Assembly: GCA_017397885.1 (NCBI GenBank)
Contig: JAFQHQ010000009.1
Span: 1-64,000, forward strand
Direction of reading: 5' to 3'
DNA from: Clostridia bacterium
GTDB taxonomy: Bacteria; Bacillota; Clostridia; UMGS1810
DNA: 64,000 nt
The notes beneath the pieces are model-generated. The model did not search any database. It was not told the origin of the DNA and saw only the letters and a list, made by a program, of their open reading frames with translations. Shown here one piece after another: positions 1 through 64,000 of the stretch. Position 1 is the first letter of the stretch, and the number at the start of each line of letters is the position of its first letter. The position numbers were made by a program, and so were the translations under genes.

Positions 1-83
1 AAGATGTTTTTCTTCAATTATATGCCTTTTTGCTCTTGCCAAATCTCACCACTCGCAGTACCTTTGTACAGCTTCGGGTTACC

Positions 84-114
84 ACTCAAAGCAAGGCTCT
101 GCCTTGCTTTGAGT
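84..114. repeat. 13-bp perfect hairpin, possible repeat fragment
   Basis: Arms at 84-96 and 102-114 are exact reverse complements separated by 5 bases. The flanking stretch 1-150 has no convincing gene. It resembles a palindromic intergenic element rather than a terminator, because no T-run follows on either strand. Whether it recurs elsewhere in the genome cannot be seen from this window. Confidence 0.45.
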
Positions 115-151
115 TCGATTTGACAATTCTGAATCTTTTTTTCTATTCCCC

Positions 152-207
152 AAAAGGGACTGTAAATTAATTTGCTGAATTTGCTGAATTAATTTACAGT
201 CCCTTTT
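152..207 (-). terminator. Long perfect stem-loop downstream of ugpC
   Basis: A 21-bp perfect stem (152-172 with 187-207) encloses a 14-base loop. A TTTGCTGAA motif is directly repeated across the loop edge. It starts 15 bases after the ugpC stop codon and its outer end is AAAA/TTTT, so an intrinsic terminator for ugpC is the simplest reading. The stem is longer than usual for a terminator and could also be a palindromic mobile repeat. Confidence 0.6.
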
Positions 208-221
208 ATTAAGTATGAAAA

Positions 222-1334
222 TTAGTTAAGAATAGCTTTTTCGGTTTCTTTGTCAAAGATGTGAATTTTGTTCATATCTACGCCGATTTTAATTGTGTCA
301 CCAACTGTAGCTGTGCTTCTGGGATCAACTCTTGCAGTAAAGTTGTAATCAGCAACTTTAAGATAAAGGAATGTTTCAGCACCCATAAGTTCGGTAACTT
401 CAACATCTGCTGTAAGAACAGCATCGGGATTCATTGAAAGGAAGCTTTCTTCATCGTGAAGATCTTCAGGTCTGATACCGAGAACAACTTCTTTGTCAAC
501 ACAATCTGCTTCTCTTACTTTAGTAGCAACACCTTCAGGAAGCTTGATTGAATTCTGACCAAATGTGAGATAGAGGTCATTGCCTTTGGATTTAACTTCA
601 CATGTAGCAAAGTTCATCTGGGGGCTGCCTATGAAGCCTGCAACAAACATATTAACAGGTTTGTTGTAGAGGTTCATGGGAGAGTCAATCTGCTGAACAA
701 GACCGTCTTTCATAACAACGATACGTGTTCCCATTGTCATAGCTTCTGTCTGGTCATGTGTTACATATATAAATGTTGTCTGGAGTTTGTGATGAAGTTT
801 TGAAATTTCTGTTCTCATCTGAACTCTGAGTTTAGCATCAAGGTTTGAAAGAGGTTCGTCCATGAGGAATACTTTAGGTTCACGAACGATAGCACGACCG
901 AGAGCAACACGCTGTCTCTGACCACCGGAAAGAGCAGCAGGTTTTCTGTCGAGATACTGTTCAATATCAAGAATTTTTGCAGCTTCGTGAACTCTTTCTC
1001 TGATTTGATCTTTCGGGATTTTTCTGAGTTTGAGAGCAAAAGCCATGTTTTCAAATACAGTCATGTGAGGATAAAGAGCATAGTTCTGGAAAACCATTGC
1101 AATATCTCTGTCCTTGGGGGCAACATCGTTAACGAGTGTGTCACCGATGTAGAGCTCACCTGCGGAAATTTCTTCAAGACCTGCGATCATTCTGAGTGTT
1201 GTGGATTTACCGCAACCTGAAGGACCAACGAGTACTATAAACTCTTTATCTTCGATATCGAGACAAAAATCAGATACAGCTTTAACGCCGCCTGCATACA
1301 CTTTGTCAATGTGTTTTAAATTTAAACTTGCCAT
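222..1334 (-). CDS. ugpC: Sugar ABC transporter ATP-binding protein (UgpC/MsmK/MsmX type)
   Basis: This 370-residue cytoplasmic ATPase energises carbohydrate ABC importers. The Walker A motif GPSGCGKST is at residues 37-45, the Q-loop in VFQNYALYPH near 81-90, the signature LSGGQ at 135-139, Walker B VFLMDE at 155-160 and the switch His at 193. The C-terminal third is the OB-fold (TOBE-like) regulatory domain typical of the MalK/UgpC/MsmX group. No permease or solute-binding gene is adjacent. In Firmicutes, such orphan ATPases (MsmX, MsmK) are shared by several sugar importers, so a multitask role is likely but inferred. An AGGAGG ribosome binding site at 1343-1348, 8 bases before the ATG, fixes the start. 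Confidence 0.93.
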   Translation of the reverse strand: MASLNLKHIDKVYAGGVKAVSDFCLDIEDKEFIVLVGPSGCGKSTTLRMIAGLEEISAGELYIGDTLVNDVAPKDRDIAMVFQNYALYPHMTVFENMAFALKLRKIPKDQIRERVHEAAKILDIEQYLDRKPAALSGGQRQRVALGRAIVREPKVFLMDEPLSNLDAKLRVQMRTEISKLHHKLQTTFIYVTHDQTEAMTMGTRIVVMKDGLVQQIDSPMNLYNKPVNMFVAGFIGSPQMNFATCEVKSKGNDLYLTFGQNSIKLPEGVATKVREADCVDKEVVLGIRPEDLHDEESFLSMNPDAVLTADVEVTELMGAETFLYLKVADYNFTARVDPRSTATVGDTIKIGVDMNKIHIFDKETEKAILN

Positions 1335-1749
1335 TTTTATGACCTCCTAATGTCATACGCATATTATGAGTATACTATAACACAAAAGCAAAAATTTTTC
1401 TAATGGCTATTTTCCCAAATTTATTTTCAATATTTGTTGAGTTTGCACAAGTAAAAAATTACACGTATTAAGTTCACAAAAATTTCAGATTTATATATAC
1501 TTTTTGCACAAAACATCAGTCTGAATTTAATTTTTTATGCTTAAAAATGCTTGATTAAAAAAACTGCTCAAAAAACAAAGCGACAAACTTTGTAATTTAT
1601 GCACAAAGTTTGCCGACATTTGCTCCTTTATTTTTGGGATTGACAAAGTCAATTTTACCAAAGTAACAACTGTGTTAATCAATTAAACTGCAATTTCGTT
1701 TTTCATTATACAAGCCATCAATCCGACGGCACCAACGTCACTTTATAAA
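1335..1749. other. Gene-free 415-bp spacer between ugpC and tex
   Basis: There is no supportable reading frame here. The spacer holds the ugpC ribosome binding site, an A/T-rich segment with a TATACT-like -10 candidate near 1370 on the minus strand (its -35 is unclear), the tex terminator at 1570-1615, and a small ATTGAC/GTCAAT palindrome at 1639-1653. Confidence 0.6.
1570..1615 (-). terminator. Intrinsic terminator of the folC-rsuA-tex operon
   Basis: On the minus strand a 13-bp stem (1615-1603 with 1593-1581, one G-U pair) is followed by CTTTGTTTTTT. It lies about 135 bases past the tex stop codon. Confidence 0.75.
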
Positions 1750-3894
1750 TCACGCCTCTTTCATTGAAAGAGAGATTCTTCCTTTTTTAGTGTCGATGTC
1801 AATTATTTTAACTTTGACAATGTCTCCGACCGACAAAACATCTGTGGGATGCTTAATGAATTTATTACTTATTTGCGAAATATGAACAAGACCGTCCTGG
1901 TGTACACCAATGTCCACAAATGCACCAAAGTCTATTACATTTCTCACGGTTCCTGTCATAACCATACCGGGTTTGAGGTCTTCAATGCTCATAACATCTT
2001 CCATGAGAATGGGTTTTGGCATTTCGTCACGGGGGTCACGGCCGGGCTTCAAGAGTGCATCGGCAATATCGTTCACCGTAAGCTTGCCTACATCGTACTG
2101 TTTGCAAAAAGCATCGATATCCATCTCTTTCATGCGAAGGCGCAGGTCCTTTATTTCTCCGTTTCTCACATCATCAGCGGTGTAGCCTGCGGCACTTAAA
2201 AGTGCCGATGCCGCATCATAACTTTCGGGATGAACGGAGGTTGTATCCAAAACATCATCTGCACCCGGAATTCTGAGAAAGCCTGCACATTGGGTGTATG
2301 CCTTGGGTCCGAGTTTTGCCACTTTAAGTAGCTGTTTTCGTGCAGTAAACTTGCCGTTATCCTCACGGTATTTAACAATATTTTTTGCAATTGGAGCAGA
2401 TATGCCTGCAACATATGAAAGAAGCGGTGCAGATGCAGTGTTCAAATCGACACCGACAGAGTTAACACAATTTTCAACAACACCGCCGAGAGCTTCGCTG
2501 AGGCGTTTCTGATTCATGTCGTGCTGATATTGACCGACACCGATGGATTTGGGGTCAATTTTCACAAGCTCGGCAAGAGGATCCTGAAGTCTGCGGGCAA
2601 TTGAAGCGGCACTTCGCTGTTCAACCGTAAAATCGGGGAATTCTTCTGTTGCAAGCTTTGATGCAGAATAAACAGATGCCCCGGCTTCACTTACCATCAT
2701 ATAATATACTTTTGTGTCAAGTTCCTTTAAAAGCGAAGCGATAAAAATCTCAGATTCCTTGGAGGCTGTGCCGTTGCCGATGGCGATGAGTTCGACACCG
2801 TGTTTGATGATGAGCGATTTTACATAAGCGGCACTTTTTTGCTTGTCGTGATGTTCAAGGGTGCAAAATATCACACCTGTGTCGCAAACCTTGCCGGTTT
2901 CGTCAACAACAGCAAGCTTGCAGCCTGTTCTGTAGCCGGGGTCAAGACCGAGAACTGTTTTGCCTTTCATAGGCGGTTGCATAAGAAGCTGATGCAAGTT
3001 TTTGGAAAACAACCCTATCGCCTGTTCACCCGCTGTTTCGGTAAGCGTGTTTCTGATTTCACGTTCAATTGAAGGCTGAATAAGACGTTTGTATGAATCG
3101 GCAACAGCCTCTTTTATGATGTCGGTAAAGATTGATTCTCTCACAATTTCGCCATAGAGATATGAAAGCACGGTTTCTTCCTCAAGGTCAATCGAAACAT
3201 TGAGCATCTTTTCGGCTTCACCACGGTTGATGGCAAGAATGCGGTGTCCTGCAATTTTTTTTGCAGGCTCGGAAAAGTCGTAGTACATAGCATATACCGA
3301 ATCTTCTTCGGTTGCGGCTTTGCTCTTTACAACCCCTTTTTCAAAGGTAAGCTCGCGGATTGCTTTACGGTAGTCTGCATCGTCGGAAATCATTTCGGCA
3401 ATAATATCCATTGCACCTGCAATTGCATCTTCTGCTGTGAGAACCTCTTTTTCTTCGTCTATATATTGTGAAGCAATTTCATAGGGATCACCGATTTTTT
3501 CCATTTGAAGATAAATCTGATTTGCCAGAGGCTCAAGCCCTTTTTCTTTGGCAATGGTGGCTCTTGTTCTTCTTTTGGGACGAAATGGACGATAGATATC
3601 TTCGAGTTCCTGAAGAACAGATGCCGCTTCAATCTTTTCACGAAGTTCATCGGTGAGATTACCCTGCTCGTCAATAAGACGGATAATTTCTTCTCTTCTT
3701 TCATCAAGAGAACGAAGATATGTGAGACGGTCAAAAAGCTTTCTGAGTATTTCGTCATCAAGTGAACCTGTCACTTCTTTACGATAACGGGCAATAAAGG
3801 GGATTGTGTTGCCGTCATCAATAAGTGCCACAGTGTCGGCAACTTGTTTTTCTTTGAGTTCAAGCTCGGTGGCAAGGGTTTTTATAATATCCAT
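1750..3894 (-). CDS. tex: Tex family S1 RNA-binding protein
   Basis: This Tex/YhgF-type nucleic-acid-binding protein has about 714 residues, the normal family length. It begins with the helical Tex N-terminal domain, continues through the YqgF/RuvX-like fold (GLDPGYRTGCK), then helix-hairpin-helix segments (near VGVDLNTAS and LLSYVAGIS), and ends in an S1 domain (GTVRNVIDFGAFVDIG...ISLSMKEA). Tex proteins bind RNA and are linked to transcription and stress tolerance; the exact role here is unknown. The frame opens 10 codons earlier at a TTG (3924), but the ATG at 3894 has AGAAAGGA seven bases upstream, so I start there. It is the last gene of folC-rsuA-tex. Confidence 0.93.
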   Translation of the reverse strand: MDIIKTLATELELKEKQVADTVALIDDGNTIPFIARYRKEVTGSLDDEILRKLFDRLTYLRSLDERREEIIRLIDEQGNLTDELREKIEAASVLQELEDIYRPFRPKRRTRATIAKEKGLEPLANQIYLQMEKIGDPYEIASQYIDEEKEVLTAEDAIAGAMDIIAEMISDDADYRKAIRELTFEKGVVKSKAATEEDSVYAMYYDFSEPAKKIAGHRILAINRGEAEKMLNVSIDLEEETVLSYLYGEIVRESIFTDIIKEAVADSYKRLIQPSIEREIRNTLTETAGEQAIGLFSKNLHQLLMQPPMKGKTVLGLDPGYRTGCKLAVVDETGKVCDTGVIFCTLEHHDKQKSAAYVKSLIIKHGVELIAIGNGTASKESEIFIASLLKELDTKVYYMMVSEAGASVYSASKLATEEFPDFTVEQRSAASIARRLQDPLAELVKIDPKSIGVGQYQHDMNQKRLSEALGGVVENCVNSVGVDLNTASAPLLSYVAGISAPIAKNIVKYREDNGKFTARKQLLKVAKLGPKAYTQCAGFLRIPGADDVLDTTSVHPESYDAASALLSAAGYTADDVRNGEIKDLRLRMKEMDIDAFCKQYDVGKLTVNDIADALLKPGRDPRDEMPKPILMEDVMSIEDLKPGMVMTGTVRNVIDFGAFVDIGVHQDGLVHISQISNKFIKHPTDVLSVGDIVKVKIIDIDTKKGRISLSMKEA

Positions 3895-3920
3895 TGGTAT
3901 ATCCTTTCTGTCATTTAAAT

Positions 3921-4634
3921 TCAATTATTTTTTGCGCAAAGTGCGTCAAGTTCTTCGGCGGTCAGTTCTCTGCATTGTCCCTCTGCAAGAGCTTGGTCAA
4001 GTTTCAGCCCGCCCATGGAAATGCGTTTAAGGTAAACCACTTCATTGTCAATGGCTTCAAACATGCGTTTTACCTGATGGAACTTTCCTTCATATATGGT
4101 TACAAGACTTTCGGTTTTATCATCGGAAGCAATCTCAAGTTTTGCAGGAAGGGTGGTAAAATCGGCTTCAAGTTCTATTCCGTTTTCAAAGATTTTAATG
4201 TCCTCTTCCTTAACCGGTTTTGCAGATTCAACGAAATAAGTTTTTGGGACATGTGACTTTGGCGAAAGCAGACGGTGAGCAAGGTCACCATCGTTGGTAA
4301 GAAGCAAAAGTCCGTGGGTATCGATGTCGAGTCTGCCAACAGGGAAAACCTCAAAGTGTGCATATTCAGCCGGTACAAGGTCGGTTACCACGGGATATTT
4401 TTTGTCATAGGTAGCGCTGATGTAACCTTCGGGCTTGTTTAGCATAAGATACACAAATTCTCTGTATTTAACGGCTTCACCGCAAAAAACAATTTCGTCG
4501 TTATTTTCATCAACATGAACGGACGGATCTTTAATCACATTCCCGTTGCATCGGACAAGTCCTTTTTTTACACTTTGTCTTATTTCCTTTCTGCCAATGC
4601 CGAGTGCATTGGACAGGAGTTTGTCTATTCTCAT
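3921..4634 (-). CDS. rsuA: 16S rRNA pseudouridine synthase, RsuA family
   Basis: At 237 residues it has the usual family size. An S4 RNA-binding domain occupies residues 1-60 (MRIDKLLSNALGIGRKEIRQ), followed by the pseudouridine synthase domain. The catalytic Asp103 sits in GRLDIDTHGLLLLTNDG, the RsuA/RluB/RluE/RluF signature. RsuA itself makes pseudouridine 516 in 16S rRNA. That exact target is inferred from family resemblance, since RluB-type paralogues share the motif. The start ATG overlaps the folC stop by four bases (ATGA), indicating translational coupling, with AAGGAG inside folC. Confidence 0.88.
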   Translation of the reverse strand: MRIDKLLSNALGIGRKEIRQSVKKGLVRCNGNVIKDPSVHVDENNDEIVFCGEAVKYREFVYLMLNKPEGYISATYDKKYPVVTDLVPAEYAHFEVFPVGRLDIDTHGLLLLTNDGDLAHRLLSPKSHVPKTYFVESAKPVKEEDIKIFENGIELEADFTTLPAKLEIASDDKTESLVTIYEGKFHQVKRMFEAIDNEVVYLKRISMGGLKLDQALAEGQCRELTAEELDALCAKNN

Positions 4635-5857
4635 TTATTTTTGTACTCCTTGTACATATATAATGAACCAAACGCAAACACAAGGTCTGCATTTTGTTTT
4701 GCAAGGCATATTGCCTGCGAAATATTATCTTTTGCTTCGGCATCAAACCCAAGTGCTTGACAAGCTTTGCAAAGGGTTTCGGCTTTTTCGCTTCGTGGGT
4801 TTGAATGTACGGTAACTGTGTATATTTTAAAATTATTGTTGTTCAAATTTTTGAGAAATGAAATGGCTTCACCATAGGCCTTGTCAGCCATGAACCCCAC
4901 AACAAAAACTATTTTTTTACCATCGGATACATATCTGTTTATGCTTTCTGCAAGATTTTGAACTCCGTCGGGATTGTGAGCACCGTCAAAAAACAATCCG
5001 GGTTCAAGCTGTTCAAATCTTGCCGGGTTTGACGCATGCGAAAGAGCATATTCCACAGTGTTTTCAAACCCCAAAGCACACAGTACCTCTTTTGCAACGG
5101 CGGCATTATGCACCTGATGAACACCCGAAAGAGAAAGCTTTATCTTTTTGATGCCGTCAAATGAAATCACTTCCGAAAAATCCTCATGTCCGCAAATCTG
5201 AGGAAGCGACGCAAAGCAAACATTCTTTTCTCCTGCTTCTGATTTAATTATATTTTTTACGGATTCTTGCTGAATCGCACTTATTATGCGAGAGCTTTTT
5301 TTGAAAATCCCGCATTTGTTCAGAGCAATTTTTTCGAGACTGTCTCCAAGAAATGTTTCGTGGTCAATAGAGATTTTTGTTATCACCGAAAGAGCAGAAT
5401 CTTCCATTGCATTTGTAGCATCACCAATGCCGCCCATGCCGCATTCAACAACAGCATAGCTGCATTTTTTATCACTGAAATACAAAAGTGCTGCAACAAA
5501 GTTGATTTCAAACTGTGACAACGCTTTGCCGCAGTCTTTTTCAACCTCATTGCAAATGGGTGCAATGCGGTCGTAGAGTGCATTAAGCTCGTCCAATGTT
5601 ATTGATTTTGAATTGACTGTTATTGTGTCGGTTATGTCAAGAAGCTCCGGTGAGGAAAACCTTCCGACGGTTTCACCGGCAAAAATGAGCCCTTCGGCAA
5701 CAAAACTGCACACCGAGCCTTTTCCATTGGTGCCTGCCACATGAATTATCTTCATGTGTTGCTCGGGACGACCACATTTGTCAAGCAACAGAACCACCCT
5801 TTCGAGTTCGAGACAAATTGTATTCTGATGGCTGAGTGCATATTGTTTAAAATCCAT
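4631..5857 (-). CDS. folC: Divergent folylpolyglutamate/dihydrofolate synthase
   Basis: This 408-residue Mur-ligase-family enzyme adds glutamate to (dihydro)folate using ATP. The P-loop GTNGKGS is at 42-48, a DHETFLG segment near 165-171 and DGAHNPDG near residue 300, so the fold is clear. Several signature positions are unusual: the canonical SPHL becomes SPEL (69-72), GGRLDATN becomes GGIGDATN (142-149), and EKAGI becomes NKCGI near the carbamylated Lys181. This may mean altered substrate recognition. AAAGGAAG precedes the ATG. It is first in the folC-rsuA-tex operon, under a consensus promoter. Confidence 0.85.
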   Translation of the reverse strand: MDFKQYALSHQNTICLELERVVLLLDKCGRPEQHMKIIHVAGTNGKGSVCSFVAEGLIFAGETVGRFSSPELLDITDTITVNSKSITLDELNALYDRIAPICNEVEKDCGKALSQFEINFVAALLYFSDKKCSYAVVECGMGGIGDATNAMEDSALSVITKISIDHETFLGDSLEKIALNKCGIFKKSSRIISAIQQESVKNIIKSEAGEKNVCFASLPQICGHEDFSEVISFDGIKKIKLSLSGVHQVHNAAVAKEVLCALGFENTVEYALSHASNPARFEQLEPGLFFDGAHNPDGVQNLAESINRYVSDGKKIVFVVGFMADKAYGEAISFLKNLNNNNFKIYTVTVHSNPRSEKAETLCKACQALGFDAEAKDNISQAICLAKQNADLVFAFGSLYMYKEYKNK

Positions 5858-5893
5858 GTTAATGCTTCCTTTTGCAATTTTTCATACACAGTT

Positions 5894-5922
5894 ATTATAC
5901 TACCAAAAAGCAAAAGTGTCAA
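5894..5922 (-). promoter_or_regulatory. Consensus sigma-A promoter of folC-rsuA-tex
   Basis: On the minus strand, TTGACA (5922-5917) and TATAAT (5899-5894) are both exact and 17 bases apart. It sits in the 77-bp gap between dacF and folC, so folC starts its own transcript rather than depending only on read-through. Confidence 0.9.
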
Positions 5923-5934
5923 ATTATTTACAAA

Positions 5935-7059
5935 TTAAAATTTCAAATACTTTTTTATATTCTCCCAAAACACACTTCTTTTTACCATGGGCTTTTGTGC
6001 AACAGAAACACTGCTGACCAACCCTACGGAGGCAACAATTTTGCCGTCTATGACAACTTCCGCCATTCCAATACTCTCCCCCGCCATAATTGGAGCCTCA
6101 ATAGTTTGGGGAAGCTTGAAACGAAGATTGGCATTTGTTTCTTTTTCAAAAAATTCCAAAGAACTTAAATCATTTGAAAATTCAAGCGGACACGTTTTTT
6201 GCATTCCGTTTTTTACACATACAGAAGCTGCATAATCTCCGGATTTAGCCACAATGACAGATTTCACCTTTGAAAAACCATTGTCCAAAAGGTTTTTGTG
6301 ATCATTCCAATCGTCCGGAGCGTTGAGGGTTACACAAGTAAGAGTCACACCGTCTCGTCTTGCCGCCGACACAAGACACCTGCCGCATTTTTTTGTATAG
6401 CCGGTTTTCACCCCAATGCACCCGGGATATGAAGAAAGGAGTTTGTTATGATTGGAAAGGATGCGATCATAGTCTTTATCTCCGTTTGAAATTGTTTTTT
6501 TCTTTGTTGATACAATTTTTGCAAAAGTCGGATTTTTGAGGGCATATGCACTGATAAGCGCAAGATCGTGCGCAGTGGTGTAATGCTCTTTTTCCCAAAG
6601 ACCGCATGCATTTACAAAATTTGTATTTTTAGCACCGATTTTTTTTGCTGTGGAATTCATGAGTTTTGCAAATCCTTCGACGCTTCCGCTTATTTCATAT
6701 GCAATTGCCGTGGCGGCATCGTTACCCGAATTAAGCATAGTCGCATATATGAGCTCTTCCATGGTTATAACTTCACCATGCGTAAGATATACAGACGAGC
6801 CCTCAATGCCCACTGCCCTGTCATCCACTTTGACTGCTTTCCAAGTCTGACTGTTCTCTATTGCACAAAGAGCTGTCATAATTTTGGTTGTGCTTGCCAT
6901 TGGAAGCTTTTCTTTAGAGTTTTTTTCATAGAGCACTCTACCTGTGGTATTTTCAATTACAATTGCCGACCTTGCGCTAACATCGGGTGATGCGTATGAT
7001 TTTACAGACACATTCACAACAAAAACAAAAACTAATAACATAATAAATCTACGGAACAA
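5935..7059 (-). CDS. D-alanyl-D-alanine carboxypeptidase (DacF/DacB type PBP)
   Basis: This serine-type penicillin-binding protein trims the terminal D-Ala of peptidoglycan stem peptides at the outer membrane face. The frame carries the three catalytic motifs in order: SxxK as STTK, SxN as SGN 52 residues later, and KTG in GVKTGYTK, plus the C-terminal beta-domain of the S11 family. A hydrophobic signal segment (FIMLLVFVFVVNV) follows the start. The frame opens as far as 7116, but the best initiation is TTG at 7059 with AGGTGA five bases upstream; the ATG at 7041 is the alternative. B. subtilis DacF is forespore-specific, and the neighbouring gerW gene makes that role plausible. It is last in the lysA-scpAB run. 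The ribosome binding site is inside a hairpin (7064-7099). Confidence 0.88.
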   Translation of the reverse strand: MFRRFIMLLVFVFVVNVSVKSYASPDVSARSAIVIENTTGRVLYEKNSKEKLPMASTTKIMTALCAIENSQTWKAVKVDDRAVGIEGSSVYLTHGEVITMEELIYATMLNSGNDAATAIAYEISGSVEGFAKLMNSTAKKIGAKNTNFVNACGLWEKEHYTTAHDLALISAYALKNPTFAKIVSTKKKTISNGDKDYDRILSNHNKLLSSYPGCIGVKTGYTKKCGRCLVSAARRDGVTLTCVTLNAPDDWNDHKNLLDNGFSKVKSVIVAKSGDYAASVCVKNGMQKTCPLEFSNDLSSLEFFEKETNANLRFKLPQTIEAPIMAGESIGMAEVVIDGKIVASVGLVSSVSVAQKPMVKRSVFWENIKKYLKF

Positions 7060-7063
7060 AAAA

Positions 7064-7099
7064 ATCACCTGCCTATATAAAATATAGATTGCAGGTGAT
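7064..7099 (-). promoter_or_regulatory. Hairpin sequestering the dacF-like ribosome binding site
   Basis: Arms 7064-7072 and 7091-7099 are exact 9-bp complements. A nested CTATAT/ATATAG pair (7073-7078, 7082-7087) allows an almost continuous stem. On the mRNA the 3' arm contains the AGGTGA that serves the TTG start at 7059, so folding would hide it. A role in translation control is inferred. Confidence 0.5.
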
Positions 7100-7134
7100 A
7101 ATATTATTACTGTCAAAATCTACAAAGGACGGTT

Positions 7135-7635
7135 TTAGTTATCAAAAGTTATGATTTTGTTATATTTGTCTTCATAGTCATTTACATATTCAACAAATTT
7201 TTCAAAATCCGTATCATACGTTGTGGCACGGTATACAGTCATCACATTGCTGTCCCACACTTCCATACTTCCATCTGAATAGGCAACCACGCAGTCGGGA
7301 GGAATATCTTTTACATAATAGGGCTTTGTACCGTAGAAATTTGTATACAAATCAAATTCTATTATATAATCAATGTCCTCAAGCATTTCGATGTCTGTTC
7401 GTGAAAGTTTTATTACCCTTGTATTTTTGATTTCAAGATAACGGTCTTGGGGTAAAACGTGGTCATTGTTTTCATAACGCTCAAGCCATGCATCCTCAAT
7501 AAGTTCCACAGCCTCAAGAATGGGTTTGTCATATTCATCCGCAGTCTTCTTTTCAGAACATCCAAAAAAAGAAATTGGCATAACAAAACACACCGTCAGG
7601 GCAATGATCTTCATTATAAATTTATTATGTTTCAT
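7135..7635 (-). CDS. Small secreted lipoprotein, function unknown
   Basis: The 166-residue product begins with a charged, hydrophobic signal peptide ending in a lipobox (ISFFGCS, Cys near residue 26), so it should be a diacylglyceryl-anchored lipoprotein. The mature part is acidic and rich in Tyr and Asp with no family I recognise. It lies 17 bases after gerW, with GTAGGGG as a weak ribosome binding site, and before the DacF-like gene. Both neighbours suggest a sporulation or envelope context, but nothing in the protein itself proves it. Confidence 0.75.
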   Translation of the reverse strand: MKHNKFIMKIIALTVCFVMPISFFGCSEKKTADEYDKPILEAVELIEDAWLERYENNDHVLPQDRYLEIKNTRVIKLSRTDIEMLEDIDYIIEFDLYTNFYGTKPYYVKDIPPDCVVAYSDGSMEVWDSNVMTVYRATTYDTDFEKFVEYVNDYEDKYNKIITFDN

Positions 7636-7652
7636 TTGTGCGATGCCCCTAC

Positions 7653-8063
7653 TCAGTCGATGGATATTTCCGATTTTCTCGCCTTGCGTTCGCTGAGAAA
7701 TTTGTTGAACTTGTTAAGAAGTTCAGGAATCATGTCAACAATTTTTTCGGTTGCAGACATAGACTCGGTAACAGGGATAAGACGGATGCAGTCATCCTTT
7801 ATCACAAGAAAAGACAAGGGTTTTACTGATGCACCGCCAAAGCTTGCACCGCCAAACATAGCCTTTTCTTCCTTTTCATTGACAGGTTTTGCACCAAATT
7901 CGCTTCCGCCTGCTCCAAAGCCAAATGCAACTTTTGAAACAGGAATAATTGTTGCTCCGTCTGCCGTTGTGATGGGTTCACCTATAACCGTGTTTGCATC
8001 TATCATGTGTTTGAGTTTTCCCATTGCCTCGCCCATGAGACCTTCAATTGGATTTGTTGCCAT
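7653..8063 (-). CDS. ytfJ: Sporulation protein GerW/YtfJ family
   Basis: The product has 136 residues from MATNPIEGLMGEAMGK. The family hallmarks are the N-terminal amphipathic segment, GEPITTADGATIIPVSKVAFGFG-type core and a Gly-rich loop (AMFGGASFGGASVKP). In Bacillus, YtfJ/GerW is made in the forespore and affects L-alanine germination. The longest frame begins 25 codons earlier, but the ATG at 8063 has a GGCGG ribosome binding site and matches the family start. The gene overlaps the end of the DUF2953 gene by 20 bases; the same ytfI-ytfJ pairing is conserved in spore formers. Confidence 0.9.
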   Translation of the reverse strand: MATNPIEGLMGEAMGKLKHMIDANTVIGEPITTADGATIIPVSKVAFGFGAGGSEFGAKPVNEKEEKAMFGGASFGGASVKPLSFLVIKDDCIRLIPVTESMSATEKIVDMIPELLNKFNKFLSERKARKSEISID

Positions 8064-8703
8064 AATTAATCGCCGCCTTTTCATTATTATTAATTTTATT
8101 TTTAGCTTTATCATAATTTCCCGAAAGAGCCAAAACAACTCTTATCAGGTTTATTACACTGAGTTTTATTATGCATTCACCGTCAGCTTCAATGTATTGT
8201 TCCTCGTCAAAATCCGGTTTGACAACTATGTCGGGTTCGGTGACGGTTATGAATGTTGTAAGAAATGCAATAACACCGAATATGCCTGTCCACACAGCAC
8301 CGCTTGTCATGGCAGTGGTGAAGGCATCATCTGTTGCAAAAGCAACATTAACGCGGAGTTTTTCCATCAGAACATTCTTTTTGAGATAATGCTTCATATG
8401 AGAGTAGGTATATTTTATTGCAAGAAGTGAATCTCGAAAATCCTTTGCCTGCTGTTTGAACGATTCGTCATGGTCAGCGGGAGTTTGGGTGTTTTCTTCA
8501 CTTTTGGAACTGTTGTCTTTGCCATAATGCTTCTCGTAGAGAATCTTACCCCCGGGAAGAGTTAGTGTGGCGTCCAGAGTTGCTTTGTCTCCCTTTGGCT
8601 TTTTGAGTTTGACGTCAACCACAACATCCATGAACAAAAACATCACAACAAACAAAGCAAACACTGCCAACAGTATTAAAAGTATTATCCAAAAAATACT
8701 CAT
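8044..8703 (-). CDS. DUF2953 (YtfI-like) membrane protein
   Basis: The 219-residue protein has one strong N-terminal transmembrane segment (FWIILLILLAVFALFVVMFLF), a charged middle stretch, and a hydrophobic C-terminal segment around VWTGIFGVIAFLTTFITV. The VDVVVDVKLKKP start of the extracytoplasmic part and its position immediately before gerW/ytfJ match DUF2953/YtfI. AAGGAAG lies six bases before the ATG. The function of the family is not established; linkage to gerW suggests a sporulation role. Confidence 0.82.
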   Translation of the reverse strand: MSIFWIILLILLAVFALFVVMFLFMDVVVDVKLKKPKGDKATLDATLTLPGGKILYEKHYGKDNSSKSEENTQTPADHDESFKQQAKDFRDSLLAIKYTYSHMKHYLKKNVLMEKLRVNVAFATDDAFTTAMTSGAVWTGIFGVIAFLTTFITVTEPDIVVKPDFDEEQYIEADGECIIKLSVINLIRVVLALSGNYDKAKNKINNNEKAAINYGNKSN

Positions 8704-8769
8704 AAAAATCTTCCTTCATCAGTCATTGGACTACTCATTTTGCCCATCATTGACAAATGCCTTTGCACC

Positions 8770-9468
8770 TTATTCCTCGGGGTCGGGCATTTTGGGAACT
8801 CTTACAGCGGGGAGGTCGGTTATTTTCATTTTGCCGTTTTCGTCCCTGGGATCTTCATCGGTTTTTATTTCAAATTCAGGCTTTACACCTTCGGGAGTGT
8901 CAAACTCAACCTGTTCTGCCTCAACAAGATCACGGTTTAAATCTTCAAAGTTATATTCAAGTTCAACATCGGGAAGATCTGCAATTGACGAAAGATCGAA
9001 ACAACGCAAAAACTCCTCGCCTGTTCCGAAAAGAATTGGTCTGCCGGGGGCATCAAGTCTGCCCACTTCTTCAACAAGGCCGGCTGATATGAGGTTGTTG
9101 AGTGGACCGTCGGAGTTTACACCGCGGATAAACTCAATTGAACTTCTTGTTATGGGCTGATTGTATGCCACAATGGAAAGCACCTCAAGACCTGCATTGG
9201 TGAGTGATGCCTTACGCTTTTTCTCGGTGAGAGTGCGAATGCATTCATAATATTCTTTTTTTGTACAAAGCTGATAGGCATCTTCAAGCTGAACGAGCCT
9301 TATGCCCGAGCACGGATCGTTTTCATATTTTTCTTTCATAGATTCGAGAATCGAAAAAACCTTTGATTCCGAAATCTCCAGAACCTCGGCAAGTCTTTTT
9401 ACCAAAACGGATTCGCCGCTTGCAAAAAGCATTGCCTCAAGGCGTGCTTCAATTTCTTTTTCTTTCAT
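8770..9468 (-). CDS. scpB: Segregation and condensation protein B
   Basis: ScpB is the winged-helix kleisin partner of the SMC-ScpAB condensin that compacts and segregates the chromosome. The 232 residues show the family blocks: LEAMLFASGE near residue 9, LTNAGLEVLSIVAYNQPITRSSIEFIRGVNSDG around 89-121, and GRLDAPGRPILFGTGEEFLRCF. An acidic tail of about 50 residues extends past the usual core. It starts 13 bases after scpA, as in most Firmicutes. Confidence 0.94.
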   Translation of the reverse strand: MKEKEIEARLEAMLFASGESVLVKRLAEVLEISESKVFSILESMKEKYENDPCSGIRLVQLEDAYQLCTKKEYYECIRTLTEKKRKASLTNAGLEVLSIVAYNQPITRSSIEFIRGVNSDGPLNNLISAGLVEEVGRLDAPGRPILFGTGEEFLRCFDLSSIADLPDVELEYNFEDLNRDLVEAEQVEFDTPEGVKPEFEIKTDEDPRDENGKMKITDLPAVRVPKMPDPEE

Positions 9469-9481
9469 TTGTTATCACCGT

Positions 9482-10243
9482 TTATTCAAAATTATATTCA
9501 ATTTCTTCGTCAGATTTTTCACCCAGTGACAGCATGATGTTGCCGTCGTCATCGTCGTATACATAGATGTGATTGAGCTTCATAAGCTCAAGTATTGCAA
9601 GAAAAATTGCCACAATCTCATTTTTGTGTTGAGCCTCGGCAAAGGCTTCGGAGAAGGAAAACTTCTTTTTGGAACGAAGTCTTTTTACAAGTCCTGTTGC
9701 CTTTTGCTTTACGGAAGCCGGCTCTCTGCCAACAATACCTTCAAAGTTATCCTTTGGAGGTGGCATACGGCGCTCGGTTTTTTCGAGAAGCATCAAAAAG
9801 GCGTTATAGAGCTTGTCTATGCTGCCATGCTCAATCTTTTTGGTGTTTGTATCTTCTGCCTTTGGAATCTTTTCGGCATCTTTAAAAAAGTAGTATGCAC
9901 CGTCAAACTGCATCACCTTGAATTTTTCGGAAATGAGCTTCATGCGGCGACGCTGTTTGAGAGCCTCTGTAAGGCTGTTTGCCAGAGCTTCGGGGTCTTC
10001 TTCCTCTTCGTGCTTGGGAAGGAGTGCCTTTGACTTGATGTACAAAAGATCGGTAGCAACCACAAGAAAATCGCTGGACACTTCAAGATCCATTTGCTCC
10101 ATGGCGTTGAGATATTCAATATATTGATCTGTAATTGCAATAAGCGAAATGTTGCATATGTCTAACTTATTGCGTTTGATAAGGTGTTCCAGAAGGTCGA
10201 GAGGACCTTCAAACTGTTCCACCTTAAAGGTTAGCTGTTCCAT
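9482..10243 (-). CDS. scpA: Segregation and condensation protein A
   Basis: This kleisin subunit of the SMC condensin has 253 residues. The N-terminal signature FEGPLDLLEHLIKRNKLDICNISL and DLLYIKSKALLP are clear. The C-terminal winged helix ends in an acidic segment (VYDDDDGNIMLSLGE). It is coupled with scpB downstream and lies 15 bases after the M50 protease gene. ScpA bridges the SMC heads and binds ScpB. Confidence 0.94.
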   Translation of the reverse strand: MEQLTFKVEQFEGPLDLLEHLIKRNKLDICNISLIAITDQYIEYLNAMEQMDLEVSSDFLVVATDLLYIKSKALLPKHEEEEDPEALANSLTEALKQRRRMKLISEKFKVMQFDGAYYFFKDAEKIPKAEDTNTKKIEHGSIDKLYNAFLMLLEKTERRMPPPKDNFEGIVGREPASVKQKATGLVKRLRSKKKFSFSEAFAEAQHKNEIVAIFLAILELMKLNHIYVYDDDDGNIMLSLGEKSDEEIEYNFE

Positions 10244-10258
10244 TTATATCACCAAAAC

Positions 10259-10930
10259 TTAAAATAGAAGTCTCACAATTGATTCTATAAACCAAAGGAC
10301 ATATCCGCGAAGCACTCCCAGTACGGGGGTGAGTGTACCAAGATATACAAACAGAATAAGTATCAGTCCAAAATATCTTTCGTAGTTGTATATTGTATAT
10401 TTAATTCTTGCCGGCAAAAATTCCATAACAATTTTTGAACCGTCAAGGGGCGGAATCGGAATAAGGTTGAACACCATAAAACCAACATTGAGAACCGCCG
10501 AATAGGTAAACACACCTATAAAAAATTCAACAATTTTCCAGCCTGTTTCCCCGAGTTCCCATCCGGGCGCAAAAAATGCCAGCAAATAGAAAAACAGTAC
10601 ACTGATAAAAGCAATTGCAAAATTTGCCAACGGACCCGCAAGACTTACCATAATAATACCAAATTTGCGCTTTTTAAAATTTGCCGAATTGATGGGGACG
10701 GGTTTTGCCCATCCAAAGCCGAAAAAGAGCATACACAATGTACCGACAAGGTCAAGATGGTGAAGGGGATTGGGCGAAAGTCTGCCCATATGTTTTGCAG
10801 TGCGGTCACCCATGAGATATGCCGCCCAGCCATGTGCCATTTCGTGAAGAACTATAGCCAGAATCATGCCCGGAAGACTGAGAATCAATGCTTCGAGCCA
10901 TCCTCTTATATCGCCAATATTTCGTAACAT
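10259..10930 (-). CDS. Site-2-type intramembrane metalloprotease (M50, YwhC-like)
   Basis: The 223-residue polytopic membrane protein has the zinc-binding HEMAH at residues 29-33 in the first membrane segment and NLIPIPPLDG near 162-171, the NxxPxPxLDG motif supplying the third metal ligand. This size and arrangement fit the short S2P/M50 group that lacks a PDZ domain. Substrates are unknown. SpoIVFB, which processes pro-SigK, is also M50, but this protein groups by motif spacing with the housekeeping YwhC-like type, so a SigK link would be speculation. It lies 14 bases after lysA. Confidence 0.9.
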   Translation of the reverse strand: MLRNIGDIRGWLEALILSLPGMILAIVLHEMAHGWAAYLMGDRTAKHMGRLSPNPLHHLDLVGTLCMLFFGFGWAKPVPINSANFKKRKFGIIMVSLAGPLANFAIAFISVLFFYLLAFFAPGWELGETGWKIVEFFIGVFTYSAVLNVGFMVFNLIPIPPLDGSKIVMEFLPARIKYTIYNYERYFGLILILFVYLGTLTPVLGVLRGYVLWFIESIVRLLF

Positions 10931-10944
10931 ATTAAAAGTCTCCT

Positions 10945-12246
10945 TTAAAGAATGTCATTTTTTATGATATCGTCATAGGTTTCTCTTTTGATTATTACCT
11001 TAGATTTGCCGTTTGATACCATAACCACCGGAGGACGGGGAATACGGTTGTAGTTGCTTGCCATGGAGTAGTTGTATGCCCCCGTTGACATTACAGCCAC
11101 AATGTCACCGCTTTGAGCCTTTGGCAGATGACAGTTTTCGATGATGATATCGCCCGATTCACAGCATTTTCCGCATACGGTGACGGTTTCTTCGGGGGTG
11201 TCGGTTGCACGGTTAGCAAGCACCGCATCATATTCGGAACCGTAGAGAATGTATCGGGGGTTATCGCCGAGACCGCCGTCTATGGAAACATATTTTCTAA
11301 CATGAGCAATGTCTTTGATTGTACCAACGGTGTAGAGAGTTGTACCGGCATCACCAACAATGGAGCGACCGGGTTCCATGTAGATAAAAGGAATGGGAAG
11401 CTCGTTTTCTTCGCAAATCCCTTTGATTATGTCGGATACGGCTTCGATATAGCCTTCATAGCTCACGGGAGTGTCGGATTCAACATATTTTATGCCAAAG
11501 CCACCGCCAAGATTGAGTTCGGGAAGTGTGAGACCGAGTTCTGCTTTAAGCTCTGCATAAAAATTCATCATAACCTCGGCACAGCACTTGAACGGTTCAA
11601 AGAGGAAAATCTGCGAACCTATGTGGCAGTGAAGACCCTTGATTTGAACAGTGTCAAAGGTCATTGCTTTTTTTATGAATTCATAAGCCTCGCCGTTTTC
11701 GATGGCAAAACCAAATTTGCAATCTATCTGACCGGTGGAAATGAATTGATGAGTGTGAGCATCAACACCGGGTTTTACTCTGATTAAAATTTCTGCTTTT
11801 TTGTCAAGCTCTTTGCAGATTGCGTCAATCTTTTCGAGCTCGCCCTCGCCGTCTACCACAAGTCTGCCGACGCCTGCGTTTAATGCCATGTGAATTTCGT
11901 CATAGCTTTTGTTGTTGCCGTGAAAAACAATTTTTGACGGGTCAAAGCCGGCTTTAAGTGCAGTGTAGAGCTCTCCGCCCGACACAACATCAACACCAAG
12001 ACCTTCCTCGGCGGCAATTTTATACATATACACAGCCGAAAAAGCCTTGCTGGCATAGAGTGCTCTTCCGTTGCCGGAATAGAATTTGTCTATTGAATTT
12101 TTATATTGACGCATATTATCTCTTATGCGGTCTTCGTCCATAACATAGAGGGGGGTTTTGTATTCTTTGGCAAGCTCGGTTGTGTCACAGCCGCCAATAA
12201 CAAGATGTCCCTCGGAATTAACTTTCATATAGTCATGCATATACAT
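10945..12246 (-). CDS. lysA: Diaminopimelate decarboxylase
   Basis: This PLP enzyme converts meso-diaminopimelate to L-lysine. The protein has 433 residues from MYMHDYMKVN, with the ALYASKAFS Lys-containing PLP motif, HCHIGSQ, the Gly-rich GGGFGIKY, EPGRSIV and CxxC-like CGKCCESGD near the C-terminus, as in fold-III decarboxylases. A GGAGG at 12255-12259, eight bases upstream, selects this ATG over a start 21 codons earlier. It heads the lysA-M50-scpA-scpB-DUF2953-gerW-lipoprotein-dacF-like run. Its consensus promoter is about 100 bases upstream, leaving no room for a lysine riboswitch. Confidence 0.94.
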   Translation of the reverse strand: MYMHDYMKVNSEGHLVIGGCDTTELAKEYKTPLYVMDEDRIRDNMRQYKNSIDKFYSGNGRALYASKAFSAVYMYKIAAEEGLGVDVVSGGELYTALKAGFDPSKIVFHGNNKSYDEIHMALNAGVGRLVVDGEGELEKIDAICKELDKKAEILIRVKPGVDAHTHQFISTGQIDCKFGFAIENGEAYEFIKKAMTFDTVQIKGLHCHIGSQIFLFEPFKCCAEVMMNFYAELKAELGLTLPELNLGGGFGIKYVESDTPVSYEGYIEAVSDIIKGICEENELPIPFIYMEPGRSIVGDAGTTLYTVGTIKDIAHVRKYVSIDGGLGDNPRYILYGSEYDAVLANRATDTPEETVTVCGKCCESGDIIIENCHLPKAQSGDIVAVMSTGAYNYSMASNYNRIPRPPVVMVSNGKSKVIIKRETYDDIIKNDIL

Positions 12247-12347
12247 TCTGATAACCTCCGGTGATGCAAAGTCACATATGGTAAAACATATACAAACAAT
12301 TTCAAGCAATTTATACTTCGACTATTTTACCATCATACAATTAATTT

Positions 12348-12376
12348 ATTATATCAAAAAAAATGTCCGGTGTCAA
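12348..12376 (-). promoter_or_regulatory. Consensus sigma-A promoter of the lysA operon
   Basis: TTGACA (12376-12371) and TATAAT (12353-12348) are both exact with a 17-base spacer. The untranslated leader to the lysA ATG is about 95 bases. Confidence 0.9.
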
Positions 12377-12397
12377 CCTCAAAAAAGCCTGTTTCCA

Positions 12398-12426
12398 TTG
12401 ACACAAAGACATATATAACGTATAAT
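12398..12426 (+). promoter_or_regulatory. Consensus sigma-A promoter of the zinc-ribbon gene
   Basis: TTGACA (12398-12403) and TATAAT (12421-12426) are exact and 17 bases apart, back to back with the lysA promoter. The two -35 boxes are 21 bases apart. A TGTCA-caaaa-TGACA dyad at 12434-12448 covers the predicted start point and could be an operator. Confidence 0.9.
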
Positions 12427-12473
12427 GCAGATATGTCACAAAATGACAAATAAAACACACGGAGAGATAATAA

Positions 12474-12683
12474 ATGTATTGTAAAAACTGTGGAACACAT
12501 ATCAATGATTCCGGTCTCTTTTGCAAAATGTGCGGAACAAAAATTTCACAGCCGGAAACGTCTGCATCTCAAGCAACATATTATAGCAAAAATGCATCCC
12601 CGGACACATGGCAGTGCTTTGGATGCGGAATGCACAACGAAGCATCAGCCAAGGTTTGTCGAGGATGCAACAGCCCAAAATAA
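12474..12683 (+). CDS. Small double zinc-ribbon protein
   Basis: The 69-residue protein consists of two tandem zinc-binding knuckle pairs: C3xxC6 with C17xxC20, and C48xxC51 with C61xxC64, joined by a Ser/Thr-rich linker. It has no membrane segment. Such zinc-ribbon/DZANK-like proteins are common in Clostridia and mostly uncharacterised; protein-protein or RNA contacts are possible. GGAGAG lies eight bases before the ATG, and the promoter is an exact consensus, so strong expression is expected. It converges with sigK, with a gap of only four bases. Confidence 0.82.
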   Translation: MYCKNCGTHINDSGLFCKMCGTKISQPETSASQATYYSKNASPDTWQCFGCGMHNEASAKVCRGCNSPK

Positions 12684-12687
12684 AGAT

Positions 12688-13395
12688 TTATTCGATTTCT
12701 TTGCTCATTTTTTTGCAAAGCTTTCCGATGGCCTTTTTTTCGATGCGTGAAACATATGAACGTGAAATCCCCATCATTTCGGATATTTCCATTTGCGTAA
12801 GAGCATCACATCCCGCAAGACCGTAGCGCATTTCCAAAATTTCCCGTTCTCTGTCGCAAAGCGCTTCGCGCATTTTTTCATAAAGTTCCTTTATGCGAAG
12901 CTTAAGACTGACTTCTTCAAAAACACTTTCCTCACCCTCAGCGGTAAGTTTATCCATGAGGGTGATTTCTTTTCCGTCTTTATCCTTGCCCACAGGGTCC
13001 TGAAGCAAAACTTCGCCCGCACTTTTTTTGCCCGAACGAATGGTCATGAGGATTTCATTTTCGATGCATCTGGCTGCATAGGTTGCAAGATTTGCCCCTT
13101 TGCCCGATTTGAACGATCCTATGGCTTTTATGAGACCAATTGTTCCTATGGAAATCACATCGTCACTGTCAAAACCTTTGAGTGTATATTTTTTTGCGAT
13201 ATGTGCAACAAGTCTGAGATTGTGTTCAATGAGCTTGTTTTTGGCATCTGTATCACCATTTTTAAATTTTTCTATGTAGTCCGCCTCTTCCTGCGGTGTA
13301 AGAGGTTGCAAAAAAGACGTTGAGCTTGTTACATAAGACACGGCAAAAAATCCGCTCCCCAAAAATGTCAGCAACCACGAAAAAAACGCAAACAA
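12688..13395 (-). CDS. sigK: RNA polymerase sporulation sigma factor SigK (pro-form)
   Basis: SigK directs late mother-cell transcription. The 235-residue protein has region 2 (IEHNLRLVAHIAKKY, DVISIGTIGLIKAI, ANLATYAARCIENEILM) and region 4 (DREREILEMRYGL, MEISEMMGISRSYVSRIEKKA), both very like SigK. The 20-30 residue hydrophobic leader ending before SYVTSSTSFLQPLTPQEE resembles the pro-sequence removed by SpoIVFB. The gene is continuous, with no skin-type insertion. The longest start is TTG at 13395 with GGGGGTG five bases upstream; both lie in the 3' arm and T-run of the upstream operon's terminator. A GTG at 13341 that would skip the pro-sequence is the alternative. Confidence 0.9.
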   Translation of the reverse strand: MFAFFSWLLTFLGSGFFAVSYVTSSTSFLQPLTPQEEADYIEKFKNGDTDAKNKLIEHNLRLVAHIAKKYTLKGFDSDDVISIGTIGLIKAIGSFKSGKGANLATYAARCIENEILMTIRSGKKSAGEVLLQDPVGKDKDGKEITLMDKLTAEGEESVFEEVSLKLRIKELYEKMREALCDREREILEMRYGLAGCDALTQMEISEMMGISRSYVSRIEKKAIGKLCKKMSKEIE

Positions 13396-13445
13396 AAAAG
13401 CACCCCCGAAAATAATAGATGTTTCTATTATATGAGGGTGCTTTT
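13394..13445 (-). terminator. Terminator of the MBOAT-DHHW operon, overlapping the sigK start
   Basis: The outer stem pairs 13445-13436 with 13405-13396 and an inner 8-bp stem pairs 13431-13424 with 13419-13412. The RNA then continues as CTTTTTTG. The last bases are also the sigK ribosome binding site (13407-13401) and TTG start (13395-13393). Confidence 0.75.
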
Positions 13446-13481
13446 ATTTTGTGCATGTACTTTAAAAATTTGTGAAGTGTC

Positions 13482-14651
13482 CTATTCCATTATGTTTGCA
13501 ATACTTTCGCTGATTGTGGGGAATGTTGTGGAAAGAGCATAGTTTATAAATATTATATCATCAATTTCATATTGATTATAAAGTTCGGTAACCGTGCCTC
13601 CAAAGCTTCGGGGATCCACAACCAATATTGTTTCATAATTGTTGGTAAGAAGAGGAATTACTGTGTTTGCATATGAGTCCTTGATGACAAGTGCAACTTC
13701 ACCGTTTTTGTTGTTTGTATTGATTTCGGCAAAGTCATGGTCACCTCCCATGAATATGCCATATGTCGGAGCGGTGTCGGGTGCAGGCGGAGTGTAGATG
13801 CTTGCCTGATAGTCTACCGGTTTTCCTTCCGCATCCTTGCCCTTGGCATAAACTATATAATTTTCACCGTTTTCAAAATATTCAATTTCATCTGCATATG
13901 CACTGTATTCCCGTACATTTGCCTGATTGTACAAATAGCCCAGGAATCCGCTGTATTTGCCCATGGTCATGTCTTTGAGTTCAACGTAATCTTCGCCTTT
14001 TGCTTCCATGATGCTGCGATAGCCGTAATAAGCTCCGCGCTGTGTCCAGTGGTGATCGGTTCTGAAATAGATGTATTCACCCCTGTTGGCTTTCAGTTTA
14101 TCGTACACGTTAACTGTTTTGAAATTGTTAAGTGACGAATATACTTCATCGATGGTTGCCCGTTCACTGTCGGCAAGCGCTCTGTACTTTGAGGTGTCAA
14201 ACTCAATCTGTGTGGGAGCAATCATTACATACAAATCGGACTTATCGGAAAATTTTTCGGAATAACCGTTCAGTGCGTCAATATACTGCTTCATGGCTTC
14301 GGGGTTTTCTTTGTAAACTTCCATTATTTTGCCGTCATTGAGAACAAGCTTTGTACCACTTGGAAGATCAACTATTATTCCCGTATCCTTGGGCTGAATA
14401 CCTCGCATTTTTTCTATTTTGTTTCCCAACTCAACAAACTTTGTTCTGAAAGCAACATTGTCTGTAAGATATGCTTCGAAATCGGTGGTAAATGTGCCGA
14501 AAAAGATGTTATTAGCCGAAACCTCAGGCATTTGAGCAAGAGGACGATTTTCCTGAACAGAAGCCTGTTCATCATGTGGCATCACTACAACAAGTGCAAA
14601 GAAGCCCACAAGTATTATGCAAAAAACTATTGAAACAATTTTTTCTTTCAT
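13482..14651 (-). CDS. DHHW family protein, AlgX/PatB-like acetylation partner
   Basis: The 389-residue protein has an N-terminal signal anchor (IVSIVFCIILVGFFALVVVM) and an extracytoplasmic SGNH-like domain. The DHHWTQRGAYYGYR motif and a Ser in VIKDSYANTVIP are the AlgX/AlgJ/DHHW catalytic signatures. Such proteins receive acyl groups from a membrane MBOAT protein and transfer them to exported polysaccharide. The MBOAT gene ends 14 bases upstream, so the pair is a unit. The polymer is unknown; secondary wall polymer or peptidoglycan are candidates. The start is ATG 14651 behind GAGAGAG; the longer frame begins at an unsupported TTG. Confidence 0.88.
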   Translation of the reverse strand: MKEKIVSIVFCIILVGFFALVVVMPHDEQASVQENRPLAQMPEVSANNIFFGTFTTDFEAYLTDNVAFRTKFVELGNKIEKMRGIQPKDTGIIVDLPSGTKLVLNDGKIMEVYKENPEAMKQYIDALNGYSEKFSDKSDLYVMIAPTQIEFDTSKYRALADSERATIDEVYSSLNNFKTVNVYDKLKANRGEYIYFRTDHHWTQRGAYYGYRSIMEAKGEDYVELKDMTMGKYSGFLGYLYNQANVREYSAYADEIEYFENGENYIVYAKGKDAEGKPVDYQASIYTPPAPDTAPTYGIFMGGDHDFAEINTNNKNGEVALVIKDSYANTVIPLLTNNYETILVVDPRSFGGTVTELYNQYEIDDIIFINYALSTTFPTISESIANIME

Positions 14652-14665
14652 GTCAATACTCTCTC

Positions 14666-16060
14666 TCAAAATCTAAAATAAAGGAACGGATTGTATGATT
14701 GTTTTACAAGTAAGGCAAAGCACATAAGCATTACTGCAATTACCGTAATTACAAGAAGTACGGTAAACAAATTCGGAGACTTGTCTCTTATTTTCTTTGC
14801 AATTATCTTTATGAGCGGTGTTGCACATATAACCATAATCAATATCAGCCATATATGTGACATTGCCTGAAATTTAAATACCACATCGCTTGCTCCGGGA
14901 TTTTTGCCGAATGCAGCCCTGAAAAATTCTTTGAGCTTTGACAAGTCTGTAAAATAGAAAAGAATCCAGCCGCCGAGAACAATAATATTACTGTATATAA
15001 GACGAATCCAGCCCGGAATTTTTTCTATGAATTTGAAAATAACCTTTTTCTCAAAAATGAGCCATATTCCGTAATACACACCCCAGAATATGAAGTTCCA
15101 GCTTGCACCGTGCCAAAAGCCTGTTAAAAACCACACTACGGCAATGTTAAAAAGCTGATGTTTGCGGTTTCCGCCCAGCGGAATGTATACATAGTCTCTG
15201 AAAAAGGTTCCCAAAGACATGTGCCATCTGCGCCAAAACTCTGTAATGCTTTTTGATGTATAGGGATAGTCGAAATTCTCTTTGAATTTGAATCCGAAAA
15301 ATCTGCCCATACCGATTGCCATGTCGGAATATGCAGAAAAATCAAAGTAAATCTGAAAAGCATACATAACCATACCAAACCAGGCACCGGCAGTTGAAAG
15401 CGTACCCATGTCTTCGCCAATGAGTGCGGCTACAATGCTTCCGGCACAGTTTGCCAACACGGTCTTTTTGAACATACCCTGAACAAAACGCATAACACCG
15501 TATTGAAAATCTTCTGCAGTGCACTTTCTCTCATTAATTTGCTTTTCAATGTCTACATACCTTACTATGGGACCTGCTACAAGCTGAGGGAACATTGACA
15601 CATAGAGCAAAAATTTGTAAAAGGATTTTTGCAAGCCCGCTTCTTTTCGATATACGTCTATAACATATGACAAAATCTGAAAAGTATAGAATGATATTCC
15701 CAGCGGCAATGCAAATCCTTCAAATTTTATTGCTGTGCCGAAAAGGCTGTTGAAATTGGATACAAAAAATCCTGCATACTTGTATAAACCCAAAAATCCT
15801 ATGTCAACAACTAACGCAGCAATAAGTGATGCTTTGCATTTCCATGTACCGCGCCATTTTGAAATGCCGAACGCAGACAGATAACCAACAAACGCACTCG
15901 AAAGCATCACGAGAATAAGCATAGGTTCTCCCCACGCATAAAAAATCAGCGAAGCAATGAGAAGAATAATGTTTCTGTAGGTATTGTTTTTAGATATGTA
16001 ATAAAGACCCAAAGTTATGGGAAGGAACATTCCGAGGAATATTAAGCTTGAGAAAACCAA
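14666..16060 (-). CDS. MBOAT family O-acyltransferase (AlgI/DltB/PatA-like)
   Basis: This 464-residue polytopic protein moves acyl groups across the membrane. The core signature FWRRWHMSLGTFFRDYVYIPLGG and the active-site His in FLTGFWHGASWNF are intact, and about ten hydrophobic segments are visible. The motif order matches the AlgI/PatA group, and the downstream DHHW gene completes a two-component polysaccharide O-acetylation system. The start is TTG behind AAGGAGG. Transcription starts from the consensus promoter at 16103-16131. Confidence 0.92.
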   Translation of the reverse strand: MVFSSLIFLGMFLPITLGLYYISKNNTYRNIILLIASLIFYAWGEPMLILVMLSSAFVGYLSAFGISKWRGTWKCKASLIAALVVDIGFLGLYKYAGFFVSNFNSLFGTAIKFEGFALPLGISFYTFQILSYVIDVYRKEAGLQKSFYKFLLYVSMFPQLVAGPIVRYVDIEKQINERKCTAEDFQYGVMRFVQGMFKKTVLANCAGSIVAALIGEDMGTLSTAGAWFGMVMYAFQIYFDFSAYSDMAIGMGRFFGFKFKENFDYPYTSKSITEFWRRWHMSLGTFFRDYVYIPLGGNRKHQLFNIAVVWFLTGFWHGASWNFIFWGVYYGIWLIFEKKVIFKFIEKIPGWIRLIYSNIIVLGGWILFYFTDLSKLKEFFRAAFGKNPGASDVVFKFQAMSHIWLILIMVICATPLIKIIAKKIRDKSPNLFTVLLVITVIAVMLMCFALLVKQSYNPFLYFRF

Positions 16061-16089
16061 AATTTCTCCTCCTTTTTCATGATAGATAA

Positions 16090-16104
16090 ATCAGCCTTGC
16101 TGAT
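16090..16104 (-). repeat. Short dyad at the MBOAT transcription start
   Basis: ATCAGC (16090-16095) and GCTGAT (16099-16104) form a 6-bp inverted repeat. It overlaps the downstream end of the MBOAT -10 region and could be a repressor site or a 5' RNA hairpin. Confidence 0.35.
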
Positions 16105-16131
16105 TATATAACGGCAAAGGAACTTTGTCAA
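16103..16131 (-). promoter_or_regulatory. Consensus sigma-A promoter of the MBOAT-DHHW operon
   Basis: TTGACA (16131-16126) and TATAAT (16108-16103) are exact with a 17-base spacer. It lies between the L,D-transpeptidase and MBOAT genes. Confidence 0.9.
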
Positions 16132-16171
16132 GTTAAGGTTGTGTCCAATTATTTTAACCTGTTATTCAACA

Positions 16172-17239
16172 TCAATACAAAACAACTGTTGTTCCGACAG
16201 GAACTGTATTTGCCATCCAGTTAACATCATCAAGGAGCATTCTCACACATCCTGCCGATGCCGGAGCACCGATTGTTTTGTCTTTAACATAACCGGAAGG
16301 ACTTACAGGCTGATTGTGCAGAGCATAACCATTATAAAGATACATTACCGTTTTGCACGAATAGCTTGGAGTTATCCAGCTTGTTCTCACGGTATATTCA
16401 CACACGATTGTGGGGGTTGGTGTGGTATTTTTGCCTGTTGCAACATAAAAGTTTCTCAAAACTTTCCAGTTGCCGTAGGAGCCTTCAAAAACTGTAAGCA
16501 TTTGTCTCTGTTTGTTTACCCATATGAGATAATTTGTTTTACTTCCGTAGCCGTTTATGTTTACAAAAGCTTCTCTTTCGGCATTAACGAGGTTGTCGGG
16601 TATGGTGTAATTTGTTGTTGAAATGTTAATTGCACTCATAGGAACCCAGCAAACCTGACCCGAAGAAAGTTTTATACGTGCCACACGCATGGAACTGCTG
16701 CTGTCGGGGTTCATGTATTCAACAGTTGTTCCGGCAGGAATGGAAGTAACATAACCGCTGAGGCTTGCATAGAGATATCCGCTTGTGTTGTATCGCACTG
16801 TGGCAGGAATGCAAAGAGGAGCAATTTTCTTTTTTGCACCTTCAATGGCGGACGAAAGATAGACCTGCTCCATGACGGCATTGTCGCCAACACCTGTTAT
16901 AACATACATAAAGTCATAGTTATGAGCATCGGCGTAGTTATAACCCTCGGGCACACACACTTCAATACGGTCACCGTTTTTTACAACGAGTTCTCTGTAG
17001 GTTTCACCAACACATATGCCATGCAGGTATCCTATGCCCGAAACAGTGTAACTGAGGCCTTCGGGAGCATGAAATTCTATACCGAACCAATATTCATTTC
17101 CCCATGAATAGGTTGGCGGCATTGAATAAAAAGACATTGTCAGTCCTGAATTGATGATATATTCATTTGCCGACACAACGCCAAACGTGCAAAATACCAG
17201 TATCAAGCATAAAAGAACAGATATAATTTTTTTAATCAT
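16172..17239 (-). CDS. Secreted L,D-transpeptidase (YkuD family)
   Basis: The 355-residue exported protein has a signal peptide ending near VVSANE. An N-terminal beta-rich domain follows, then a middle SH3-like segment (SGYLYASLSGYVTSIPAGTTVEY...QVCWVPMSAI), and a C-terminal YkuD domain with ALHNQP and the catalytic SAGCVRM (Cys331). YkuD enzymes make 3-3 peptidoglycan crosslinks or attach ligands to stem peptides. The upstream ATG at 17251 lies in the ribosome binding site region; AAGGATGG supports the ATG at 17239. It stands as a single-gene unit. Confidence 0.9.
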   Translation of the reverse strand: MIKKIISVLLCLILVFCTFGVVSANEYIINSGLTMSFYSMPPTYSWGNEYWFGIEFHAPEGLSYTVSGIGYLHGICVGETYRELVVKNGDRIEVCVPEGYNYADAHNYDFMYVITGVGDNAVMEQVYLSSAIEGAKKKIAPLCIPATVRYNTSGYLYASLSGYVTSIPAGTTVEYMNPDSSSSMRVARIKLSSGQVCWVPMSAINISTTNYTIPDNLVNAEREAFVNINGYGSKTNYLIWVNKQRQMLTVFEGSYGNWKVLRNFYVATGKNTTPTPTIVCEYTVRTSWITPSYSCKTVMYLYNGYALHNQPVSPSGYVKDKTIGAPASAGCVRMLLDDVNWMANTVPVGTTVVLY

Positions 17240-17277
17240 AACAAATACCATCCTTAAAAATACCTATATTATTGATT

Positions 17278-17306
17278 ATTGTATCATAACCGACAGAATA
17301 ATGCAA
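17278..17306 (-). promoter_or_regulatory. Probable promoter of the L,D-transpeptidase gene
   Basis: TTGCAT (17306-17301) and TACAAT (17283-17278) are spaced by 17 bases on the minus strand, about 40 bases before the start codon. Confidence 0.6.
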
Positions 17307-17372
17307 CACAAAAACCCAAATTCCCTCAACAATATCCATAAAAAAACACAAACATATTTAATATACTTTTCA

Positions 17373-17401
17373 TTGACAAAATATTTATAATGTCATATAA
17401 T
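17373..17401 (+). promoter_or_regulatory. Consensus sigma-A promoter of the stalk-DHHW gene
   Basis: TTGACA (17373-17378) and TATAAT (17396-17401) are exact with a 17-base spacer, about 50 bases before the ATG at 17452. It is divergent from the L,D-transpeptidase promoter. Confidence 0.9.
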
Positions 17402-17451
17402 AAATTTAATCATTACAAACTGTTACAGTCAGTTAAAAAGGGGCTTTACAT

Positions 17452-19599
17452 ATGAAAAAGAAAATCTGCCTGATTTTATCGTTGCTTGTTGTAACCGGCT
17501 CTGCTTTCGCAACAAATTCACCCGTACTTGATGCGAATAAACCTGAAACTGTTTTGGAAGAAACAGATACAAGCAACGTTGTTACCGTCATAGGAAACGA
17601 AGCGGCATTTATGTATGACAACCAAAAAATTTCAATTTCCCAAAAAGCACACAAAATTGGCGATGTAGTTTATATGAATGCAGACGAAATGCTTCCGAAA
17701 CTCGGCTATACACTTGGATGGGACAATAGCCTCGGCGCTCTCACCTGCACAAAAGACGGGATTGTTTCCTATGTATTTCCCACCTTAAAAAACATATGGG
17801 TTGGCACGTCGGAATATGTGTTTGACGAAACCCCGGTTATTATATCTCAAAAGTTGTACATATCCGAAAAAATGTTTGAAACTCTCACTTCAACTCAGGT
17901 TGAAATAAGCGGCGAGGTTGAAGAGTACAAAAATGTTACTCTTGTAGGCAAAGAACTTTATTGTACGGTAAACGGTTCTGTTGTTATGCTCAGCGATAAA
18001 GCCTACACCTACAACTCATCCGCATATCTTCCGATGGAAGATGTTCTTCCGGCAATGGGATTTTCGATTTCATGGGACAGTAGCATTAATGCTGTAAGCT
18101 GCACCAAAAACGGTGTTGTATCTTACGTTTTTCCGTCACTTAACAATATATGGGTGGGTCCCACCGAGTATGTTTTTGACAAAAAACCCGTTGTCATTTC
18201 TTCAAAAACATATATACCCGTTGAAATGTTCAAAACCCTTACCGGATATGAAGTTACCGTAAGCGGCGAACTTGAAGAATATAAAAATGTAACTCTCATC
18301 GGAGATGAGAACTATTGTCTTGTAAACGATATTGCTGTTACTCTTTCTCAAAAAGCATACAAACACAACGCAAGACCATACCTTCCCCTTGAAGACATAT
18401 TGCCGGCTATGGGTTACACTGTGGCATGGGACAGTAACATAAATGCCGTAAGCTGCACCAAGAACGGTGTTATATCATATGTGTTCCCTTCACTTAAAAA
18501 TATTTGGGTTGGTCCCGTCGAATATGTACTCTCTTCTGCTCCGGTTATAATTTCGTCAAAAACATATGTCTCGGACGAAATGTTTGCCGCACTAACAGGT
18601 AGCAGAGTTACCGTGGTTGGAGAGCTCTCCGGCTACAAATCCAGAAACTCAATTGCTTTTTCAAAAAGAAGCGATGCACACCGCCTTGCAGGCAACAGTG
18701 TTGTTTCGGGGAACGGCGTGACCGTTGTCGACGGTTTTGGAATGGAGCTTGTTTCTCTTTCTGCTCAAAGTGCAAAGATATATGCCGATCTCATTAATTC
18801 GGTGGCGGCATCTCTCGATAAAGACATAAATGTCTATAACATCATAGTTCCCACAGCTGCCGAGTATTATGCGCCTTCAAGAATGTATCCCAATCAGCTT
18901 GCGGGAATCCGGACCGTATATGCAAACCTCAGCGACAGAGTAACACCAATAAATGTGTATGACATTCTTGCCGAACACGCCGGTGAAAAGATTTACTTTA
19001 AAACAGATCATCACTGGACACAAAGAGGCGCTTATTATGCATACAAGGAATTTATGGCATATCAGGATGTGGAAATTCCTTCTATTGATACTTTCGAAAA
19101 CTTCCCGTCAAACACTCACGTAGGCTCTTTTGCAAGTTTTGCCCGCGGAACATATGCCGGAACCATCATGAATAATTCTCCCGAGCTTCTCGAAAGGTTT
19201 ATGCCCAAGTATGCCTCAACAGGAACTGTGTACTATAACCAGTATATGACCGGAACAAGCGGAACTGTTCAGGCGGTTAACAAATATACCGATGCATATC
19301 ACAACTTCATTGGCGGCGATAACCCGATTACAATTTTCAACACATCGGCTCCAAGTGATAAAACCTTGGTTATTATAAAAGAATCTTTCGGAAATGCTTT
19401 CGCAACATGGGCACTCAATGATTATAAAAAAGTGTGCGTGATTGACCCCAGAAAGTTCAACGGATTTGACGGTCATCACAACACATTTAACCTTAATCAA
19501 TTTTGCAACAGCGTTGGAGCCACTGACGTGCTGTTTATAAACTATCCGATTGCAGCAGCTTCCGCCCCCATAAGAGCATCTATTCAGAAAATGAGATGA
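17452..19599 (+). CDS. DHHW protein with three N-terminal copper-amine-oxidase-like stalk repeats
   Basis: This 715-residue secreted protein has a cleavable signal peptide (MKKKICLILSLLVVTGSAFA). Residues about 45-398 are three tandem copies of a copper-amine-oxidase N-like (stalk) unit, each recognisable by LPxMGYTxxWDxxxNAVSCTK and NIWVGPxEYV. Residues about 400-715 form a DHHW/AlgX-like acyltransferase domain, with DHHW at 519-522 and the nucleophile candidate Ser645 in IKESFGNAF. The stalk probably binds or spans the cell wall and presents the enzyme; this is inference. AAAGGGG precedes the ATG. The MBOAT-DHHW pair nearby could supply the acyl donor. Confidence 0.87.
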   Translation: MKKKICLILSLLVVTGSAFATNSPVLDANKPETVLEETDTSNVVTVIGNEAAFMYDNQKISISQKAHKIGDVVYMNADEMLPKLGYTLGWDNSLGALTCTKDGIVSYVFPTLKNIWVGTSEYVFDETPVIISQKLYISEKMFETLTSTQVEISGEVEEYKNVTLVGKELYCTVNGSVVMLSDKAYTYNSSAYLPMEDVLPAMGFSISWDSSINAVSCTKNGVVSYVFPSLNNIWVGPTEYVFDKKPVVISSKTYIPVEMFKTLTGYEVTVSGELEEYKNVTLIGDENYCLVNDIAVTLSQKAYKHNARPYLPLEDILPAMGYTVAWDSNINAVSCTKNGVISYVFPSLKNIWVGPVEYVLSSAPVIISSKTYVSDEMFAALTGSRVTVVGELSGYKSRNSIAFSKRSDAHRLAGNSVVSGNGVTVVDGFGMELVSLSAQSAKIYADLINSVAASLDKDINVYNIIVPTAAEYYAPSRMYPNQLAGIRTVYANLSDRVTPINVYDILAEHAGEKIYFKTDHHWTQRGAYYAYKEFMAYQDVEIPSIDTFENFPSNTHVGSFASFARGTYAGTIMNNSPELLERFMPKYASTGTVYYNQYMTGTSGTVQAVNKYTDAYHNFIGGDNPITIFNTSAPSDKTLVIIKESFGNAFATWALNDYKKVCVIDPRKFNGFDGHHNTFNLNQFCNSVGATDVLFINYPIAAASAPIRASIQKMR
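17584..18645 (+). repeat. Three in-frame 118-codon tandem repeats
   Basis: The NIWVG motif recurs at 17791, 18145 and 18499, exactly 354 bases apart each time. The second and third units are the most alike. They encode the copper-amine-oxidase-like stalk domains of the DHHW fusion. Confidence 0.85.
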
Positions 19600-19662
19600 A
19601 TACAGATCAAAGCATTATTTAAATTTAAAAATTGATATTTCGATTAATACAAAAGATTGTGA

Positions 19663-20760
19663 GTGATAATATTGAAGTGTATCGTATGCGGTTCAGAAAA
19701 CAAGGATGAAGCTTTATTTTGTAAAATCTGCGGTTCACCCATGAATAAAAACCACACAGATGAAAATCCAACAAGCTCCGCTAATTACCCAAATGACAGT
19801 AATCCTGTAACAGAAAACCCCAATTTTCAGTCGTCAAATCCAAATGATATTGCATATCCCTGGGGAGAATATCCCGGAGTGTATTCAAACGAATCAGATT
19901 CGAATCAAAATTCACATCAAAGCAAAAATCAAAGCAGTAACAATCAAATCCAAAACGAAAATCAAAATTACAGTCGGGGATATGACATAAAAAAACATAA
20001 TCCACACACCGATATACATCCAAAAGGTGAATACGACGTTCCATATCGCAAAACCCCTGAGTCGGAAAAGCCGAAAAGTAAAGCAGGACTTATTGCTCTG
20101 CTTGTGTCACTGATTGTTCTTCTTATTGCTGCACTGGCGGTGGTCGGATATCTCATTTTAACCGACAGCAACGAAGATGATATTCAAACATCCAAACACA
20201 TTTCGAATACGGATTCCGGAAAATCATCTGCCGATGATACGGACAAAAGCGAAGCTGAAGTTGCAGAAGAATCCACTGAAGTTGTTGAAGATTCTGCAGA
20301 AGCAACGGATCATGAAGGAGACCCCGAAGACAAACCCAAAACGAAAAAAGAAAGCACATATTATGCCTATAAAGCAGATGTCACCTGGGAACAGGCGGCA
20401 ACCATTGCCAAAAATGAAGGCGGACATCTTGTGTGTATAAATGACTACAACGAATATCTTAAGGTTTGCCGTCTGGCAGAAGAAAATGACATCGTTTGTT
20501 GTTGGGTGGGAGCAAAGCTCTCATATCACGATTACTGGAATGAAGTATATTGGGAAGACGGCACCGAATTTGATGTTGATTATGACCTGTGGCACGACAT
20601 GGAGCCATCATATGAAGATACAAAGCTTAATATAAAAGAATCATATCTCATGCTTTCACATTGGTCAGCAGGTTGGGGCTATAATGATGCTCCTAACAAC
20701 GCTGCAGATTATTTGTCACCAAATGTAGTTGGATATATAATAGAATTTGAAAACGATTAA
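19663..20760 (+). CDS. Zinc-ribbon, transmembrane, C-type-lectin-like protein
   Basis: The 365-residue protein has four parts. A zinc ribbon (CIVCGSENKDEALFCKICG) at residues 6-24 is followed by about 110 residues of Asn/Gln/Ser-rich linker. One transmembrane helix follows (AGLIALLVSLIVLLIAALAV), then an acidic Glu/Asp/Ser linker. The last part, about 130 residues, is a C-type-lectin-like domain (VTWEQAATIAKNEGGHLVCI, CCWVGA, the WEDG/EP segment and GYIIEF). Orientation should place the zinc ribbon inside and the lectin fold outside. The ligand is unknown. The start may be GTG 19663 or TTG 19672. It lies 63 bases after the stalk-DHHW gene with no clear promoter, so co-transcription is likely. 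Confidence 0.8.
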   Translation: MIILKCIVCGSENKDEALFCKICGSPMNKNHTDENPTSSANYPNDSNPVTENPNFQSSNPNDIAYPWGEYPGVYSNESDSNQNSHQSKNQSSNNQIQNENQNYSRGYDIKKHNPHTDIHPKGEYDVPYRKTPESEKPKSKAGLIALLVSLIVLLIAALAVVGYLILTDSNEDDIQTSKHISNTDSGKSSADDTDKSEAEVAEESTEVVEDSAEATDHEGDPEDKPKTKKESTYYAYKADVTWEQAATIAKNEGGHLVCINDYNEYLKVCRLAEENDIVCCWVGAKLSYHDYWNEVYWEDGTEFDVDYDLWHDMEPSYEDTKLNIKESYLMLSHWSAGWGYNDAPNNAADYLSPNVVGYIIEFEND

Positions 20761-20773
20761 TGAGGATTTTAAC

Positions 20774-22135
20774 ATGAAAAAAACAACCAAAGACAAAGTA
20801 CCTATGTCAAAACCGTTGATAGCACTGGTAGTCTTTTTGATACTTGCAGTCATTTCAACCAGCAGTTTCATAATTTATAAAATTGCATTCCCCACACAAG
20901 AATCCGGTGGCGGTCACAAGGAAATAACATCTAATTCCTCTTCCGAGGATAACACTGTTACAAAAAATGATAAATATGAGTCATACATGGAAAAAACACC
21001 ATTTATTGAATCAGAAACAGACAAAGAGGATTCGGATAATCCTTCCAAGCCCGATGCAACAACAGATAAAGCAAGCGAATGTGAAGAATTTGTTTCCGGT
21101 CTTATGTCTCAAATGTCTTTAAGCGAAAAAATTTATCAGTTGATGTTTGTGAGACCTGAAACAATAACCGGTGTAGGAAATGTTGTGATTGCCGGCGAAA
21201 CCACAAAGGCTTCTCTCGAAAAATATCCGGTTGGAGGATTGGTGTATTTCGCTTCAAACCTTGAATCAAGGGAGCAGACAATCCAAATGATTCAGGGAAC
21301 TCAGAGCTATTCGGCAATACCGCTTTTCATTGGTGTTGATGAAGAAGGCGGAGATGTTTCGAGACTTGGCTCTAACCCTGCAATGGGCACAACAAAACAA
21401 CCCGCTATGTCGACAATAGGCGCCAAAAACAGCAAGACCGAGGCTTACAATGTCGGTAAACAGCTTGCCGCCGATTTAAGCGCTCTTGGATTCAACGTGG
21501 ATTTTGCTCCCTGCGCAGATGTACTGGTAAACAAAGATAACTCGGAAATAGGAAACCGCTCATTCAGCTCTGACCCAAAAGTATGTTCGAACATGGTTGC
21601 CAATGTGGTTCCGGGGCTCGAAGAGAACAATGTGTCTGCCACACTTAAACACTTCCCGGGACACGGCAGCACATATACCAACTCGCACAACGGACGTTCG
21701 GAAAGCGAAAGAACCATTGAAGAACTCAGAAAGTGTGAATTTCTCCCCTTTGAAGCCGGAATCGAAAACGGTGTAGATTTTATAATGGTATCTCACATGT
21801 CCCTTGTAAACGCAACCGAAGAAAAAATTCCTTCTTCATTATCAAAAGAAGTAATAACAGATATGCTGATTAATGAGCTTGGATATGAAGGAATAATCAT
21901 TACCGATTCGTTGGAAATGGGAGCAATCACCAAGGAATTTGCACCCGGTATGGCAAGTGTTAAGGCAATAAATGCCGGAGCAGACATGCTTTTGATGACT
22001 CCCAATGTAAAAAACAGTCACGATGCTATTATGAATGCCATCAAAAACGGTGAAATCACCGAAGAGAGAATAAATGAAAGCGTGAAAAAAATTCTTACTC
22101 TAAAATACGAAAAAGGTATGATGAGAAAAAAATAA
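20774..22135 (+). CDS. GH3 family membrane-anchored beta-N-acetylhexosaminidase (NagZ-like)
   Basis: The 453-residue protein has an N-terminal membrane anchor (LIALVVFLILAVISTSSFIIY), a Ser/Asp/Glu-rich linker, and a GH3 TIM barrel. Visible blocks are LMFVRPE, FIGVDEEGGDVSRLG, ADLSALGFNVDFAPCADV, LKHFPGHG and the nucleophile Asp378 in ITDSLEMGA. NagZ enzymes release GlcNAc from muropeptides or cell-wall glycans. In NagZ the general acid-base is an Asp-Ser-His dyad after KHFPGHG; here it reads Asn303-Ser-His305, so activity may be altered. The start is ATG 20774 behind TGAGGAT; an upstream in-frame ATG overlaps the lectin gene. A strong terminator follows. Confidence 0.88.
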   Translation: MKKTTKDKVPMSKPLIALVVFLILAVISTSSFIIYKIAFPTQESGGGHKEITSNSSSEDNTVTKNDKYESYMEKTPFIESETDKEDSDNPSKPDATTDKASECEEFVSGLMSQMSLSEKIYQLMFVRPETITGVGNVVIAGETTKASLEKYPVGGLVYFASNLESREQTIQMIQGTQSYSAIPLFIGVDEEGGDVSRLGSNPAMGTTKQPAMSTIGAKNSKTEAYNVGKQLAADLSALGFNVDFAPCADVLVNKDNSEIGNRSFSSDPKVCSNMVANVVPGLEENNVSATLKHFPGHGSTYTNSHNGRSESERTIEELRKCEFLPFEAGIENGVDFIMVSHMSLVNATEEKIPSSLSKEVITDMLINELGYEGIIITDSLEMGAITKEFAPGMASVKAINAGADMLLMTPNVKNSHDAIMNAIKNGEITEERINESVKKILTLKYEKGMMRKK

Positions 22136-22218
22136 ACTGCTCTTAATTCCGCTTTCTTATGCCTTGTGCATTTTTTCACTTCATATAATTAATGCACAGA
22201 AACGGCGTTCTATACATC

Positions 22219-22271
22219 AAAAACCCACTTGAACACATGCACAAAAGTGAAGTTTCAAGTGGGTTTATTTA
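22219..22271 (+). terminator. Intrinsic terminator after the GH3 gene (possibly bidirectional)
   Basis: A 13-bp perfect stem (22221-22233 with 22254-22266) is followed by a T-rich run on the plus strand. The complement also carries TTTTTG, so it may serve the convergent minus-strand unit as well. Confidence 0.8.
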
Positions 22272-22366
22272 TTGGGATATATTATTTAAAGCGAATCAAG
22301 ACCTTGAGAGCAACACAGGATGTATTGGCTCTTAAAGTTTTTTCAAAACAGCTAAAATACCGTGTT

Positions 22367-22864
22367 TTACTGACTTACCGAATATGAACCGCTGATCATT
22401 ATGATTCCGTCGGTAGACATTTTGATTCCTCTTCCATCATCAAGCGGAATTATGAGTAAATGGTTTGAGGGGGCTGCAGTGCCGTTTTGCAGGTCTGCCC
22501 CTGCAGTAACATCACACACACCGCCTTTTGATGTGGCAACAATTTTTCCTGAACCCATTCGAAGAATCATCTGACAGCTTTTTCCGCCGATAATGGTCTG
22601 ATCTTTAGAAACATTAACGATGTTATATACCGTGCTTCCGCTGGCAACAGGAATTTGAACGTCCTGACTGCCCGAACCAAAATCAACATTTGCTATCTGT
22701 GTATCCACATAACTCTTTACCTGAGGCATGAGAATTGAATCCACATATGATTTTGTGATGAGCGGATCATCAACACTACCGGGATCTGCCGAACCGGCAG
22801 GAAGGCACATTGCCAATGCACAAAATGATGCAACAAGAGTTTTTTTGAACGACATTTTTTTCAT
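22367..22864 (-). CDS. Small secreted protein, unknown function
   Basis: The 165-residue product has a signal peptide (MSFKKTLVASFCALAMCLPAGSA) and then a DPGSVDDPLITKSYVD segment with a short predicted helix (SYVDSILMPQVKSYVDTQIA). A Gly/Ser-rich beta domain (GGKSCQMILRMGSGKIVATSKGG) follows. I do not assign a family. AAGGTGA precedes the ATG. It starts only 29 bases after mazF with no promoter between, so it may share the mazEF transcript, an unusual companion for a toxin-antitoxin pair. Confidence 0.75.
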   Translation of the reverse strand: MKKMSFKKTLVASFCALAMCLPAGSADPGSVDDPLITKSYVDSILMPQVKSYVDTQIANVDFGSGSQDVQIPVASGSTVYNIVNVSKDQTIIGGKSCQMILRMGSGKIVATSKGGVCDVTAGADLQNGTAAPSNHLLIIPLDDGRGIKMSTDGIIMISGSYSVSQ

Positions 22865-22893
22865 TTGTAATCACCTTTTCGTATAAATTTATG

Positions 22894-23241
22894 TCAGTCA
22901 TAGAGTCCCAGGCTGATTTTCAGTGCTTCACCAATTTGCAAGCACAATTCGCTGTCGGCATGACCTGTTTTTTCTTTCAGTCTTTTTTTATCAATTGTCC
23001 TTATTTGTTCGAGCAAAATAACCGAATCTTTTGAAAGTCCGTGCTTTATGCCCGCTATTTCTATGTGAGTCGGAAGTTTTGCCTTGTTGATTTGCGATGT
23101 TATGGCTGCAACAATCACTGTCGGACTGTATTTATTGCCAACATCGTTTTGAATTATGAGTACCGGTCTTATTCCGCCCTGCTCAGAGCCGACAACCGGA
23201 CTTAGGTCTGCGTAAAAAATATCTCCGCGCTTAACCGTCAA
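22894..23241 (-). CDS. mazF: MazF/EndoA type endoribonuclease toxin
   Basis: The 115-residue protein is a PemK/MazF fold toxin: [31 protein letters not shown] at the N-terminus, VIVAAITSQ in the middle and [13 protein letters not shown] toward the end match B. subtilis NdoA/EndoA. These enzymes cut mRNA at short specific sequences; the cut site here cannot be predicted. Translation starts at TTG two bases after the antitoxin stop, so the two are coupled. Confidence 0.93.
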
Positions 23242-23243
23242 AT

Positions 23244-23519
23244 TTATTCACACTCCGCTAATTTTTCCTCGTAGTGTAGGAGCTGGCGGTTGTCTGATTC
23301 AACACAAAATTCACTGTATTCCAAATTGAATTCTGCCATTTCTTCGTAGCCTTTTTTCAGTTTACATACAATGTCGGCTTTTTTCTTTTCACGGATATAG
23401 AGCTTCATTGCTTCTCTGATAAATTCGCTACGATTAATATTCTGCGATGACGCCATGCTGTCTGCTTCGTCAAGTAAGGAATCCGGCAAGCTGATAAGTA
23501 TTTTCTTTTGCCGTGCCAT
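23244..23519 (-). CDS. Ribbon-helix-helix antitoxin (EndoAI/MazE type)
   Basis: From ATG 23519, behind GGGGGAT, the product has 91 residues. It starts with an RHH motif ([38 protein letters not shown]) typical of CopG-like antitoxins. The acidic tail would wrap around the MazF partner encoded immediately downstream. RHH antitoxins usually repress their own promoter. The frame extends 14 codons upstream without a supporting ribosome site. Confidence 0.9.
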
Positions 23520-23565
23520 TGTATCAATCCCCCAATCTGTTAGTGAATTCTCTGTACCCACTTAC

Positions 23566-23594
23566 ATTATATATATTTTTTTAACACTTGTCAA
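23566..23594 (-). promoter_or_regulatory. Consensus sigma-A promoter of mazEF
   Basis: TTGACA (23594-23589) and TATAAT (23571-23566) are exact and 17 bases apart, about 45 bases before the antitoxin start codon. Confidence 0.9.
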
Positions 23595-23771
23595 ATACAC
23601 ATTATGGTAAATGGATAACAAGGGGCAATCACCGGGGTATGTAACAGGCAAAAGATATGCCGCACTGCACTACGGTGATAGTATTATTTCCAAATTACAA
23701 AATTTTTAAACATCATGCACTGAAACAGCATCATATATAAATATTAAAAAGCAAGATACCGATTTGTGCCT

Positions 23772-24344
23772 TTATTTTTCGAAGTTGAATTTTTCAAACT
23801 CTATCTGTGTGTGCATATTATCCTTATCGTCATATATTTGCATTTTTTGCGGTTTTACGCTCTTTTTGTCAATCCATAGTTTCATATATCCGTTTATTTC
23901 AGGTGAATTCACAGCTTCACATTCGAGAACAATTGAATTTGATTTTGAAGTTGCCGAAACCGTCATAGCCGTGTTTTCAGATTCATAATAGCTTTTGAAA
24001 AACGTTTCGAGGAAAATCGGCATGTCAGACGGCTTTGAATCGGTTTCAATAACCGTATCTCCTTTCGATACAATTGTTTTGTCGTCGTATATTTCCAGTG
24101 TCATCTCATCCGATACAACACGATGAAATTTTTCAGGTTTGTTGTAGCTTATTTGCATTTCATAACTGTTTTCTCCACCCGATGTGAAAGATGTTACAAC
24201 GCATTCGGCAGTATAACTGTCAATGTCATAGTAACCGTCGTGTATTTTACTGTATATATCGTCTGCCTTATCCATTTTCGATGAACAAGCCGAAAATGAT
24301 ATCATAAGTGAAAAAAGAAGCAAAAAACATCTCGCTTTTTTCAA
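23772..24344 (-). CDS. LolA-fold lipoprotein, GerS-like
   Basis: The 190-residue lipoprotein has a signal peptide with lipobox FSACS and a mature beta-sheet domain with alternating hydrophobic strands (YTAECVVTSFT, YEMQISYNKPEKFHRVV, LEIYDDKTIVSKGDTVIET). This pattern is that of the LolA/LolB-like fold, which in Clostridia includes the germination protein GerS. The match is by fold pattern, so a specific GerS role is unproven. It is 11 bases after nnrD and appears to be co-transcribed with it. Confidence 0.7.
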   Translation of the reverse strand: MKKARCFLLLFSLMISFSACSSKMDKADDIYSKIHDGYYDIDSYTAECVVTSFTSGGENSYEMQISYNKPEKFHRVVSDEMTLEIYDDKTIVSKGDTVIETDSKPSDMPIFLETFFKSYYESENTAMTVSATSKSNSIVLECEAVNSPEINGYMKLWIDKKSVKPQKMQIYDDKDNMHTQIEFEKFNFEK

Positions 24345-24355
24345 ACTGCAATCTC

Positions 24356-25303
24356 CTATTCTTCCACTCCGTTTATGTCATCAAAAGTTTCTTTTATTGC
24401 ATATTTCAGACAATTCAGTGTGTCCGTGGGAATAAGCGAATATTCCCCCGTTTCTAAAACCGCCATATCGGATGCTAACGAATGAAAATATACCCCTGCA
24501 AGTGCAGAAAGTTCTGCATCTCCGGTTTGTGCAACAAATGATGCAATGCATCCTGCAAGGACATCACCGCTTCCGCCTTTTGCCATGCCGGGATTACCAA
24601 GAATGTTGCGATAAATTGCCCCATTCGGAAAAGCCACAATTGTCTCATGTGATTTAAGCACCAATACTACATTGTATTTTTGGGCAAATTCTTTCGCCAG
24701 TTGTTCTTTGTTTTTCAAAACTTCGTCACTTGTTTTTGAAATAAGTCTCGAAAATTCTCCAATGTGGGGAGTGAGTATGATTGGTTTTTTTGCTTTGCTC
24801 AAAATTTTCGGATTGCTTTGCAGAGCGTTTATTCCGTCGGCATCGAGAATTATGGGGATTTCGCATTCTGCTGCAAGTTCAGACACAAGAGATACAATTT
24901 GATCTGAGCATGACAACCCGGGGCCTATGAGAACGCTATCTGCTTTGGACGCACGGTTTTTGATTTCGTCTTTGGCATCATGATTCAAAACCCCGTTTGA
25001 TGAACTTACGGGACAAGTCATAACCTCGGTAAGAGCAATTTCAAAAATTGTGTTCAGCTCTTTTGCGCAAGCAAGTGTTACAAGTCCACATCCGCAACGC
25101 ATCGCGGCTTTTGATGCCATTATTGCCGCACCGGTCATTCCGACAGAGCCTGCAACAACAAGAAGCCTTCCGCAATTTGCTTTGTGAACACACTTGTCGT
25201 GTCTTTTTACCGAAGAAGCAATAAGAGCAGAAGTAATTGGATTTGAAACAGAAATGTTTTCAAATTTTTTTAATGCTTTTTCATACTCTTCTCTTTTATT
25301 CAT
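24356..25303 (-). CDS. nnrD: ADP-dependent NAD(P)H-hydrate dehydratase
   Basis: This ribokinase-like enzyme repairs damaged NAD(P)HX using ADP. The 315 residues contain GRLLVVAGSVGMTGAAIMASKAAMRCGCGLVTLA, the DADGINAL segment, ILTPHIGEFSRL and the nucleotide-binding GNPGMAKGGSGDVLAG, all diagnostic for YxkO/NnrD/CARKD. The epimerase domain (NnrE) is not fused and is not in the window. GAGGAT precedes the ATG. It lies between the DUF6106-like gene and the GerS-like gene. Confidence 0.92.
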   Translation of the reverse strand: MNKREEYEKALKKFENISVSNPITSALIASSVKRHDKCVHKANCGRLLVVAGSVGMTGAAIMASKAAMRCGCGLVTLACAKELNTIFEIALTEVMTCPVSSSNGVLNHDAKDEIKNRASKADSVLIGPGLSCSDQIVSLVSELAAECEIPIILDADGINALQSNPKILSKAKKPIILTPHIGEFSRLISKTSDEVLKNKEQLAKEFAQKYNVVLVLKSHETIVAFPNGAIYRNILGNPGMAKGGSGDVLAGCIASFVAQTGDAELSALAGVYFHSLASDMAVLETGEYSLIPTDTLNCLKYAIKETFDDINGVEE

Positions 25304-25324
25304 ATGCGCATATCCTCACATATA

Positions 25325-25876
25325 TTACTTAACAACACGTGGTGCATACACTTTAAAGATATCTATCATTTTCAAAGTGGGGTTAAAGTAAAGCTTAATT
25401 TTTTGTCCGTTTTTAAAAAATACGGCATAATAATCTTCAAAATTCTTTGAGTGAGCACTGGCATCAATCACTCGGGCATATTCTGTTTTGTTGTTAACAG
25501 ATTTATCTTCATCAGCCCTTTTTCCAAACTCAATAAAAGCTTTTGAGTCAATGGAGATAACTCGTGAACGTCTTTTTTTGCGGATGATTTTGTCAACATC
25601 AAGTTCGCCGTTGGTTAAAGCATATTCATACTCAACATCAAATCTTGAAATGAGCCTGTATGCCCCGTAAAAAATGCCTGCAACAAGTGGCGTCACAATA
25701 TATGTGACCATTTGCGAAACGGGTCCCACCCCAAAAGCAAATGGAGTAATCATTGCAAACAAAAGCAAAATCAAAGCAAGAAAAAATGCAATTGTAATAA
25801 TGAGCAAGCATTTCAAAATTGTTCCTTTTTGCCATTTTTGCTTTATCATATGTTCCACAAAGGTGTCTGTTACCAT
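25325..25876 (-). CDS. Two-helix membrane protein (DUF6106-like)
   Basis: The 183-residue protein has two adjacent transmembrane helices (LLIITIAFFLALILLLFAMI; VSQMVTYIVTPLVAGIFYGAY) and then a cytoplasmic beta-rich domain with EYEYALTNGELDVDKII. That phrase is what I associate with clostridial DUF6106 proteins of unknown function; I cannot confirm it by search. AAAGGAG precedes the ATG. It is the probable head of a unit with nnrD and the GerS-like gene. Confidence 0.65.
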   Translation of the reverse strand: MVTDTFVEHMIKQKWQKGTILKCLLIITIAFFLALILLLFAMITPFAFGVGPVSQMVTYIVTPLVAGIFYGAYRLISRFDVEYEYALTNGELDVDKIIRKKRRSRVISIDSKAFIEFGKRADEDKSVNNKTEYARVIDASAHSKNFEDYYAVFFKNGQKIKLYFNPTLKMIDIFKVYAPRVVK

Positions 25877-25932
25877 AATTATTATCTCCTTTTATATTTA
25901 CCGGTATTTGTATTATACAACAGGACTTACTG

Positions 25933-27192
25933 TTAATCTACTTTTACGAAACCAAGATCATTTGCCGCCAAACCAAGATTTGTCTTTTTTAGCAATGGAG
26001 TAATCTCCATACAAACAAGAGCACTTGAAAGATTTGCCATGTTTGTCATTTGTTCGTCGGTTCCATAGCCGGTATTGGTGTCTATTTTAAGTTTGTTTTC
26101 ATCTGATGTAAGTTCTGACACTTTACATTTTCCGTCTGCAAAAGAAGATGAATCTACATTCACTTCAAACTCACAGTTATCGGAAGTCATGTCAATAAAC
26201 ATGTCAAATTCCACTCCACCGGAATCATCCGATTTCATATACATGTTAAAATTGAGGTTGTCGCCGTCAGTTTTGAGTTTGAATGTGAATTTACCATCGA
26301 CAATGGTTACAGCACCCCTATTGGAGCAATATTCATGAACAAGTCTTCTGTTACATTCAACGGCTTTGGACGAACTGTCTTCATAATCGCCCAAATCTTC
26401 AAAAACGGAAACAGCTTCATCATATTTCCCTTCAGAAACAAGTGCAATTGCCTGCTGATAGTCACACTCGTTTAACATATCCTTGCTGTCTTCATAGTCA
26501 CCAAGATTTTTAAATATTTCTTTGGCTTCATCATATTTACCTTCATCTATCAATGCAGATCCTTTTTCATAGTTACACATTTTAAGGATTTCCGCACTGT
26601 CTTCATAATCACCAAGTTCTTCCAGAATAACTGCAGCCTCACCATACTTACCGTCATTACACAATAAAACAGCTTTATTGTATTTACAAAGACTTAGCTG
26701 GCTTTTGCAATTTTTGTAATTGCCGAGTTCGGTATAAATGACAATTGCCTCATCATACTTTCCGGATTCTGTCAATTGACCGGCTTTTTGATATTTACAC
26801 AAATCAATTTTGTTTTCGCTGTCTTTGTAATCGCCAAGCTCTTTGTATATGGCAATTGCTTCGTCATAATCACCGGATTTAAGCAAATCATTGGCATCAC
26901 TGTATTTAAATGAGGGACCCAAAACAAAAACAAACAAAACCACAACTATTCCAACAACCGCAACACCGGCACCGGCAAGTGCAATTATGAGTTTCTTTTT
27001 GGATTTGGTCTTTTTCGGTTCAACAGGATGAGTCGGTACCGTCGGAACTCCGACAGGCTGTGTAGGTTCTTCCGATGCAACAACATTGCTGTAATTTTCA
27101 GAAGCGTAAAAACTTTGACCAAAAGAATTGGTGCTGTTATCATTCTGTTCAAAACCGGGCTGTTCATAATTATTATTTTGATTATTATCCAT
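25933..27192 (-). CDS. Membrane protein with five 37-residue TPR-like repeats
   Basis: The 419-residue protein has an Asn-rich, disordered N-terminus with Pro-Thr stretches and a basic stop-transfer (KKTKSKKK), then one transmembrane helix (LIIALAGAGVAVVGIVVVLFVFVL, about 70-93). Five extracytoplasmic repeats follow with the consensus EGKYDEAxxIFxxLGDYxDS. The last part is a beta-rich domain (FTFKLKTDGDNLNFNMYMKS). The repeats resemble half-TPR helices seen in clostridial envelope proteins and probably mediate protein contacts. No enzymatic motif is visible. AAAGGGG precedes the ATG. Confidence 0.8.
   Translation of the reverse strand: MDNNQNNNYEQPGFEQNDNSTNSFGQSFYASENYSNVVASEEPTQPVGVPTVPTHPVEPKKTKSKKKLIIALAGAGVAVVGIVVVLFVFVLGPSFKYSDANDLLKSGDYDEAIAIYKELGDYKDSENKIDLCKYQKAGQLTESGKYDEAIVIYTELGNYKNCKSQLSLCKYNKAVLLCNDGKYGEAAVILEELGDYEDSAEILKMCNYEKGSALIDEGKYDEAKEIFKNLGDYEDSKDMLNECDYQQAIALVSEGKYDEAVSVFEDLGDYEDSSSKAVECNRRLVHEYCSNRGAVTIVDGKFTFKLKTDGDNLNFNMYMKSDDSGGVEFDMFIDMTSDNCEFEVNVDSSSFADGKCKVSELTSDENKLKIDTNTGYGTDEQMTNMANLSSALVCMEITPLLKKTNLGLAANDLGFVKVD
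26323..26877 (-). repeat. Five tandem 111-bp (37-codon) repeats
   Basis: Five in-frame units encode xGKYDEAxxxxxxLGDYxDSxxxxxxCxYxxA. Units differ at many positions, so the protein pattern is better conserved than the DNA. Confidence 0.8.
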
Positions 27193-27280
27193 TTCTCAAA
27201 CCCCTTTTGTAATTTTGTTTTGAGCGGCATAAAAACTCATATTTTTGTCACTATCCGCATCGAAAGATATAAGTAATTAT

Positions 27281-27309
27281 ATTATAACATTAAATAACAT
27301 TTTTTGCAA
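27281..27309 (-). promoter_or_regulatory. Promoter of the 37-residue-repeat membrane protein
   Basis: TTGCAA (27309-27304) and TATAAT (27286-27281) are spaced by 17 bases on the minus strand, about 90 bases before the start codon. Confidence 0.75.
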
Positions 27310-27348
27310 GATTTTAAAAAATATAATTTAATGTCTTTTAAGTTATAT

Positions 27349-27389
27349 AAAACAATCCCCTTTGCAGATTTTGCAAAGGGGATTGTTTT
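27349..27389 (-). terminator. Terminator of the giant surface-protein gene
   Basis: An 18-bp perfect stem (27389-27372 with 27366-27349) has a 5-base loop and TTTT at its 3' end. It starts 24 bases past the stop codon. Confidence 0.85.
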
Positions 27390-27412
27390 ACTTATTGTGA
27401 ACTGTTCAGAAA

Positions 27413-30400
27413 TTATTCATCCGAGCCGTATGCTTTGATGCAATAGTATTTATCATAATCACCCGGTATATATGTTTCACCGTATGAATCAATGTAGGAT
27501 ACATCGTAATAATAACGACTTGCCCTGATGATATAATCATAGCCGGCATGAATGACGTTGAAAAGTGCTCGTGTATGACCCTGGGCTATAAATTCAGCGC
27601 CCTTTTCTACCGTGCTGAGGTGTCCGGTGAAGCCAAAACTGCCCTGACGCAAACCTTCTTCCTCAGAATAAGTACCGTCCCAATTCTGCGCAGGAGGATT
27701 TTCATCCGCTTCGTCTGACTTTGCAATTACCGTACCTCGATTTACAACAACATTCGGCCAGTAAAGACCGTGGGTCTCATCAGCCACTCTTCCTTGTGCA
27801 ATGAGAGTGCCGCCAATATCAATTATCAGGTCGCTGTTGCCTGAGGAGGTGCAAATACCTGCACTCATAGAAGATTCGTTTGTGTCGTAGCCGGTTCCAT
27901 ATCCGCCTATACATGTCAGGCTGCCTTCACCTGTGATAGTTACGTCTGCGCTGCCCCATACATACATTCCGAAAGCCTCATATCTGTAACCGACAGTGCG
28001 GGTATTTTCGATGTGGTTATCGCCTATCAGAACGATGTTTAACGGAGTAGTGCTGCCATTGCGAAGAACATACAAAATGAGTGAACCACTGCCATTTAAA
28101 TTCTCAGGACTCTCCGCCACAAGCTTGAAATTATTCAATGTCATTGTGAAGGTATCAGGATCAAACGTTGCTGTACCGCTGTCTCCGTGAATCACCAGAT
28201 TTGCGGATGAGAACTCTTCGTCACCGATGGAAATATTATAGTAAACGATTTCTTTTTCTTCCCACTGTGCATAGTAAGTCATATCACACGAAACCGTTCC
28301 AAAGTCGGTCACATATTCTCCTGTGTCCTCCTGCGTTGTTGTCCAACCCTTGAAGGTATATGTAAATTCATCGGTGGAATCCTTGGCGGGGTCAACAGGT
28401 TTAACGATTGTAGTTCCGTAATCTACGGTGCCGTGTGTGTAGCTGCCGCTAAGCTCGCTTCCGCCGTTTGAATTCCAGTTTACAGTGTATTGAGCTGACC
28501 TGATTTCCCACTGTGCGTAGTAGGTCACATTACCCATAACCGTATCGCCCGAATTCAGGTCGATTCCGCTACCGTCTTCGGCAGTGTTCCAACCGGTAAA
28601 GACATAAATTTGTCCTGTCTGAGCATCTCTTGTGGGAGTATCGGGTGCAATTATGGTTGTACCATAGTCCACAGAGCCACTTGTATAATCACCAACCGGC
28701 TCATCACCACCGTTAGTATCCCACGCAACGGTGTATTGATTAACGGTTTTAGCAAACTGAGCGTAGTATGTTACATCACCTGTTACAGTGTCTCCGCTCT
28801 TCCATTTGTCACCTGAACCGTCTGCTTTGGTATTCCAGCCATCAAAAGTATATGTATACTGTACATCCGCATCTTTTGTAGGTTCTGCTCCGTCATAGGT
28901 AATGGCTGTACCCCAAGTCAAATCGCTGTCGGTTTCCGCAGAAATGCCATCTGTCATCCAAACCACGGTATATTTGGTGAGAGTTGTGTTCCACTGTGCG
29001 TAGTAGGTCACATCACCGGTAACAGCATCTCCGCTTTTCCATGCAGAACCGCTGCCATCCTTGGCGGTGTTCCAGCCGGCAAAAATGTAATTTGTACCGT
29101 GGAATGAATCCTTGGTTGGAGCATCGGGGGCAGTTATAACGGTACCGTAGTCCACAGAACCACTTGTATAATCCCCGGTCAACTCATTACCACCGTTGAC
29201 ATCCCACGCAACTTTGTATTGATTAACAGTTTTAGCAAACTGAGCGTAGTATGTTACATCACCTGTTACAGTGTCTCCGCTCTTCCACTTGTCGCCTGAA
29301 CCGTCAGCCTTTGTATTCCAGCCATCAAAAGTATATGTATACTGTACATCCGCATCCTTTGTGGGCTGTGCGCCGTCATAGGTAATGGCTGTACCCCAAT
29401 TCAAATTGCTGTCGGTTTCCGCAGAAATGCCATCTGTCATCCAGACCACAGTATATTTGGTGAGAGTTGTGTTCCACTGTGCATAGTAGGTCACATCACC
29501 TGTAACAGTAACACCGTTTTCCCAAGCTGTGCCACTGCCGTCTTTGGCGGTATTCCAGCCGGCAAAAATGTAATTTGTACCCTGGAATGAATCTTTGGTT
29601 GGAGCTTCGGGGGCAGTTATAACGGTGCCGTAGTCCACAGAACCGTTGGTGTAGCCACTACCGGTCAGTGTATTGCCACCGTTGGTATCCCATGCCACCT
29701 TATGCTGTGTTACTGTCCATTTAGCGTACAGGGTGGTTTCACCGAAAACAGTGTCGGTGTTAAAGTTCCATACCTCAGTACAAAGCTTATCTTTATACCA
29801 TCCGCCAAAGGTGCAACCAATCTTGGTGGGTGCTGTGGGCTGTTCCACTCTTTCACCGGTTTTAACTATTGCGGATTCCACTGCACTTCCGCCCCGACTA
29901 TCAAAAATAATCGTATTGTCATTGCCAATCCAGTTTGCGGTGTAGGTTGCAGTTGCGGTCGCTTCCTCGGGAAGTGCACTGCTCCAGCCATTGAAGGTAT
30001 AGCCCTCACGAGCCAATATCGGTGCGGTAACAGATTCGCCGTATAGATAATTTTGAGTAATTGTCTCGTCGCTTCCATCATTTTTTACGAAGGTCAGAGT
30101 ATAGTTTTCTCGGTCGTAGTAAACCTTGACCACAGTTGAACCATCGGCTGAGATGACCTTTTGTTCAATCTCCTCGGCAACGAAGCCTGCATAAACATCA
30201 AGACCCTGTTCATTGGTGGCAGATTCGGTTTTGCCGGTTTTTGTTTCGGTGGTATACAGCTTGTAGGTACCATTCAATTCCTGCAGATAGTGCTCTACTG
30301 TATAGTTGGCTTCACCGGGCACCCACTTGGAGTACAAGGTCATGCCCTTTGTGCCTTCAGGGAAAGTGGGCATTTTGGTTGTGCTTCCGGAATAAAGCGT

Positions 30401-33400
30401 CCGATAACCGGCGTCAGTGTACCAACCTTCAAATTCATATCCTTGTTTAGTGGGGTTAGAAGGCCATGTAAGAGGTGCATCGCTACCTCCCGAGAGCTGT
30501 TCCACAGCACTACCACCCATGGTGTCAAAGCTGATGTATCGCATACCTTCGGGGTCGCTCCAGTTCAGATGAATGACCTTCTGAATAGGTCTGGAAGTGA
30601 AGGATAATGCAGAGTTCTTCCATGTGATTGCCATGTCCGTTTCCAGTTCCAACGCTCCATCAGTTGGTGTTACCGTAACAGTGTTGTTTGTCGGATTATA
30701 GGTAAATGCAGGATTGGAGAAAGAAATGATAAAATTATTTTCTCCTGAATCATCCTTAGAAACATTGCCAATCGTGCCGTTCTTCAAATCCATATATTTC
30801 ATGTCATAGGTACTGCCCGGCAAAGCAATGGTCTTGGTGCTTACCAACGTATAATTGGTGTCGTTGGTATTTTTGAAGGTATAGATATTTTTCTGCTCAC
30901 CCGCAGACCACAGTGGCCACTCTTTAGAGTACAAGGTGGGATTCCACGTCAGCTTACTGCTACTGAATGCCTGAGCTACAAACTTAATCTCCAGATAGAT
31001 ACCAATGTCAACAATCATAGCCCCGGCGGAAGTGCTCTTTTTGCCGCTATTTTGAGCCCATTCCAGATGATAGAAGAAATATCCCCACAGTCTGGTATAA
31101 GCACCAACCTCTGCAGTAATACCAATTTTATCAAGTTTCAGCGAAATCAGTCCCACATACATTTCCAGACGCAAACCGGCACGGATGCCGAGAGTGCCGA
31201 CTACATAAAAATCAAAATTGTAGTGAGGTTCGATGATGTCGACGACTTGATTTGTAGCACTTTTTGCCTTTACCCGAACAGAGAAGTTGTACTGTTTTTG
31301 CATGGTATAGTTAAAATCCATACCCAGAGATACACAAAGATTTGCCGCCACCACAAAGCTGCCCTTCACCTGCCAGCAGAAAATATGCAAGAAGGCATTG
31401 CCGTTGGTTTCAAACAGTTTCACGTCAATGATGTCAAACCAGGTGTCGTTATTCTTTGACATCACATCCTGATATATCTCGGACAGTGAAGTCATGGTTT
31501 CATCATTGGAATCTACCGTACCATTCTGGTATGCCTCCATCTGCTTCATTATGACTTCCAGCTTTTCGGACAGGGCTTTGTTGCCTCCGTCAGCGGAATC
31601 GATATCTGCTTTGAAGTTGATGCCTGTGTAGTTACCAACCTCAAAAGAGGCATTCAAAGAATAATCATATTTCAAAAATCCAAGCTTATGACGTTTGGTG
31701 CTGATATTCTGTTTAAGGATAACTTCTTCTTCAAATTCAGCGGTGACACTGATATAAATGTTATCACCATCTTCGCTGGTGACAGTAACAGTGAATGGAA
31801 TCTTGACCGACACATCAAAGCCTTTTCCTTTCAAATGCTCCAGCGTATTGTTTGACGCAACATTGACTCTGATGTTATTCTTATCAAATTGCACCTTAAC
31901 TTTGTTTCCGTTGCCTGCACGAGTGACACTGTTTAAGCCGTATTGCTCAGGTGAGGCATGCAGGGTATTCATGCTGTACTCAACCCGTCCCATATCCGGA
32001 ATTTCTTCAAGATTGTCACTCTCCAACATCACGGAAGCAAGATACAGGGCGGCTTCTTCCGTATAGCCACTGTTTTGCACATCCTCCTTGATATCATTCT
32101 CAATCTGACTTTTTTCTTCATCAGTCAGTTCAATCTCTCTGTCCTGCGTGTAGTATACATCAAGGGAGTTTTCCACATCCCATTCGGTTGCATCGGTGTA
32201 GGTGATGATATAGTTATCGCCTGAAGTCACCACATTGGTAATTTCCCCATAAAAGGAGACGTCGCTTGCATTTTCATAGGCTTTACCCGGTGCAAGAAAT
32301 CCAAGGAAGTCGCCCACATCCAAGCTGTCAGCTTCCACAGAGTTCATCGCCACAGCAACATTATCTGCTGAAATGGTTATTTGCTTTTCAATGTTGTCAC
32401 TGTCCCAATTGCTCTGAATCGGCAGCACATCGGAAATGAATAAGACATCTTCCAAATCTGCCATTACATAGAAATATGTATCTCCGCTTGCACTCACAAT
32501 ATTCACATAAGCAACATGACCCTCCGTAGAGGTTGCATCCGTTAAATCCACATTGCCGGATGTGATTGCCACAGTATCACCGGGGTTGAGGTTCAAATCA
32601 CCGTTATATGTAAATGTACCGCTACTCTCATTCTGTTCGGCAACACCTGAATCATCAATTTGATAGAGACCTTCAAACACATCGCTGTCCAGACCGGAAG
32701 TAGACTCAACAGGAATCTGTTTCACATTCTTGTCAAGTTCCGCATTTGCCACCGTTTCTTTGGCGGTCAGAATATTCAGATAACGGGTGCTCTCAGATTG
32801 AGCATCTTCACCGTTCAATTTGAACTGTGCCCCATTATCCGTCAGTTCCACCTGATAGGTCTGACCGGGTTCCAATGTAGCTGTAACCCGAGTACCATCC
32901 ACACTGTAATCCACGTCAATATTTCCGCCTGTAATATTGATAAATTTGAATGCAGAATTGATGTTGGCTGCGCCAATCACATCAAAAGTATATGTGCCTG
33001 CCGGGACTTCGGTTCGGGTAACATAGTTTGGTGTCTCCAAAGAGTTCACGTCGTCACCTGTGGCAACATTGGCATAAAGCGTCATGTTGCGATCTACAGT
33101 ATCTCCCGTTTTCACACCACTGGTCATCTCTGCATCATAGTACCAACCAAGGAAAATAGCACCAATCTTAGTTGGAGTGGGCAGAGAACTAATCGGTGTA
33201 CCGGAGAGGTATGTACCCGTTTCCGGCAATGTGATATCTTCACTTTCATCTCCCAATTCAAACTTTACCTCATAGTACTTCTTAGAGGAACTGCCGCCAC
33301 CTGTCGGTCTGTGAACGATTGAAGGCTTCTTTTGTTCTTCCTGTTCTTCTTTCTGTTCCTCTCCACCGTAAGGAAGCCCTGTTTCGTGGTTAATCCTTAC

Positions 33401-34093
33401 TCTGTCGGAGAGAACGCCGGGTTCTTTATACCAAGCTTTAACAACATCATCGGTACGCTGTGCTATTGCAGCAGTCTGCGCACGGGTTGCATCATCTGCC
33501 GGATTAAAGTTGGTTCCGTCACCGTTTAACAAGCCCTCTTTCCAAAGGCTCTTAACTGCCTCCTGTGCCCAAGATGAAACTTTTTCAATATCAGCAGGAA
33601 GCGTTGAGATGTTTTCTCCGGTTGAATAGTCAATATTAAACGCTTCAAAATAGCGTACAAAGAATGTAGCCATCTGCTCACGGTTAATAAGACCGTCAGG
33701 TACGAATGCTTCGTCACTCATACCCGAAGTTACACCATGTATTGCAGCCCATGCTACATACGGTGCATAATATATATTTTCAGGAACATCCTTAAACGGA
33801 GTTTGTCCCTTGTAATCGGCAACATTAACACCTGCCATTCTTCCAAGTACGGTAACAAACATTCCTCTTGTCATCGTACCGTTTGGAGAAAATGTTGTTT
33901 CCGAGGTTCCGTTAAAGAAACCGTTGATGCGTGCATATTGAACAGCATCATAGAACCAATCGCTTTCCTTTACATCGGTAAAGGGATTAGCAAGCTCTGC
34001 AGACACTTCACCGTCAGGAGCCGCAAATACAGTGGCGGGTATAAGTGTAAGCATCATACTAAGCACCAGCAAAAGACTTACCAATCTTTTCAT
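27413..34093 (-). CDS. Giant SLH-domain surface protein with InlB/Flg_new-type repeats
   Basis: This 2226-residue secreted protein has a signal peptide (VSLLLVLSMMLTLIPATVFA). Three SLH domains (residues about 36-215, e.g. NPFTDVKESDWFYDAVQYA) should anchor it to the secondary wall polymer. A Glu/Gln/Lys linker follows (KEEQEEQKKPS), then one Flg_new-like unit (about 270-345). About 800 residues of beta-rich sequence of unknown family come next. From about 1178 to 1945 there are roughly ten InlB B-repeat/Flg_new units ending in TYYAQW or TLYAKW, with one MucBP-like unit (ANYTVEHYLQELNGTY). The C-terminal 280 residues form a possible beta-helix (ADVTITGEGSLTCIGG). Adhesion or matrix binding is the likely role. 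GAAGGA precedes the ATG. Confidence 0.9.
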   Translation of the reverse strand: MKRLVSLLLVLSMMLTLIPATVFAAPDGEVSAELANPFTDVKESDWFYDAVQYARINGFFNGTSETTFSPNGTMTRGMFVTVLGRMAGVNVADYKGQTPFKDVPENIYYAPYVAWAAIHGVTSGMSDEAFVPDGLINREQMATFFVRYFEAFNIDYSTGENISTLPADIEKVSSWAQEAVKSLWKEGLLNGDGTNFNPADDATRAQTAAIAQRTDDVVKAWYKEPGVLSDRVRINHETGLPYGGEEQKEEQEEQKKPSIVHRPTGGGSSSKKYYEVKFELGDESEDITLPETGTYLSGTPISSLPTPTKIGAIFLGWYYDAEMTSGVKTGDTVDRNMTLYANVATGDDVNSLETPNYVTRTEVPAGTYTFDVIGAANINSAFKFINITGGNIDVDYSVDGTRVTATLEPGQTYQVELTDNGAQFKLNGEDAQSESTRYLNILTAKETVANAELDKNVKQIPVESTSGLDSDVFEGLYQIDDSGVAEQNESSGTFTYNGDLNLNPGDTVAITSGNVDLTDATSTEGHVAYVNIVSASGDTYFYVMADLEDVLFISDVLPIQSNWDSDNIEKQITISADNVAVAMNSVEADSLDVGDFLGFLAPGKAYENASDVSFYGEITNVVTSGDNYIITYTDATEWDVENSLDVYYTQDREIELTDEEKSQIENDIKEDVQNSGYTEEAALYLASVMLESDNLEEIPDMGRVEYSMNTLHASPEQYGLNSVTRAGNGNKVKVQFDKNNIRVNVASNNTLEHLKGKGFDVSVKIPFTVTVTSEDGDNIYISVTAEFEEEVILKQNISTKRHKLGFLKYDYSLNASFEVGNYTGINFKADIDSADGGNKALSEKLEVIMKQMEAYQNGTVDSNDETMTSLSEIYQDVMSKNNDTWFDIIDVKLFETNGNAFLHIFCWQVKGSFVVAANLCVSLGMDFNYTMQKQYNFSVRVKAKSATNQVVDIIEPHYNFDFYVVGTLGIRAGLRLEMYVGLISLKLDKIGITAEVGAYTRLWGYFFYHLEWAQNSGKKSTSAGAMIVDIGIYLEIKFVAQAFSSSKLTWNPTLYSKEWPLWSAGEQKNIYTFKNTNDTNYTLVSTKTIALPGSTYDMKYMDLKNGTIGNVSKDDSGENNFIISFSNPAFTYNPTNNTVTVTPTDGALELETDMAITWKNSALSFTSRPIQKVIHLNWSDPEGMRYISFDTMGGSAVEQLSGGSDAPLTWPSNPTKQGYEFEGWYTDAGYRTLYSGSTTKMPTFPEGTKGMTLYSKWVPGEANYTVEHYLQELNGTYKLYTTETKTGKTESATNEQGLDVYAGFVAEEIEQKVISADGSTVVKVYYDRENYTLTFVKNDGSDETITQNYLYGESVTAPILAREGYTFNGWSSALPEEATATATYTANWIGNDNTIIFDSRGGSAVESAIVKTGERVEQPTAPTKIGCTFGGWYKDKLCTEVWNFNTDTVFGETTLYAKWTVTQHKVAWDTNGGNTLTGSGYTNGSVDYGTVITAPEAPTKDSFQGTNYIFAGWNTAKDGSGTAWENGVTVTGDVTYYAQWNTTLTKYTVVWMTDGISAETDSNLNWGTAITYDGAQPTKDADVQYTYTFDGWNTKADGSGDKWKSGDTVTGDVTYYAQFAKTVNQYKVAWDVNGGNELTGDYTSGSVDYGTVITAPDAPTKDSFHGTNYIFAGWNTAKDGSGSAWKSGDAVTGDVTYYAQWNTTLTKYTVVWMTDGISAETDSDLTWGTAITYDGAEPTKDADVQYTYTFDGWNTKADGSGDKWKSGDTVTGDVTYYAQFAKTVNQYTVAWDTNGGDEPVGDYTSGSVDYGTTIIAPDTPTRDAQTGQIYVFTGWNTAEDGSGIDLNSGDTVMGNVTYYAQWEIRSAQYTVNWNSNGGSELSGSYTHGTVDYGTTIVKPVDPAKDSTDEFTYTFKGWTTTQEDTGEYVTDFGTVSCDMTYYAQWEEKEIVYYNISIGDEEFSSANLVIHGDSGTATFDPDTFTMTLNNFKLVAESPENLNGSGSLILYVLRNGSTTPLNIVLIGDNHIENTRTVGYRYEAFGMYVWGSADVTITGEGSLTCIGGYGTGYDTNESSMSAGICTSSGNSDLIIDIGGTLIAQGRVADETHGLYWPNVVVNRGTVIAKSDEADENPPAQNWDGTYSEEEGLRQGSFGFTGHLSTVEKGAEFIAQGHTRALFNVIHAGYDYIIRASRYYYDVSYIDSYGETYIPGDYDKYYCIKAYGSDE
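28741..29706 (-). repeat. Two near-identical 483-bp (161-codon) direct repeats
   Basis: Unit 28741-29223 and unit 29224-29706 align with the same phase and offset of 483. The first 270 bases of each differ at only about 15 positions by eye. They encode paired YTVVWMTDG and VNQYxVAWDxNGG modules. Further diverged copies lie on both sides. Confidence 0.85.
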
Positions 34094-34198
34094 TTTTGCA
34101 TTCCTTCTTTCTTTGAATTTTTAAGATTTTACATCAGCTGTCAAAATCCATATACCATTCTCCACGTCTTGGGAAAATTAATACAATATTTTATAATA

Positions 34199-34228
34199 AT
34201 TATACACCGTACCCAATGTACGATGCAA
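34199..34228 (-). promoter_or_regulatory. Promoter of the giant surface-protein gene
   Basis: TTGCAT (34228-34223) and TATAAT (34204-34199) are spaced by 18 bases. The leader is about 105 bases. Confidence 0.7.
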
Positions 34229-34422
34229 TAGTTTTTTAAAATATTTTCCAATAATTTTCAAAAAATTTTTTGAGTATAAAACGAAAAAATGTTTATGAAC
34301 GATAAATTTTTTCCATTGGCGAGATAGCAAAGGTCATTGAGATTACAAAAAAGCTATACTGAACTGCGAAAAATGAAATGCAAAAAAATCCCTATAAAAA
34401 TCATACAATTTTTCTCAAATCA

Positions 34423-34451
34423 TTGACAAACACTATAACATTTGATATAAT
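34423..34451 (+). promoter_or_regulatory. Consensus sigma-A promoter of the XRE-DUF3990 cassette
   Basis: TTGACA (34423-34428) and TATAAT (34446-34451) are exact with a 17-base spacer. The leader to the ATG at 34487 is under 35 bases. Confidence 0.9.
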
Positions 34452-34472
34452 ATTAAATATAAATAATGTTAT
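34435..34472 (+). promoter_or_regulatory. Inverted repeat flanking the -10 box, candidate operator
   Basis: ATAACATT (34435-34442) and AATGTTAT (34465-34472) are exact complements whose centres lie 30 bp apart, about three helical turns, on either side of the TATAAT box. This is the layout expected for autorepression by the helix-turn-helix protein encoded just downstream. Confidence 0.6.
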
Positions 34473-34486
34473 ATCGAGGTGAAGTT

Positions 34487-35356
34487 ATGGAAATCATAAT
34501 AAAACAAATAAGAAATCATTTGAATATGAGTCAGACTGAGTTTGCTGATTGGCTTGGTGTATCCTTTGCAACGGTCAACCGTTGGGAGAATGGTCATGCT
34601 GTTCCGAATAAGCTTGCGCAAACAAAGCTTTATGAAGTTTGCAACGAAAAGACGATTCCGGTTTATGAAATGATTTTAGATAAAATAAAGCAGGCTACGG
34701 ATAATATCAGTCTGGAGAAAAACAGAATTTTACTTTATCATGGTTCCAAGTCTGGTATTGTTGGAGGCATTGAACCGAAAAGCCGTAAGCAGTGTGATTT
34801 TGGCAAGGGTTTTTATATGGGAACTGATCCGAATCAACCTCTTACTCTTATTTGTGATTATGAGGAGTCTAAATTTTATATTGTTTCCATTTATGCAGAG
34901 ACACTTAAAAGCCTTGAGGTTAATACTGATATTGACTGGGCGATGCTTGTGGCATATAACCGGGGCAAGATGGAAAAAATAAAAGATACCGATTTATATA
35001 ATAAATATCGTGATATGATGACAGACAAGGATTTAATCATCGGCAGTATTGCAAATGACAGAATGTTTTATGTTATAGATAACTTTTTCGTTGGAAATGT
35101 TACGGATGTTGCACTTGTAAACAGTCTTTCTGCTTTGCAGCTCGGCAGACAGTATGTAACCGTTTCTCAAAAGGGCTGCGACGCAGTTCGAATTGAAGAA
35201 GAAATACCTCTTTCATACCTTGAAAAACTCGTTATGAAGGAAGTTGCAGATGAAAACAGAGCAAAGGGCATTTCTATTGCAAATGACATTTGCAAAAACT
35301 ATCGCCGTGAAGGTAAATTCTTTGATGAAATCCTTGATGAAGCGAAAGGGGTATAA
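34487..35356 (+). CDS. XRE helix-turn-helix fused to a DUF3990 (ART-like) domain
   Basis: The 289-residue protein starts with an XRE helix-turn-helix (MSQTEFADWLGVSFATVNRWENG, residues about 14-36). After a short helical linker comes a DUF3990 domain: ILLYHGSKSGI near residue 85, then DFGKGFYMGTDPNQ. DUF3990 has been related to ADP-ribosyltransferase folds; the HGS and GFYxxTxxxQ blocks fit that. A DNA-binding head on a putative toxin domain suggests a self-regulated toxin-antitoxin-like gene. The start is ATG 34487, with GAGGTG five bases upstream; an ATG at 34466 lies in the inverted repeat. It is two bases from the next gene. Confidence 0.83.
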   Translation: MEIIIKQIRNHLNMSQTEFADWLGVSFATVNRWENGHAVPNKLAQTKLYEVCNEKTIPVYEMILDKIKQATDNISLEKNRILLYHGSKSGIVGGIEPKSRKQCDFGKGFYMGTDPNQPLTLICDYEESKFYIVSIYAETLKSLEVNTDIDWAMLVAYNRGKMEKIKDTDLYNKYRDMMTDKDLIIGSIANDRMFYVIDNFFVGNVTDVALVNSLSALQLGRQYVTVSQKGCDAVRIEEEIPLSYLEKLVMKEVADENRAKGISIANDICKNYRREGKFFDEILDEAKGV

Positions 35357-35358
35357 GA

Positions 35359-35781
35359 ATGATTGATGAATTGCAATTAAAGCTTTGTGATATTCAGGGC
35401 AGGTTGTTTGAGCTGTCTGCAGAAAAAGGATATGGCAGCGCAGTATTTATTAAAGCTTTTATGACATCTGAAATTGCCAAAGACTTGGATTCAAAATATA
35501 ATCGTATGCAATGGGCAGGCGAGGAATATCTGCTTGATGAAATTGTATCGGCTAATAGTGATATAGCATCATCGGATGGAGAAGTCTTTTCTGCCGATGT
35601 AATATACTGGATTGGCTATCTCTACCGTTATTGGCATTTCTATACCGGCGAGAGAAGCGTGCAAATTTATAAGCAAGCTCCGGTTGAAACAATGAAACGA
35701 AATTATATGATGTTTCATACAATGGATCCTACACTTGCTATTGAGGATTTGAAGGAAATATACGGACAAAATAAAGAATAA
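35359..35781 (+). CDS. Partner protein of the XRE-DUF3990 gene (putative antitoxin)
   Basis: The 140-residue soluble, acidic and mostly helical protein contains MQWAGEEYLLDEIV, VIYWIGYLYRYWHFYTGE and an EIAKDL helix. I recall similar proteins next to DUF3990 genes in Clostridia but cannot name a family. AAAGGGG within the preceding gene's end serves its ATG, and the two-base gap implies coupled translation at matched amounts, as in toxin-antitoxin pairs. A terminator follows. Immunity or antitoxin function is inferred from context only. Confidence 0.7.
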   Translation: MIDELQLKLCDIQGRLFELSAEKGYGSAVFIKAFMTSEIAKDLDSKYNRMQWAGEEYLLDEIVSANSDIASSDGEVFSADVIYWIGYLYRYWHFYTGERSVQIYKQAPVETMKRNYMMFHTMDPTLAIEDLKEIYGQNKE

Positions 35782-35787
35782 TATATT

Positions 35788-35819
35788 AAGTTGTCACTTT
35801 AACTAAGGGGCAACTTTTT
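35788..35819 (+). terminator. Terminator of the XRE-DUF3990 cassette
   Basis: An AAGTTGTC/GGCAACTT stem with one G-U pair is followed by TTTTTA, starting 7 bases after the stop codon. Confidence 0.6.
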
Positions 35820-35843
35820 ATTTGTAAATCTTTAAACAATAAC

Positions 35844-35873
35844 AAAAGCATCCTATATTGATAAGATGCTTTT
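35844..35873. terminator. Second stem-loop, AAAAGCATC/GATGCTTTT
   Basis: A perfect 9-bp stem (35844-35852 with 35865-35873) with a 12-base loop is followed by CTAGTTTT on the plus strand. It is probably a back-up terminator of the cassette. Confidence 0.6.
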
Positions 35874-36310
35874 CTAGTTTTAAATTTTTCAGAAATGTAT
35901 TTGAAACAAAATCAAAATACTATTGGAACATTGCGAGAAATCAAAATAGAATTTCCAGCCAATTTACATGAATATCCTATTAGCTTCATACCCATTTTTA
36001 AGCAGATATCTGGTTCGTTATATAATTCACTATCTTTTTTAACACAATTTTTTTAATATATGAGGTTTGTCGCTTTCAAATTATTTGTAATGTATGTATA
36101 GGTCAGATGTGGCAAATACAAGAATTTACATTAGGAAAGCAAATGTAAACTATCCGATATTAGAGCAAACAAAAAGGACACCATCACCAAATAATAGTGA
36201 TAATGTCCTAATGATTTACTATATCAAGGCTCGTCATTTGTCGTAACTCTGTCATAAAATAACAAATATCAACCTTTTAAAATACTTGAAACAGCTTATT
36301 TTAAGCCGTT
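35874..36310. other. Gene-poor 437-bp spacer before lysS
   Basis: This A/T-rich stretch has no supportable gene. It contains the lysS terminator (36168-36209) and a 50-codon open stretch (36094-36246, plus) without a ribosome binding site. It could be the decayed flank of an insertion that brought in the XRE-DUF3990 cassette, but no recognisable remnant is present. Confidence 0.5.
36168..36209 (-). terminator. Terminator of greA-lysS
   Basis: AGGACA/TGTCCT and ATCAC/GTGAT form a two-part stem with a small internal loop. The minus-strand RNA continues with TTTTTGTTTG. It lies about 100 bases past lysS. Confidence 0.75.
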
Positions 36311-37876
36311 TTACTTATCCAATGTCTTCATAGTTGGGAACAACAGCACATCTCTGATTGCTGCAGAATCTGTAAGAAGCATACACATTCTGTCGATACC
36401 GAAACCGATACCGCCCGTGGGAGGCATGCCGATTTCAAGAGCTCTCATGAAGTCTTCATCGGTGGTGTTTGCTTCTTCATCACCAAGAGCAAGAAGCGCT
36501 TCCTGTGCTTTGAAACGTTCTCTCTGGTCAATGGGGTCATTAAGCTCGGAATAAGCATTTGCCATTTCCCAACCGTTCATAAAGAACTCAAAACGTTCAA
36601 CGTATCCGGGATGACCGGGTTTTTTCTTGGTGAGAGGTGAAATCTCAATTGGATGATCCATAACAAAAGTAGGCTGAATGAGATGTTCTTCAACAAATTC
36701 TTCAAAGAAGAGATTGAGAATGTCGCCTTTCTGATGGTGTTCTTCATATTCAACGTGATGTTCTTTAGCAACCGCGCGTGCTTCTTCAACAGTATTAATT
36801 TCGTTGAAGTCAACACCGGAATATTTTTTAACTGCATCTACCATTGTAATTCTCTCAAAGGGTTTTCCGAGATCCATTTCAATGCCGTTATAAACAATTT
36901 TTGTTGTACCGAGAACTTCTTGCGCCACATGGCGATAGAGATTTTCGGTGAGATCCATCATGCCGTGATAGTCGGTGTATGCCTGATAGAGCTCCATGAG
37001 TGTGAACTCGGGGTTGTGACGTGTGTCGAGACCTTCGTTTCTGAACACTCTGCCGATTTCGTACACTCTTTCCAAGCCGCCTACAATAAGACGTTTAAGA
37101 TAGAGTTCGAGAGAAATACGAAGCTTGAAATCTTCGTCAAGAGCATTAAAATGTGTTTCAAAGGGTCTTGCCGCCGCACCGCCCGCATTGGATACAAGCA
37201 TGGGGGTTTCAACCTCAAGAAAATCCTGAGCATTGAGATAGCTTCTGATTGAAGAAATGATTTTTGAACGCTTGATAAATGTATCTTTAACATCGGCATT
37301 CATGATGAGATCTACATATCTCTGACGGTAACGAAGGTCGGTGTTTGTCATGCCGTGAAACTTTTCGGGCAGGGGCTGAAGTGATTTTGATAGAAGAATC
37401 ACATTTTCCACTCTGATGGAAATTTCGCCTGTCTGTGTGGTGAAAACTTCACCTGTTCCGCCTACGATATCACCAATGTCGAGTTTTTTGAAACGGTTAT
37501 ATTCATCTTCACCCAAAATATCTTTTTTTACAAAAAGCTGAATCTGACCCGACATATCTGCCACATGAAGAAAGCCAACCTTACCCATGCCACGTTTGGA
37601 CATGATTCTGCCTGCTACAGTCACCTTCTGACCATCAAGTGCCGAAACCTTTGCCATGATTTTTTCAGGTTCGTCACTGCCTCGTTTGATGATTTCACGT
37701 TCTTCCTCTGTGTAGTTGTCTTTTATTTCGGAGGCGGTGTGGGTTCTGTCAAATTTTGTTATTTCAAAAGGGTCCATCCCCGCATCCTGAAGCTCTTTAA
37801 GCTTGTCTCTGCGAATTTGAAGAATTTCGCTGAGATCGGTTTCCTGAATATTTGTGTTGTTTGTCTGTTCACTCAT
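36311..37876 (-). CDS. lysS: Lysyl-tRNA synthetase, class II
   Basis: The 521-residue enzyme charges tRNA(Lys). The N-terminal OB-fold anticodon-binding domain covers VTVAGRIMSKRGMGKVGFLHVAD. Class II motifs follow: motif 1 around YLNAQDFLEVETPMLV, motif 2 in FRNEGLDTRHNPEFTLMELY, and motif 3 in GIGFGIDRMCMLL. It has full family length. The ATG follows GGAGGG. It sits 35 bases after greA, a pairing common in Firmicutes, and shares its promoter. Confidence 0.96.
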   Translation of the reverse strand: MSEQTNNTNIQETDLSEILQIRRDKLKELQDAGMDPFEITKFDRTHTASEIKDNYTEEEREIIKRGSDEPEKIMAKVSALDGQKVTVAGRIMSKRGMGKVGFLHVADMSGQIQLFVKKDILGEDEYNRFKKLDIGDIVGGTGEVFTTQTGEISIRVENVILLSKSLQPLPEKFHGMTNTDLRYRQRYVDLIMNADVKDTFIKRSKIISSIRSYLNAQDFLEVETPMLVSNAGGAAARPFETHFNALDEDFKLRISLELYLKRLIVGGLERVYEIGRVFRNEGLDTRHNPEFTLMELYQAYTDYHGMMDLTENLYRHVAQEVLGTTKIVYNGIEMDLGKPFERITMVDAVKKYSGVDFNEINTVEEARAVAKEHHVEYEEHHQKGDILNLFFEEFVEEHLIQPTFVMDHPIEISPLTKKKPGHPGYVERFEFFMNGWEMANAYSELNDPIDQRERFKAQEALLALGDEEANTTDEDFMRALEIGMPPTGGIGFGIDRMCMLLTDSAAIRDVLLFPTMKTLDK

Positions 37877-37911
37877 TGATGAATATCCCTCCGCTTTTCA
37901 GTATGGTAAAA

Positions 37912-38385
37912 TTATTTTGAAATTTCTACGATTTTGAGTTCAATTGTGCCACCCGGTGTTTCAACGGGAACAACATCCCCTACTTTTCTGCCGATAAGCG
38001 CTCTGCCTATGGGAGATTCGTCGGAAATCTTGTTTTCATCGGGGTCCGCTTCGGTTGAACCAACAATTGTGTAGATTTCTTCTTCGTCGAAATCTGCATC
38101 ATATACTTTTACTTTTGACAAAATGCTTACTGAATCGGTGTCAACATCGGCAACGTCAACAACCTGTGCATTTTTAAGCATTTCTTCAATTTTTGCAATT
38201 CTTTCTTCCATGTTTGCCTGAGCATCTTTTGCGGCATCATATTCCGCATTTTCCGAAAGATCGCCAAAGCCTCTTGCAATTTTGATTTTTTCTGCAATTT
38301 CTGCCCTTCCGGTTACCTTGAGGTATTCAAGTTCGTCCTCAAGTTTTTTGAGACCGTCGGGAGTAAGTACTACCGGTTTTGCCAT
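37912..38385 (-). CDS. greA: Transcription elongation factor GreA
   Basis: GreA rescues backtracked RNA polymerase by stimulating transcript cleavage. From ATG 38385 the protein has 157 residues: an N-terminal coiled coil ([33 protein letters not shown] with the tip acidic residues) and a C-terminal FKBP-like domain ([26 protein letters not shown]). AGGA eight bases upstream selects this start over one nine codons earlier. Confidence 0.96.
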
Positions 38386-38468
38386 AATTTCAATCCTAAA
38401 CCTTTCTGACATTTATTTATTATTTACTATGAGAAGCACAGATGTCGGCAAAATAATATTATCTATTT

Positions 38469-38496
38469 ATTATAACACAAATTCCGATAATGTCAA
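38469..38496 (-). promoter_or_regulatory. Sigma-A promoter of greA-lysS
   Basis: TTGACA (38496-38491) and TATAAT (38474-38469) are exact hexamers with a 16-base spacer. Confidence 0.85.
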
Positions 38497-38569
38497 GCAA
38501 AATCAACTTATATATATGCAAAATCATCTCAGATATACATATATATCGCTTTTTAATGTGAAACCATTG

Positions 38570-38630
38570 TTTTTAAAATGCAAAAGCTTTCCAAACACAT
38601 CCCCGCATGGGAATGTCTGAAAAGCCTTTA
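38570..38630 (-). terminator. Long imperfect terminator after the HdeD-like gene
   Basis: AAAGGCTTTTC pairs with GGAAAGCTTTT through Watson-Crick and G-U pairs, continued by ACATTCCC/GGGGATGT around an ATGC tip. The minus-strand RNA then runs TTTTGCATTTT. It lies about 57 bases past the stop codon. Confidence 0.6.
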
Positions 38631-38686
38631 CACAAAGCATTAATTTTTTGTGCCAAACAATTATTAAAACATTTTCACATGTTGTT

Positions 38687-39256
38687 TTATTTTTTTCTTT
38701 TGTGCATCAAATGTCTGAATACGACTATTTTAAACACAAAGCCCAGACTTTGAATTATCATTATAATTGCAACAACCACATGAATACCAATCAAATCATC
38801 AACAGGTTTTATCATTGAGCTGATGCCTGAAAAAAGCTCGACACTTCCAATGGCGGCAAACCATTGCCAGCCTTTTATTTTGTAGTCTTGAAGTTCGATG
38901 CACTCAACAATCTTGATAACGCCTGAGAAAAGTTCCCAGACACCAAAGAAAAATGGTATTAAAACCGAATGCGAAACCCCATTGATTAAAGGAAAAAGTG
39001 CAAGGAATGCAGTTGAAAGTCCATCAGCAATTATCCAGTGAGCACCCATGAGGGGGTTTTTGTTTTGCATATAAACAAAAATATTGATGATTCCTGCAAA
39101 AAGCATAAGATAACCAAGACGGTTCGCAATTGAAACAAGCTCTTCATTGGGAGTCATCATAGCCATGACTGCTCCTGCCAAAAGTGAAATTCCACCAAGT
39201 GACCAAGCTGTTTGAACAAGCGTCCATTTTAGTTTTGTATTATCTGACAAATTCAC
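38687..39256 (-). CDS. HdeD-like (DUF308) membrane protein
   Basis: The 189-residue protein has about six transmembrane helices in three pairs (e.g. WSLGGISLLAGAVMAMM, LGYLMLFAGIINIFVYM, FFGVWELFSGVIKIVECI). The W-x-x-x-G-I and W-E-L-F-S-G-V patterns are typical of HdeD/DUF308. The family function is unclear beyond acid-stress association in enterobacteria. It follows the GH88 lipoprotein gene by 15 bases and is probably co-transcribed. Confidence 0.82.
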   Translation of the reverse strand: MNLSDNTKLKWTLVQTAWSLGGISLLAGAVMAMMTPNEELVSIANRLGYLMLFAGIINIFVYMQNKNPLMGAHWIIADGLSTAFLALFPLINGVSHSVLIPFFFGVWELFSGVIKIVECIELQDYKIKGWQWFAAIGSVELFSGISSMIKPVDDLIGIHVVVAIIMIIQSLGFVFKIVVFRHLMHKRKK

Positions 39257-39271
39257 AAAACCCCTTTTAAA

Positions 39272-40597
39272 TTAAATTCCGTGAAGCTTCATCAAAGCTT
39301 CCATATAGTAGTAATCACCCCAGATAAGAGACTCATCAACGCCGAGATTTCCGGGTTTGGAGTACACACCATGAGCAAGAACTGAGTTACTGCCCTCAAT
39401 GTCTGCTGTCGTGTAGTTGTTCATGAGAGATTTTATGATTGAATGTGCAGCAAATGTATATGTGTCACTGTATTGATCGTCATATTGCTTAGCACATGTC
39501 AACAGAGCGCTTGCCGCAATGGCAGCAGCTGAAGTATCACGAGGTTCATCACCTTCGGTATAGCTGAGATCCCAATAACAAACATTGTCTTCGGGAAGAT
39601 TATTAAGGAAATAGTTTGCAATCTTTTTGCCTTCCTGCATAAACAGCTCATCACCGGTGTAGATGTGGCTCTTTAAAAATCCGTATATTCCCCATGCTTG
39701 GCCACGGGCCCATGCAGAATCATCGGACACGCCTTGTGCTGTAACTCCATGAGACGGATTACCTGTTTCCGGATTAATATAATAGGTATGATAGGTGGAA
39801 GCGTCGGGTCTGGTTATTACCATGGCTGTGGTTTTTGCATGTTCGTATGCAGCATTGTAATACTTTTCGTCTTCGGTTTCGGTGTATGCCCAGTAAAGAA
39901 GTTCGAGATTCATCATGGAATCAATTATGAGTCGCTGTTCATCTTCTTTGCCATATTCACCCCACGCCTGAATGTATTTTCCTTTTTCATTGTATCTTTC
40001 AAGAAGCTTATCTGCCGCAAGAAGTGCAGTTTCTTTCATGGAATCAATGCCGGTTATTTCATACCCTTTTACACATGAAAGATAATACAGAAATCCTATG
40101 TCATGATGTTCAAGAGCTACGTTGTTTTCGAGACGTGCTCTGAAATCTTCACACTGCGCAGCAGCCGCCGATTTATATTTCGGATCTTCGGTATACTGAT
40201 ATGCCATCCAGAGCATTCCTGTCCAAAAGCCCTCTGTCCAGCCTTTGTTTTCGGTGGCTTCGTAAACGTAGTCTGTTGTATTGGCAGACGGATATTTTTT
40301 TGTAAAATCCATGAGATTTGCATCAATGCGTTCGATTACGAAATCTAGCGCAGTCACAACCTGAGAATGCGTAAGTGGTTTTTCCGCCTCAAAAATATCT
40401 GTCTTATCAACTCCGGGATCTTCGGTTTGAGATTCGAAGTTTTCACGGTCTATGGGATTATCCTGAAATACAATCTTTGATGCGGTATCATCCTTTTTGG
40501 CGGTGTCTGTTCCGGTGATTTTGTCCACAACCGAACAAGCACTCATGAAAACTGATACCGCAAGTATTAATGATATTGCCTTGAACAACTTTTTCAT
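39272..40597 (-). CDS. Lipoprotein unsaturated glucuronyl hydrolase (GH88)
   Basis: The 441-residue exported lipoprotein has lipobox FMSACS at its N-terminus. It has an (alpha/alpha)6 barrel with EGFWTGMLWMAY, HHDIGFLYYLSC, IIDSMMNLELLYWAY and DDSAWARGQAWGIYGF. In GH88 the His-Asp and the Asp in IDSMMN catalyse hydration of the unsaturated uronic acid left by polysaccharide lyases. GH105 is the nearest alternative, but the motifs fit GH88 better. The substrate is probably a glycosaminoglycan-like or other uronate disaccharide. AGGAGG precedes the ATG. No lyase is adjacent. Confidence 0.88.
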   Translation of the reverse strand: MKKLFKAISLILAVSVFMSACSVVDKITGTDTAKKDDTASKIVFQDNPIDRENFESQTEDPGVDKTDIFEAEKPLTHSQVVTALDFVIERIDANLMDFTKKYPSANTTDYVYEATENKGWTEGFWTGMLWMAYQYTEDPKYKSAAAAQCEDFRARLENNVALEHHDIGFLYYLSCVKGYEITGIDSMKETALLAADKLLERYNEKGKYIQAWGEYGKEDEQRLIIDSMMNLELLYWAYTETEDEKYYNAAYEHAKTTAMVITRPDASTYHTYYINPETGNPSHGVTAQGVSDDSAWARGQAWGIYGFLKSHIYTGDELFMQEGKKIANYFLNNLPEDNVCYWDLSYTEGDEPRDTSAAAIAASALLTCAKQYDDQYSDTYTFAAHSIIKSLMNNYTTADIEGSNSVLAHGVYSKPGNLGVDESLIWGDYYYMEALMKLHGI

Positions 40598-40667
40598 CTG
40601 TAGTTCCTCCTGAATATTTTTTATACTTTCAACAAGTGTCTGACAGTTTTATGCTGTTAAAAATCTA

Positions 40668-41708
40668 TCAACAAATGACACCACCGCCGATTACAAGGTC
40701 ACCATCATAAATTACAAGTGACTGCCCCTTTGCAGGCGCTCTCTGTGGAGTGTCAAATTCCACGGTAATTGTGTCTTTCCCTGTTTGAAAAACGGTTGCC
40801 GGTGATTCTTTTGAATTGTAACGTATTCTTGCACTTGCCTTAAATGTCTGAGGCAAAGCATCGGATGCTATCATGTTTACATCACAGGCATTAACGGTTT
40901 TCGAAAACAAATCATCATTTTTACCGAGAATAACCGTGTTGGCTCGGGCATCCTTATCGCACACGTACATTTTTTCGCCAAATGCACAACCAAGCCCTTT
41001 TCTTTGACCAATGGTGTAATTGATAATGCCGCTGTGGGTTCCGATTATTTCGCCTTTTTTGCTGACAAAATCACCTTGAGGATATTCTTTTCCCGTACGG
41101 CTTTTTATTACAGATACATAATCACCGTCAGGCACAAAACAGATGTCCTGACTGTCTTTTTTTCGGGCATTTACAAGATTGTGTCTTTCTGCAATGGAGC
41201 GAATTTCCGGTTTTGTCATTTCGCCCAGCGGAAAAAGAGTGTGTGCCAACTGATGCTGAGTCATGTTATAAAGAACATAGCTTTGATCTTTGGCTACATC
41301 CATCCCCTTTTTCAAAAGGAATCTGTTACCGTTTTTTTCAATTCGTGCATAGTGACCCGTGACAATGTAGTCCATGCCGAGTTTTTCCGCCTCTTCCAGA
41401 AAACGACCGAATTTAAATATCCTGTTGCATTCTATGCAAGGATTTGGAGTATATCCGTCTTCATATGATTTCACAAATGACTTTATGACAGTTTCCTCAA
41501 ACTGCGTGCAGAAGTCCAAAACCGAAAAATCAATTCCGAGCTTTTGGCAAACACTTCGGGCATCATCAATATCATTGGATTCGCCCTGATGTTTTTCAAA
41601 AAGTTTCATGATTGCGCCTGCACAGTCATATCCTTCACTCTGTGTCAAAAAGGCGGCAACAGATGAATCGACACCGCCACTCATGGCTATTAGTGCTTTT
41701 TTACTCAT
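40668..41708 (-). CDS. mnmA: tRNA-specific 2-thiouridylase
   Basis: MnmA thiolates U34 of tRNAs for Lys, Glu and Gln. The 346 residues have the PP-loop SGGVDSS at 10-16, CIECN with nucleophile Cys94, GHYARIE, and second catalytic Cys190 in SQDICFVPDGDY. The C-terminal beta-barrel (ARIRYNSKESPATV, GQSLVIYDGDLVIGGGVI) is complete. Its ATG overlaps the cysK stop by four bases, so it is translationally coupled to the cysteine gene and fits a sulfur-relay operon. Confidence 0.95.
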   Translation of the reverse strand: MSKKALIAMSGGVDSSVAAFLTQSEGYDCAGAIMKLFEKHQGESNDIDDARSVCQKLGIDFSVLDFCTQFEETVIKSFVKSYEDGYTPNPCIECNRIFKFGRFLEEAEKLGMDYIVTGHYARIEKNGNRFLLKKGMDVAKDQSYVLYNMTQHQLAHTLFPLGEMTKPEIRSIAERHNLVNARKKDSQDICFVPDGDYVSVIKSRTGKEYPQGDFVSKKGEIIGTHSGIINYTIGQRKGLGCAFGEKMYVCDKDARANTVILGKNDDLFSKTVNACDVNMIASDALPQTFKASARIRYNSKESPATVFQTGKDTITVEFDTPQRAPAKGQSLVIYDGDLVIGGGVIC

Positions 41709-42643
41709 TTTTCCTCCAAATCGAACAAGCCTGTTGAAAGATAACGTTCTCCGGTATCGGGAAGCAAAACAACAATATTTTTTTTGCTGTTTTCCGCTCT
41801 TTTTGCCAACTGCACCGAGGCATACAATGCAGCTCCCGATGATATACCAACCAAAATCCCTTCTTTTTGACTTGCCATACGCGCAAAGTTATATGCATCG
41901 TCTGTGCCAACAGTTATTATTTCATCATAAATCCCGGTATTGAGACATTTGGGAATGAAATTTGCCCCTATTCCCTGAAGTTTGTGTGGTCCATATTTCC
42001 CCTTTGAAAGTAAAGGCGAATCCTGTGGCTCCACTGCGACAATTTTAATTTGCGGATTTTTTGATTTGAGATATTCACCAACACCGCTTATTGTACCGCC
42101 GGTTCCCACTCCTGCAACAAAAATATCCACTTTTCCGTCGGTATCTTCATATATTTCGGGACCTGTGGATTTTGTGTGTGCCATGGGATTTGCCGGATTG
42201 CTGAACTGTCCTGCGATGAAAGCATTTGGAATAGAATCTGCAATTTGTTGTGCTTTGGCTACTGCTCCTGCCATGCCTTCGCTACCATCAGAAAGAACAA
42301 CCTCAGCTCCATATGCTTTCATAAGCATAATCCGCTCTTTACTCATGGTATCGGGCATTACAATTATTGCACGATAACCTCTTGATGCGGCAATGCAGGC
42401 AAGCCCTATCCCGGTGTTTCCTGATGTGGGTTCAATTATGACAGAACCGTTTTTTATGAGGCCTTTTTTTTTGGCGTCATCAATCATTTCAAGAGCTACT
42501 CTGTCCTTTACCGAGCCTGCCGGGTTTAAAAATTCAAGCTTTGCAAAAATTCTTGAAGTTAGTTCCAACTCTCGTTCAATGTTTGACAATTCCATAAGCG
42601 GAGTTTTGCCAACAAGTTCGGAAACAGATTTAAATATTTTCAT
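41705..42643 (-). CDS. cysK: Cysteine synthase A (O-acetylserine sulfhydrylase)
   Basis: This PLP enzyme makes cysteine from O-acetylserine and sulfide. The 312 residues include Lys46 in NPAGSVKDRVALEMI (Schiff base), the substrate loop PTSGNTGIGLA, and GVGTGGTISGVGEYL for phosphate binding. It has normal length. It lies between ybaK and mnmA in a run with mrp, linking cysteine supply to thiolation and Fe-S chemistry. Confidence 0.95.
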   Translation of the reverse strand: MKIFKSVSELVGKTPLMELSNIERELELTSRIFAKLEFLNPAGSVKDRVALEMIDDAKKKGLIKNGSVIIEPTSGNTGIGLACIAASRGYRAIIVMPDTMSKERIMLMKAYGAEVVLSDGSEGMAGAVAKAQQIADSIPNAFIAGQFSNPANPMAHTKSTGPEIYEDTDGKVDIFVAGVGTGGTISGVGEYLKSKNPQIKIVAVEPQDSPLLSKGKYGPHKLQGIGANFIPKCLNTGIYDEIITVGTDDAYNFARMASQKEGILVGISSGAALYASVQLAKRAENSKKNIVVLLPDTGERYLSTGLFDLEEK

Positions 42644-42663
42644 AACATATATTCACTTTCTTA

Positions 42664-43134
42664 TCATTTAACAATATCACATTTTGTTGCTTCAACAAAA
42701 CCAACAAGTTCGGAAACCGAAATCAACAATTGACATCCTTTAATTCCTGCACTGACGGTAATCTTTTCGTGATTCTCACAAGAAGCGCAAATGTATGTGG
42801 GAAATTTCTTTTTCATTCCCACAGGAGAACAACCGCCGCGGATATAGCCGGTGAGAGAAAGCAAATCCTTTACATGAATCATTTCAACTTTCTTATTACC
42901 GCTAACCTGTGCAGCTTTTTTTAGGTCTATTTCCTTGTCTACGGGTATGCACATTACTATGGGGCCTGTCTTATCACCTTTTGCAACAAGTGTTTTAAAA
43001 ACCTGTGAATATTCCATACCAACACTTTTGGCAATGCTTGTACCCGACAAATCATTTTCATCCACGGTATATTCAATTGGTGTGTATTCAATTTTCGCCT
43101 TATCCAGCATGCGCATGGCATTTGTTTTTGTCAT
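42664..43134 (-). CDS. ybaK: Cys-tRNA(Pro)/Cys-tRNA(Cys) deacylase YbaK
   Basis: YbaK edits mischarged Cys-tRNA(Pro). The 156-residue protein contains MRMLDKAKIEYTP near the start, GTSIAKSVGMEYSQVFKTLVAKGDK in the core, and GYIRGGCSPVGMKKKFPTYI, the conserved Gly-Gly-x-Ser/Pro block. AAAGGAAA precedes the ATG. Pairing with cysK is sensible because Cys mischarging matters when cysteine pools rise. Confidence 0.94.
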   Translation of the reverse strand: MTKTNAMRMLDKAKIEYTPIEYTVDENDLSGTSIAKSVGMEYSQVFKTLVAKGDKTGPIVMCIPVDKEIDLKKAAQVSGNKKVEMIHVKDLLSLTGYIRGGCSPVGMKKKFPTYICASCENHEKITVSAGIKGCQLLISVSELVGFVEATKCDIVK

Positions 43135-43146
43135 ATCGGTTTCCTT

Positions 43147-43971
43147 TTAGTCGAGATTTTCAATAATGTCAGAAAGCTCGTCAAGCCACGGACCGTCAAA
43201 AAGTTCAATGAGACCTTCATCGGCTCCGCCTGCGAGTTTTGAATTGATGGGAAGACGGCAAATTGTTTCAATTCCGTATTCCTTTGCTACATCTTCGATG
43301 TGACTTTCGCCAAATACACTGTGTTTTTTGCCGCAATCAGGACACTCAAAATATGACATATTTTCCACAATACCCAAAATCGGAATATTCATCATCTGAG
43401 CCATTTTTACAGCTTTGCCGACAATCATGGAAACGAGTTCCTGGGGAGATGTTACAATAACTATTCCGTCAACGGGAATTGACTGAAAAACTGTGAGAGG
43501 AACATCACCTGTTCCGGGAGGCATGTCAATGAACATATAGTCGGTATCCCAGATAACATCTGTCCAGAACTGTTTTACGGTTCCTGCAATAACGGGACCA
43601 CGCCACACAACGGGATCAGTATCATTTTCAAGAAGAAGGTTGATACTCATAACATCTATTCCTGTTTTTGTGGTAACAGGCAAAATACCGAATTCATTTC
43701 CTTTGGCTTTTTCTTTGAGACCAAAAGCCTTGGGTATTGAAGGACCGGTAATATCTGCATCAAGAATTGCTGTTTTATAATTCTTTCTTTTTGAAAGTAC
43801 GGAAAGCATTGAGGTGACCATTGATTTTCCAACTCCGCCCTTACCGCTGACAATGCCTATTACTTTTCCGATTTTGCTCATAGCATTTGGCTGCTCTATA
43901 AAGCTTTGCTTTTCTTTTGAACTGCAATTTGCAGAGCAGGTTTCACAATTGTGTGTACATTCTTCACTCAT
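43147..43971 (-). CDS. Mrp/NBP35 family Fe-S carrier ATPase
   Basis: From ATG 43971 the protein has 274 residues. It starts with a Cys-rich segment (CTHNCETCSANC), followed by the deviant Walker A GKGGVGKS, DADITGPS, and FIDMPPGTGD. A C-terminal CPDC motif likely bridges a [4Fe-4S] cluster in the dimer. Mrp proteins deliver Fe-S clusters to apoproteins; the N-terminal four-cysteine segment is more NBP35-like. AAGGATG supports this start over an ATG ten codons upstream. It is first in the mrp-ybaK-cysK-mnmA run. Confidence 0.92.
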   Translation of the reverse strand: MSEECTHNCETCSANCSSKEKQSFIEQPNAMSKIGKVIGIVSGKGGVGKSMVTSMLSVLSKRKNYKTAILDADITGPSIPKAFGLKEKAKGNEFGILPVTTKTGIDVMSINLLLENDTDPVVWRGPVIAGTVKQFWTDVIWDTDYMFIDMPPGTGDVPLTVFQSIPVDGIVIVTSPQELVSMIVGKAVKMAQMMNIPILGIVENMSYFECPDCGKKHSVFGESHIEDVAKEYGIETICRLPINSKLAGGADEGLIELFDGPWLDELSDIIENLD

Positions 43972-44081
43972 TTTAAACATCCTTCCTTGTGTAGTCTCCA
44001 AAACCGCCTCTTTAATGTCAGCCTCAGAGACAAACTAAATTGTATTAATAATTTTGTAAAAATATAGAATATATCTATTTT

Positions 44082-44110
44082 ATTGTATCACAAATCGATA
44101 AATATATCAA
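44082..44110 (-). promoter_or_regulatory. Promoter of the mrp-ybaK-cysK-mnmA operon
   Basis: TTGATA (44110-44105) and TACAAT (44087-44082) are 17 bases apart. The leader is about 105 bases. I see no T-box or SAM riboswitch features in it. Confidence 0.7.
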
Positions 44111-44132
44111 TACATAATTGAGAAATTAGTAC

Positions 44133-44176
44133 AAAAAGCGATTCATCCGACAAAAATTGTCGAACAAATCGCTTTT
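44133..44176 (-). terminator. Terminator of the ECF sigma/anti-sigma unit
   Basis: AAAAGCGATT pairs with AATCGCTTTT and an inner CGACAA/TTGTCG stem caps it. The RNA ends in TTTTTG. It lies 26 bases past the anti-sigma stop codon. Confidence 0.8.
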
Positions 44177-44201
44177 ATTAAAATCAACAAACAGATTTGT
44201 A

Positions 44202-45218
44202 TTAATTCTTTGTAACAGATTCCACAATAGCTGATACTTCGTCTTCGCTGAGTCCGTCGGCACTTACCGTTACGGTTACATCACCATATTGTGTTGTATG
44301 CGATCCCGAATTAGCCGAAGAAGCGGGACTTTCAGAAATAACTATGTTAACAGTGCGACCGTCACTGCCTTCATAATTGACACTGACACTGTTTGCATTG
44401 GAATCAGCCGATGTGCTGAATGTCTGCCCAACCTGAGTCACATCCGAAGGAACTGTTACCTCGGAAAGAATGTTTTCACAAGCAGATTCAAAATCGTCTT
44501 CCATGGACTGTTCAGCAGCAGAAGAGTCAAACAACCCTTTGCCTGCGCCTGACCCAAGTTTGGTAGAACTTGCATCATTAGCTACAGAACCGTCTGCCTG
44601 AGCACTGCCGCCGGAAGCCCTCGGTGCATCTCCGGGTTCGGCACTTGTTTGAGAATCCGATTCGTTTGCAGATGCTTGAGAAACACTGTTTTCAGCAGCA
44701 CCTTCTGATGCGGCTTGCGTAGTTCTGACACTTGACTGCTGTGCAGATGAGGTTTGTGAAGAATGTGGCGTAGCGGTTGCCGATCCGTTCTGTCCGTAAC
44801 TTGATGCGCCAACTGTACGGCGATCGGCTGACGGTGCCGGAGAGGGTACAGGAGATGTCTGAACTGTCTGTTCGCCCGAAGCATCATCACTTGCTTGCGC
44901 AGGCAATTGATCCGGAGCTATATCAATCTTTTGCTCATCATTTGCCGCTTTGGTATCTTTTGAAGGTGCTTCTCCATCAACTATAACATCATTAAATTTA
45001 TCGGTTGTTGCAGAATATTCCTCAAATCCTGTGCTACGATAAAGTGTAACGACACAAACGGCAAAAACTGCCGCAAGTGCAACCGAATAGATCGGTTTAA
45101 ATTTCAAAAATAAACTTTTCTTTTTTTTCGGAGCTTCTCCATTCATAATCATGTGCATGAGAGCTTTGTCCCCGTGAATATCATCGTTCATTGATTTGTA
45201 CGCGTCTTTAAAATTCAT
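44202..45218 (-). CDS. Transmembrane anti-sigma factor candidate with Ser/Ala/Gln-rich linker
   Basis: The protein has about 338 residues. A 45-residue cytoplasmic head (FKDAYKSMNDDIHGDKALMHMIMNG) is followed by one transmembrane helix (VALAAVFAVCVVTLY). A low-complexity Ser/Ala/Gln/Thr linker of about 170 residues leads to a C-terminal domain (VNYEGSDGRTVNIVIS...YGDVTVTVSADGLS) resembling DUF4367. The gene overlaps the 3' end of the ECF sigma gene by 11 bases, the standard sign of a sigma/anti-sigma pair. The head lacks the zinc HxxxCxxC motif. The ATG at 45218 follows AGAGG. Confidence 0.78.
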   Translation of the reverse strand: MNFKDAYKSMNDDIHGDKALMHMIMNGEAPKKKKSLFLKFKPIYSVALAAVFAVCVVTLYRSTGFEEYSATTDKFNDVIVDGEAPSKDTKAANDEQKIDIAPDQLPAQASDDASGEQTVQTSPVPSPAPSADRRTVGASSYGQNGSATATPHSSQTSSAQQSSVRTTQAASEGAAENSVSQASANESDSQTSAEPGDAPRASGGSAQADGSVANDASSTKLGSGAGKGLFDSSAAEQSMEDDFESACENILSEVTVPSDVTQVGQTFSTSADSNANSVSVNYEGSDGRTVNIVISESPASSANSGSHTTQYGDVTVTVSADGLSEDEVSAIVESVTKN

Positions 45219-45699
45219 AATCATACCTCTCTCCCAACAATTCTTTCAGTTCTTTTCTGGCTCTGAACAAATGTGATTTTACTGTAGATTCATTCATATT
45301 AAAGAGCTTGGCAATCTGTGCGATTGACATATCTTCATAATAGAAAAGATGAATGACTGTAGCGTATTTTTTGGGGAGTTTTTGTACCTGCGTAAACAAG
45401 TCGCTGACTTCGGGTGAGTTAAATGTAAGTTCTTCTGATAGGGGAACGGTTTTCTTGAACCACGAACTTGTAAATAAACTCTTACTGCAATTTACAGTAA
45501 CTTTAAGAAGCCATGCTTTAATATGTTCTTCAGATTCAAACTCCTTATCAGACTTTATGTACTTTAAAAAAACATCCTGACACACATCGTCTGCTGCTGA
45601 TTTATCCTTCGTGCGTGCAAGCGCAAGACGGTAAACCATATCAAAATACTTTTCAATCATAGCCCGTTTAAAAACGTCCGGACTTTCCGCTTTTGACAT
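45208..45699 (-). CDS. ECF sigma factor
   Basis: The 163-residue sigma factor has region 2 (YFDMVYRLALARTKDKSAADDVCQDVFLKYI) and region 4 (LPKKYATVIHLFYYEDMSIAQIAKLFNMNESTVKSHLFRARKEL) and nothing else, which is the ECF class. It overlaps the membrane anti-sigma gene, so it is probably released by an envelope signal. Its own upstream region carries a TGCAACCTTTT element typical of ECF -35 boxes. Confidence 0.93.
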   Translation of the reverse strand: MSKAESPDVFKRAMIEKYFDMVYRLALARTKDKSAADDVCQDVFLKYIKSDKEFESEEHIKAWLLKVTVNCSKSLFTSSWFKKTVPLSEELTFNSPEVSDLFTQVQKLPKKYATVIHLFYYEDMSIAQIAKLFNMNESTVKSHLFRARKELKELLGERYDYEF

Positions 45700-45742
45700 G
45701 GGTCAATTTCCCCCTTCTGTATATAATACTTTTTAATCACCT

Positions 45743-45753
45743 AAAAGGTTGCA
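45743..45753 (-). promoter_or_regulatory. Putative ECF-type -35 element
   Basis: TGCAACCTTTT on the minus strand resembles the AAC-centred -35 boxes of ECF promoters. It lies about 45 bases before the sigma start codon, consistent with autoregulation. The matching -10 is unclear. Confidence 0.45.
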
Positions 45754-45816
45754 AAATTTTTAAAAAAATGTGAACTTTTTGAAAAAAATATATTTAAACA
45801 CTGAAAATACTGCTAT

Positions 45817-46332
45817 TTATCGGTGTCTTATGTTTAAAATATTTATGCGTTTTGCCTGTTTGATACAGAGTTTTGAACATATTCCCGTAAAAACACCTGT
45901 AACAATTGAACTGATTATTAAAAACAAAAAATAATATGTAACTGCCAACTGACGCGTCACAATAACGGCAACGGCAATCTGCCCCACATTATGCGCAAAA
46001 GCGCCAAAAACACTTATTGCCCATATGTTGTCTTCGTCCATAAAAAGCGAAAGGCAAGACATAACAACAAAACTCAGAATGCCTCCCGCAAGGCTGAACC
46101 ACATAGACATAACCTGACCGAAAAGAAGTGTTGTGAGCGCAATTCTCAACATAAGAATCAAAAACGCCTCTTTTTTCCCGAGAATATATATGGAAACAAG
46201 TGTTATAATATTTGCAAGTCCGGGTTTTACTCCCGGTATGGGTATAAGAGTCGGGATCATGCTTTCTATGGCATATATTGCAACCGACATACATACAAAA
46301 AGTGATATGACAATCATTTTTTTTGTTTTCAT
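45817..46332 (-). CDS. Gx transporter family protein (HepS1-like membrane protein)
   Basis: The protein has about 171 residues and five hydrophobic segments, including IPTLIPIPGVKPGLANIITLVSIYILG near the N-terminus, a signature of the family once named heptaprenyl diphosphate synthase component I and now called Gx transporter. GGAG seven bases before ATG 46332 supports the start. It follows the NusG-domain-II gene, a pairing seen in many Firmicutes. The substrate is unknown. Confidence 0.82.
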   Translation of the reverse strand: MKTKKMIVISLFVCMSVAIYAIESMIPTLIPIPGVKPGLANIITLVSIYILGKKEAFLILMLRIALTTLLFGQVMSMWFSLAGGILSFVVMSCLSLFMDEDNIWAISVFGAFAHNVGQIAVAVIVTRQLAVTYYFLFLIISSIVTGVFTGICSKLCIKQAKRINILNIRHR

Positions 46333-46334
46333 AA

Positions 46335-46709
46335 TCAAGCTCCGACAGTGATGTCAACATCTGTAATATCATCTGTAATCTTAATAACCACATTATTGGG
46401 AAGACATACGATTGGTCTTGCACCATTTGTTATGGCACCCTGCTTTATACAGAGCTTATCGGGACAGTCTGCCTCAACCATGGAGACTCTGCCGTTTTCT
46501 ACAAGTATAACATTTCCGCCAAGTTCTATCTTATGCGGTTTAACAATACTTGTGAGGTCTATTCTCTGAACAAGCTCTCCGTTTTCAAAAATACACGCAT
46601 ATTTCCCGGAAAGAGCATCAGATGAATTGTTGAGATATATAATTCCTGCAGCTGCAGCAATTGCCGCAACCGAAAAACATGTTGCAAGAATTTTTGTGGA
46701 TTTTTTCAC
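46335..46709 (-). CDS. NusG domain II-containing membrane-anchored protein
   Basis: From GTG 46709, preceded by AAGGAG at nine bases, the product has 124 residues. A single N-terminal transmembrane helix (ILATCFSVAAIAAAAGIIYL) is followed by a NusG-domain-II-like beta barrel with VEADCPDKLCIKQGAITNGARPIVCLPNNVVI. The conserved C-P-D-x-x-C block is typical of this family. It sits between dusB and the Gx transporter gene. The molecular function is not established. Confidence 0.83.
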   Translation of the reverse strand: MKKSTKILATCFSVAAIAAAAGIIYLNNSSDALSGKYACIFENGELVQRIDLTSIVKPHKIELGGNVILVENGRVSMVEADCPDKLCIKQGAITNGARPIVCLPNNVVIKITDDITDVDITVGA

Positions 46710-46722
46710 TTGATACATCTCC

Positions 46723-47688
46723 TTAAATAAATTGTGATGAAAATTCGTCAATAATCTCAACAAGCTTTTCATAACTCTCGGTTTTGCACACTTCGTTGCG
46801 GATGTTTGCTCCCGAACGCATTCCTTTTGTATACCATGCCACGTGCTTGCGCGCCTCTCTTACTCCTACACGTTCCCCTTTCAATTCTACCAAAAGAGCA
46901 ATGTGTTCTTTCATCATGTTTAATTTTTCAAGTTCCGAAGGGTTTGTAATTACCTTGGAACAGTTCATGTATTCATTTATCTGTGTGAACAAAAACGGAT
47001 TCCCCTGTGCACCGCGCGCAACCATAATTGCATCACAGCCTGTTTGAGCAAACATATCCCGGGCATCCTCGGCTGTATATATGTCGCCATTACCGATAAC
47101 GGGAACAGAGACTGCATTTTTAACCTCGGTAACCTTTGACCTGTCGGCTTTTCCACTGTAGTACATTGCGGCTGTTCTGCCGTGAACAGCAATTGCGGCA
47201 GCTCCGTTATCTTCAATTGTTTTTGAAAGTTCTGTCATGTTGACACATTCTTTTATGCCGCTTCGCACCTTGCATGTGACCGGAACAGAAACCGCAGAGG
47301 TCACTTCTTTTACTATTTTACCAATAAGTTTAAAATCGGCAAGCAGTGAACTTCCGTCACCGTTTGATGCAACCTTTGGCGCGGGACATCCCATGTTTAT
47401 ATCAATAAGCACGATTCCCATGTCTTCGATTCGTTTTGCGGCTTCCGCCATAATGTGGGGGTCACTGCCGAATATCTGAACCGCAAGAGGAAATTCCTCG
47501 GCAACCGTCTGCATCAGTGAAAATGTTTTTTTGTCATTATAGTGCATTGCTTTTGAACTGACCATTTCCGAATACACCAAACCTGCTCCGCATTTTTTGC
47601 AGATAAGACGAAAAGCCAGATCGGTCACACCCGCCATGGGGGCAAGAAAAACATTATTTTCGAGAGTCAGATTTCCTATTTTTATCAT
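46723..47688 (-). CDS. dusB: tRNA dihydrouridine synthase B
   Basis: This FMN enzyme reduces uridine in the tRNA D-loop. The 321-residue TIM barrel has APMAGVTDLAFR, ERYSEMVSS-like VYSEMVSSKA, the catalytic Cys101 in DINMGCPAPKV, and the FMN-binding VIGNGDIYTAEDA and VARGAQGNPFLF. The length and C-terminal helical domain fit DusB. Its stop codon overlaps the ribosome binding site of the next gene, so they are coupled. No strong promoter is visible in the 200-bp spacer upstream. Confidence 0.93.
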   Translation of the reverse strand: MIKIGNLTLENNVFLAPMAGVTDLAFRLICKKCGAGLVYSEMVSSKAMHYNDKKTFSLMQTVAEEFPLAVQIFGSDPHIMAEAAKRIEDMGIVLIDINMGCPAPKVASNGDGSSLLADFKLIGKIVKEVTSAVSVPVTCKVRSGIKECVNMTELSKTIEDNGAAAIAVHGRTAAMYYSGKADRSKVTEVKNAVSVPVIGNGDIYTAEDARDMFAQTGCDAIMVARGAQGNPFLFTQINEYMNCSKVITNPSELEKLNMMKEHIALLVELKGERVGVREARKHVAWYTKGMRSGANIRNEVCKTESYEKLVEIIDEFSSQFI

Positions 47689-47778
47689 TTGTAATTATGT
47701 TCCTCAACTTTTTTGGATTTATTCAAAAACCACGCCTTAAAGTTTATTATTTTATCCCAACGAAAACTGCATAACGCT

Positions 47779-47822
47779 AAAAAACGAGCTGACATTATAA
47801 CAATATGCCAGCTCGTTTTGCT
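47779..47822 (-). terminator. Terminator of nrdR (end of the ftsZ-nrdR unit)
   Basis: An 11-bp stem AAAACGAGCTG/CAGCTCGTTTT, continued by CAT/ATG after one mismatch, is followed on the minus strand by TTTTTTAG. It lies 70 bases past nrdR. Confidence 0.85.
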
Positions 47823-47891
47823 TTGTCTGCTTACTTAATATGTCAAACATCTATTAGCAGGTGACAACAAAAATAAAGTTGCCACGCTGAT

Positions 47892-48347
47892 TTATTTTGA
47901 GTGTATGAGTGAACTGAGCTCGTCCATAAACGAATTTATGTCTCTGAATTCACGATATACAGATGCAAAACGAACATATGCTATATCATTAATTTTTTTG
48001 AGCTTGTCCATTACAAGTTCGCCAATTTCGGTAGAAGTTACCTCTCGATCCAGAGAATTGTTGAGAACGCCTTCAATCTCAAGAACCATGTTCTCAATTT
48101 GCGCAAAGCTAACAGGTGTTTTTTCGCACGCTCTGAGAAGACCATTCAACAGTTTTTGTCTGTTATATACCTGACGCTTACCGTCTTTTTTGATAATCAC
48201 AAGGGGAACAGATTCAATTTGTTCATATGTTGTGAACCTTTTTTCGCACTTGAGACATTCACGTCTGCGTCTTATGGATGAACCGTCATCTATGGGACGC
48301 GAATCAATTACTTTGCTTTCGAGATATTCACAGTAAGGACATTTCAT
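47892..48347 (-). CDS. nrdR: Transcriptional repressor NrdR
   Basis: NrdR represses ribonucleotide reductase genes in response to nucleotide pools. The 151 residues from ATG 48347 start with a zinc ribbon (CPYC...[12 protein letters not shown]) and continue with an ATP-cone domain ([27 protein letters not shown]). GGAGG seven bases upstream supports this start over one 20 codons earlier. It lies just after ftsZ. No ribonucleotide reductase gene is in the window. Confidence 0.95.
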
Positions 48348-48423
48348 AACCCAGCCTCCAATTGTTGTAAAATCAGCCAGAGTAAAAAACTTTGTTTTGT
48401 GCAACAAATTTACTTTGGCTAAA

Positions 48424-48456
48424 CAAATATGCTGTATGAGTCATACAGCATATTTG
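48424..48456. repeat. 33-bp near-perfect palindrome between ftsZ and nrdR
   Basis: Arms 48424-48439 and 48441-48456 are exact 16-bp complements around a single central base. On the minus strand it is followed by TTTGTTTA, so it could be a weak terminator of ftsZ. The very small central loop makes cruciform or protein-binding palindrome an alternative. Confidence 0.65.
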
Positions 48457-48465
48457 AAAACTCTA

Positions 48466-49524
48466 TTATCTTCTGTTGAGAAAATCAGGTATTTCAAAAC
48501 CACCGACATCTGCAAAGCTGTCGGTAAGAACTTCTGCAGTCTCAGCCTTGGGAGCTTTTGCATCTTCAAAGCCGGTTGCAACTACAGTGATTACAATTTC
48601 TTCACCAAGAGATTCGTCAATTGATGTACCAAATATAATGTTTGCATCGGGATCAACAAGCTGATGAACAAGTTCGGAGGCCTGTTCAATTTCCATAAGA
48701 CCAAGGTCGCTGGAGCCGGCAACATTGAGAACAACCTTTTTAGCACCGTCAATTGTGGTTTCGAGCAAAGGACTGTAGATTGCATCTTTAACTGCTTCTT
48801 CAGCTCTATTATCACCACTTGCACGACCAATACCCATGTGAGCTACACCGGTATTTCTCATAACAGATGAAATATCGGCAAAGTCAAGGTTGATGTAACC
48901 CGGGCTTGTGATGAGGTCGGATATACCTTTAACACCCTGGCTGAGAATTTTGTCAGCCATTTTGAAAGCATCTTTCATTGATGTTTTTCTGTCACAAATG
49001 TCAAGAAGTTTGTTGTTGGGGATTACAACGAGAGCATCCACGCAATCTTTGAGAACTTCGATACCCTTTTCGGCACGTTCCATTCTCTGTTTTCCTTCAA
49101 ACGCAAAGGGCTTTGTTACAACACCAACGGTGAGGATGCCCATTTCTTTGGCAATTGAAGCAACTGTAGGAGCAGCACCTGTTCCGGTTCCGCCACCCAT
49201 ACCGGCTGTAACAAACACCATGTTTGCATCGGCAATAGCCTGCTTGATTTCGTCGCGGCTTTCCTCGGCAGCTTTCTGACCGATTTCAGGATTAGCACCT
49301 GCACCGAGACCTCTGGTAAGTTTTTCACCGATTTGTATTTTACCGTTTGCCTTTGAAGCATTTTCTCCGAAAAGGACTTGTTTATCTGTATTTACTGCTA
49401 TAAATTCAACGCCTGAAAGTCCATCGTCAATCATGCGGTCAATAGCGTTATTTCCGCCACCGCCAACACCGACAACCTTCATGTTGGCTCCAACTATTTC
49501 TCTTTCGTTATCAAATTCTAACAT
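48466..49524 (-). CDS. ftsZ: Cell division protein FtsZ
   Basis: FtsZ is the tubulin-like GTPase of the division ring. The 352-residue protein has [11 protein letters not shown], the tubulin signature GGGTGTG at 110-116, and the T7-loop region (NLDFADI). A short acidic linker leads to the C-terminal binding peptide EIPDFLNRR. It has full length. TTTTTCCTCCTC in the plus strand marks a strong GAGGAGG ribosome site. It is last in the division cluster and has its own promoter (49558-49566). Confidence 0.97.
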
Positions 49525-49557
49525 GGTTTTTCCTCCTCTAACCCATAGTAATGATTA

Positions 49558-49566
49558 ATTATATCA
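49558..49566 (-). promoter_or_regulatory. Extended -10 promoter of ftsZ
   Basis: TGATATAAT is an extended -10 element (TGnTATAAT) on the minus strand, about 35 bases upstream of the ATG. The -35 region (TGTAGA-like) is weak. Confidence 0.65.
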
Positions 49567-49681
49567 TAGTTTTTTTAATATTTCTACAGTTTTTTAAATC
49601 TTTTTATAAATTTGTACAAATTCAACAATTTTAATATTACGCAGTAGTCATTCTGACGCATTATGAATGGCTTATAAAAAC

Positions 49682-50593
49682 TCACCTGTCGGCTCTTTCT
49701 GTCACATTATCTGTGTCTGACAGTTCAATAACACCTCCGTTTTGTCGCGGTTCAGCAAGAATAGGTTTCAGAAAAGCAATTTTGTATTCTATATTGTTTC
49801 CGTCTTCTTCTCCGTCTTCGCCAAAATTAACCAATGTGTCTGTGTCAAGTATCATGTAGATGTTTTTCACATCGGAAAGGTTTATTTCTTTTATTTTAGC
49901 AATGATATCCTGCTTTTTCAGTTCAGTTAAAATGCTGTAAATCAGTTCGCTTTTTTCTTTGGCATAAGCCTCATCGCTTATTCTTAAAAACTGCCCTTTT
50001 TCAACATCGGTTACTTCCACTCCGGTTATAACCGGAATGAGAAAACTCGGCTTTTCAACAATGGAAATCACCCTTGCATTTTCGTCAATACCGGCATATT
50101 TATCCCATTGAACACTAATCCGATCTGACAGACCGTGCTTTTCAGAATCCGGACTGCCATCTGAATTCTTTTTGTTATCCTTGGATTCGTCACTGCTTCC
50201 TTCCGAGGAAACGGGACTTCCTACAGGCACATAAGCCACCTCGACGGTTTCTTCGACACTAATAATCACTTTTGACGGAAGACTCCTGGACACCTTAACC
50301 GAAGCAACATTTTTCAGTTGCATAATACCCTGCTCAGCTTTTTGTGTATCCAGAGAGAAAATGCTTTCTCCTTTTTTAATGGATGATGCACTTATGATAG
50401 TGTTGTCTGCGTTTATCGTATTACCGTTAATTTCAAAAGTTTTGACTTCAAAAATCGGAGTCATCAAAATCAGAATCACGGCAATGATAAGCGCACACAG
50501 CACTCCTGCAACCATTGAACGCTTTATTGATGCCTTGTATCCGCAACATTTTTTTGCTTCTTTATTATGACTATCGTTATTTTCATGATTCAT
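49682..50593 (-). CDS. divIB: Cell division protein FtsQ/DivIB
   Basis: The protein of about 303 residues has a short cytoplasmic tail, one transmembrane helix (SMVAGVLCALIIAVILILM), and a POTRA domain (IFEVKTFEINGNTINADNTIISASSIKKGESIF...LKNVASVKVSRSLPSKVIISVEE). The beta domain is interrupted by a Ser/Asp/Lys-rich insertion (SSEGSSDESKDNKKN). DivIB works with FtsL and DivIC at the septum. ATG 50593 follows GAGAGGA at a better distance than ATG 50602, which overlaps murA. Confidence 0.9.
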   Translation of the reverse strand: MNHENNDSHNKEAKKCCGYKASIKRSMVAGVLCALIIAVILILMTPIFEVKTFEINGNTINADNTIISASSIKKGESIFSLDTQKAEQGIMQLKNVASVKVSRSLPSKVIISVEETVEVAYVPVGSPVSSEGSSDESKDNKKNSDGSPDSEKHGLSDRISVQWDKYAGIDENARVISIVEKPSFLIPVITGVEVTDVEKGQFLRISDEAYAKEKSELIYSILTELKKQDIIAKIKEINLSDVKNIYMILDTDTLVNFGEDGEEDGNNIEYKIAFLKPILAEPRQNGGVIELSDTDNVTERADR

Positions 50594-50594
50594 T

Positions 50595-51848
50595 TCATTC
50601 AATCCTCTCTATGTTTGCTCCCAAAAATGAGAAATCTCTGCATAAATCTTCGTATCCTCTTTCAATATAGTCTATGCCCGATATATACGAATTTCCATCC
50701 GCTCCGAGAGCGGCGAGTACAAGCGAAGCACCGCAACGAAGATCCCCGGCTTCAAGATGAGCACCCTTAAGAGTTGAAACGCCGTCAACAACAAGATTTC
50801 TTCCCATAACACATATTTTGGCACCCATTTTTTTCAGCTGATTGCAATGTGAAACTCTGTTTTCAAATATTTTTTCACGAATGACACCACGACCTTCAGC
50901 AACAGCCATGGATGCAATTGCAAGAGGCTGACAGTCGGTCGGAAATCCGGGATACGGATTGGTAATGATGTAAGGAAAGTTTTTGCATCTGCATTGTTTT
51001 TTTATTTCAAAAAAATCTTCACCATATTCTATTTTCATGCCTGTTTTTCTGAGATATGCAAGAAACGAAGAACAATGACGCGGATTTATACCGCGCACTT
51101 TTATTTCACCGCCGGCAGTTGCCACGGCAGACGCATACGTTGATGCAACAATTCTGTCGGGTATTACGGTTACCTCACCGTTTCCGGGGAAACATGTGCC
51201 TTTGATTGTTATGCAATCGGTACCGTCACCGCGTATGTCAACTCCGATTGAACGCAGATAATCTGCCAGATTTGAAATTTCAGGTTCTTTCGCGGCATTT
51301 TCCACCGTGGTTATTCCCGATACCGAAGATGCGAGAAGCATAATGTTTTCGGTTGCTCCCACCGACGGAAAATCAAGTCTGATTTTCCCGGGGTGCAAAT
51401 GACGTGCACTGCATTCTATGCCGTTTAATGCACAGGTAATGTCCACTCCGAGTTCACAAAATGCTTTCAGATGAATATCAATGGGACGTTTTCCGATTTT
51501 GCATCCTCCACATCCCGCTATGAACGCTTTACGGCTACGGGCAAGCAATGCTCCGGCAAACATTGCCGAGCTTCTTGTTTTGTTCATCTCATCAATGGGA
51601 ATATCACAGTAGTGAAGTTCCCGAGAATCTATATATACGTCACTTTTTTTTCGTACAACACTACAGCCGAGAATTTTTAAAATATTCAATATACTGTCTA
51701 CATCAGACAATTTCGGACAGTTATGTATTACACTTATTCCACCGTTAATAACAGTAGCCGCGAGAATCGGCAATACTGCATTTTTTGATCCGTGAACATC
51801 AATTTCACCGTAAAGCGGAGCACCGCCTTCAATTTTATATACTTTCAC
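50595..51848 (-). CDS. murA: UDP-N-acetylglucosamine 1-carboxyvinyltransferase
   Basis: MurA commits UDP-GlcNAc to peptidoglycan synthesis and is the fosfomycin target. The 417 residues have GSKNA at 20-24 (the conserved Lys-Asn pair) and the catalytic loop GGCKIGKRPIDIHL with Cys116. The Cys, rather than Asp, predicts fosfomycin sensitivity of this copy. The start is GTG behind GGAGGTG. It lies between murG and divIB; a stem-loop separates it from murG. Confidence 0.95.
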   Translation of the reverse strand: MKVYKIEGGAPLYGEIDVHGSKNAVLPILAATVINGGISVIHNCPKLSDVDSILNILKILGCSVVRKKSDVYIDSRELHYCDIPIDEMNKTRSSAMFAGALLARSRKAFIAGCGGCKIGKRPIDIHLKAFCELGVDITCALNGIECSARHLHPGKIRLDFPSVGATENIMLLASSVSGITTVENAAKEPEISNLADYLRSIGVDIRGDGTDCITIKGTCFPGNGEVTVIPDRIVASTYASAVATAGGEIKVRGINPRHCSSFLAYLRKTGMKIEYGEDFFEIKKQCRCKNFPYIITNPYPGFPTDCQPLAIASMAVAEGRGVIREKIFENRVSHCNQLKKMGAKICVMGRNLVVDGVSTLKGAHLEAGDLRCGASLVLAALGADGNSYISGIDYIERGYEDLCRDFSFLGANIERIE

Positions 51849-51915
51849 AGACCCACCTCCGCATCAGATAATATTGCTTTATCTTATGCAGACGCAGGAT
51901 TTTTGTTACAAAAAC

Positions 51916-51968
51916 TGTAAGCTCCGCAGAGGTAGGCATGTCGGTTAATAGGAGATGCGGAGCTTACA
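51916..51968 (-). promoter_or_regulatory. 13-bp stem-loop between murG and murA
   Basis: Arms 51916-51928 and 51956-51968 are exact, with a 27-base loop. On the minus strand GTTTTTG follows, so it may act as an attenuating terminator within the cluster. The large loop is atypical. Confidence 0.55.
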
Positions 51969-52014
51969 TGGATAATTGTCAAATGTTTGTTTTACCGTGT
52001 GTCCCGGCAACTCA

Positions 52015-53118
52015 TCACTTGTTAATCAATTCTTCCATTTGATTGCATATTATTTCAAGTGCATTTGTATTGCTGATTGCAAAAGATTTTTTGCTCATTT
52101 CAGTTGAATATTCATCATTGTCCAAAATTCTATCCAAAGCTTCGGAAAGAGTACGAAGCGAAAAATCTTTTTCCAGTATGGTAATTGCCGCACCGTTATC
52201 GGACAGTGCTCTTGCGTTGTATTCCTGATGATTGTTTGTTACATTCGGCGAAGGAATCAGTATTGCAGGTTTTCCAAGAGCGCAAAGTTCTGAAACCGTG
52301 ATTGCACCCGAGCGGCATACAACAACGTCAGCCGCATTCATGGCTTCGTCCATGTTATGTATATATGGTAATATGCTGATATTTTTGTTTGAAGAACATT
52401 TTTTTGCCGCCGCGCCCGACATGATTTCATCATAATTACGTTGTCCGGTAGCAAACAAAACTTTAACGTGCATTTTTTCATGGAGAGTCTGCATATATTC
52501 AAGAGCAACGGAATTGATTGCTCCTGCTCCGAGACTACCTCCAAAAATCAAAACAAATTTTTCGTTTTTTAATCCAAAAGAATCTCTTGCTTTTTTGCGT
52601 TCACACGAAAGGATTTCGGGTCGTATGGGATTGCCGCTGAAAAGAATTTTCTTGGCATCGGTAAGATATTTACGACTATCTTCAAAACTGATAGCAGTTA
52701 CGGAAGATTTTTTTGCCAAAACCTTTATTGCACTTCCGGGAAATACGTTTTGTTCGTGAATAAGTGTGGGAATGCCCATACTGTTTGCCGCCATAACCGC
52801 AGGAGCACACACATACCCTCCCGTACCAACAACTATGTCGGGTGCAAATTCCCTTATGATTTTTTTGCACTTTCTTTTGGCCGTAATCATATGATAAAGT
52901 GCTTTGAAATTTTCGATACTTATTTTTTTGGAAAGCCCTTGAACATTAACATATTTTATATCATACCCGGATTCGGGCACAAGACTGCTCTCCAAGCCTT
53001 TCTTTGTGCCTACAAAAAGAATTTCGGTATCTTTATTTTTTTTACATGCATAGTCGGCAATTGCAAGAGCAGGATTAATGTGACCTGCTGTACCGCCACC
53101 TGCAAGAAGAATTTTCAT
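52015..53118 (-). CDS. murG: Undecaprenyl-PP-MurNAc-pentapeptide GlcNAc transferase
   Basis: MurG makes lipid II at the inner membrane face. The 367 residues from ATG 53118 have the Gly-rich loop LLAGGGTAGHINPALAIA, HEQNVFPGSA, GGSLGAGAIN and the donor site VVCRSGAITVSELCALGKPAILIPSPN. GGAG lies 7-8 bases upstream; the earlier ATG (53136) contains that ribosome site. It follows ftsW closely. Confidence 0.95.
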   Translation of the reverse strand: MKILLAGGGTAGHINPALAIADYACKKNKDTEILFVGTKKGLESSLVPESGYDIKYVNVQGLSKKISIENFKALYHMITAKRKCKKIIREFAPDIVVGTGGYVCAPAVMAANSMGIPTLIHEQNVFPGSAIKVLAKKSSVTAISFEDSRKYLTDAKKILFSGNPIRPEILSCERKKARDSFGLKNEKFVLIFGGSLGAGAINSVALEYMQTLHEKMHVKVLFATGQRNYDEIMSGAAAKKCSSNKNISILPYIHNMDEAMNAADVVVCRSGAITVSELCALGKPAILIPSPNVTNNHQEYNARALSDNGAAITILEKDFSLRTLSEALDRILDNDEYSTEMSKKSFAISNTNALEIICNQMEELINK

Positions 53119-53142
53119 TTTGGTCACTCCAGACATTAAAAA

Positions 53143-54261
53143 TTACACTTCACACTCTCTCGAAACAGAAAGAACAACACCCATTTCAGCCAGAATGAAC
53201 ACAAGTGATGTCCCACCGTAGCTGAAAAACGGGAGCGGCATTCCGGTTGCAGGAATTGAAGATGTTACTACGGCAATGTTTATGATAACCTGAACAGCAA
53301 TAAGTCCGATTATACCGATTACAAGAAGTCTCGAAAAAGCATCGGGTGCATTTGAAGCTATTTTCAATCCCTTCCATACCAGGAAAACAAACAGCACAAC
53401 AACAAGTGCCGCTCCTATGAACCCGAGTTCTTCACATATTACAGAAAAGATGAAGTCGTTTTGAGGTTCGGGCAAAAACAAATGTTTTTGTCTGCTCTGA
53501 CCAAGCCCAAGCCCGAAAAATCCGCCACTGCCTATGGCATAGAGCGATTGAACAATCTGGAACCCTGTTCCGCTTGAGTCTTTGAAAGGATCAAAAAACG
53601 CCGTTACTCTTGCCATTCTGTACGGAGCACTGATCATTGCCACAACCGCCGCCCCGAGTGCCGGCAATCCAATGGCGGCAAAGTGCGCAATTTTGGCTCC
53701 CGCCGCCCACAAAACAATGAACCCTGTCAACACAATTACTATTGCTCCGCTCAGATGCGGTTCAATAAATACCAAAAGGGCAAGGAGACCAATGATAAAA
53801 ACATAGGGCAAAAAACCTTTCCCGAATGTTTTTAAAGCTTCGTGATTAGCTGTCACACTGCGGGCAAGGAATACAATTATGGCAAATTTTGCAAGCTCCG
53901 ATGGTTGAAAGCTGAAAGCTCCAAAGCCTATCCATCTTTTGGCACCCTTAACCTCCACGCCTATAAGCGGCACGAGAATAAGGAGGACTATGCTGATTAC
54001 CATAAGATGGAGAGAATATTTGTATATGGTTTTGTAAGAAATTCTGGACACAACAAGCATGATGCCTATTCCGATAAGAGACCAGGCAAACTGTCTTTTT
54101 ATGAAATAATAAGCATCGTTATATTGGTAATGAGCCGCCGCACTGCTTGCACTGAAAACCATTATCAGTCCGTAGCAAAGAAGCATGAACACAATAATCA
54201 AAAAAGAATAGTCCATCTTTTTGACTTTACCAAGACTTGCTGTTTTATGCTTATCTGCCAA
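53143..54261 (-). CDS. ftsW: SEDS-family glycan polymerase FtsW (SpoVE-like)
   Basis: This polytopic SEDS protein polymerises lipid II with its partner PBP. Ten hydrophobic segments are visible with VFSASSAAAHYQ, the catalytic-region GVEVKGAKRWI and FSFQPSELAK, the LPEPQNDFIFSV loop, and PFFSYGGTSL. The start is uncertain: TTG 54261 has GGAGGAAAAGAAA directly upstream, whereas ATG 54276 lacks a ribosome site. murD, commonly found here in other genomes, is absent. The PASTA PBP upstream is the likely partner. Confidence 0.92.
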   Translation of the reverse strand: MADKHKTASLGKVKKMDYSFLIIVFMLLCYGLIMVFSASSAAAHYQYNDAYYFIKRQFAWSLIGIGIMLVVSRISYKTIYKYSLHLMVISIVLLILVPLIGVEVKGAKRWIGFGAFSFQPSELAKFAIIVFLARSVTANHEALKTFGKGFLPYVFIIGLLALLVFIEPHLSGAIVIVLTGFIVLWAAGAKIAHFAAIGLPALGAAVVAMISAPYRMARVTAFFDPFKDSSGTGFQIVQSLYAIGSGGFFGLGLGQSRQKHLFLPEPQNDFIFSVICEELGFIGAALVVVLFVFLVWKGLKIASNAPDAFSRLLVIGIIGLIAVQVIINIAVVTSSIPATGMPLPFFSYGGTSLVFILAEMGVVLSVSRECEV

Positions 54262-54295
54262 TTTCTTTTCCTCCATTTTTAAATATCTGCAATTT

Positions 54296-55264
54296 TCAAA
54301 TGTTGACACATGCAACAAATGCAACACCCGCAAGAATGGCTGTTACAAGAACTGCCACAATCACAATTTTCACCTCACTCCATCCGCACATTTCAAAATG
54401 ATGGTGGATGGGGCTCATTTTAAAGAGTCTTTTTCCTGTCTTTTTGAAATACATAACCTGCAAAATTACAGATATTGTTTCAAGAACATATACGCCTCCG
54501 ACAATGATGAGTACAAGAGGATTTTTCAAAAGAAGCGCATTTGAACAAACAAGTCCGCCCAAAAACAGCGAACCTGTATCACCCATAAACACTTTTGCAG
54601 GATGATGGTTAAAAAGCAAAAATCCAAGAAGTGAAGCCGCTGAAATCCCGTTAACAACAGTCACGTCATACATTTCCATATTATAGGATAACACTGCGAA
54701 GAATACACATACAACAAAGGTTATTGATGCCGCAAGTCCGTCCACACCATCGGTAAGGTTGACGCTGTTTGTCGTGCCAAGCAAAACAAACAAAGCAAGC
54801 GGTATGTATAGATAACCTGCATTGATTTCTGTTTTTGCAAAGGGAATGAATATCTTTGTGTCGATAAGTTCGAAAGCGTAGATACTTACTGCAATAAATA
54901 CTGCCGAAAATAAAAACTGCAACAGAAATTTATGCTTTGCACTGAGACCGAGATTTCGTTTTTTTACAACCTTTATATAGTCATCAATAAATCCCACAAG
55001 CCCAAAACTCATAGCAAAAAGCACCAGGCACACCGTGAGAGTTGTCCGCGCAAACAGAAGTGTACAAACAAGAATGGGTATCATGAAAATGAAACCGCCC
55101 ATGGGAGGTGTTCCGCTTTTTTTCTGATGCCAGCTTGGGCCCTCTTCTCTTATTTGCTGACCGAATTTAAGTCTGCGAAACAAAGGAATAAGAATGGGAC
55201 CGCAAACAGCAGCTATCACAAAAGCTATTATCCCGGATATTAAAAGTTCTTCTGTCATTACCAT
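54296..55264 (-). CDS. mraY: Phospho-MurNAc-pentapeptide translocase
   Basis: MraY attaches phospho-MurNAc-pentapeptide to undecaprenyl phosphate to form lipid I. The protein has about 322 residues and ten transmembrane helices. It shows GTPPMGGFIF, the catalytic DDYIKVVKKRNLGLSAKHK, NSVNLTDGVDGLA, FMGDTGSLFLGG and HHHFEMCGWSE. ATG 55264 follows GAGGTGA; the longer frame begins with the GTG inside that ribosome site. It sits between murF and ftsW. Confidence 0.96.
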   Translation of the reverse strand: MVMTEELLISGIIAFVIAAVCGPILIPLFRRLKFGQQIREEGPSWHQKKSGTPPMGGFIFMIPILVCTLLFARTTLTVCLVLFAMSFGLVGFIDDYIKVVKKRNLGLSAKHKFLLQFLFSAVFIAVSIYAFELIDTKIFIPFAKTEINAGYLYIPLALFVLLGTTNSVNLTDGVDGLAASITFVVCVFFAVLSYNMEMYDVTVVNGISAASLLGFLLFNHHPAKVFMGDTGSLFLGGLVCSNALLLKNPLVLIIVGGVYVLETISVILQVMYFKKTGKRLFKMSPIHHHFEMCGWSEVKIVIVAVLVTAILAGVAFVACVNI

Positions 55265-55287
55265 TTTAAGTTTCACCTCATTGTATA

Positions 55288-56649
55288 TTATTGGTTTATG
55301 AGAGCTTCGGAAATCGTTTCGAATTTCATAAACCTTGATGCTTTAACAAGTATTGCATCATCCTTTTTAACAAATGTTTTCAAGAAATCAATAACAGATT
55401 TCGTGTCGTCAAAGCAGTATTTCTCTTTGGAAACAACTTCCTGAGCCATATATTTTGAAAGTTCACCGCAGGTTATAAGCACATCACAATCGGATTTTTC
55501 AAACGCTTCGCCAACACTTCTGTGGAGTTTTTCGCCCATTAATCCAAGTTCACCTATATCTCCAAAAACCGCAATACGACGTTTTGCCGAAACTGCAGCC
55601 AAAACGCCGAGAGCGGCAATATCCGACTGAGGACTTGCATTGTAACAGTCGTTAATAACCTTGTAGTCATTTACGCTTATAATATTTTGTCTAATACCGC
55701 TTGAAACATAAGAAGCAAGACCTGAGCTAATCTGATTATATGTCATGTCAAGCATTTCACCCACCGCTATTGCGCAGAGAGCATTGTAGACATTGTGTAT
55801 CCCGGGAAGATTGATGTGATACTTTTGACCTTTGCACAAAAAATCACAACCGTCTTCCGAAGAAACTACATCATATGCAATATATTCACAATCGTTGTTT
55901 TTTATACCGACAAAGTTTAACTCCGTAAGGTTTAACTTTTCTTTCAAAGTAACAAGGTAGGCATCATCACCGTTCAGAACAGCTCTTCCGTCACTTGCCA
56001 AACCTTCAAAAATTTCACTTTTGGCTCTAAGAATGCCCTCCTGAGAACCAAGAAATTCAATGTGAGATGTCCCTATGTTTGTTATGATGGCAATATCAGG
56101 GAGTGCACACCTTGTAAGGACCTCTATCTCTCCGAAATTGCTCATTCCCATTTCAACAACCGCCACTTCGTGCTTTGAGCAAAGCCCGAACAGAGTCAGA
56201 GGAACACCTATATTATTATTGAAATTGCCGGAAGTAGCATGAACATTATATTTTTGTGATATTACCGAAGCCAGCATTTCTTTAGTTGTTGTTTTCCCGA
56301 CGCTTCCGGTAAGCGCAACAACTTTTATGTCGAATTTTTTTCTGTAATGACTTGCCAAATCAAGCAAAGCCTTGCCTGTATCTTTTACACGAATACCAAA
56401 GCATGGCTCTTTCGGCACAAAATCTGTTTCGCACAAATATCCGCCGATTCCGTTTTTGCATACTTCATTTAAAAAAGAATGGGCATCAAATTTTTCTCCT
56501 TTGAGCGGTATGAAAAGCGAAGTGTTGTCGGTTGTTCGACTATCTGTGCTTATGCCGCATATAACATCAGAAGAACTGCCACACACAAGTTCTCCGCCAA
56601 CTGCCGTTGCAATTTCACCGGCAGTCATGTTTTCTGTTTTATATATCAT
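55288..56649 (-). CDS. murF: UDP-MurNAc-tripeptide:D-Ala-D-Ala ligase
   Basis: MurF adds the D-Ala-D-Ala dipeptide. The 453 residues have DSRTTDNTSLFIPLKG at the substrate domain, the P-loop GSVGKTTTKEML, EMGMSNFGEI and NDCYNASPQSDIAAL. AAGGA precedes the ATG, 12 bases after murE. Position and motifs separate it from murE, with which it shares the Mur-ligase fold. Confidence 0.95.
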   Translation of the reverse strand: MIYKTENMTAGEIATAVGGELVCGSSSDVICGISTDSRTTDNTSLFIPLKGEKFDAHSFLNEVCKNGIGGYLCETDFVPKEPCFGIRVKDTGKALLDLASHYRKKFDIKVVALTGSVGKTTTKEMLASVISQKYNVHATSGNFNNNIGVPLTLFGLCSKHEVAVVEMGMSNFGEIEVLTRCALPDIAIITNIGTSHIEFLGSQEGILRAKSEIFEGLASDGRAVLNGDDAYLVTLKEKLNLTELNFVGIKNNDCEYIAYDVVSSEDGCDFLCKGQKYHINLPGIHNVYNALCAIAVGEMLDMTYNQISSGLASYVSSGIRQNIISVNDYKVINDCYNASPQSDIAALGVLAAVSAKRRIAVFGDIGELGLMGEKLHRSVGEAFEKSDCDVLITCGELSKYMAQEVVSKEKYCFDDTKSVIDFLKTFVKKDDAILVKASRFMKFETISEALINQ

Positions 56650-56661
56650 GTATATTCCTTC

Positions 56662-58089
56662 TTATCTTGATAAAATTTCCTTAACAACTTCTCTTTCATC
56701 AAAATGAATTGTTCCGGAATTCAAAATCTGATATGTTTCGTGGCCTTTTCCTGCCAAAACAACACAGTCATTTTTTCGAGCTGTTTTTAATGCATATTCG
56801 ATGGCGTCGCGTCGGTTTTCAATTACAACATATTCTGCAGAACCTTTTTTGACGCCTTCTTCAATCATTTCGATTATTTTTTTAGGATTTTCCGTACGGG
56901 GGTTGTCACTTGTTACAACGCAAAAATCCGCCATGTTTGCGGCTATTTCCCCCATTATGCTTCGTTTGCTGCTGTCGCGATCGCCACCGCAACCAAAAAC
57001 AATTATTACACGTCCGTCACAAAATCCCTTTACCGCAGACAAAATATTTTCTATTCCGTCGGGAGTGTGGGCATAGTCTATGAGAACAGTATAATCTGTA
57101 TTGACAGGGACTATTTCCGCTCTGCCCTTAACACCGGATGCCGTGGCAAGAGCTGCAGAAATTTTGCCGTCTTCAACACCCACAGCCTTTGCAATTCCGA
57201 TTGCACAAAGGGCATTGTAGACCGAAAACTCCCCGGGAATCCCGAGAACGTAATTTTGAGTTGCAAGAGAAAAGCTTACGCCGTCGGACGATAGTTTTAT
57301 GTTTTGTGCTTTATAATCGGAATCGCCAACCGTCGAATAGCAAAATGTTTTGCACGGACTTGAAAGAGCAATTTGTTTGCCGTATGCATCATCTGTGTTT
57401 ATTATTGCAACATCGGAAATTTCCATAAGACGCGCTTTTGCCTTCATGTAATTTTCCATGGTTTTGTGAAAATCAAGATGATCCTGTGTAAGGTTTGTAA
57501 AAGCTCCCACACTGTATCTGCATCCATACACTCTGTCAAGTTCCAGTGCATGTGATGAAACCTCCATTATGCAAAAGTCCACTGCTGCATCTGCCATTTT
57601 TGAAAACAAACCCTGAAGTTCTATTGAATGAGGCGTAGTTCTGCCTGTTTCAATAATTTCGTCACCGATTATGTTCTGATTTGTACCGATTACGGCAGTT
57701 TTAAATCCGCACGAGTCAAGAATATGTTTAACAAGATATGTTACAGTTGTTTTTCCGTTTGTACCTGTAACGCCAATCAGTTTAAACTTTTTTGAAGGAT
57801 AACCATAGAATTTTGCCGCAGCCAAAGCTTCGCATCTTCTGCTGTTTTCAACAACTATTTGCGGGCATTGAACATTTGGATTATATTCTTCGCAAATCAC
57901 TGCGGAGGCTCCGCTATCTACTGCAGAAGCGATATATTTGTGACCGTCGGTCTGAAATCCGCGCACGGCAACAAATAAGCTTCCCTCACTGCACTCACGT
58001 GAGTTGTTTGTTATCGAAGTGATTTGTATATCATTGTCGCCATAGAGTTTTGCTCCGGGAAGCGCTTCGACAATTTCTATTAATTTCAT
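56662..58089 (-). CDS. murE: UDP-MurNAc-L-Ala-D-Glu:meso-DAP ligase
   Basis: MurE adds the third residue of the stem peptide. From ATG 58089 (AAAGGAGGG upstream) it has 475 residues: NNSRECSEGSLFVAVRG, the P-loop GTNGKTTVTYL, EVSSHALELDRV, and DNPRTENP. The DNPR motif marks meso-diaminopimelate-specific enzymes, as opposed to lysine-type ligases, which agrees with lysA in the window. It has full family length. Confidence 0.95.
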   Translation of the reverse strand: MKLIEIVEALPGAKLYGDNDIQITSITNNSRECSEGSLFVAVRGFQTDGHKYIASAVDSGASAVICEEYNPNVQCPQIVVENSRRCEALAAAKFYGYPSKKFKLIGVTGTNGKTTVTYLVKHILDSCGFKTAVIGTNQNIIGDEIIETGRTTPHSIELQGLFSKMADAAVDFCIMEVSSHALELDRVYGCRYSVGAFTNLTQDHLDFHKTMENYMKAKARLMEISDVAIINTDDAYGKQIALSSPCKTFCYSTVGDSDYKAQNIKLSSDGVSFSLATQNYVLGIPGEFSVYNALCAIGIAKAVGVEDGKISAALATASGVKGRAEIVPVNTDYTVLIDYAHTPDGIENILSAVKGFCDGRVIIVFGCGGDRDSSKRSIMGEIAANMADFCVVTSDNPRTENPKKIIEMIEEGVKKGSAEYVVIENRRDAIEYALKTARKNDCVVLAGKGHETYQILNSGTIHFDEREVVKEILSR

Positions 58090-58207
58090 GTGAAAAATAC
58101 CCTCCTTTTGTTTCGATTGCAATATGCGAAAAGCTCGGAATTTAAAACATTACCACAATCCGATCGAACCGAATACTGTTCTTCAAAAAGCTTTACGTAA
58201 ACAATCA

Positions 58208-60382
58208 TCAATGAATATTATCTGTTGAGGTATAGTTATATTCTACGGTGACCATGCTTCCTCTCGGAACCATGGTACCTGCCGCGGGGACCTGTGTCCC
58301 CACAAGAACTGAAGATGTTATGGAACTTGAGCCCCTGACTTTAATGTTCAGCCCTGCATTAACAAGTCTTTGATTTGCGTCGGTCGCAATTACCCCGTAT
58401 AAATCGGGAACTTCAACCAAATCTTCTTCAGTTTCTTTGGTATATAGTATAACTACAGCGTTATCTGTAAGCGCGGTTGAAGCTGCAGGATTTTGCGAAA
58501 CCACTGATTCTCCGTCACCGATAATCGAATATTCAAGTCCGGCTTCTGTTACAGCTGTTTTGGCTTCTTCAATACTCATTCCAATTACATTCGGAACAAA
58601 TTTGAATTCCTGTGTTACGTCACTCTCTATCTGCATATATACCAATACATCGTTCATTATTTCTTTGAAAACAGGCGCGGCAGTTGCACCGCCCATGTGA
58701 GAAGATCCCATTGGTTCGTCAAGCATTACAAGACATATGAATTCGGGGTCATCGGCAGGAGCAAAGCCAACAAACGACGCAACATATTTGCCGTTGCCTC
58801 TGGGAATTTTTTCACTTGTGCCTGTTTTGCCGGCAATGTGGTAGCCTTCAATATATGCATTTCTGCTTGTTCCGTCGGAAGCAACGCCTTCAAGAATTCT
58901 GCTGACGGTTTGAGCTGTATCAACACTCACAACCTGTCTTATGATTTCGGGCTCAAACTCTTTTATCACCTTGCCCTCATCATCTATGAAAGACTTTATG
59001 AGTCTGGGTTTTACCATTTTCCCCGAATTGGTTATTGCAGAATAGGCAGTAACCAATTGAAGCGGAGTAACCGTAAATCCCTGACCGAAAGATGCTGTAG
59101 CAAGTTCAACTTCGTTAAACTTTTCAAGCTTGTGAAATTCACCTTCAGCCTCACCGGGAAGATCGAACCCTGTTGTCGCACCAAAACCAAAGGATTTGTA
59201 ATATTTATAAAACTTATCTGTTCCGAGACGATTTCCGATTGACATAAACACGGGATTACATGAATTGTACACACCTTGCACAAAACTTTCGGTTCCGTGC
59301 CCGCCGGTATTCCAACATCCGATATCATAATTTGCAACCCTCACTGAACCGTTGCACACAAAATTTTCGTCCAAAGAAACCAGGTTTTCTTCGAGTGCCA
59401 TAGCTGCCACCATGGCTTTGAATGTTGAGCCGGGTTCATATGCATCAACAACAGCTTTGTTTCTCCATTGTTTGTAGAGTGCATTGTTTTTTGCTTCGGT
59501 ACGTGTTTTCTCATCCGGAATTTTGGAAATTTCCTCGTTGAGTTCTTTGTCCATAATTGTGAAGGGTTCGTTCAGATTAAAGGTTGGATAGGTTGCCATG
59601 GCAAGTATTTCGCCGGTTTTTGCGCCCATTATTATGCACGCCGCACCATTTTCAACCTGATAATCCTCAACGGCTTTTTTCAAAGCTTCTTCAGCTTTAC
59701 GCTGAATAGATTCATCTATAGTAAGGATAACATTCACTCCGTTTTCGGGGTCAATGTATTTTTCATATTTATAAGGCATGTTAACACCGGCGGCATTTTT
59801 TGCCGTGATAATTCTTCCGGGAACACCCTTGAGATAACTGTCGTATATCATTTCTATCCCGGCAAGGCCCTGATTATCATTGCCGACAAAACCTATTATA
59901 TGAGAAGCAAGACTTCCGCCCGGATAGTAACGTTTGAAATCTTCCACAAGCTGAACACCCGGAAGTTCCTTCTTTTCGATAGCTTCTTCCTGCTCTTTGG
60001 GGATTTTTCTCTTTATAACTTCATAGGTACTGTCCTTGGAAAGAATTGCATACACATCATCTTTGTTTAGTCCGAGAACAGATGCCAAGTGAACCGAGAC
60101 CTCATTTATCTTTTTGCTTTTCTGAACTTCCCGCGGATTTACGGTAACTGTATAGGCAGATGCACTCTCTGCAAGTGCATTCATGTTTCTGTCATATATT
60201 GTACCCCGCTTTGAAGTAATTACCAGATCTTTTGTTTGTTGAAGTGCAGCCTCCTTGCTGTATTGCCTGCCTTTGGTTGCCTGTATCCATCCAACTCGCC
60301 CCAAAAGCAAACCAAGCATTGCGGCTATCACAACAAAACTTATAAATAGTCTTGATTTGGGATTTGCTCCTTGGCTTGACAT
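58208..60382 (-). CDS. Class B PASTA penicillin-binding protein (SpoVD/FtsI type)
   Basis: The 724-residue monofunctional transpeptidase has a cytoplasmic stub and one transmembrane helix (LFISFVVIAAMLGLLLGRV). The dimerisation domain contains RGTIYDRN, and the catalytic domain has STFK (Ser319), SCN (374-376) and KTGTSEK (519-525). Two C-terminal PASTA domains lie at about 593-655 and 660-722. PASTA repeats are typical of SpoVD and PBP2B/PBP2x proteins. As the only class B PBP in the cluster, it is probably the septal enzyme; a sporulation-specific role cannot be excluded. AAAGGA precedes the ATG. Confidence 0.94.
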   Translation of the reverse strand: MSSQGANPKSRLFISFVVIAAMLGLLLGRVGWIQATKGRQYSKEAALQQTKDLVITSKRGTIYDRNMNALAESASAYTVTVNPREVQKSKKINEVSVHLASVLGLNKDDVYAILSKDSTYEVIKRKIPKEQEEAIEKKELPGVQLVEDFKRYYPGGSLASHIIGFVGNDNQGLAGIEMIYDSYLKGVPGRIITAKNAAGVNMPYKYEKYIDPENGVNVILTIDESIQRKAEEALKKAVEDYQVENGAACIIMGAKTGEILAMATYPTFNLNEPFTIMDKELNEEISKIPDEKTRTEAKNNALYKQWRNKAVVDAYEPGSTFKAMVAAMALEENLVSLDENFVCNGSVRVANYDIGCWNTGGHGTESFVQGVYNSCNPVFMSIGNRLGTDKFYKYYKSFGFGATTGFDLPGEAEGEFHKLEKFNEVELATASFGQGFTVTPLQLVTAYSAITNSGKMVKPRLIKSFIDDEGKVIKEFEPEIIRQVVSVDTAQTVSRILEGVASDGTSRNAYIEGYHIAGKTGTSEKIPRGNGKYVASFVGFAPADDPEFICLVMLDEPMGSSHMGGATAAPVFKEIMNDVLVYMQIESDVTQEFKFVPNVIGMSIEEAKTAVTEAGLEYSIIGDGESVVSQNPAASTALTDNAVVILYTKETEEDLVEVPDLYGVIATDANQRLVNAGLNIKVRGSSSITSSVLVGTQVPAAGTMVPRGSMVTVEYNYTSTDNIH

Positions 60383-60497
60383 ATTTTAATATTCCTTTCA
60401 TACTAATCTCTACAATTACAGTGAAAAACTGCCTTTTTGGGTCAAAACTCAAAAAGGCATTTCGAATTGGTTGTATTCTCTCAGAAGTATGTCGTAA

Positions 60498-60983
60498 TCA
60501 GTCTATGTATACCAAAAAAGATTTCAGGCTGTCAACCACTTTTTCAACAGCGCTCACTTTTTTTGTGTGGTTGTAGGTTTGAGTATAATCACTTTGAACA
60601 ACATCAACATAAACATTTTGATAGTTTTCCGGTTGTTGCATTCCAAACTCATTGATGGCTTTGTCCTCCACGGCTTTAAGGTCAATTTCCGATGTAATCT
60701 CAAAAGAAGTCTGTGTGTTTTTGCCTTTGATGTCTTCAAGTTCTTCTTTAAGCTCATCATTTTGTGACGATGTCTGAATAAGCACTGCATTAGCATAAAG
60801 AAACGCAATTCCTATAACAAATATGAGACTGATAACAGCTATGGCTTTTTTGTGATTTATGACTTTGGTTTTTACCTGCTCAATTTTTTTCTCTTCTTTT
60901 TCTTTTTTATTGTTGTCGGATGTATAGTCGTAATATTCTTCAATTTTGTATGCAGATGTTCCGTCATACCATTTATATGCCAT
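60498..60983 (-). CDS. ftsL: FtsL-like septum protein
   Basis: The 161-residue bitopic protein has a charged cytoplasmic N-terminus with a Lys/Glu run (KKEKEEKKIEQVK), one transmembrane helix (AIAVISLIFVIGIAFLYANAV), a coiled coil (SSQNDELKEELEDIKGKN), and a longer tail. Position between rsmH and the PBP gene identifies it as FtsL despite low sequence identity in this family. ATG 60983 follows GAAGGTGA. It forms a complex with DivIB and DivIC in other bacteria. Confidence 0.85.
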   Translation of the reverse strand: MAYKWYDGTSAYKIEEYYDYTSDNNKKEKEEKKIEQVKTKVINHKKAIAVISLIFVIGIAFLYANAVLIQTSSQNDELKEELEDIKGKNTQTSFEITSEIDLKAVEDKAINEFGMQQPENYQNVYVDVVQSDYTQTYNHTKKVSAVEKVVDSLKSFLVYID

Positions 60984-61012
60984 CGGTCTCACCTTCTTTC
61001 ACATTTCAGAAT

Positions 61013-61945
61013 TTAAAGTTTTTCACATATTCTAAGCTTGGCACTTTTTGAGCGCTTGTTAAATTCAAGTTCTTCCGCTGACGGAAGGATGGGTTTATTT
61101 GTAATTATTTTCCCTCTGGGTTTATTGTTACATACACATATGGGAAAATCCTTCGGGCATGTGCACCCTTTGGCAAAGGAAGCAAAGGTCTGTTTGACAA
61201 TGCGATCCTCAAGAGAATGAAACGTTATCACACATAACCGTCCTCCCGGAGCAAGTACATCAAAAAAATCCTCCAAAGCTTGTTTGAGCGGTTCAAGTTC
61301 ACTGTTAACCTCTATCCTCACTGCCTGAAACACCCTTTTTGCCGGATGTGATCCCTTTTGCCTGAATTTTTCGGGAATTGAGCGTTTAATAAGTTCAACA
61401 AGTTCCAATGTTGTTTTTATTGGCGATGTTTTCCGAGCTTCACAAATCAACTGCGCAACTCGTTTGGAAAACTTTTCTTCGCCGTAATCATAAAAAATTT
61501 TAGTGAGTTCTTCTTGCGAATATTCGTTTATTACATTGTATGCACTGAAATCCGCATCTTTATCCATTCTCATATCAAGGGGAGCATCTTCCATATATGA
61601 AAACCCGCGTTCGGCACAATCAAGCTGATATGACGATACTCCCAGGTCAATAAGTGCCCCATCAATTTTATCTATGTTCAAATTGTTTAAAATATTCTTG
61701 ATTTCATTGTAATTGGAATGAACATATGAAACATTTTCGAATTTTTTCAGTCTTTCTCTTGCCGCACAAATTGCATCGGTGTCACGGTCTATTCCGATGA
61801 GATGCCCGTTTTTTCCGAGGGCGGATGCAATTTCAAAGCTATGTCCACCGCCACCCAGCGTACCGTCCGCGTATATTCCGTCGGGTTTAATGCATAGACC
61901 GTCTACAGCCTCACGCAACAATACGGATATGTGCCTGAATTCCAC
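61013..61945 (-). CDS. rsmH: 16S rRNA (cytosine(1402)-N(4))-methyltransferase
   Basis: RsmH (MraW) methylates C1402 of 16S rRNA. The 310 residues contain [13 protein letters not shown], the SAM-binding [34 protein letters not shown] and the conserved [10 protein letters not shown]. The start is GTG behind GGAGGTAAG. It follows mraZ by 16 bases, the conserved order. Confidence 0.96.
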
Positions 61946-61961
61946 TTTGCTTACCTCCGCA

Positions 61962-62393
61962 TTAAATCATAATTCCGAGCTCACAAAGGCTTTCGGCAAT
62001 TTCATCTGTATCTATGCTGTTCATATATTCGTTCCAATTGTGAGTGCTCCATATTTCGACCTTGTCGCCGTTTCCGATTATTGTAACATCTTTTTCAAGA
62101 GAAGCATACTCTTTAAGCGGTTGGGTAATAAGTATTCTGCCCTGTTTATCGGTTTCACATTCTATGGCACCGGCAAGAAACAGCCTTGAAAAACCACGGG
62201 AATTTTTGTTTGCAAGAGGAAGTGTGCTCAGCTTTTCATAAAATTTTTCCCATTGTTCCATACTGAAAACCAAAAGGTTTTTATCAAGGCCCTTTGTCAC
62301 AACAAAAGTTTCGCCAAGCTCTTCGCGGAGTTTGACGGGCATTATTACTCTGCCTTTGGAATCCAGGGTATGTTGATATTCGCCACTAAGCAC
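61962..62393 (-). CDS. mraZ: Transcriptional regulator MraZ
   Basis: MraZ is an AbrB-fold DNA-binding ring that controls the dcw operon it heads. The product is about 143 residues from GTG 62393 (AAAGGAAG upstream): [33 protein letters not shown] is the first swapped-hairpin repeat and [45 protein letters not shown] the second. Both carry the DxKGR/DxQGR signature. The longest frame begins 18 codons earlier without support. Four MraZ boxes lie upstream. Confidence 0.95.
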
Positions 62394-62432
62394 TTCTTTC
62401 ACTTCCTTTCCCGTGTTTTTGGGGTGAAAATT

Positions 62433-62470
62433 ACCACTTTTTACCATTTGAAACCACTTTTCACCACTTT
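62433..62470 (-). promoter_or_regulatory. Four MraZ boxes with exact 10-bp period
   Basis: On the minus strand AAAGGTGGT-like units read AAAGTGGT, AAAGTGGT, CAAATGGT and AAAGTGGT (62470-62463, 62460-62453, 62450-62443, 62440-62433). The 10-base spacing is that of known MraZ operators. They lie just downstream of the -10 box, so bound MraZ should block transcription. Confidence 0.9.
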
Positions 62471-62476
62471 TTATTG

Positions 62477-62505
62477 ATTATAAACCATTTTTTCAAATTT
62501 TGCAA
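62477..62505 (-). promoter_or_regulatory. Promoter of the dcw cluster (mraZ)
   Basis: TTGCAA (62505-62500) and TATAAT (62482-62477) are 17 bases apart on the minus strand. The MraZ boxes begin within 8 bases of the -10. Confidence 0.85.
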
Positions 62506-62518
62506 TAGTTTTTGGCAC

Positions 62519-62557
62519 AAAAAAAACGCCATTTTCTTTAATAATGGCGTTTTTTTA
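62519..62557 (-). terminator. Intrinsic terminator of the solute-binding protein gene
   Basis: A 13-bp stem AAAAAACGCCATT/AATGGCGTTTTTT has a 9-base loop and a T-run on both strands. It is 60 bases past the stop codon and directly upstream of the mraZ promoter. Confidence 0.9.
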
Positions 62558-62616
62558 AAATTTCGTGAAAATTGCACAAATGTTTTCCGGACTATCCGTC
62601 AATATTCACAAACTGT

Positions 62617-64000
62617 TTATTTGACATTTTTTGACGTATTCACATATAAATTTTCAAATCCCGAAAATGATTTCGAAAGATTTGGTGACAATTCTCCGCT
62701 TACCTGATTGTTCACATAGGTACAACCGTCGGAAAAATACAGTGGAATCTGAAAGACAGTTTCGGAGTAATACTTTTTGAAATTGTTCCAAACTACGGCA
62801 CGACTGTCTTTTGAAGTGGCAGAATTCAGATTTGAAATAAAATTGTACAGTTCTTCACTGCGATATGCACAAATATTTTGAGCGCTTCGGGATTCTCCGA
62901 ACATAAAATCAAGATTGCCGCTGTTGTCTATGTTGATTTCACCCACATACAAATCATATTCACACTTCAAAACCTTTAAAACATACTCATCAAAAGGTTT
63001 TGCATCCAGAGATACCGAATAACCCTTGTTCTCCAGTTGATATTTAAGCGTATGAGCCAGTCTCTCTTTTGTTTTCGAATCAGAGTTATAAAGCAGAATA
63101 ACTTCGGAATCATCCTCATCGGATTTGGGTTTTGAAATCTTTTCACTGCTTTTCGGTGAATCATCTTCAATGTTGAAATATACACTATCACGAAGAGGTG
63201 CTTTTGCAACAACTGCATTATCAAGCATTATGTCATCGGCAATTTGAGCACCGTCCACTGCCGAAGACAAATAGCGCCGTTCTTCCACGGTGTCAAAATC
63301 TGCACAGGCACAGTTTATGCCTACATATGTGAACCTGTTTTGCTCTGTTTTAAAAGTATTGTAAATTGATGATGTAAGATTGATGTCGGATGGAGTTGTC
63401 CACGAAGTGGTAACCACATCAATTATTCCCGCATCAAACGCCGCAATAATTGTGTCGGCATCGGAAAGAATTTGCACATTAACCTCACTAATGTATGGTT
63501 TTTTTTCATTGTGCCACGAAGAATTCTGTTTAAGATAAATACTCTTATAATCCTCGGCGCGATCATAGCGGTACATCCCTGTTCCAACAGGTCTGAAATT
63601 GCTGTTTTCTTCCAGAAAATCATCGCCTGTAAGTTTTGCAGGAAGAATGGGGAAATCAAGGCAGTTTGCAAAATCTGCAATGGGTTTTTTTAAAGTTATC
63701 GAAACCGTATCTTCAGAAGTAGCATGATAGAGCAAAATGTTGTTTTTCAACGATTTGTAATTTCCTTCATACAAAAATATATAGTCAAGAGTTGCAACAA
63801 CATCATCTGAGGTAAGAGTGCTTCCGTCATGAAATTTTATGCCGCTTTTAAGTTTTACGGTGTAGACTGTGTTGTTTTTGGATGCACTGCATGAAGATGC
63901 CAGAACCGGAACTGTTGTGTGGTCGGCATTGCACTCAAAAAGCCCCTCATAGATAAGTGACAAAAAATCACTTACAGAAGCATGTTTGGTAATAAGCGGA
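62617..64000 (-). CDS. Peptide/nickel-type ABC transporter solute-binding protein (5'-partial)
   Basis: The reading frame is open through the right edge of the window (upstream codons give PLITKHASVSDFLS), so the true start is outside and about 460 residues are seen. SLIYEGLFECNADHTTVPVLASS, VKLKSGIKFHDGSTLTSDDVVATLDYI and PVGTGMYRYD are SBP_bac_5 (family 5) signatures for oligopeptide or nickel binding. An acidic/Ser-rich insertion (SEKISKPKSDEDDSE) in the middle of the protein is atypical. The ligand cannot be predicted and no permease is in view. Confidence 0.85.
   Translation of the reverse strand, partial: PLITKHASVSDFLSLIYEGLFECNADHTTVPVLASSCSASKNNTVYTVKLKSGIKFHDGSTLTSDDVVATLDYIFLYEGNYKSLKNNILLYHATSEDTVSITLKKPIADFANCLDFPILPAKLTGDDFLEENSNFRPVGTGMYRYDRAEDYKSIYLKQNSSWHNEKKPYISEVNVQILSDADTIIAAFDAGIIDVVTTSWTTPSDINLTSSIYNTFKTEQNRFTYVGINCACADFDTVEERRYLSSAVDGAQIADDIMLDNAVVAKAPLRDSVYFNIEDDSPKSSEKISKPKSDEDDSEVILLYNSDSKTKERLAHTLKYQLENKGYSVSLDAKPFDEYVLKVLKCEYDLYVGEINIDNSGNLDFMFGESRSAQNICAYRSEELYNFISNLNSATSKDSRAVVWNNFKKYYSETVFQIPLYFSDGCTYVNNQVSGELSPNLSKSFSGFENLYVNTSKNVK

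What the first reader, a model, noticed from the sequence alone, without database searches (positions are those of the whole stretch)
34423..35873. XRE-DUF3990 fusion plus 140-residue partner: a candidate self-regulated toxin-antitoxin-like system
A compact plus-strand cassette stands alone between minus-strand units. It has an exact consensus promoter and an 8-bp inverted repeat flanking the -10 box. It encodes a helix-turn-helix protein fused to a DUF3990 domain related to ADP-ribosyltransferases, then a tightly coupled small acidic protein, then two stem-loops. Unlike classic pairs, the DNA-binding function is fused to the putative toxin domain and the partner has no DNA-binding motif. The target and mechanism are, to my knowledge, not established.
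Basis: partly seen in the sequence, partly recalled or inferred. Interest (0 to 1): 0.7.

Follow-up and report, generated by a model that had tools for sequence, protein, structure and literature searches.

The report
Self-repressing ADP-ribosyltransferase toxin-antitoxin candidate
A gut-type bacterium carries a two-gene module that looks like a poison enzyme and its antidote; unusually, the enzyme itself carries the DNA-binding switch that shuts the pair off, and comparing about 60 relatives shows which DNA letters that switch reads.

Summary
In detail: promoter, inverted repeat, Xre-type HTH fused to DUF3990, a coupled 140-aa acidic partner and two stem-loops are all there. The pair is real and conserved. 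All evaluable fused homologues have the partner directly downstream, both genes are under purifying selection, and both belong to PADLOC's untested defence candidate PDC-M42. AlphaFold models are confident (pLDDT 94-95). The ART triad H85-Y110-Q222 is invariant in 93 homologues; the partner is an all-helical protein with no fold match. The strongest new result concerns regulation. The inverted repeat is conserved as TAACA-N26-TGTTA, and it changes to TATCA-N26-TGATA exactly when the recognition helix changes (28/28 versus 14/14). It is absent from relatives that lack an HTH. So the toxin-side HTH very probably represses its own operon. The HTH is portable: on the ART here, on the partner in a sister clade, absent elsewhere. 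Some copies head type I restriction-modification operons. Best explanation: an autoregulated ART toxin-antitoxin or abortive-defence module whose toxin carries the repressor domain. Toxicity, target and neutralisation are inferred, not shown. It is a new regulatory variant of a catalogued but uncharacterised kind.

The parts
34423..34451 (+). promoter: -35 TTGACA (34423-34428), 17-bp spacer, -10 TATAAT (34446-34451)
   Evidence: 12/12 consensus
34434..34442 (+). operator arm 1, TATAACATT, inside the -35/-10 spacer
   Evidence: Arm, spacing and position conserved upstream of fused homologues and covarying with the HTH recognition helix
34465..34473 (+). operator arm 2, AATGTTATA, between -10 and the ribosome-binding site
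34476..34481 (+). ribosome-binding site GAGGTG of ORF1
   Evidence: read from the sequence
34487..35356 (+). ORF1: HTH-DUF3990 fusion, 289 aa, putative ADP-ribosyltransferase toxin and repressor
   Evidence: Pfam, AlphaFold2 pLDDT 94.7, dN/dS 0.12 to nearest relative
34499..34609 (+). Xre-type helix-turn-helix domain, residues 5-41; recognition motif SFATVNRW
   Evidence: HTH_3 E 1.1e-9; PDB match to HigA2 antitoxin, prob 1.0
34730..35188 (+). DUF3990 / ART-clan domain, residues 82-234; triad H85 (34739-34741), Y110 (34814-34816), Q222 (35150-35152)
   Evidence: PF13151 E 1.3e-27; triad invariant in 93/93, on strands 80-87, 109-112 and 221-225 of the model
35345..35351 (+). ribosome-binding site AAAGGGG of ORF2, inside the end of ORF1
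   Evidence: read from the sequence
35359..35781 (+). ORF2: 140-aa acidic all-helical partner, putative antitoxin
   Evidence: PDC-M42B E 4.2e-12; AlphaFold2 pLDDT 94.3; no PDB or viral fold match; N-terminal half related to DUF3791-type partners
35788..35816 (+). intrinsic terminator-like stem-loop followed by T's, ends the operon
   Evidence: -11.6 kcal/mol, z -4.0
35844..35873 (.). second, probably bidirectional, terminator-like stem-loop

Best explanation
A two-gene, autoregulated toxin-antitoxin-type module of the PDC-M42 / DUF3990-DUF3791 kind. ORF1 is an ADP-ribosyltransferase (H-Y-Q clade) with its own DNA-binding domain. ORF2 is a small helical antitoxin that binds it and holds it inactive. 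The ART-antitoxin complex sits on two half-sites 31-32 bp apart, about three helical turns and so the same DNA face, which bracket the -10 box and shut the promoter. When the antitoxin is lost or titrated, for example after phage attack or failure of a neighbouring restriction system, the ART modifies an essential cell or phage target with ADP-ribose and stops growth. Shown by sequence comparison: the pair travels together, the triad is invariant, an operator exists and the fused HTH reads it, and the HTH is separable from the core. Inferred: toxicity, antitoxin binding, the bridged complex, the trigger and an anti-phage role. Unknown: the target.
For: Fused ORF1 homologues: 63 of 66 have the partner directly downstream, usually overlapping by 1-8 nt; the rest are two contig ends and one present but missed by the gap rule. 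Partner hits in 391 genomes of the class: 45 of 50 strong ones lie beside DUF3990, one is a true orphan, the others are contig edges or fragments. Perfect 8-bp inverted repeats upstream: 31/57 HTH-ART loci (shuffles 3%), 10/24 HTH-on-partner loci (2.4%), 2/30 loci without HTH (2%). Operator class follows the recognition helix: 28/28 scored F-x-[TS] helices have TAACA (one further tie), 14/14 others have TATCA, Fisher 2e-11. Triad invariant and placed on strands 1, 2 and 5. Purifying selection on both genes. PDC-M42A/B matches. HsdM within 6 kb of 5/113 pairs in 1.09 Mb, against about one per 3.3 Mb genome-wide; pairs head hsd operons in L155 and L168. DUF3990 also occurs as an Rhs toxin tip with an immunity gene downstream (PMC4524185).
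Against: No toxicity, binding or phage data exist for this pair or, as far as searched, for any DUF3990-DUF3791 pair. The third catalytic residue is Q, not E; the paper on the ART clan lists Q as allowed (PMC7955679), but activity is not shown. Fold similarity of the ART domain to solved ARTs is weak by Foldseek. In standard type II modules the antitoxin, not the toxin, binds DNA. The Fisher test is not corrected for phylogeny (at least three switches). The window's own copy is not beside restriction or other defence genes.
Confidence: 0.72

Rival explanations
1. A one-component transcription factor: the ART-like domain is a catalytically dead NAD+/ADP-ribose sensor, and the partner is a co-regulator or accessory protein. 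The operon senses NAD+ state rather than poisoning anything.
For: HTH fused to a nucleotide-binding type domain; the third catalytic residue is Q; clean operator.
Against: Sister and nested lineages lose the HTH altogether but keep the ART plus partner, or carry the HTH on the partner, so the core function does not need DNA binding. No regulated gene other than the pair itself was seen (the exact operator occurs once in the window). The triad is invariant. DUF3990 occurs as a secreted Rhs toxin tip (PMC4524185).
Confidence: 0.12
2. An RM-linked backup defence: the pair is silenced by an intact restriction-modification complex and fires when RM is inhibited, as PrrC does beside EcoprrI.
For: Pairs directly upstream of hsdM (L155, nearest relative of the window pair; L168) and beside hsdR (L173); enrichment of HsdM near pairs; a partner orphan beside a C5 methyltransferase.
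Against: Most pairs, including this one, have no RM gene within 6 kb. The comparison with PrrC is from general knowledge.
Confidence: 0.1
3. A post-segregational addiction or selfish element with no defence role.
For: Patchy distribution; present in few members of its own genus and family, and sites differ; spread over several phyla and two archaeal MAGs.
Against: No match on sequenced plasmids or phages and only 7 viral contigs; frequent placement beside RM genes.
Confidence: 0.15

Closest known systems
PDC-M42 (PADLOC-DB phage defence candidate, genes PDC-M42A and PDC-M42B)
   Same: Both genes match their models and are adjacent; 89/93 and 78/84 homologues match. This is the same candidate system.
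   Different: No mechanism or regulation was found described in the papers searched. The window ART is a distant match (E 6.4e-9) and carries an N-terminal HTH.
DUF3990-DUF3791 gene pairs (Pfam PF13151, PF12668)
   Same: Same ART domain; the N-terminal half of ORF2 is related to the DUF3791-like ORFs of 66-90 aa that follow short DUF3990 genes (hhalign 91%).
   Different: Here the partner is twice as long and the ART has an HTH and a C-terminal helical extension.
RES-Xre (ParT/MbcT) toxin-antitoxin modules
   Same: ART-fold toxin plus Xre-type HTH in a two-gene autoregulated operon.
   Different: No RES match; the HTH is on the ART, not on the antitoxin; the active-site class is H-Y-Q.
DarT-DarG / DarT-NADAR
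   Same: ART toxin with a neighbouring antitoxin; NADAR genes lie in the same operon as two relatives (L162, L186).
   Different: Not a DarT match; the partner is neither a macrodomain nor a NADAR, so a binding rather than an eraser antitoxin is more likely here.
HipH (YjjJ) and HipBST
   Same: Precedents for a toxin with an N-terminal HTH (HipH) and for separating repressor from antitoxin (HipBST) (PMC8262856).
   Different: Kinases, not ARTs; HipH has no antitoxin gene.

Membership tests
PDC-M42 (PADLOC candidate) | gene A matches PDC-M42A | tested here: met
   E 6.4e-9; 89 of 93 homologues. The domain also matches the M13 and M10 candidates, so gene B decides.
PDC-M42 (PADLOC candidate) | gene B matches PDC-M42B and is adjacent | tested here: met
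   E 4.2e-12; 78 of 84 homologues; 2-nt gap
PDC-M42 (PADLOC candidate) | protects against phage | not testable with these tools
   needs a plaque assay
ART superfamily, DUF3990 family | Pfam model above its curated cut-off | tested here: met
   96.8 bits against 32.2; DUF3990 is in the ART clan (PMC7955679)
ART superfamily, DUF3990 family | H-Y-[EDQ] triad on strands 1, 2 and 5 | tested here: met
   H85, Y110, Q222 invariant in 93/93, on model strands 80-87, 109-112, 221-225
ART superfamily, DUF3990 family | fold matches solved ARTs | tested here: inconclusive
   PARP10/14 and a diphtheria-toxin homologue are among the best hits, but E is 0.005-0.5 and TM low
ART superfamily, DUF3990 family | transfers ADP-ribose from NAD+ | not testable with these tools
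   needs biochemistry
type II toxin-antitoxin module | two adjacent, translationally coupled small genes | tested here: met
   2-nt gap here, mostly 1-8 nt overlaps in homologues
type II toxin-antitoxin module | autoregulation through an operator | tested here: met
   comparative only: operator tracks HTH presence and recognition helix; no binding assay
type II toxin-antitoxin module | toxin stops growth and the protein partner neutralises it by binding | not testable with these tools
   inferred from strict co-occurrence
type II toxin-antitoxin module | antitoxin carries the DNA-binding domain (usual, not obligatory) | tested here: not met
   the HTH is on the ART; the partner has none. In the sister clade it is on the partner
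RES-Xre | RES-domain toxin | tested here: not met
   no RES match in Pfam
DarTG / DarT-NADAR | macrodomain or NADAR antitoxin | tested here: not met
   partner has no such match in Pfam

The most novel reading that the evidence does not exclude
The HTH does more than repress: it delivers the ART to DNA, so that the enzyme, when freed, ADP-ribosylates DNA (or nascent transcripts) at or near sites of its operator sequence. That would be a sequence-directed nucleic-acid ADP-ribosyltransferase, with the operon's own promoter as first target. Neighbouring NADAR genes (erasers of guanine ADP-ribose) in two relatives, both outside the HTH-fused clade, are the only hint.
Probability: 0.05. Interest if true: 0.85.

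Novelty: new variant of a known kind. Interest (0 to 1): 0.56.

Why it matters
It gives an uncharacterised defence candidate (PDC-M42) a concrete anatomy: catalytic triad, antitoxin family, operator and a two-class operator code that can be tested with a few oligonucleotides. It joins the DUF3990-DUF3791 and PDC-M42 pairs into one ART toxin-antitoxin superfamily. It also shows that the repressor domain of such modules is portable (on the toxin, on the antitoxin, or absent), with the operator arriving and leaving with it. That bears on the general question of how toxin-antitoxin autoregulation evolves and whether it is essential.

Tried and rejected
Plasmid and phage records: no match. Viral contigs: 7 relatives, most of them weak, so a phage-borne origin is not supported. 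A structural RNA antitoxin (type I or III): no Rfam match. A split or frameshifted HTH upstream of the HTH-less relatives: none found by tblastn on the coding strand close to the gene, except an HTH-like stretch near L177, which is in the HTH-on-partner group. A conserved third gene: NADAR occurs in 2 and Fic in about 3 loci only. A perfect internal duplication of ORF2 (two DUF3791 units): in register but weak, hhalign E 0.009, probability 4.5%, so not claimed. A clean empty site: in G001 (lysS region 93% identical) the interval holds other genes, so no exact insertion boundary was obtained. Complex prediction was not possible with the tools.

Full report
OBSERVATION. The cassette is real and as described. 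The promoter at 34423-34451 is 12/12. A 9-bp inverted repeat, TATAACATT (34434-34442) and AATGTTATA (34465-34473), brackets the -10 box. ORF1 (34487-35356, 289 aa) has HTH_3 at residues 5-41 and DUF3990 at 82-234, both far above cut-off. ORF2 (35359-35781, 140 aa, pI 4.7) starts 2 nt later and has no DNA-binding domain. Two terminator-like stem-loops follow (z -4.0 and -3.5). The flanking genes, a 2226-aa S-layer protein and lysS, are on the other strand.

GENE PAIR. Loci were gathered from 80 named contigs and from 391 genomes of the class (79 have DUF3990). Of 66 HTH-DUF3990 loci, 63 have the partner directly downstream; two of the others end at the contig border and in the third the partner was found on inspection. 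Searching the other way, with the partner profile in 391 genomes, 45 of 50 strong hits lie beside DUF3990, and only one (G116:C110, L245) is a true orphan on an unbroken contig. dN/dS is 0.02-0.14 for both genes wherever it could be computed. The pair therefore travels and is selected as a unit.

PROTEINS. AlphaFold2 with the homologue alignments gives pLDDT 94.7 for ORF1 and 94.3 for ORF2. In ORF1, H85 lies on the first strand of the ART domain, Y110 on the second and Q222 on the strand that carries the third ART residue; all three are invariant in 93 of 93 sequences, with D104, G106, G108, F109, W151, R159, D182, F200 and G220. This is the H-Y-[EDQ] pattern of the ART clan, in which DUF3990 is listed (PMC7955679). 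Foldseek against the PDB matches the HTH to HigA2 (probability 1.0) and the ART domain weakly to PARP10, PARP14 and a diphtheria-toxin homologue. ORF2 is all-helical with no fold match in the PDB or among viral models. Its N-terminal half is related to the DUF3791-like ORFs of 66-90 aa that sit beside short DUF3990 genes (hhalign 91%, E 9e-7), and 29 of 84 partners hit DUF3791 in Pfam at E up to 0.01.

REGULATION, THE MAIN NEW RESULT. The inverted repeat is present upstream of fused homologues from several phyla at nearly fixed position (48-60 bp before the start) and spacing. Perfect 8-bp repeats with spacers of 16-30 occur in 31 of 57 HTH-ART loci (3% in dinucleotide shuffles), in 10 of 24 loci in which the HTH is on the partner (2.4%), and in 2 of 30 loci with no HTH (2%). 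The HTH-on-partner clade has arms of its own, such as ATACTTCTG/CAGAAGTAT. Within the HTH-ART group the core is TAACA-N26-TGTTA or TATCA-N26-TGATA. The first goes with recognition helices of the form F-x-[TS]-[VI] (28 of 28 scored, one further tie), the second with Y[IL]TV, V[LQV]SI, ALSV and RLAV (14 of 14), Fisher P 2e-11. Loci whose operator scored below 9 of 10 were left out of that test. It is not corrected for phylogeny, but at least three lineages switched, one of them (L080, L082, L087, L098) nested among TAACA types in the tree. The second copy in the same genome (L002) has the TATCA type, so the two modules should not cross-repress. The fused HTH is therefore very probably the domain that reads the operator. 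The half-sites are 31-32 bp apart, about three turns, too far for a simple HTH dimer, which suggests that a larger ART-partner assembly bridges them (inference).

PORTABLE HTH. A tree of 113 ART domains separates a clade with the HTH on the partner from a clade with the HTH on the ART or absent. By parsimony 12 label changes are needed in all, though many inner branches are weak and the starred branches alone force far fewer. In the HTH-less relatives no HTH gene or frameshifted remnant was found upstream; L117 keeps the linker without the HTH. The ART plus partner are therefore the functional core and the HTH is an accessory regulator. This speaks against a plain transcription factor.

CONTEXT. 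HsdM occurs within 6 kb of 5 of 113 pairs in 1.09 Mb scanned, against roughly one per 3.3 Mb in 99 genomes of the class (the denominator, about 240 Mb, is summed from rounded sizes). In L155, the nearest relative of the window pair, and in L168 the pair is directly upstream of hsdM in one operon. Two relatives outside the HTH-fused clade have a NADAR gene in the operon (L162, L186) and about three loci have a Fic gene. The window's own copy sits alone in a variable interval between lysS and an S-layer gene; in G001, 93% identical across lysS-greA, that interval holds other genes. No match was found in plasmid or phage records.

COMPARISON. Both genes match PADLOC's PDC-M42, so the module is a member of that catalogued candidate system. 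The papers searched do not mention it; PADLOC's PDC names are, from general knowledge, from the work of Payne and colleagues on defences embedded in known immune systems. Toxins with an N-terminal HTH are known among HipH kinases (PMC8262856), and DUF3990 is known as a toxin tip of an Rhs protein with an immunity gene downstream (PMC4524185). RES-Xre and DarTG resemble it in being ART toxin-antitoxin pairs, but their defining domains are absent here.

VERDICT. Regulation by the fused HTH: about 0.93. Toxin-antitoxin function: about 0.75. Anti-phage role: about 0.5. Target: unknown. New regulatory variant of a known but uncharacterised kind.

Noticed in passing
L002 (own genome, contig C150): Second HTH-DUF3990 gene in the same genome (47% identical, cut by the contig end) with a different operator type, TATCA-N26-TGATA: probably an insulated paralogue.
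   Followed up: yes
L155:803-6648, L168:2063-4951, L173:374-4482: ART-partner pairs as the first genes of type I restriction-modification operons or directly beside hsdR.
   Followed up: partly
L162:4964-7127 and L186:3287-5158: DUF3990-partner pairs in one operon with a NADAR gene (L162 also with Fic), which hints at guanine ADP-ribosylation in those branches.
   Followed up: partly
L150:5683-9305: Tandem of both architectures (HTH on partner, then HTH on ART) followed by a Fic gene.
   Followed up: no
L245:2512-2976; L246:2172-3191: L245: an orphan partner beside a C5 DNA methyltransferase. L246: an HTH-bearing partner at a contig edge beside an Mrr-like gene and a C5 DNA methyltransferase. 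Possible antitoxin decoy or anti-addiction gene in L245.
   Followed up: partly
window 34466-34468: Operator arm 2 contains an in-frame ATG upstream of the likely true start; the same holds in several homologues and may mislead gene callers.
   Followed up: partly
window 27413-34093: 2226-aa surface protein with three SLH domains and ten Listeria-Bacteroides repeats; in G001 another large repeat protein lies near lysS instead, so the interval looks variable.
   Followed up: partly
L106, L127: Fused pairs on contigs binned as archaea (a Methanomassiliicoccaceae MAG and a horse-faeces archaeon MAG): transfer or mis-binning.
   Followed up: no
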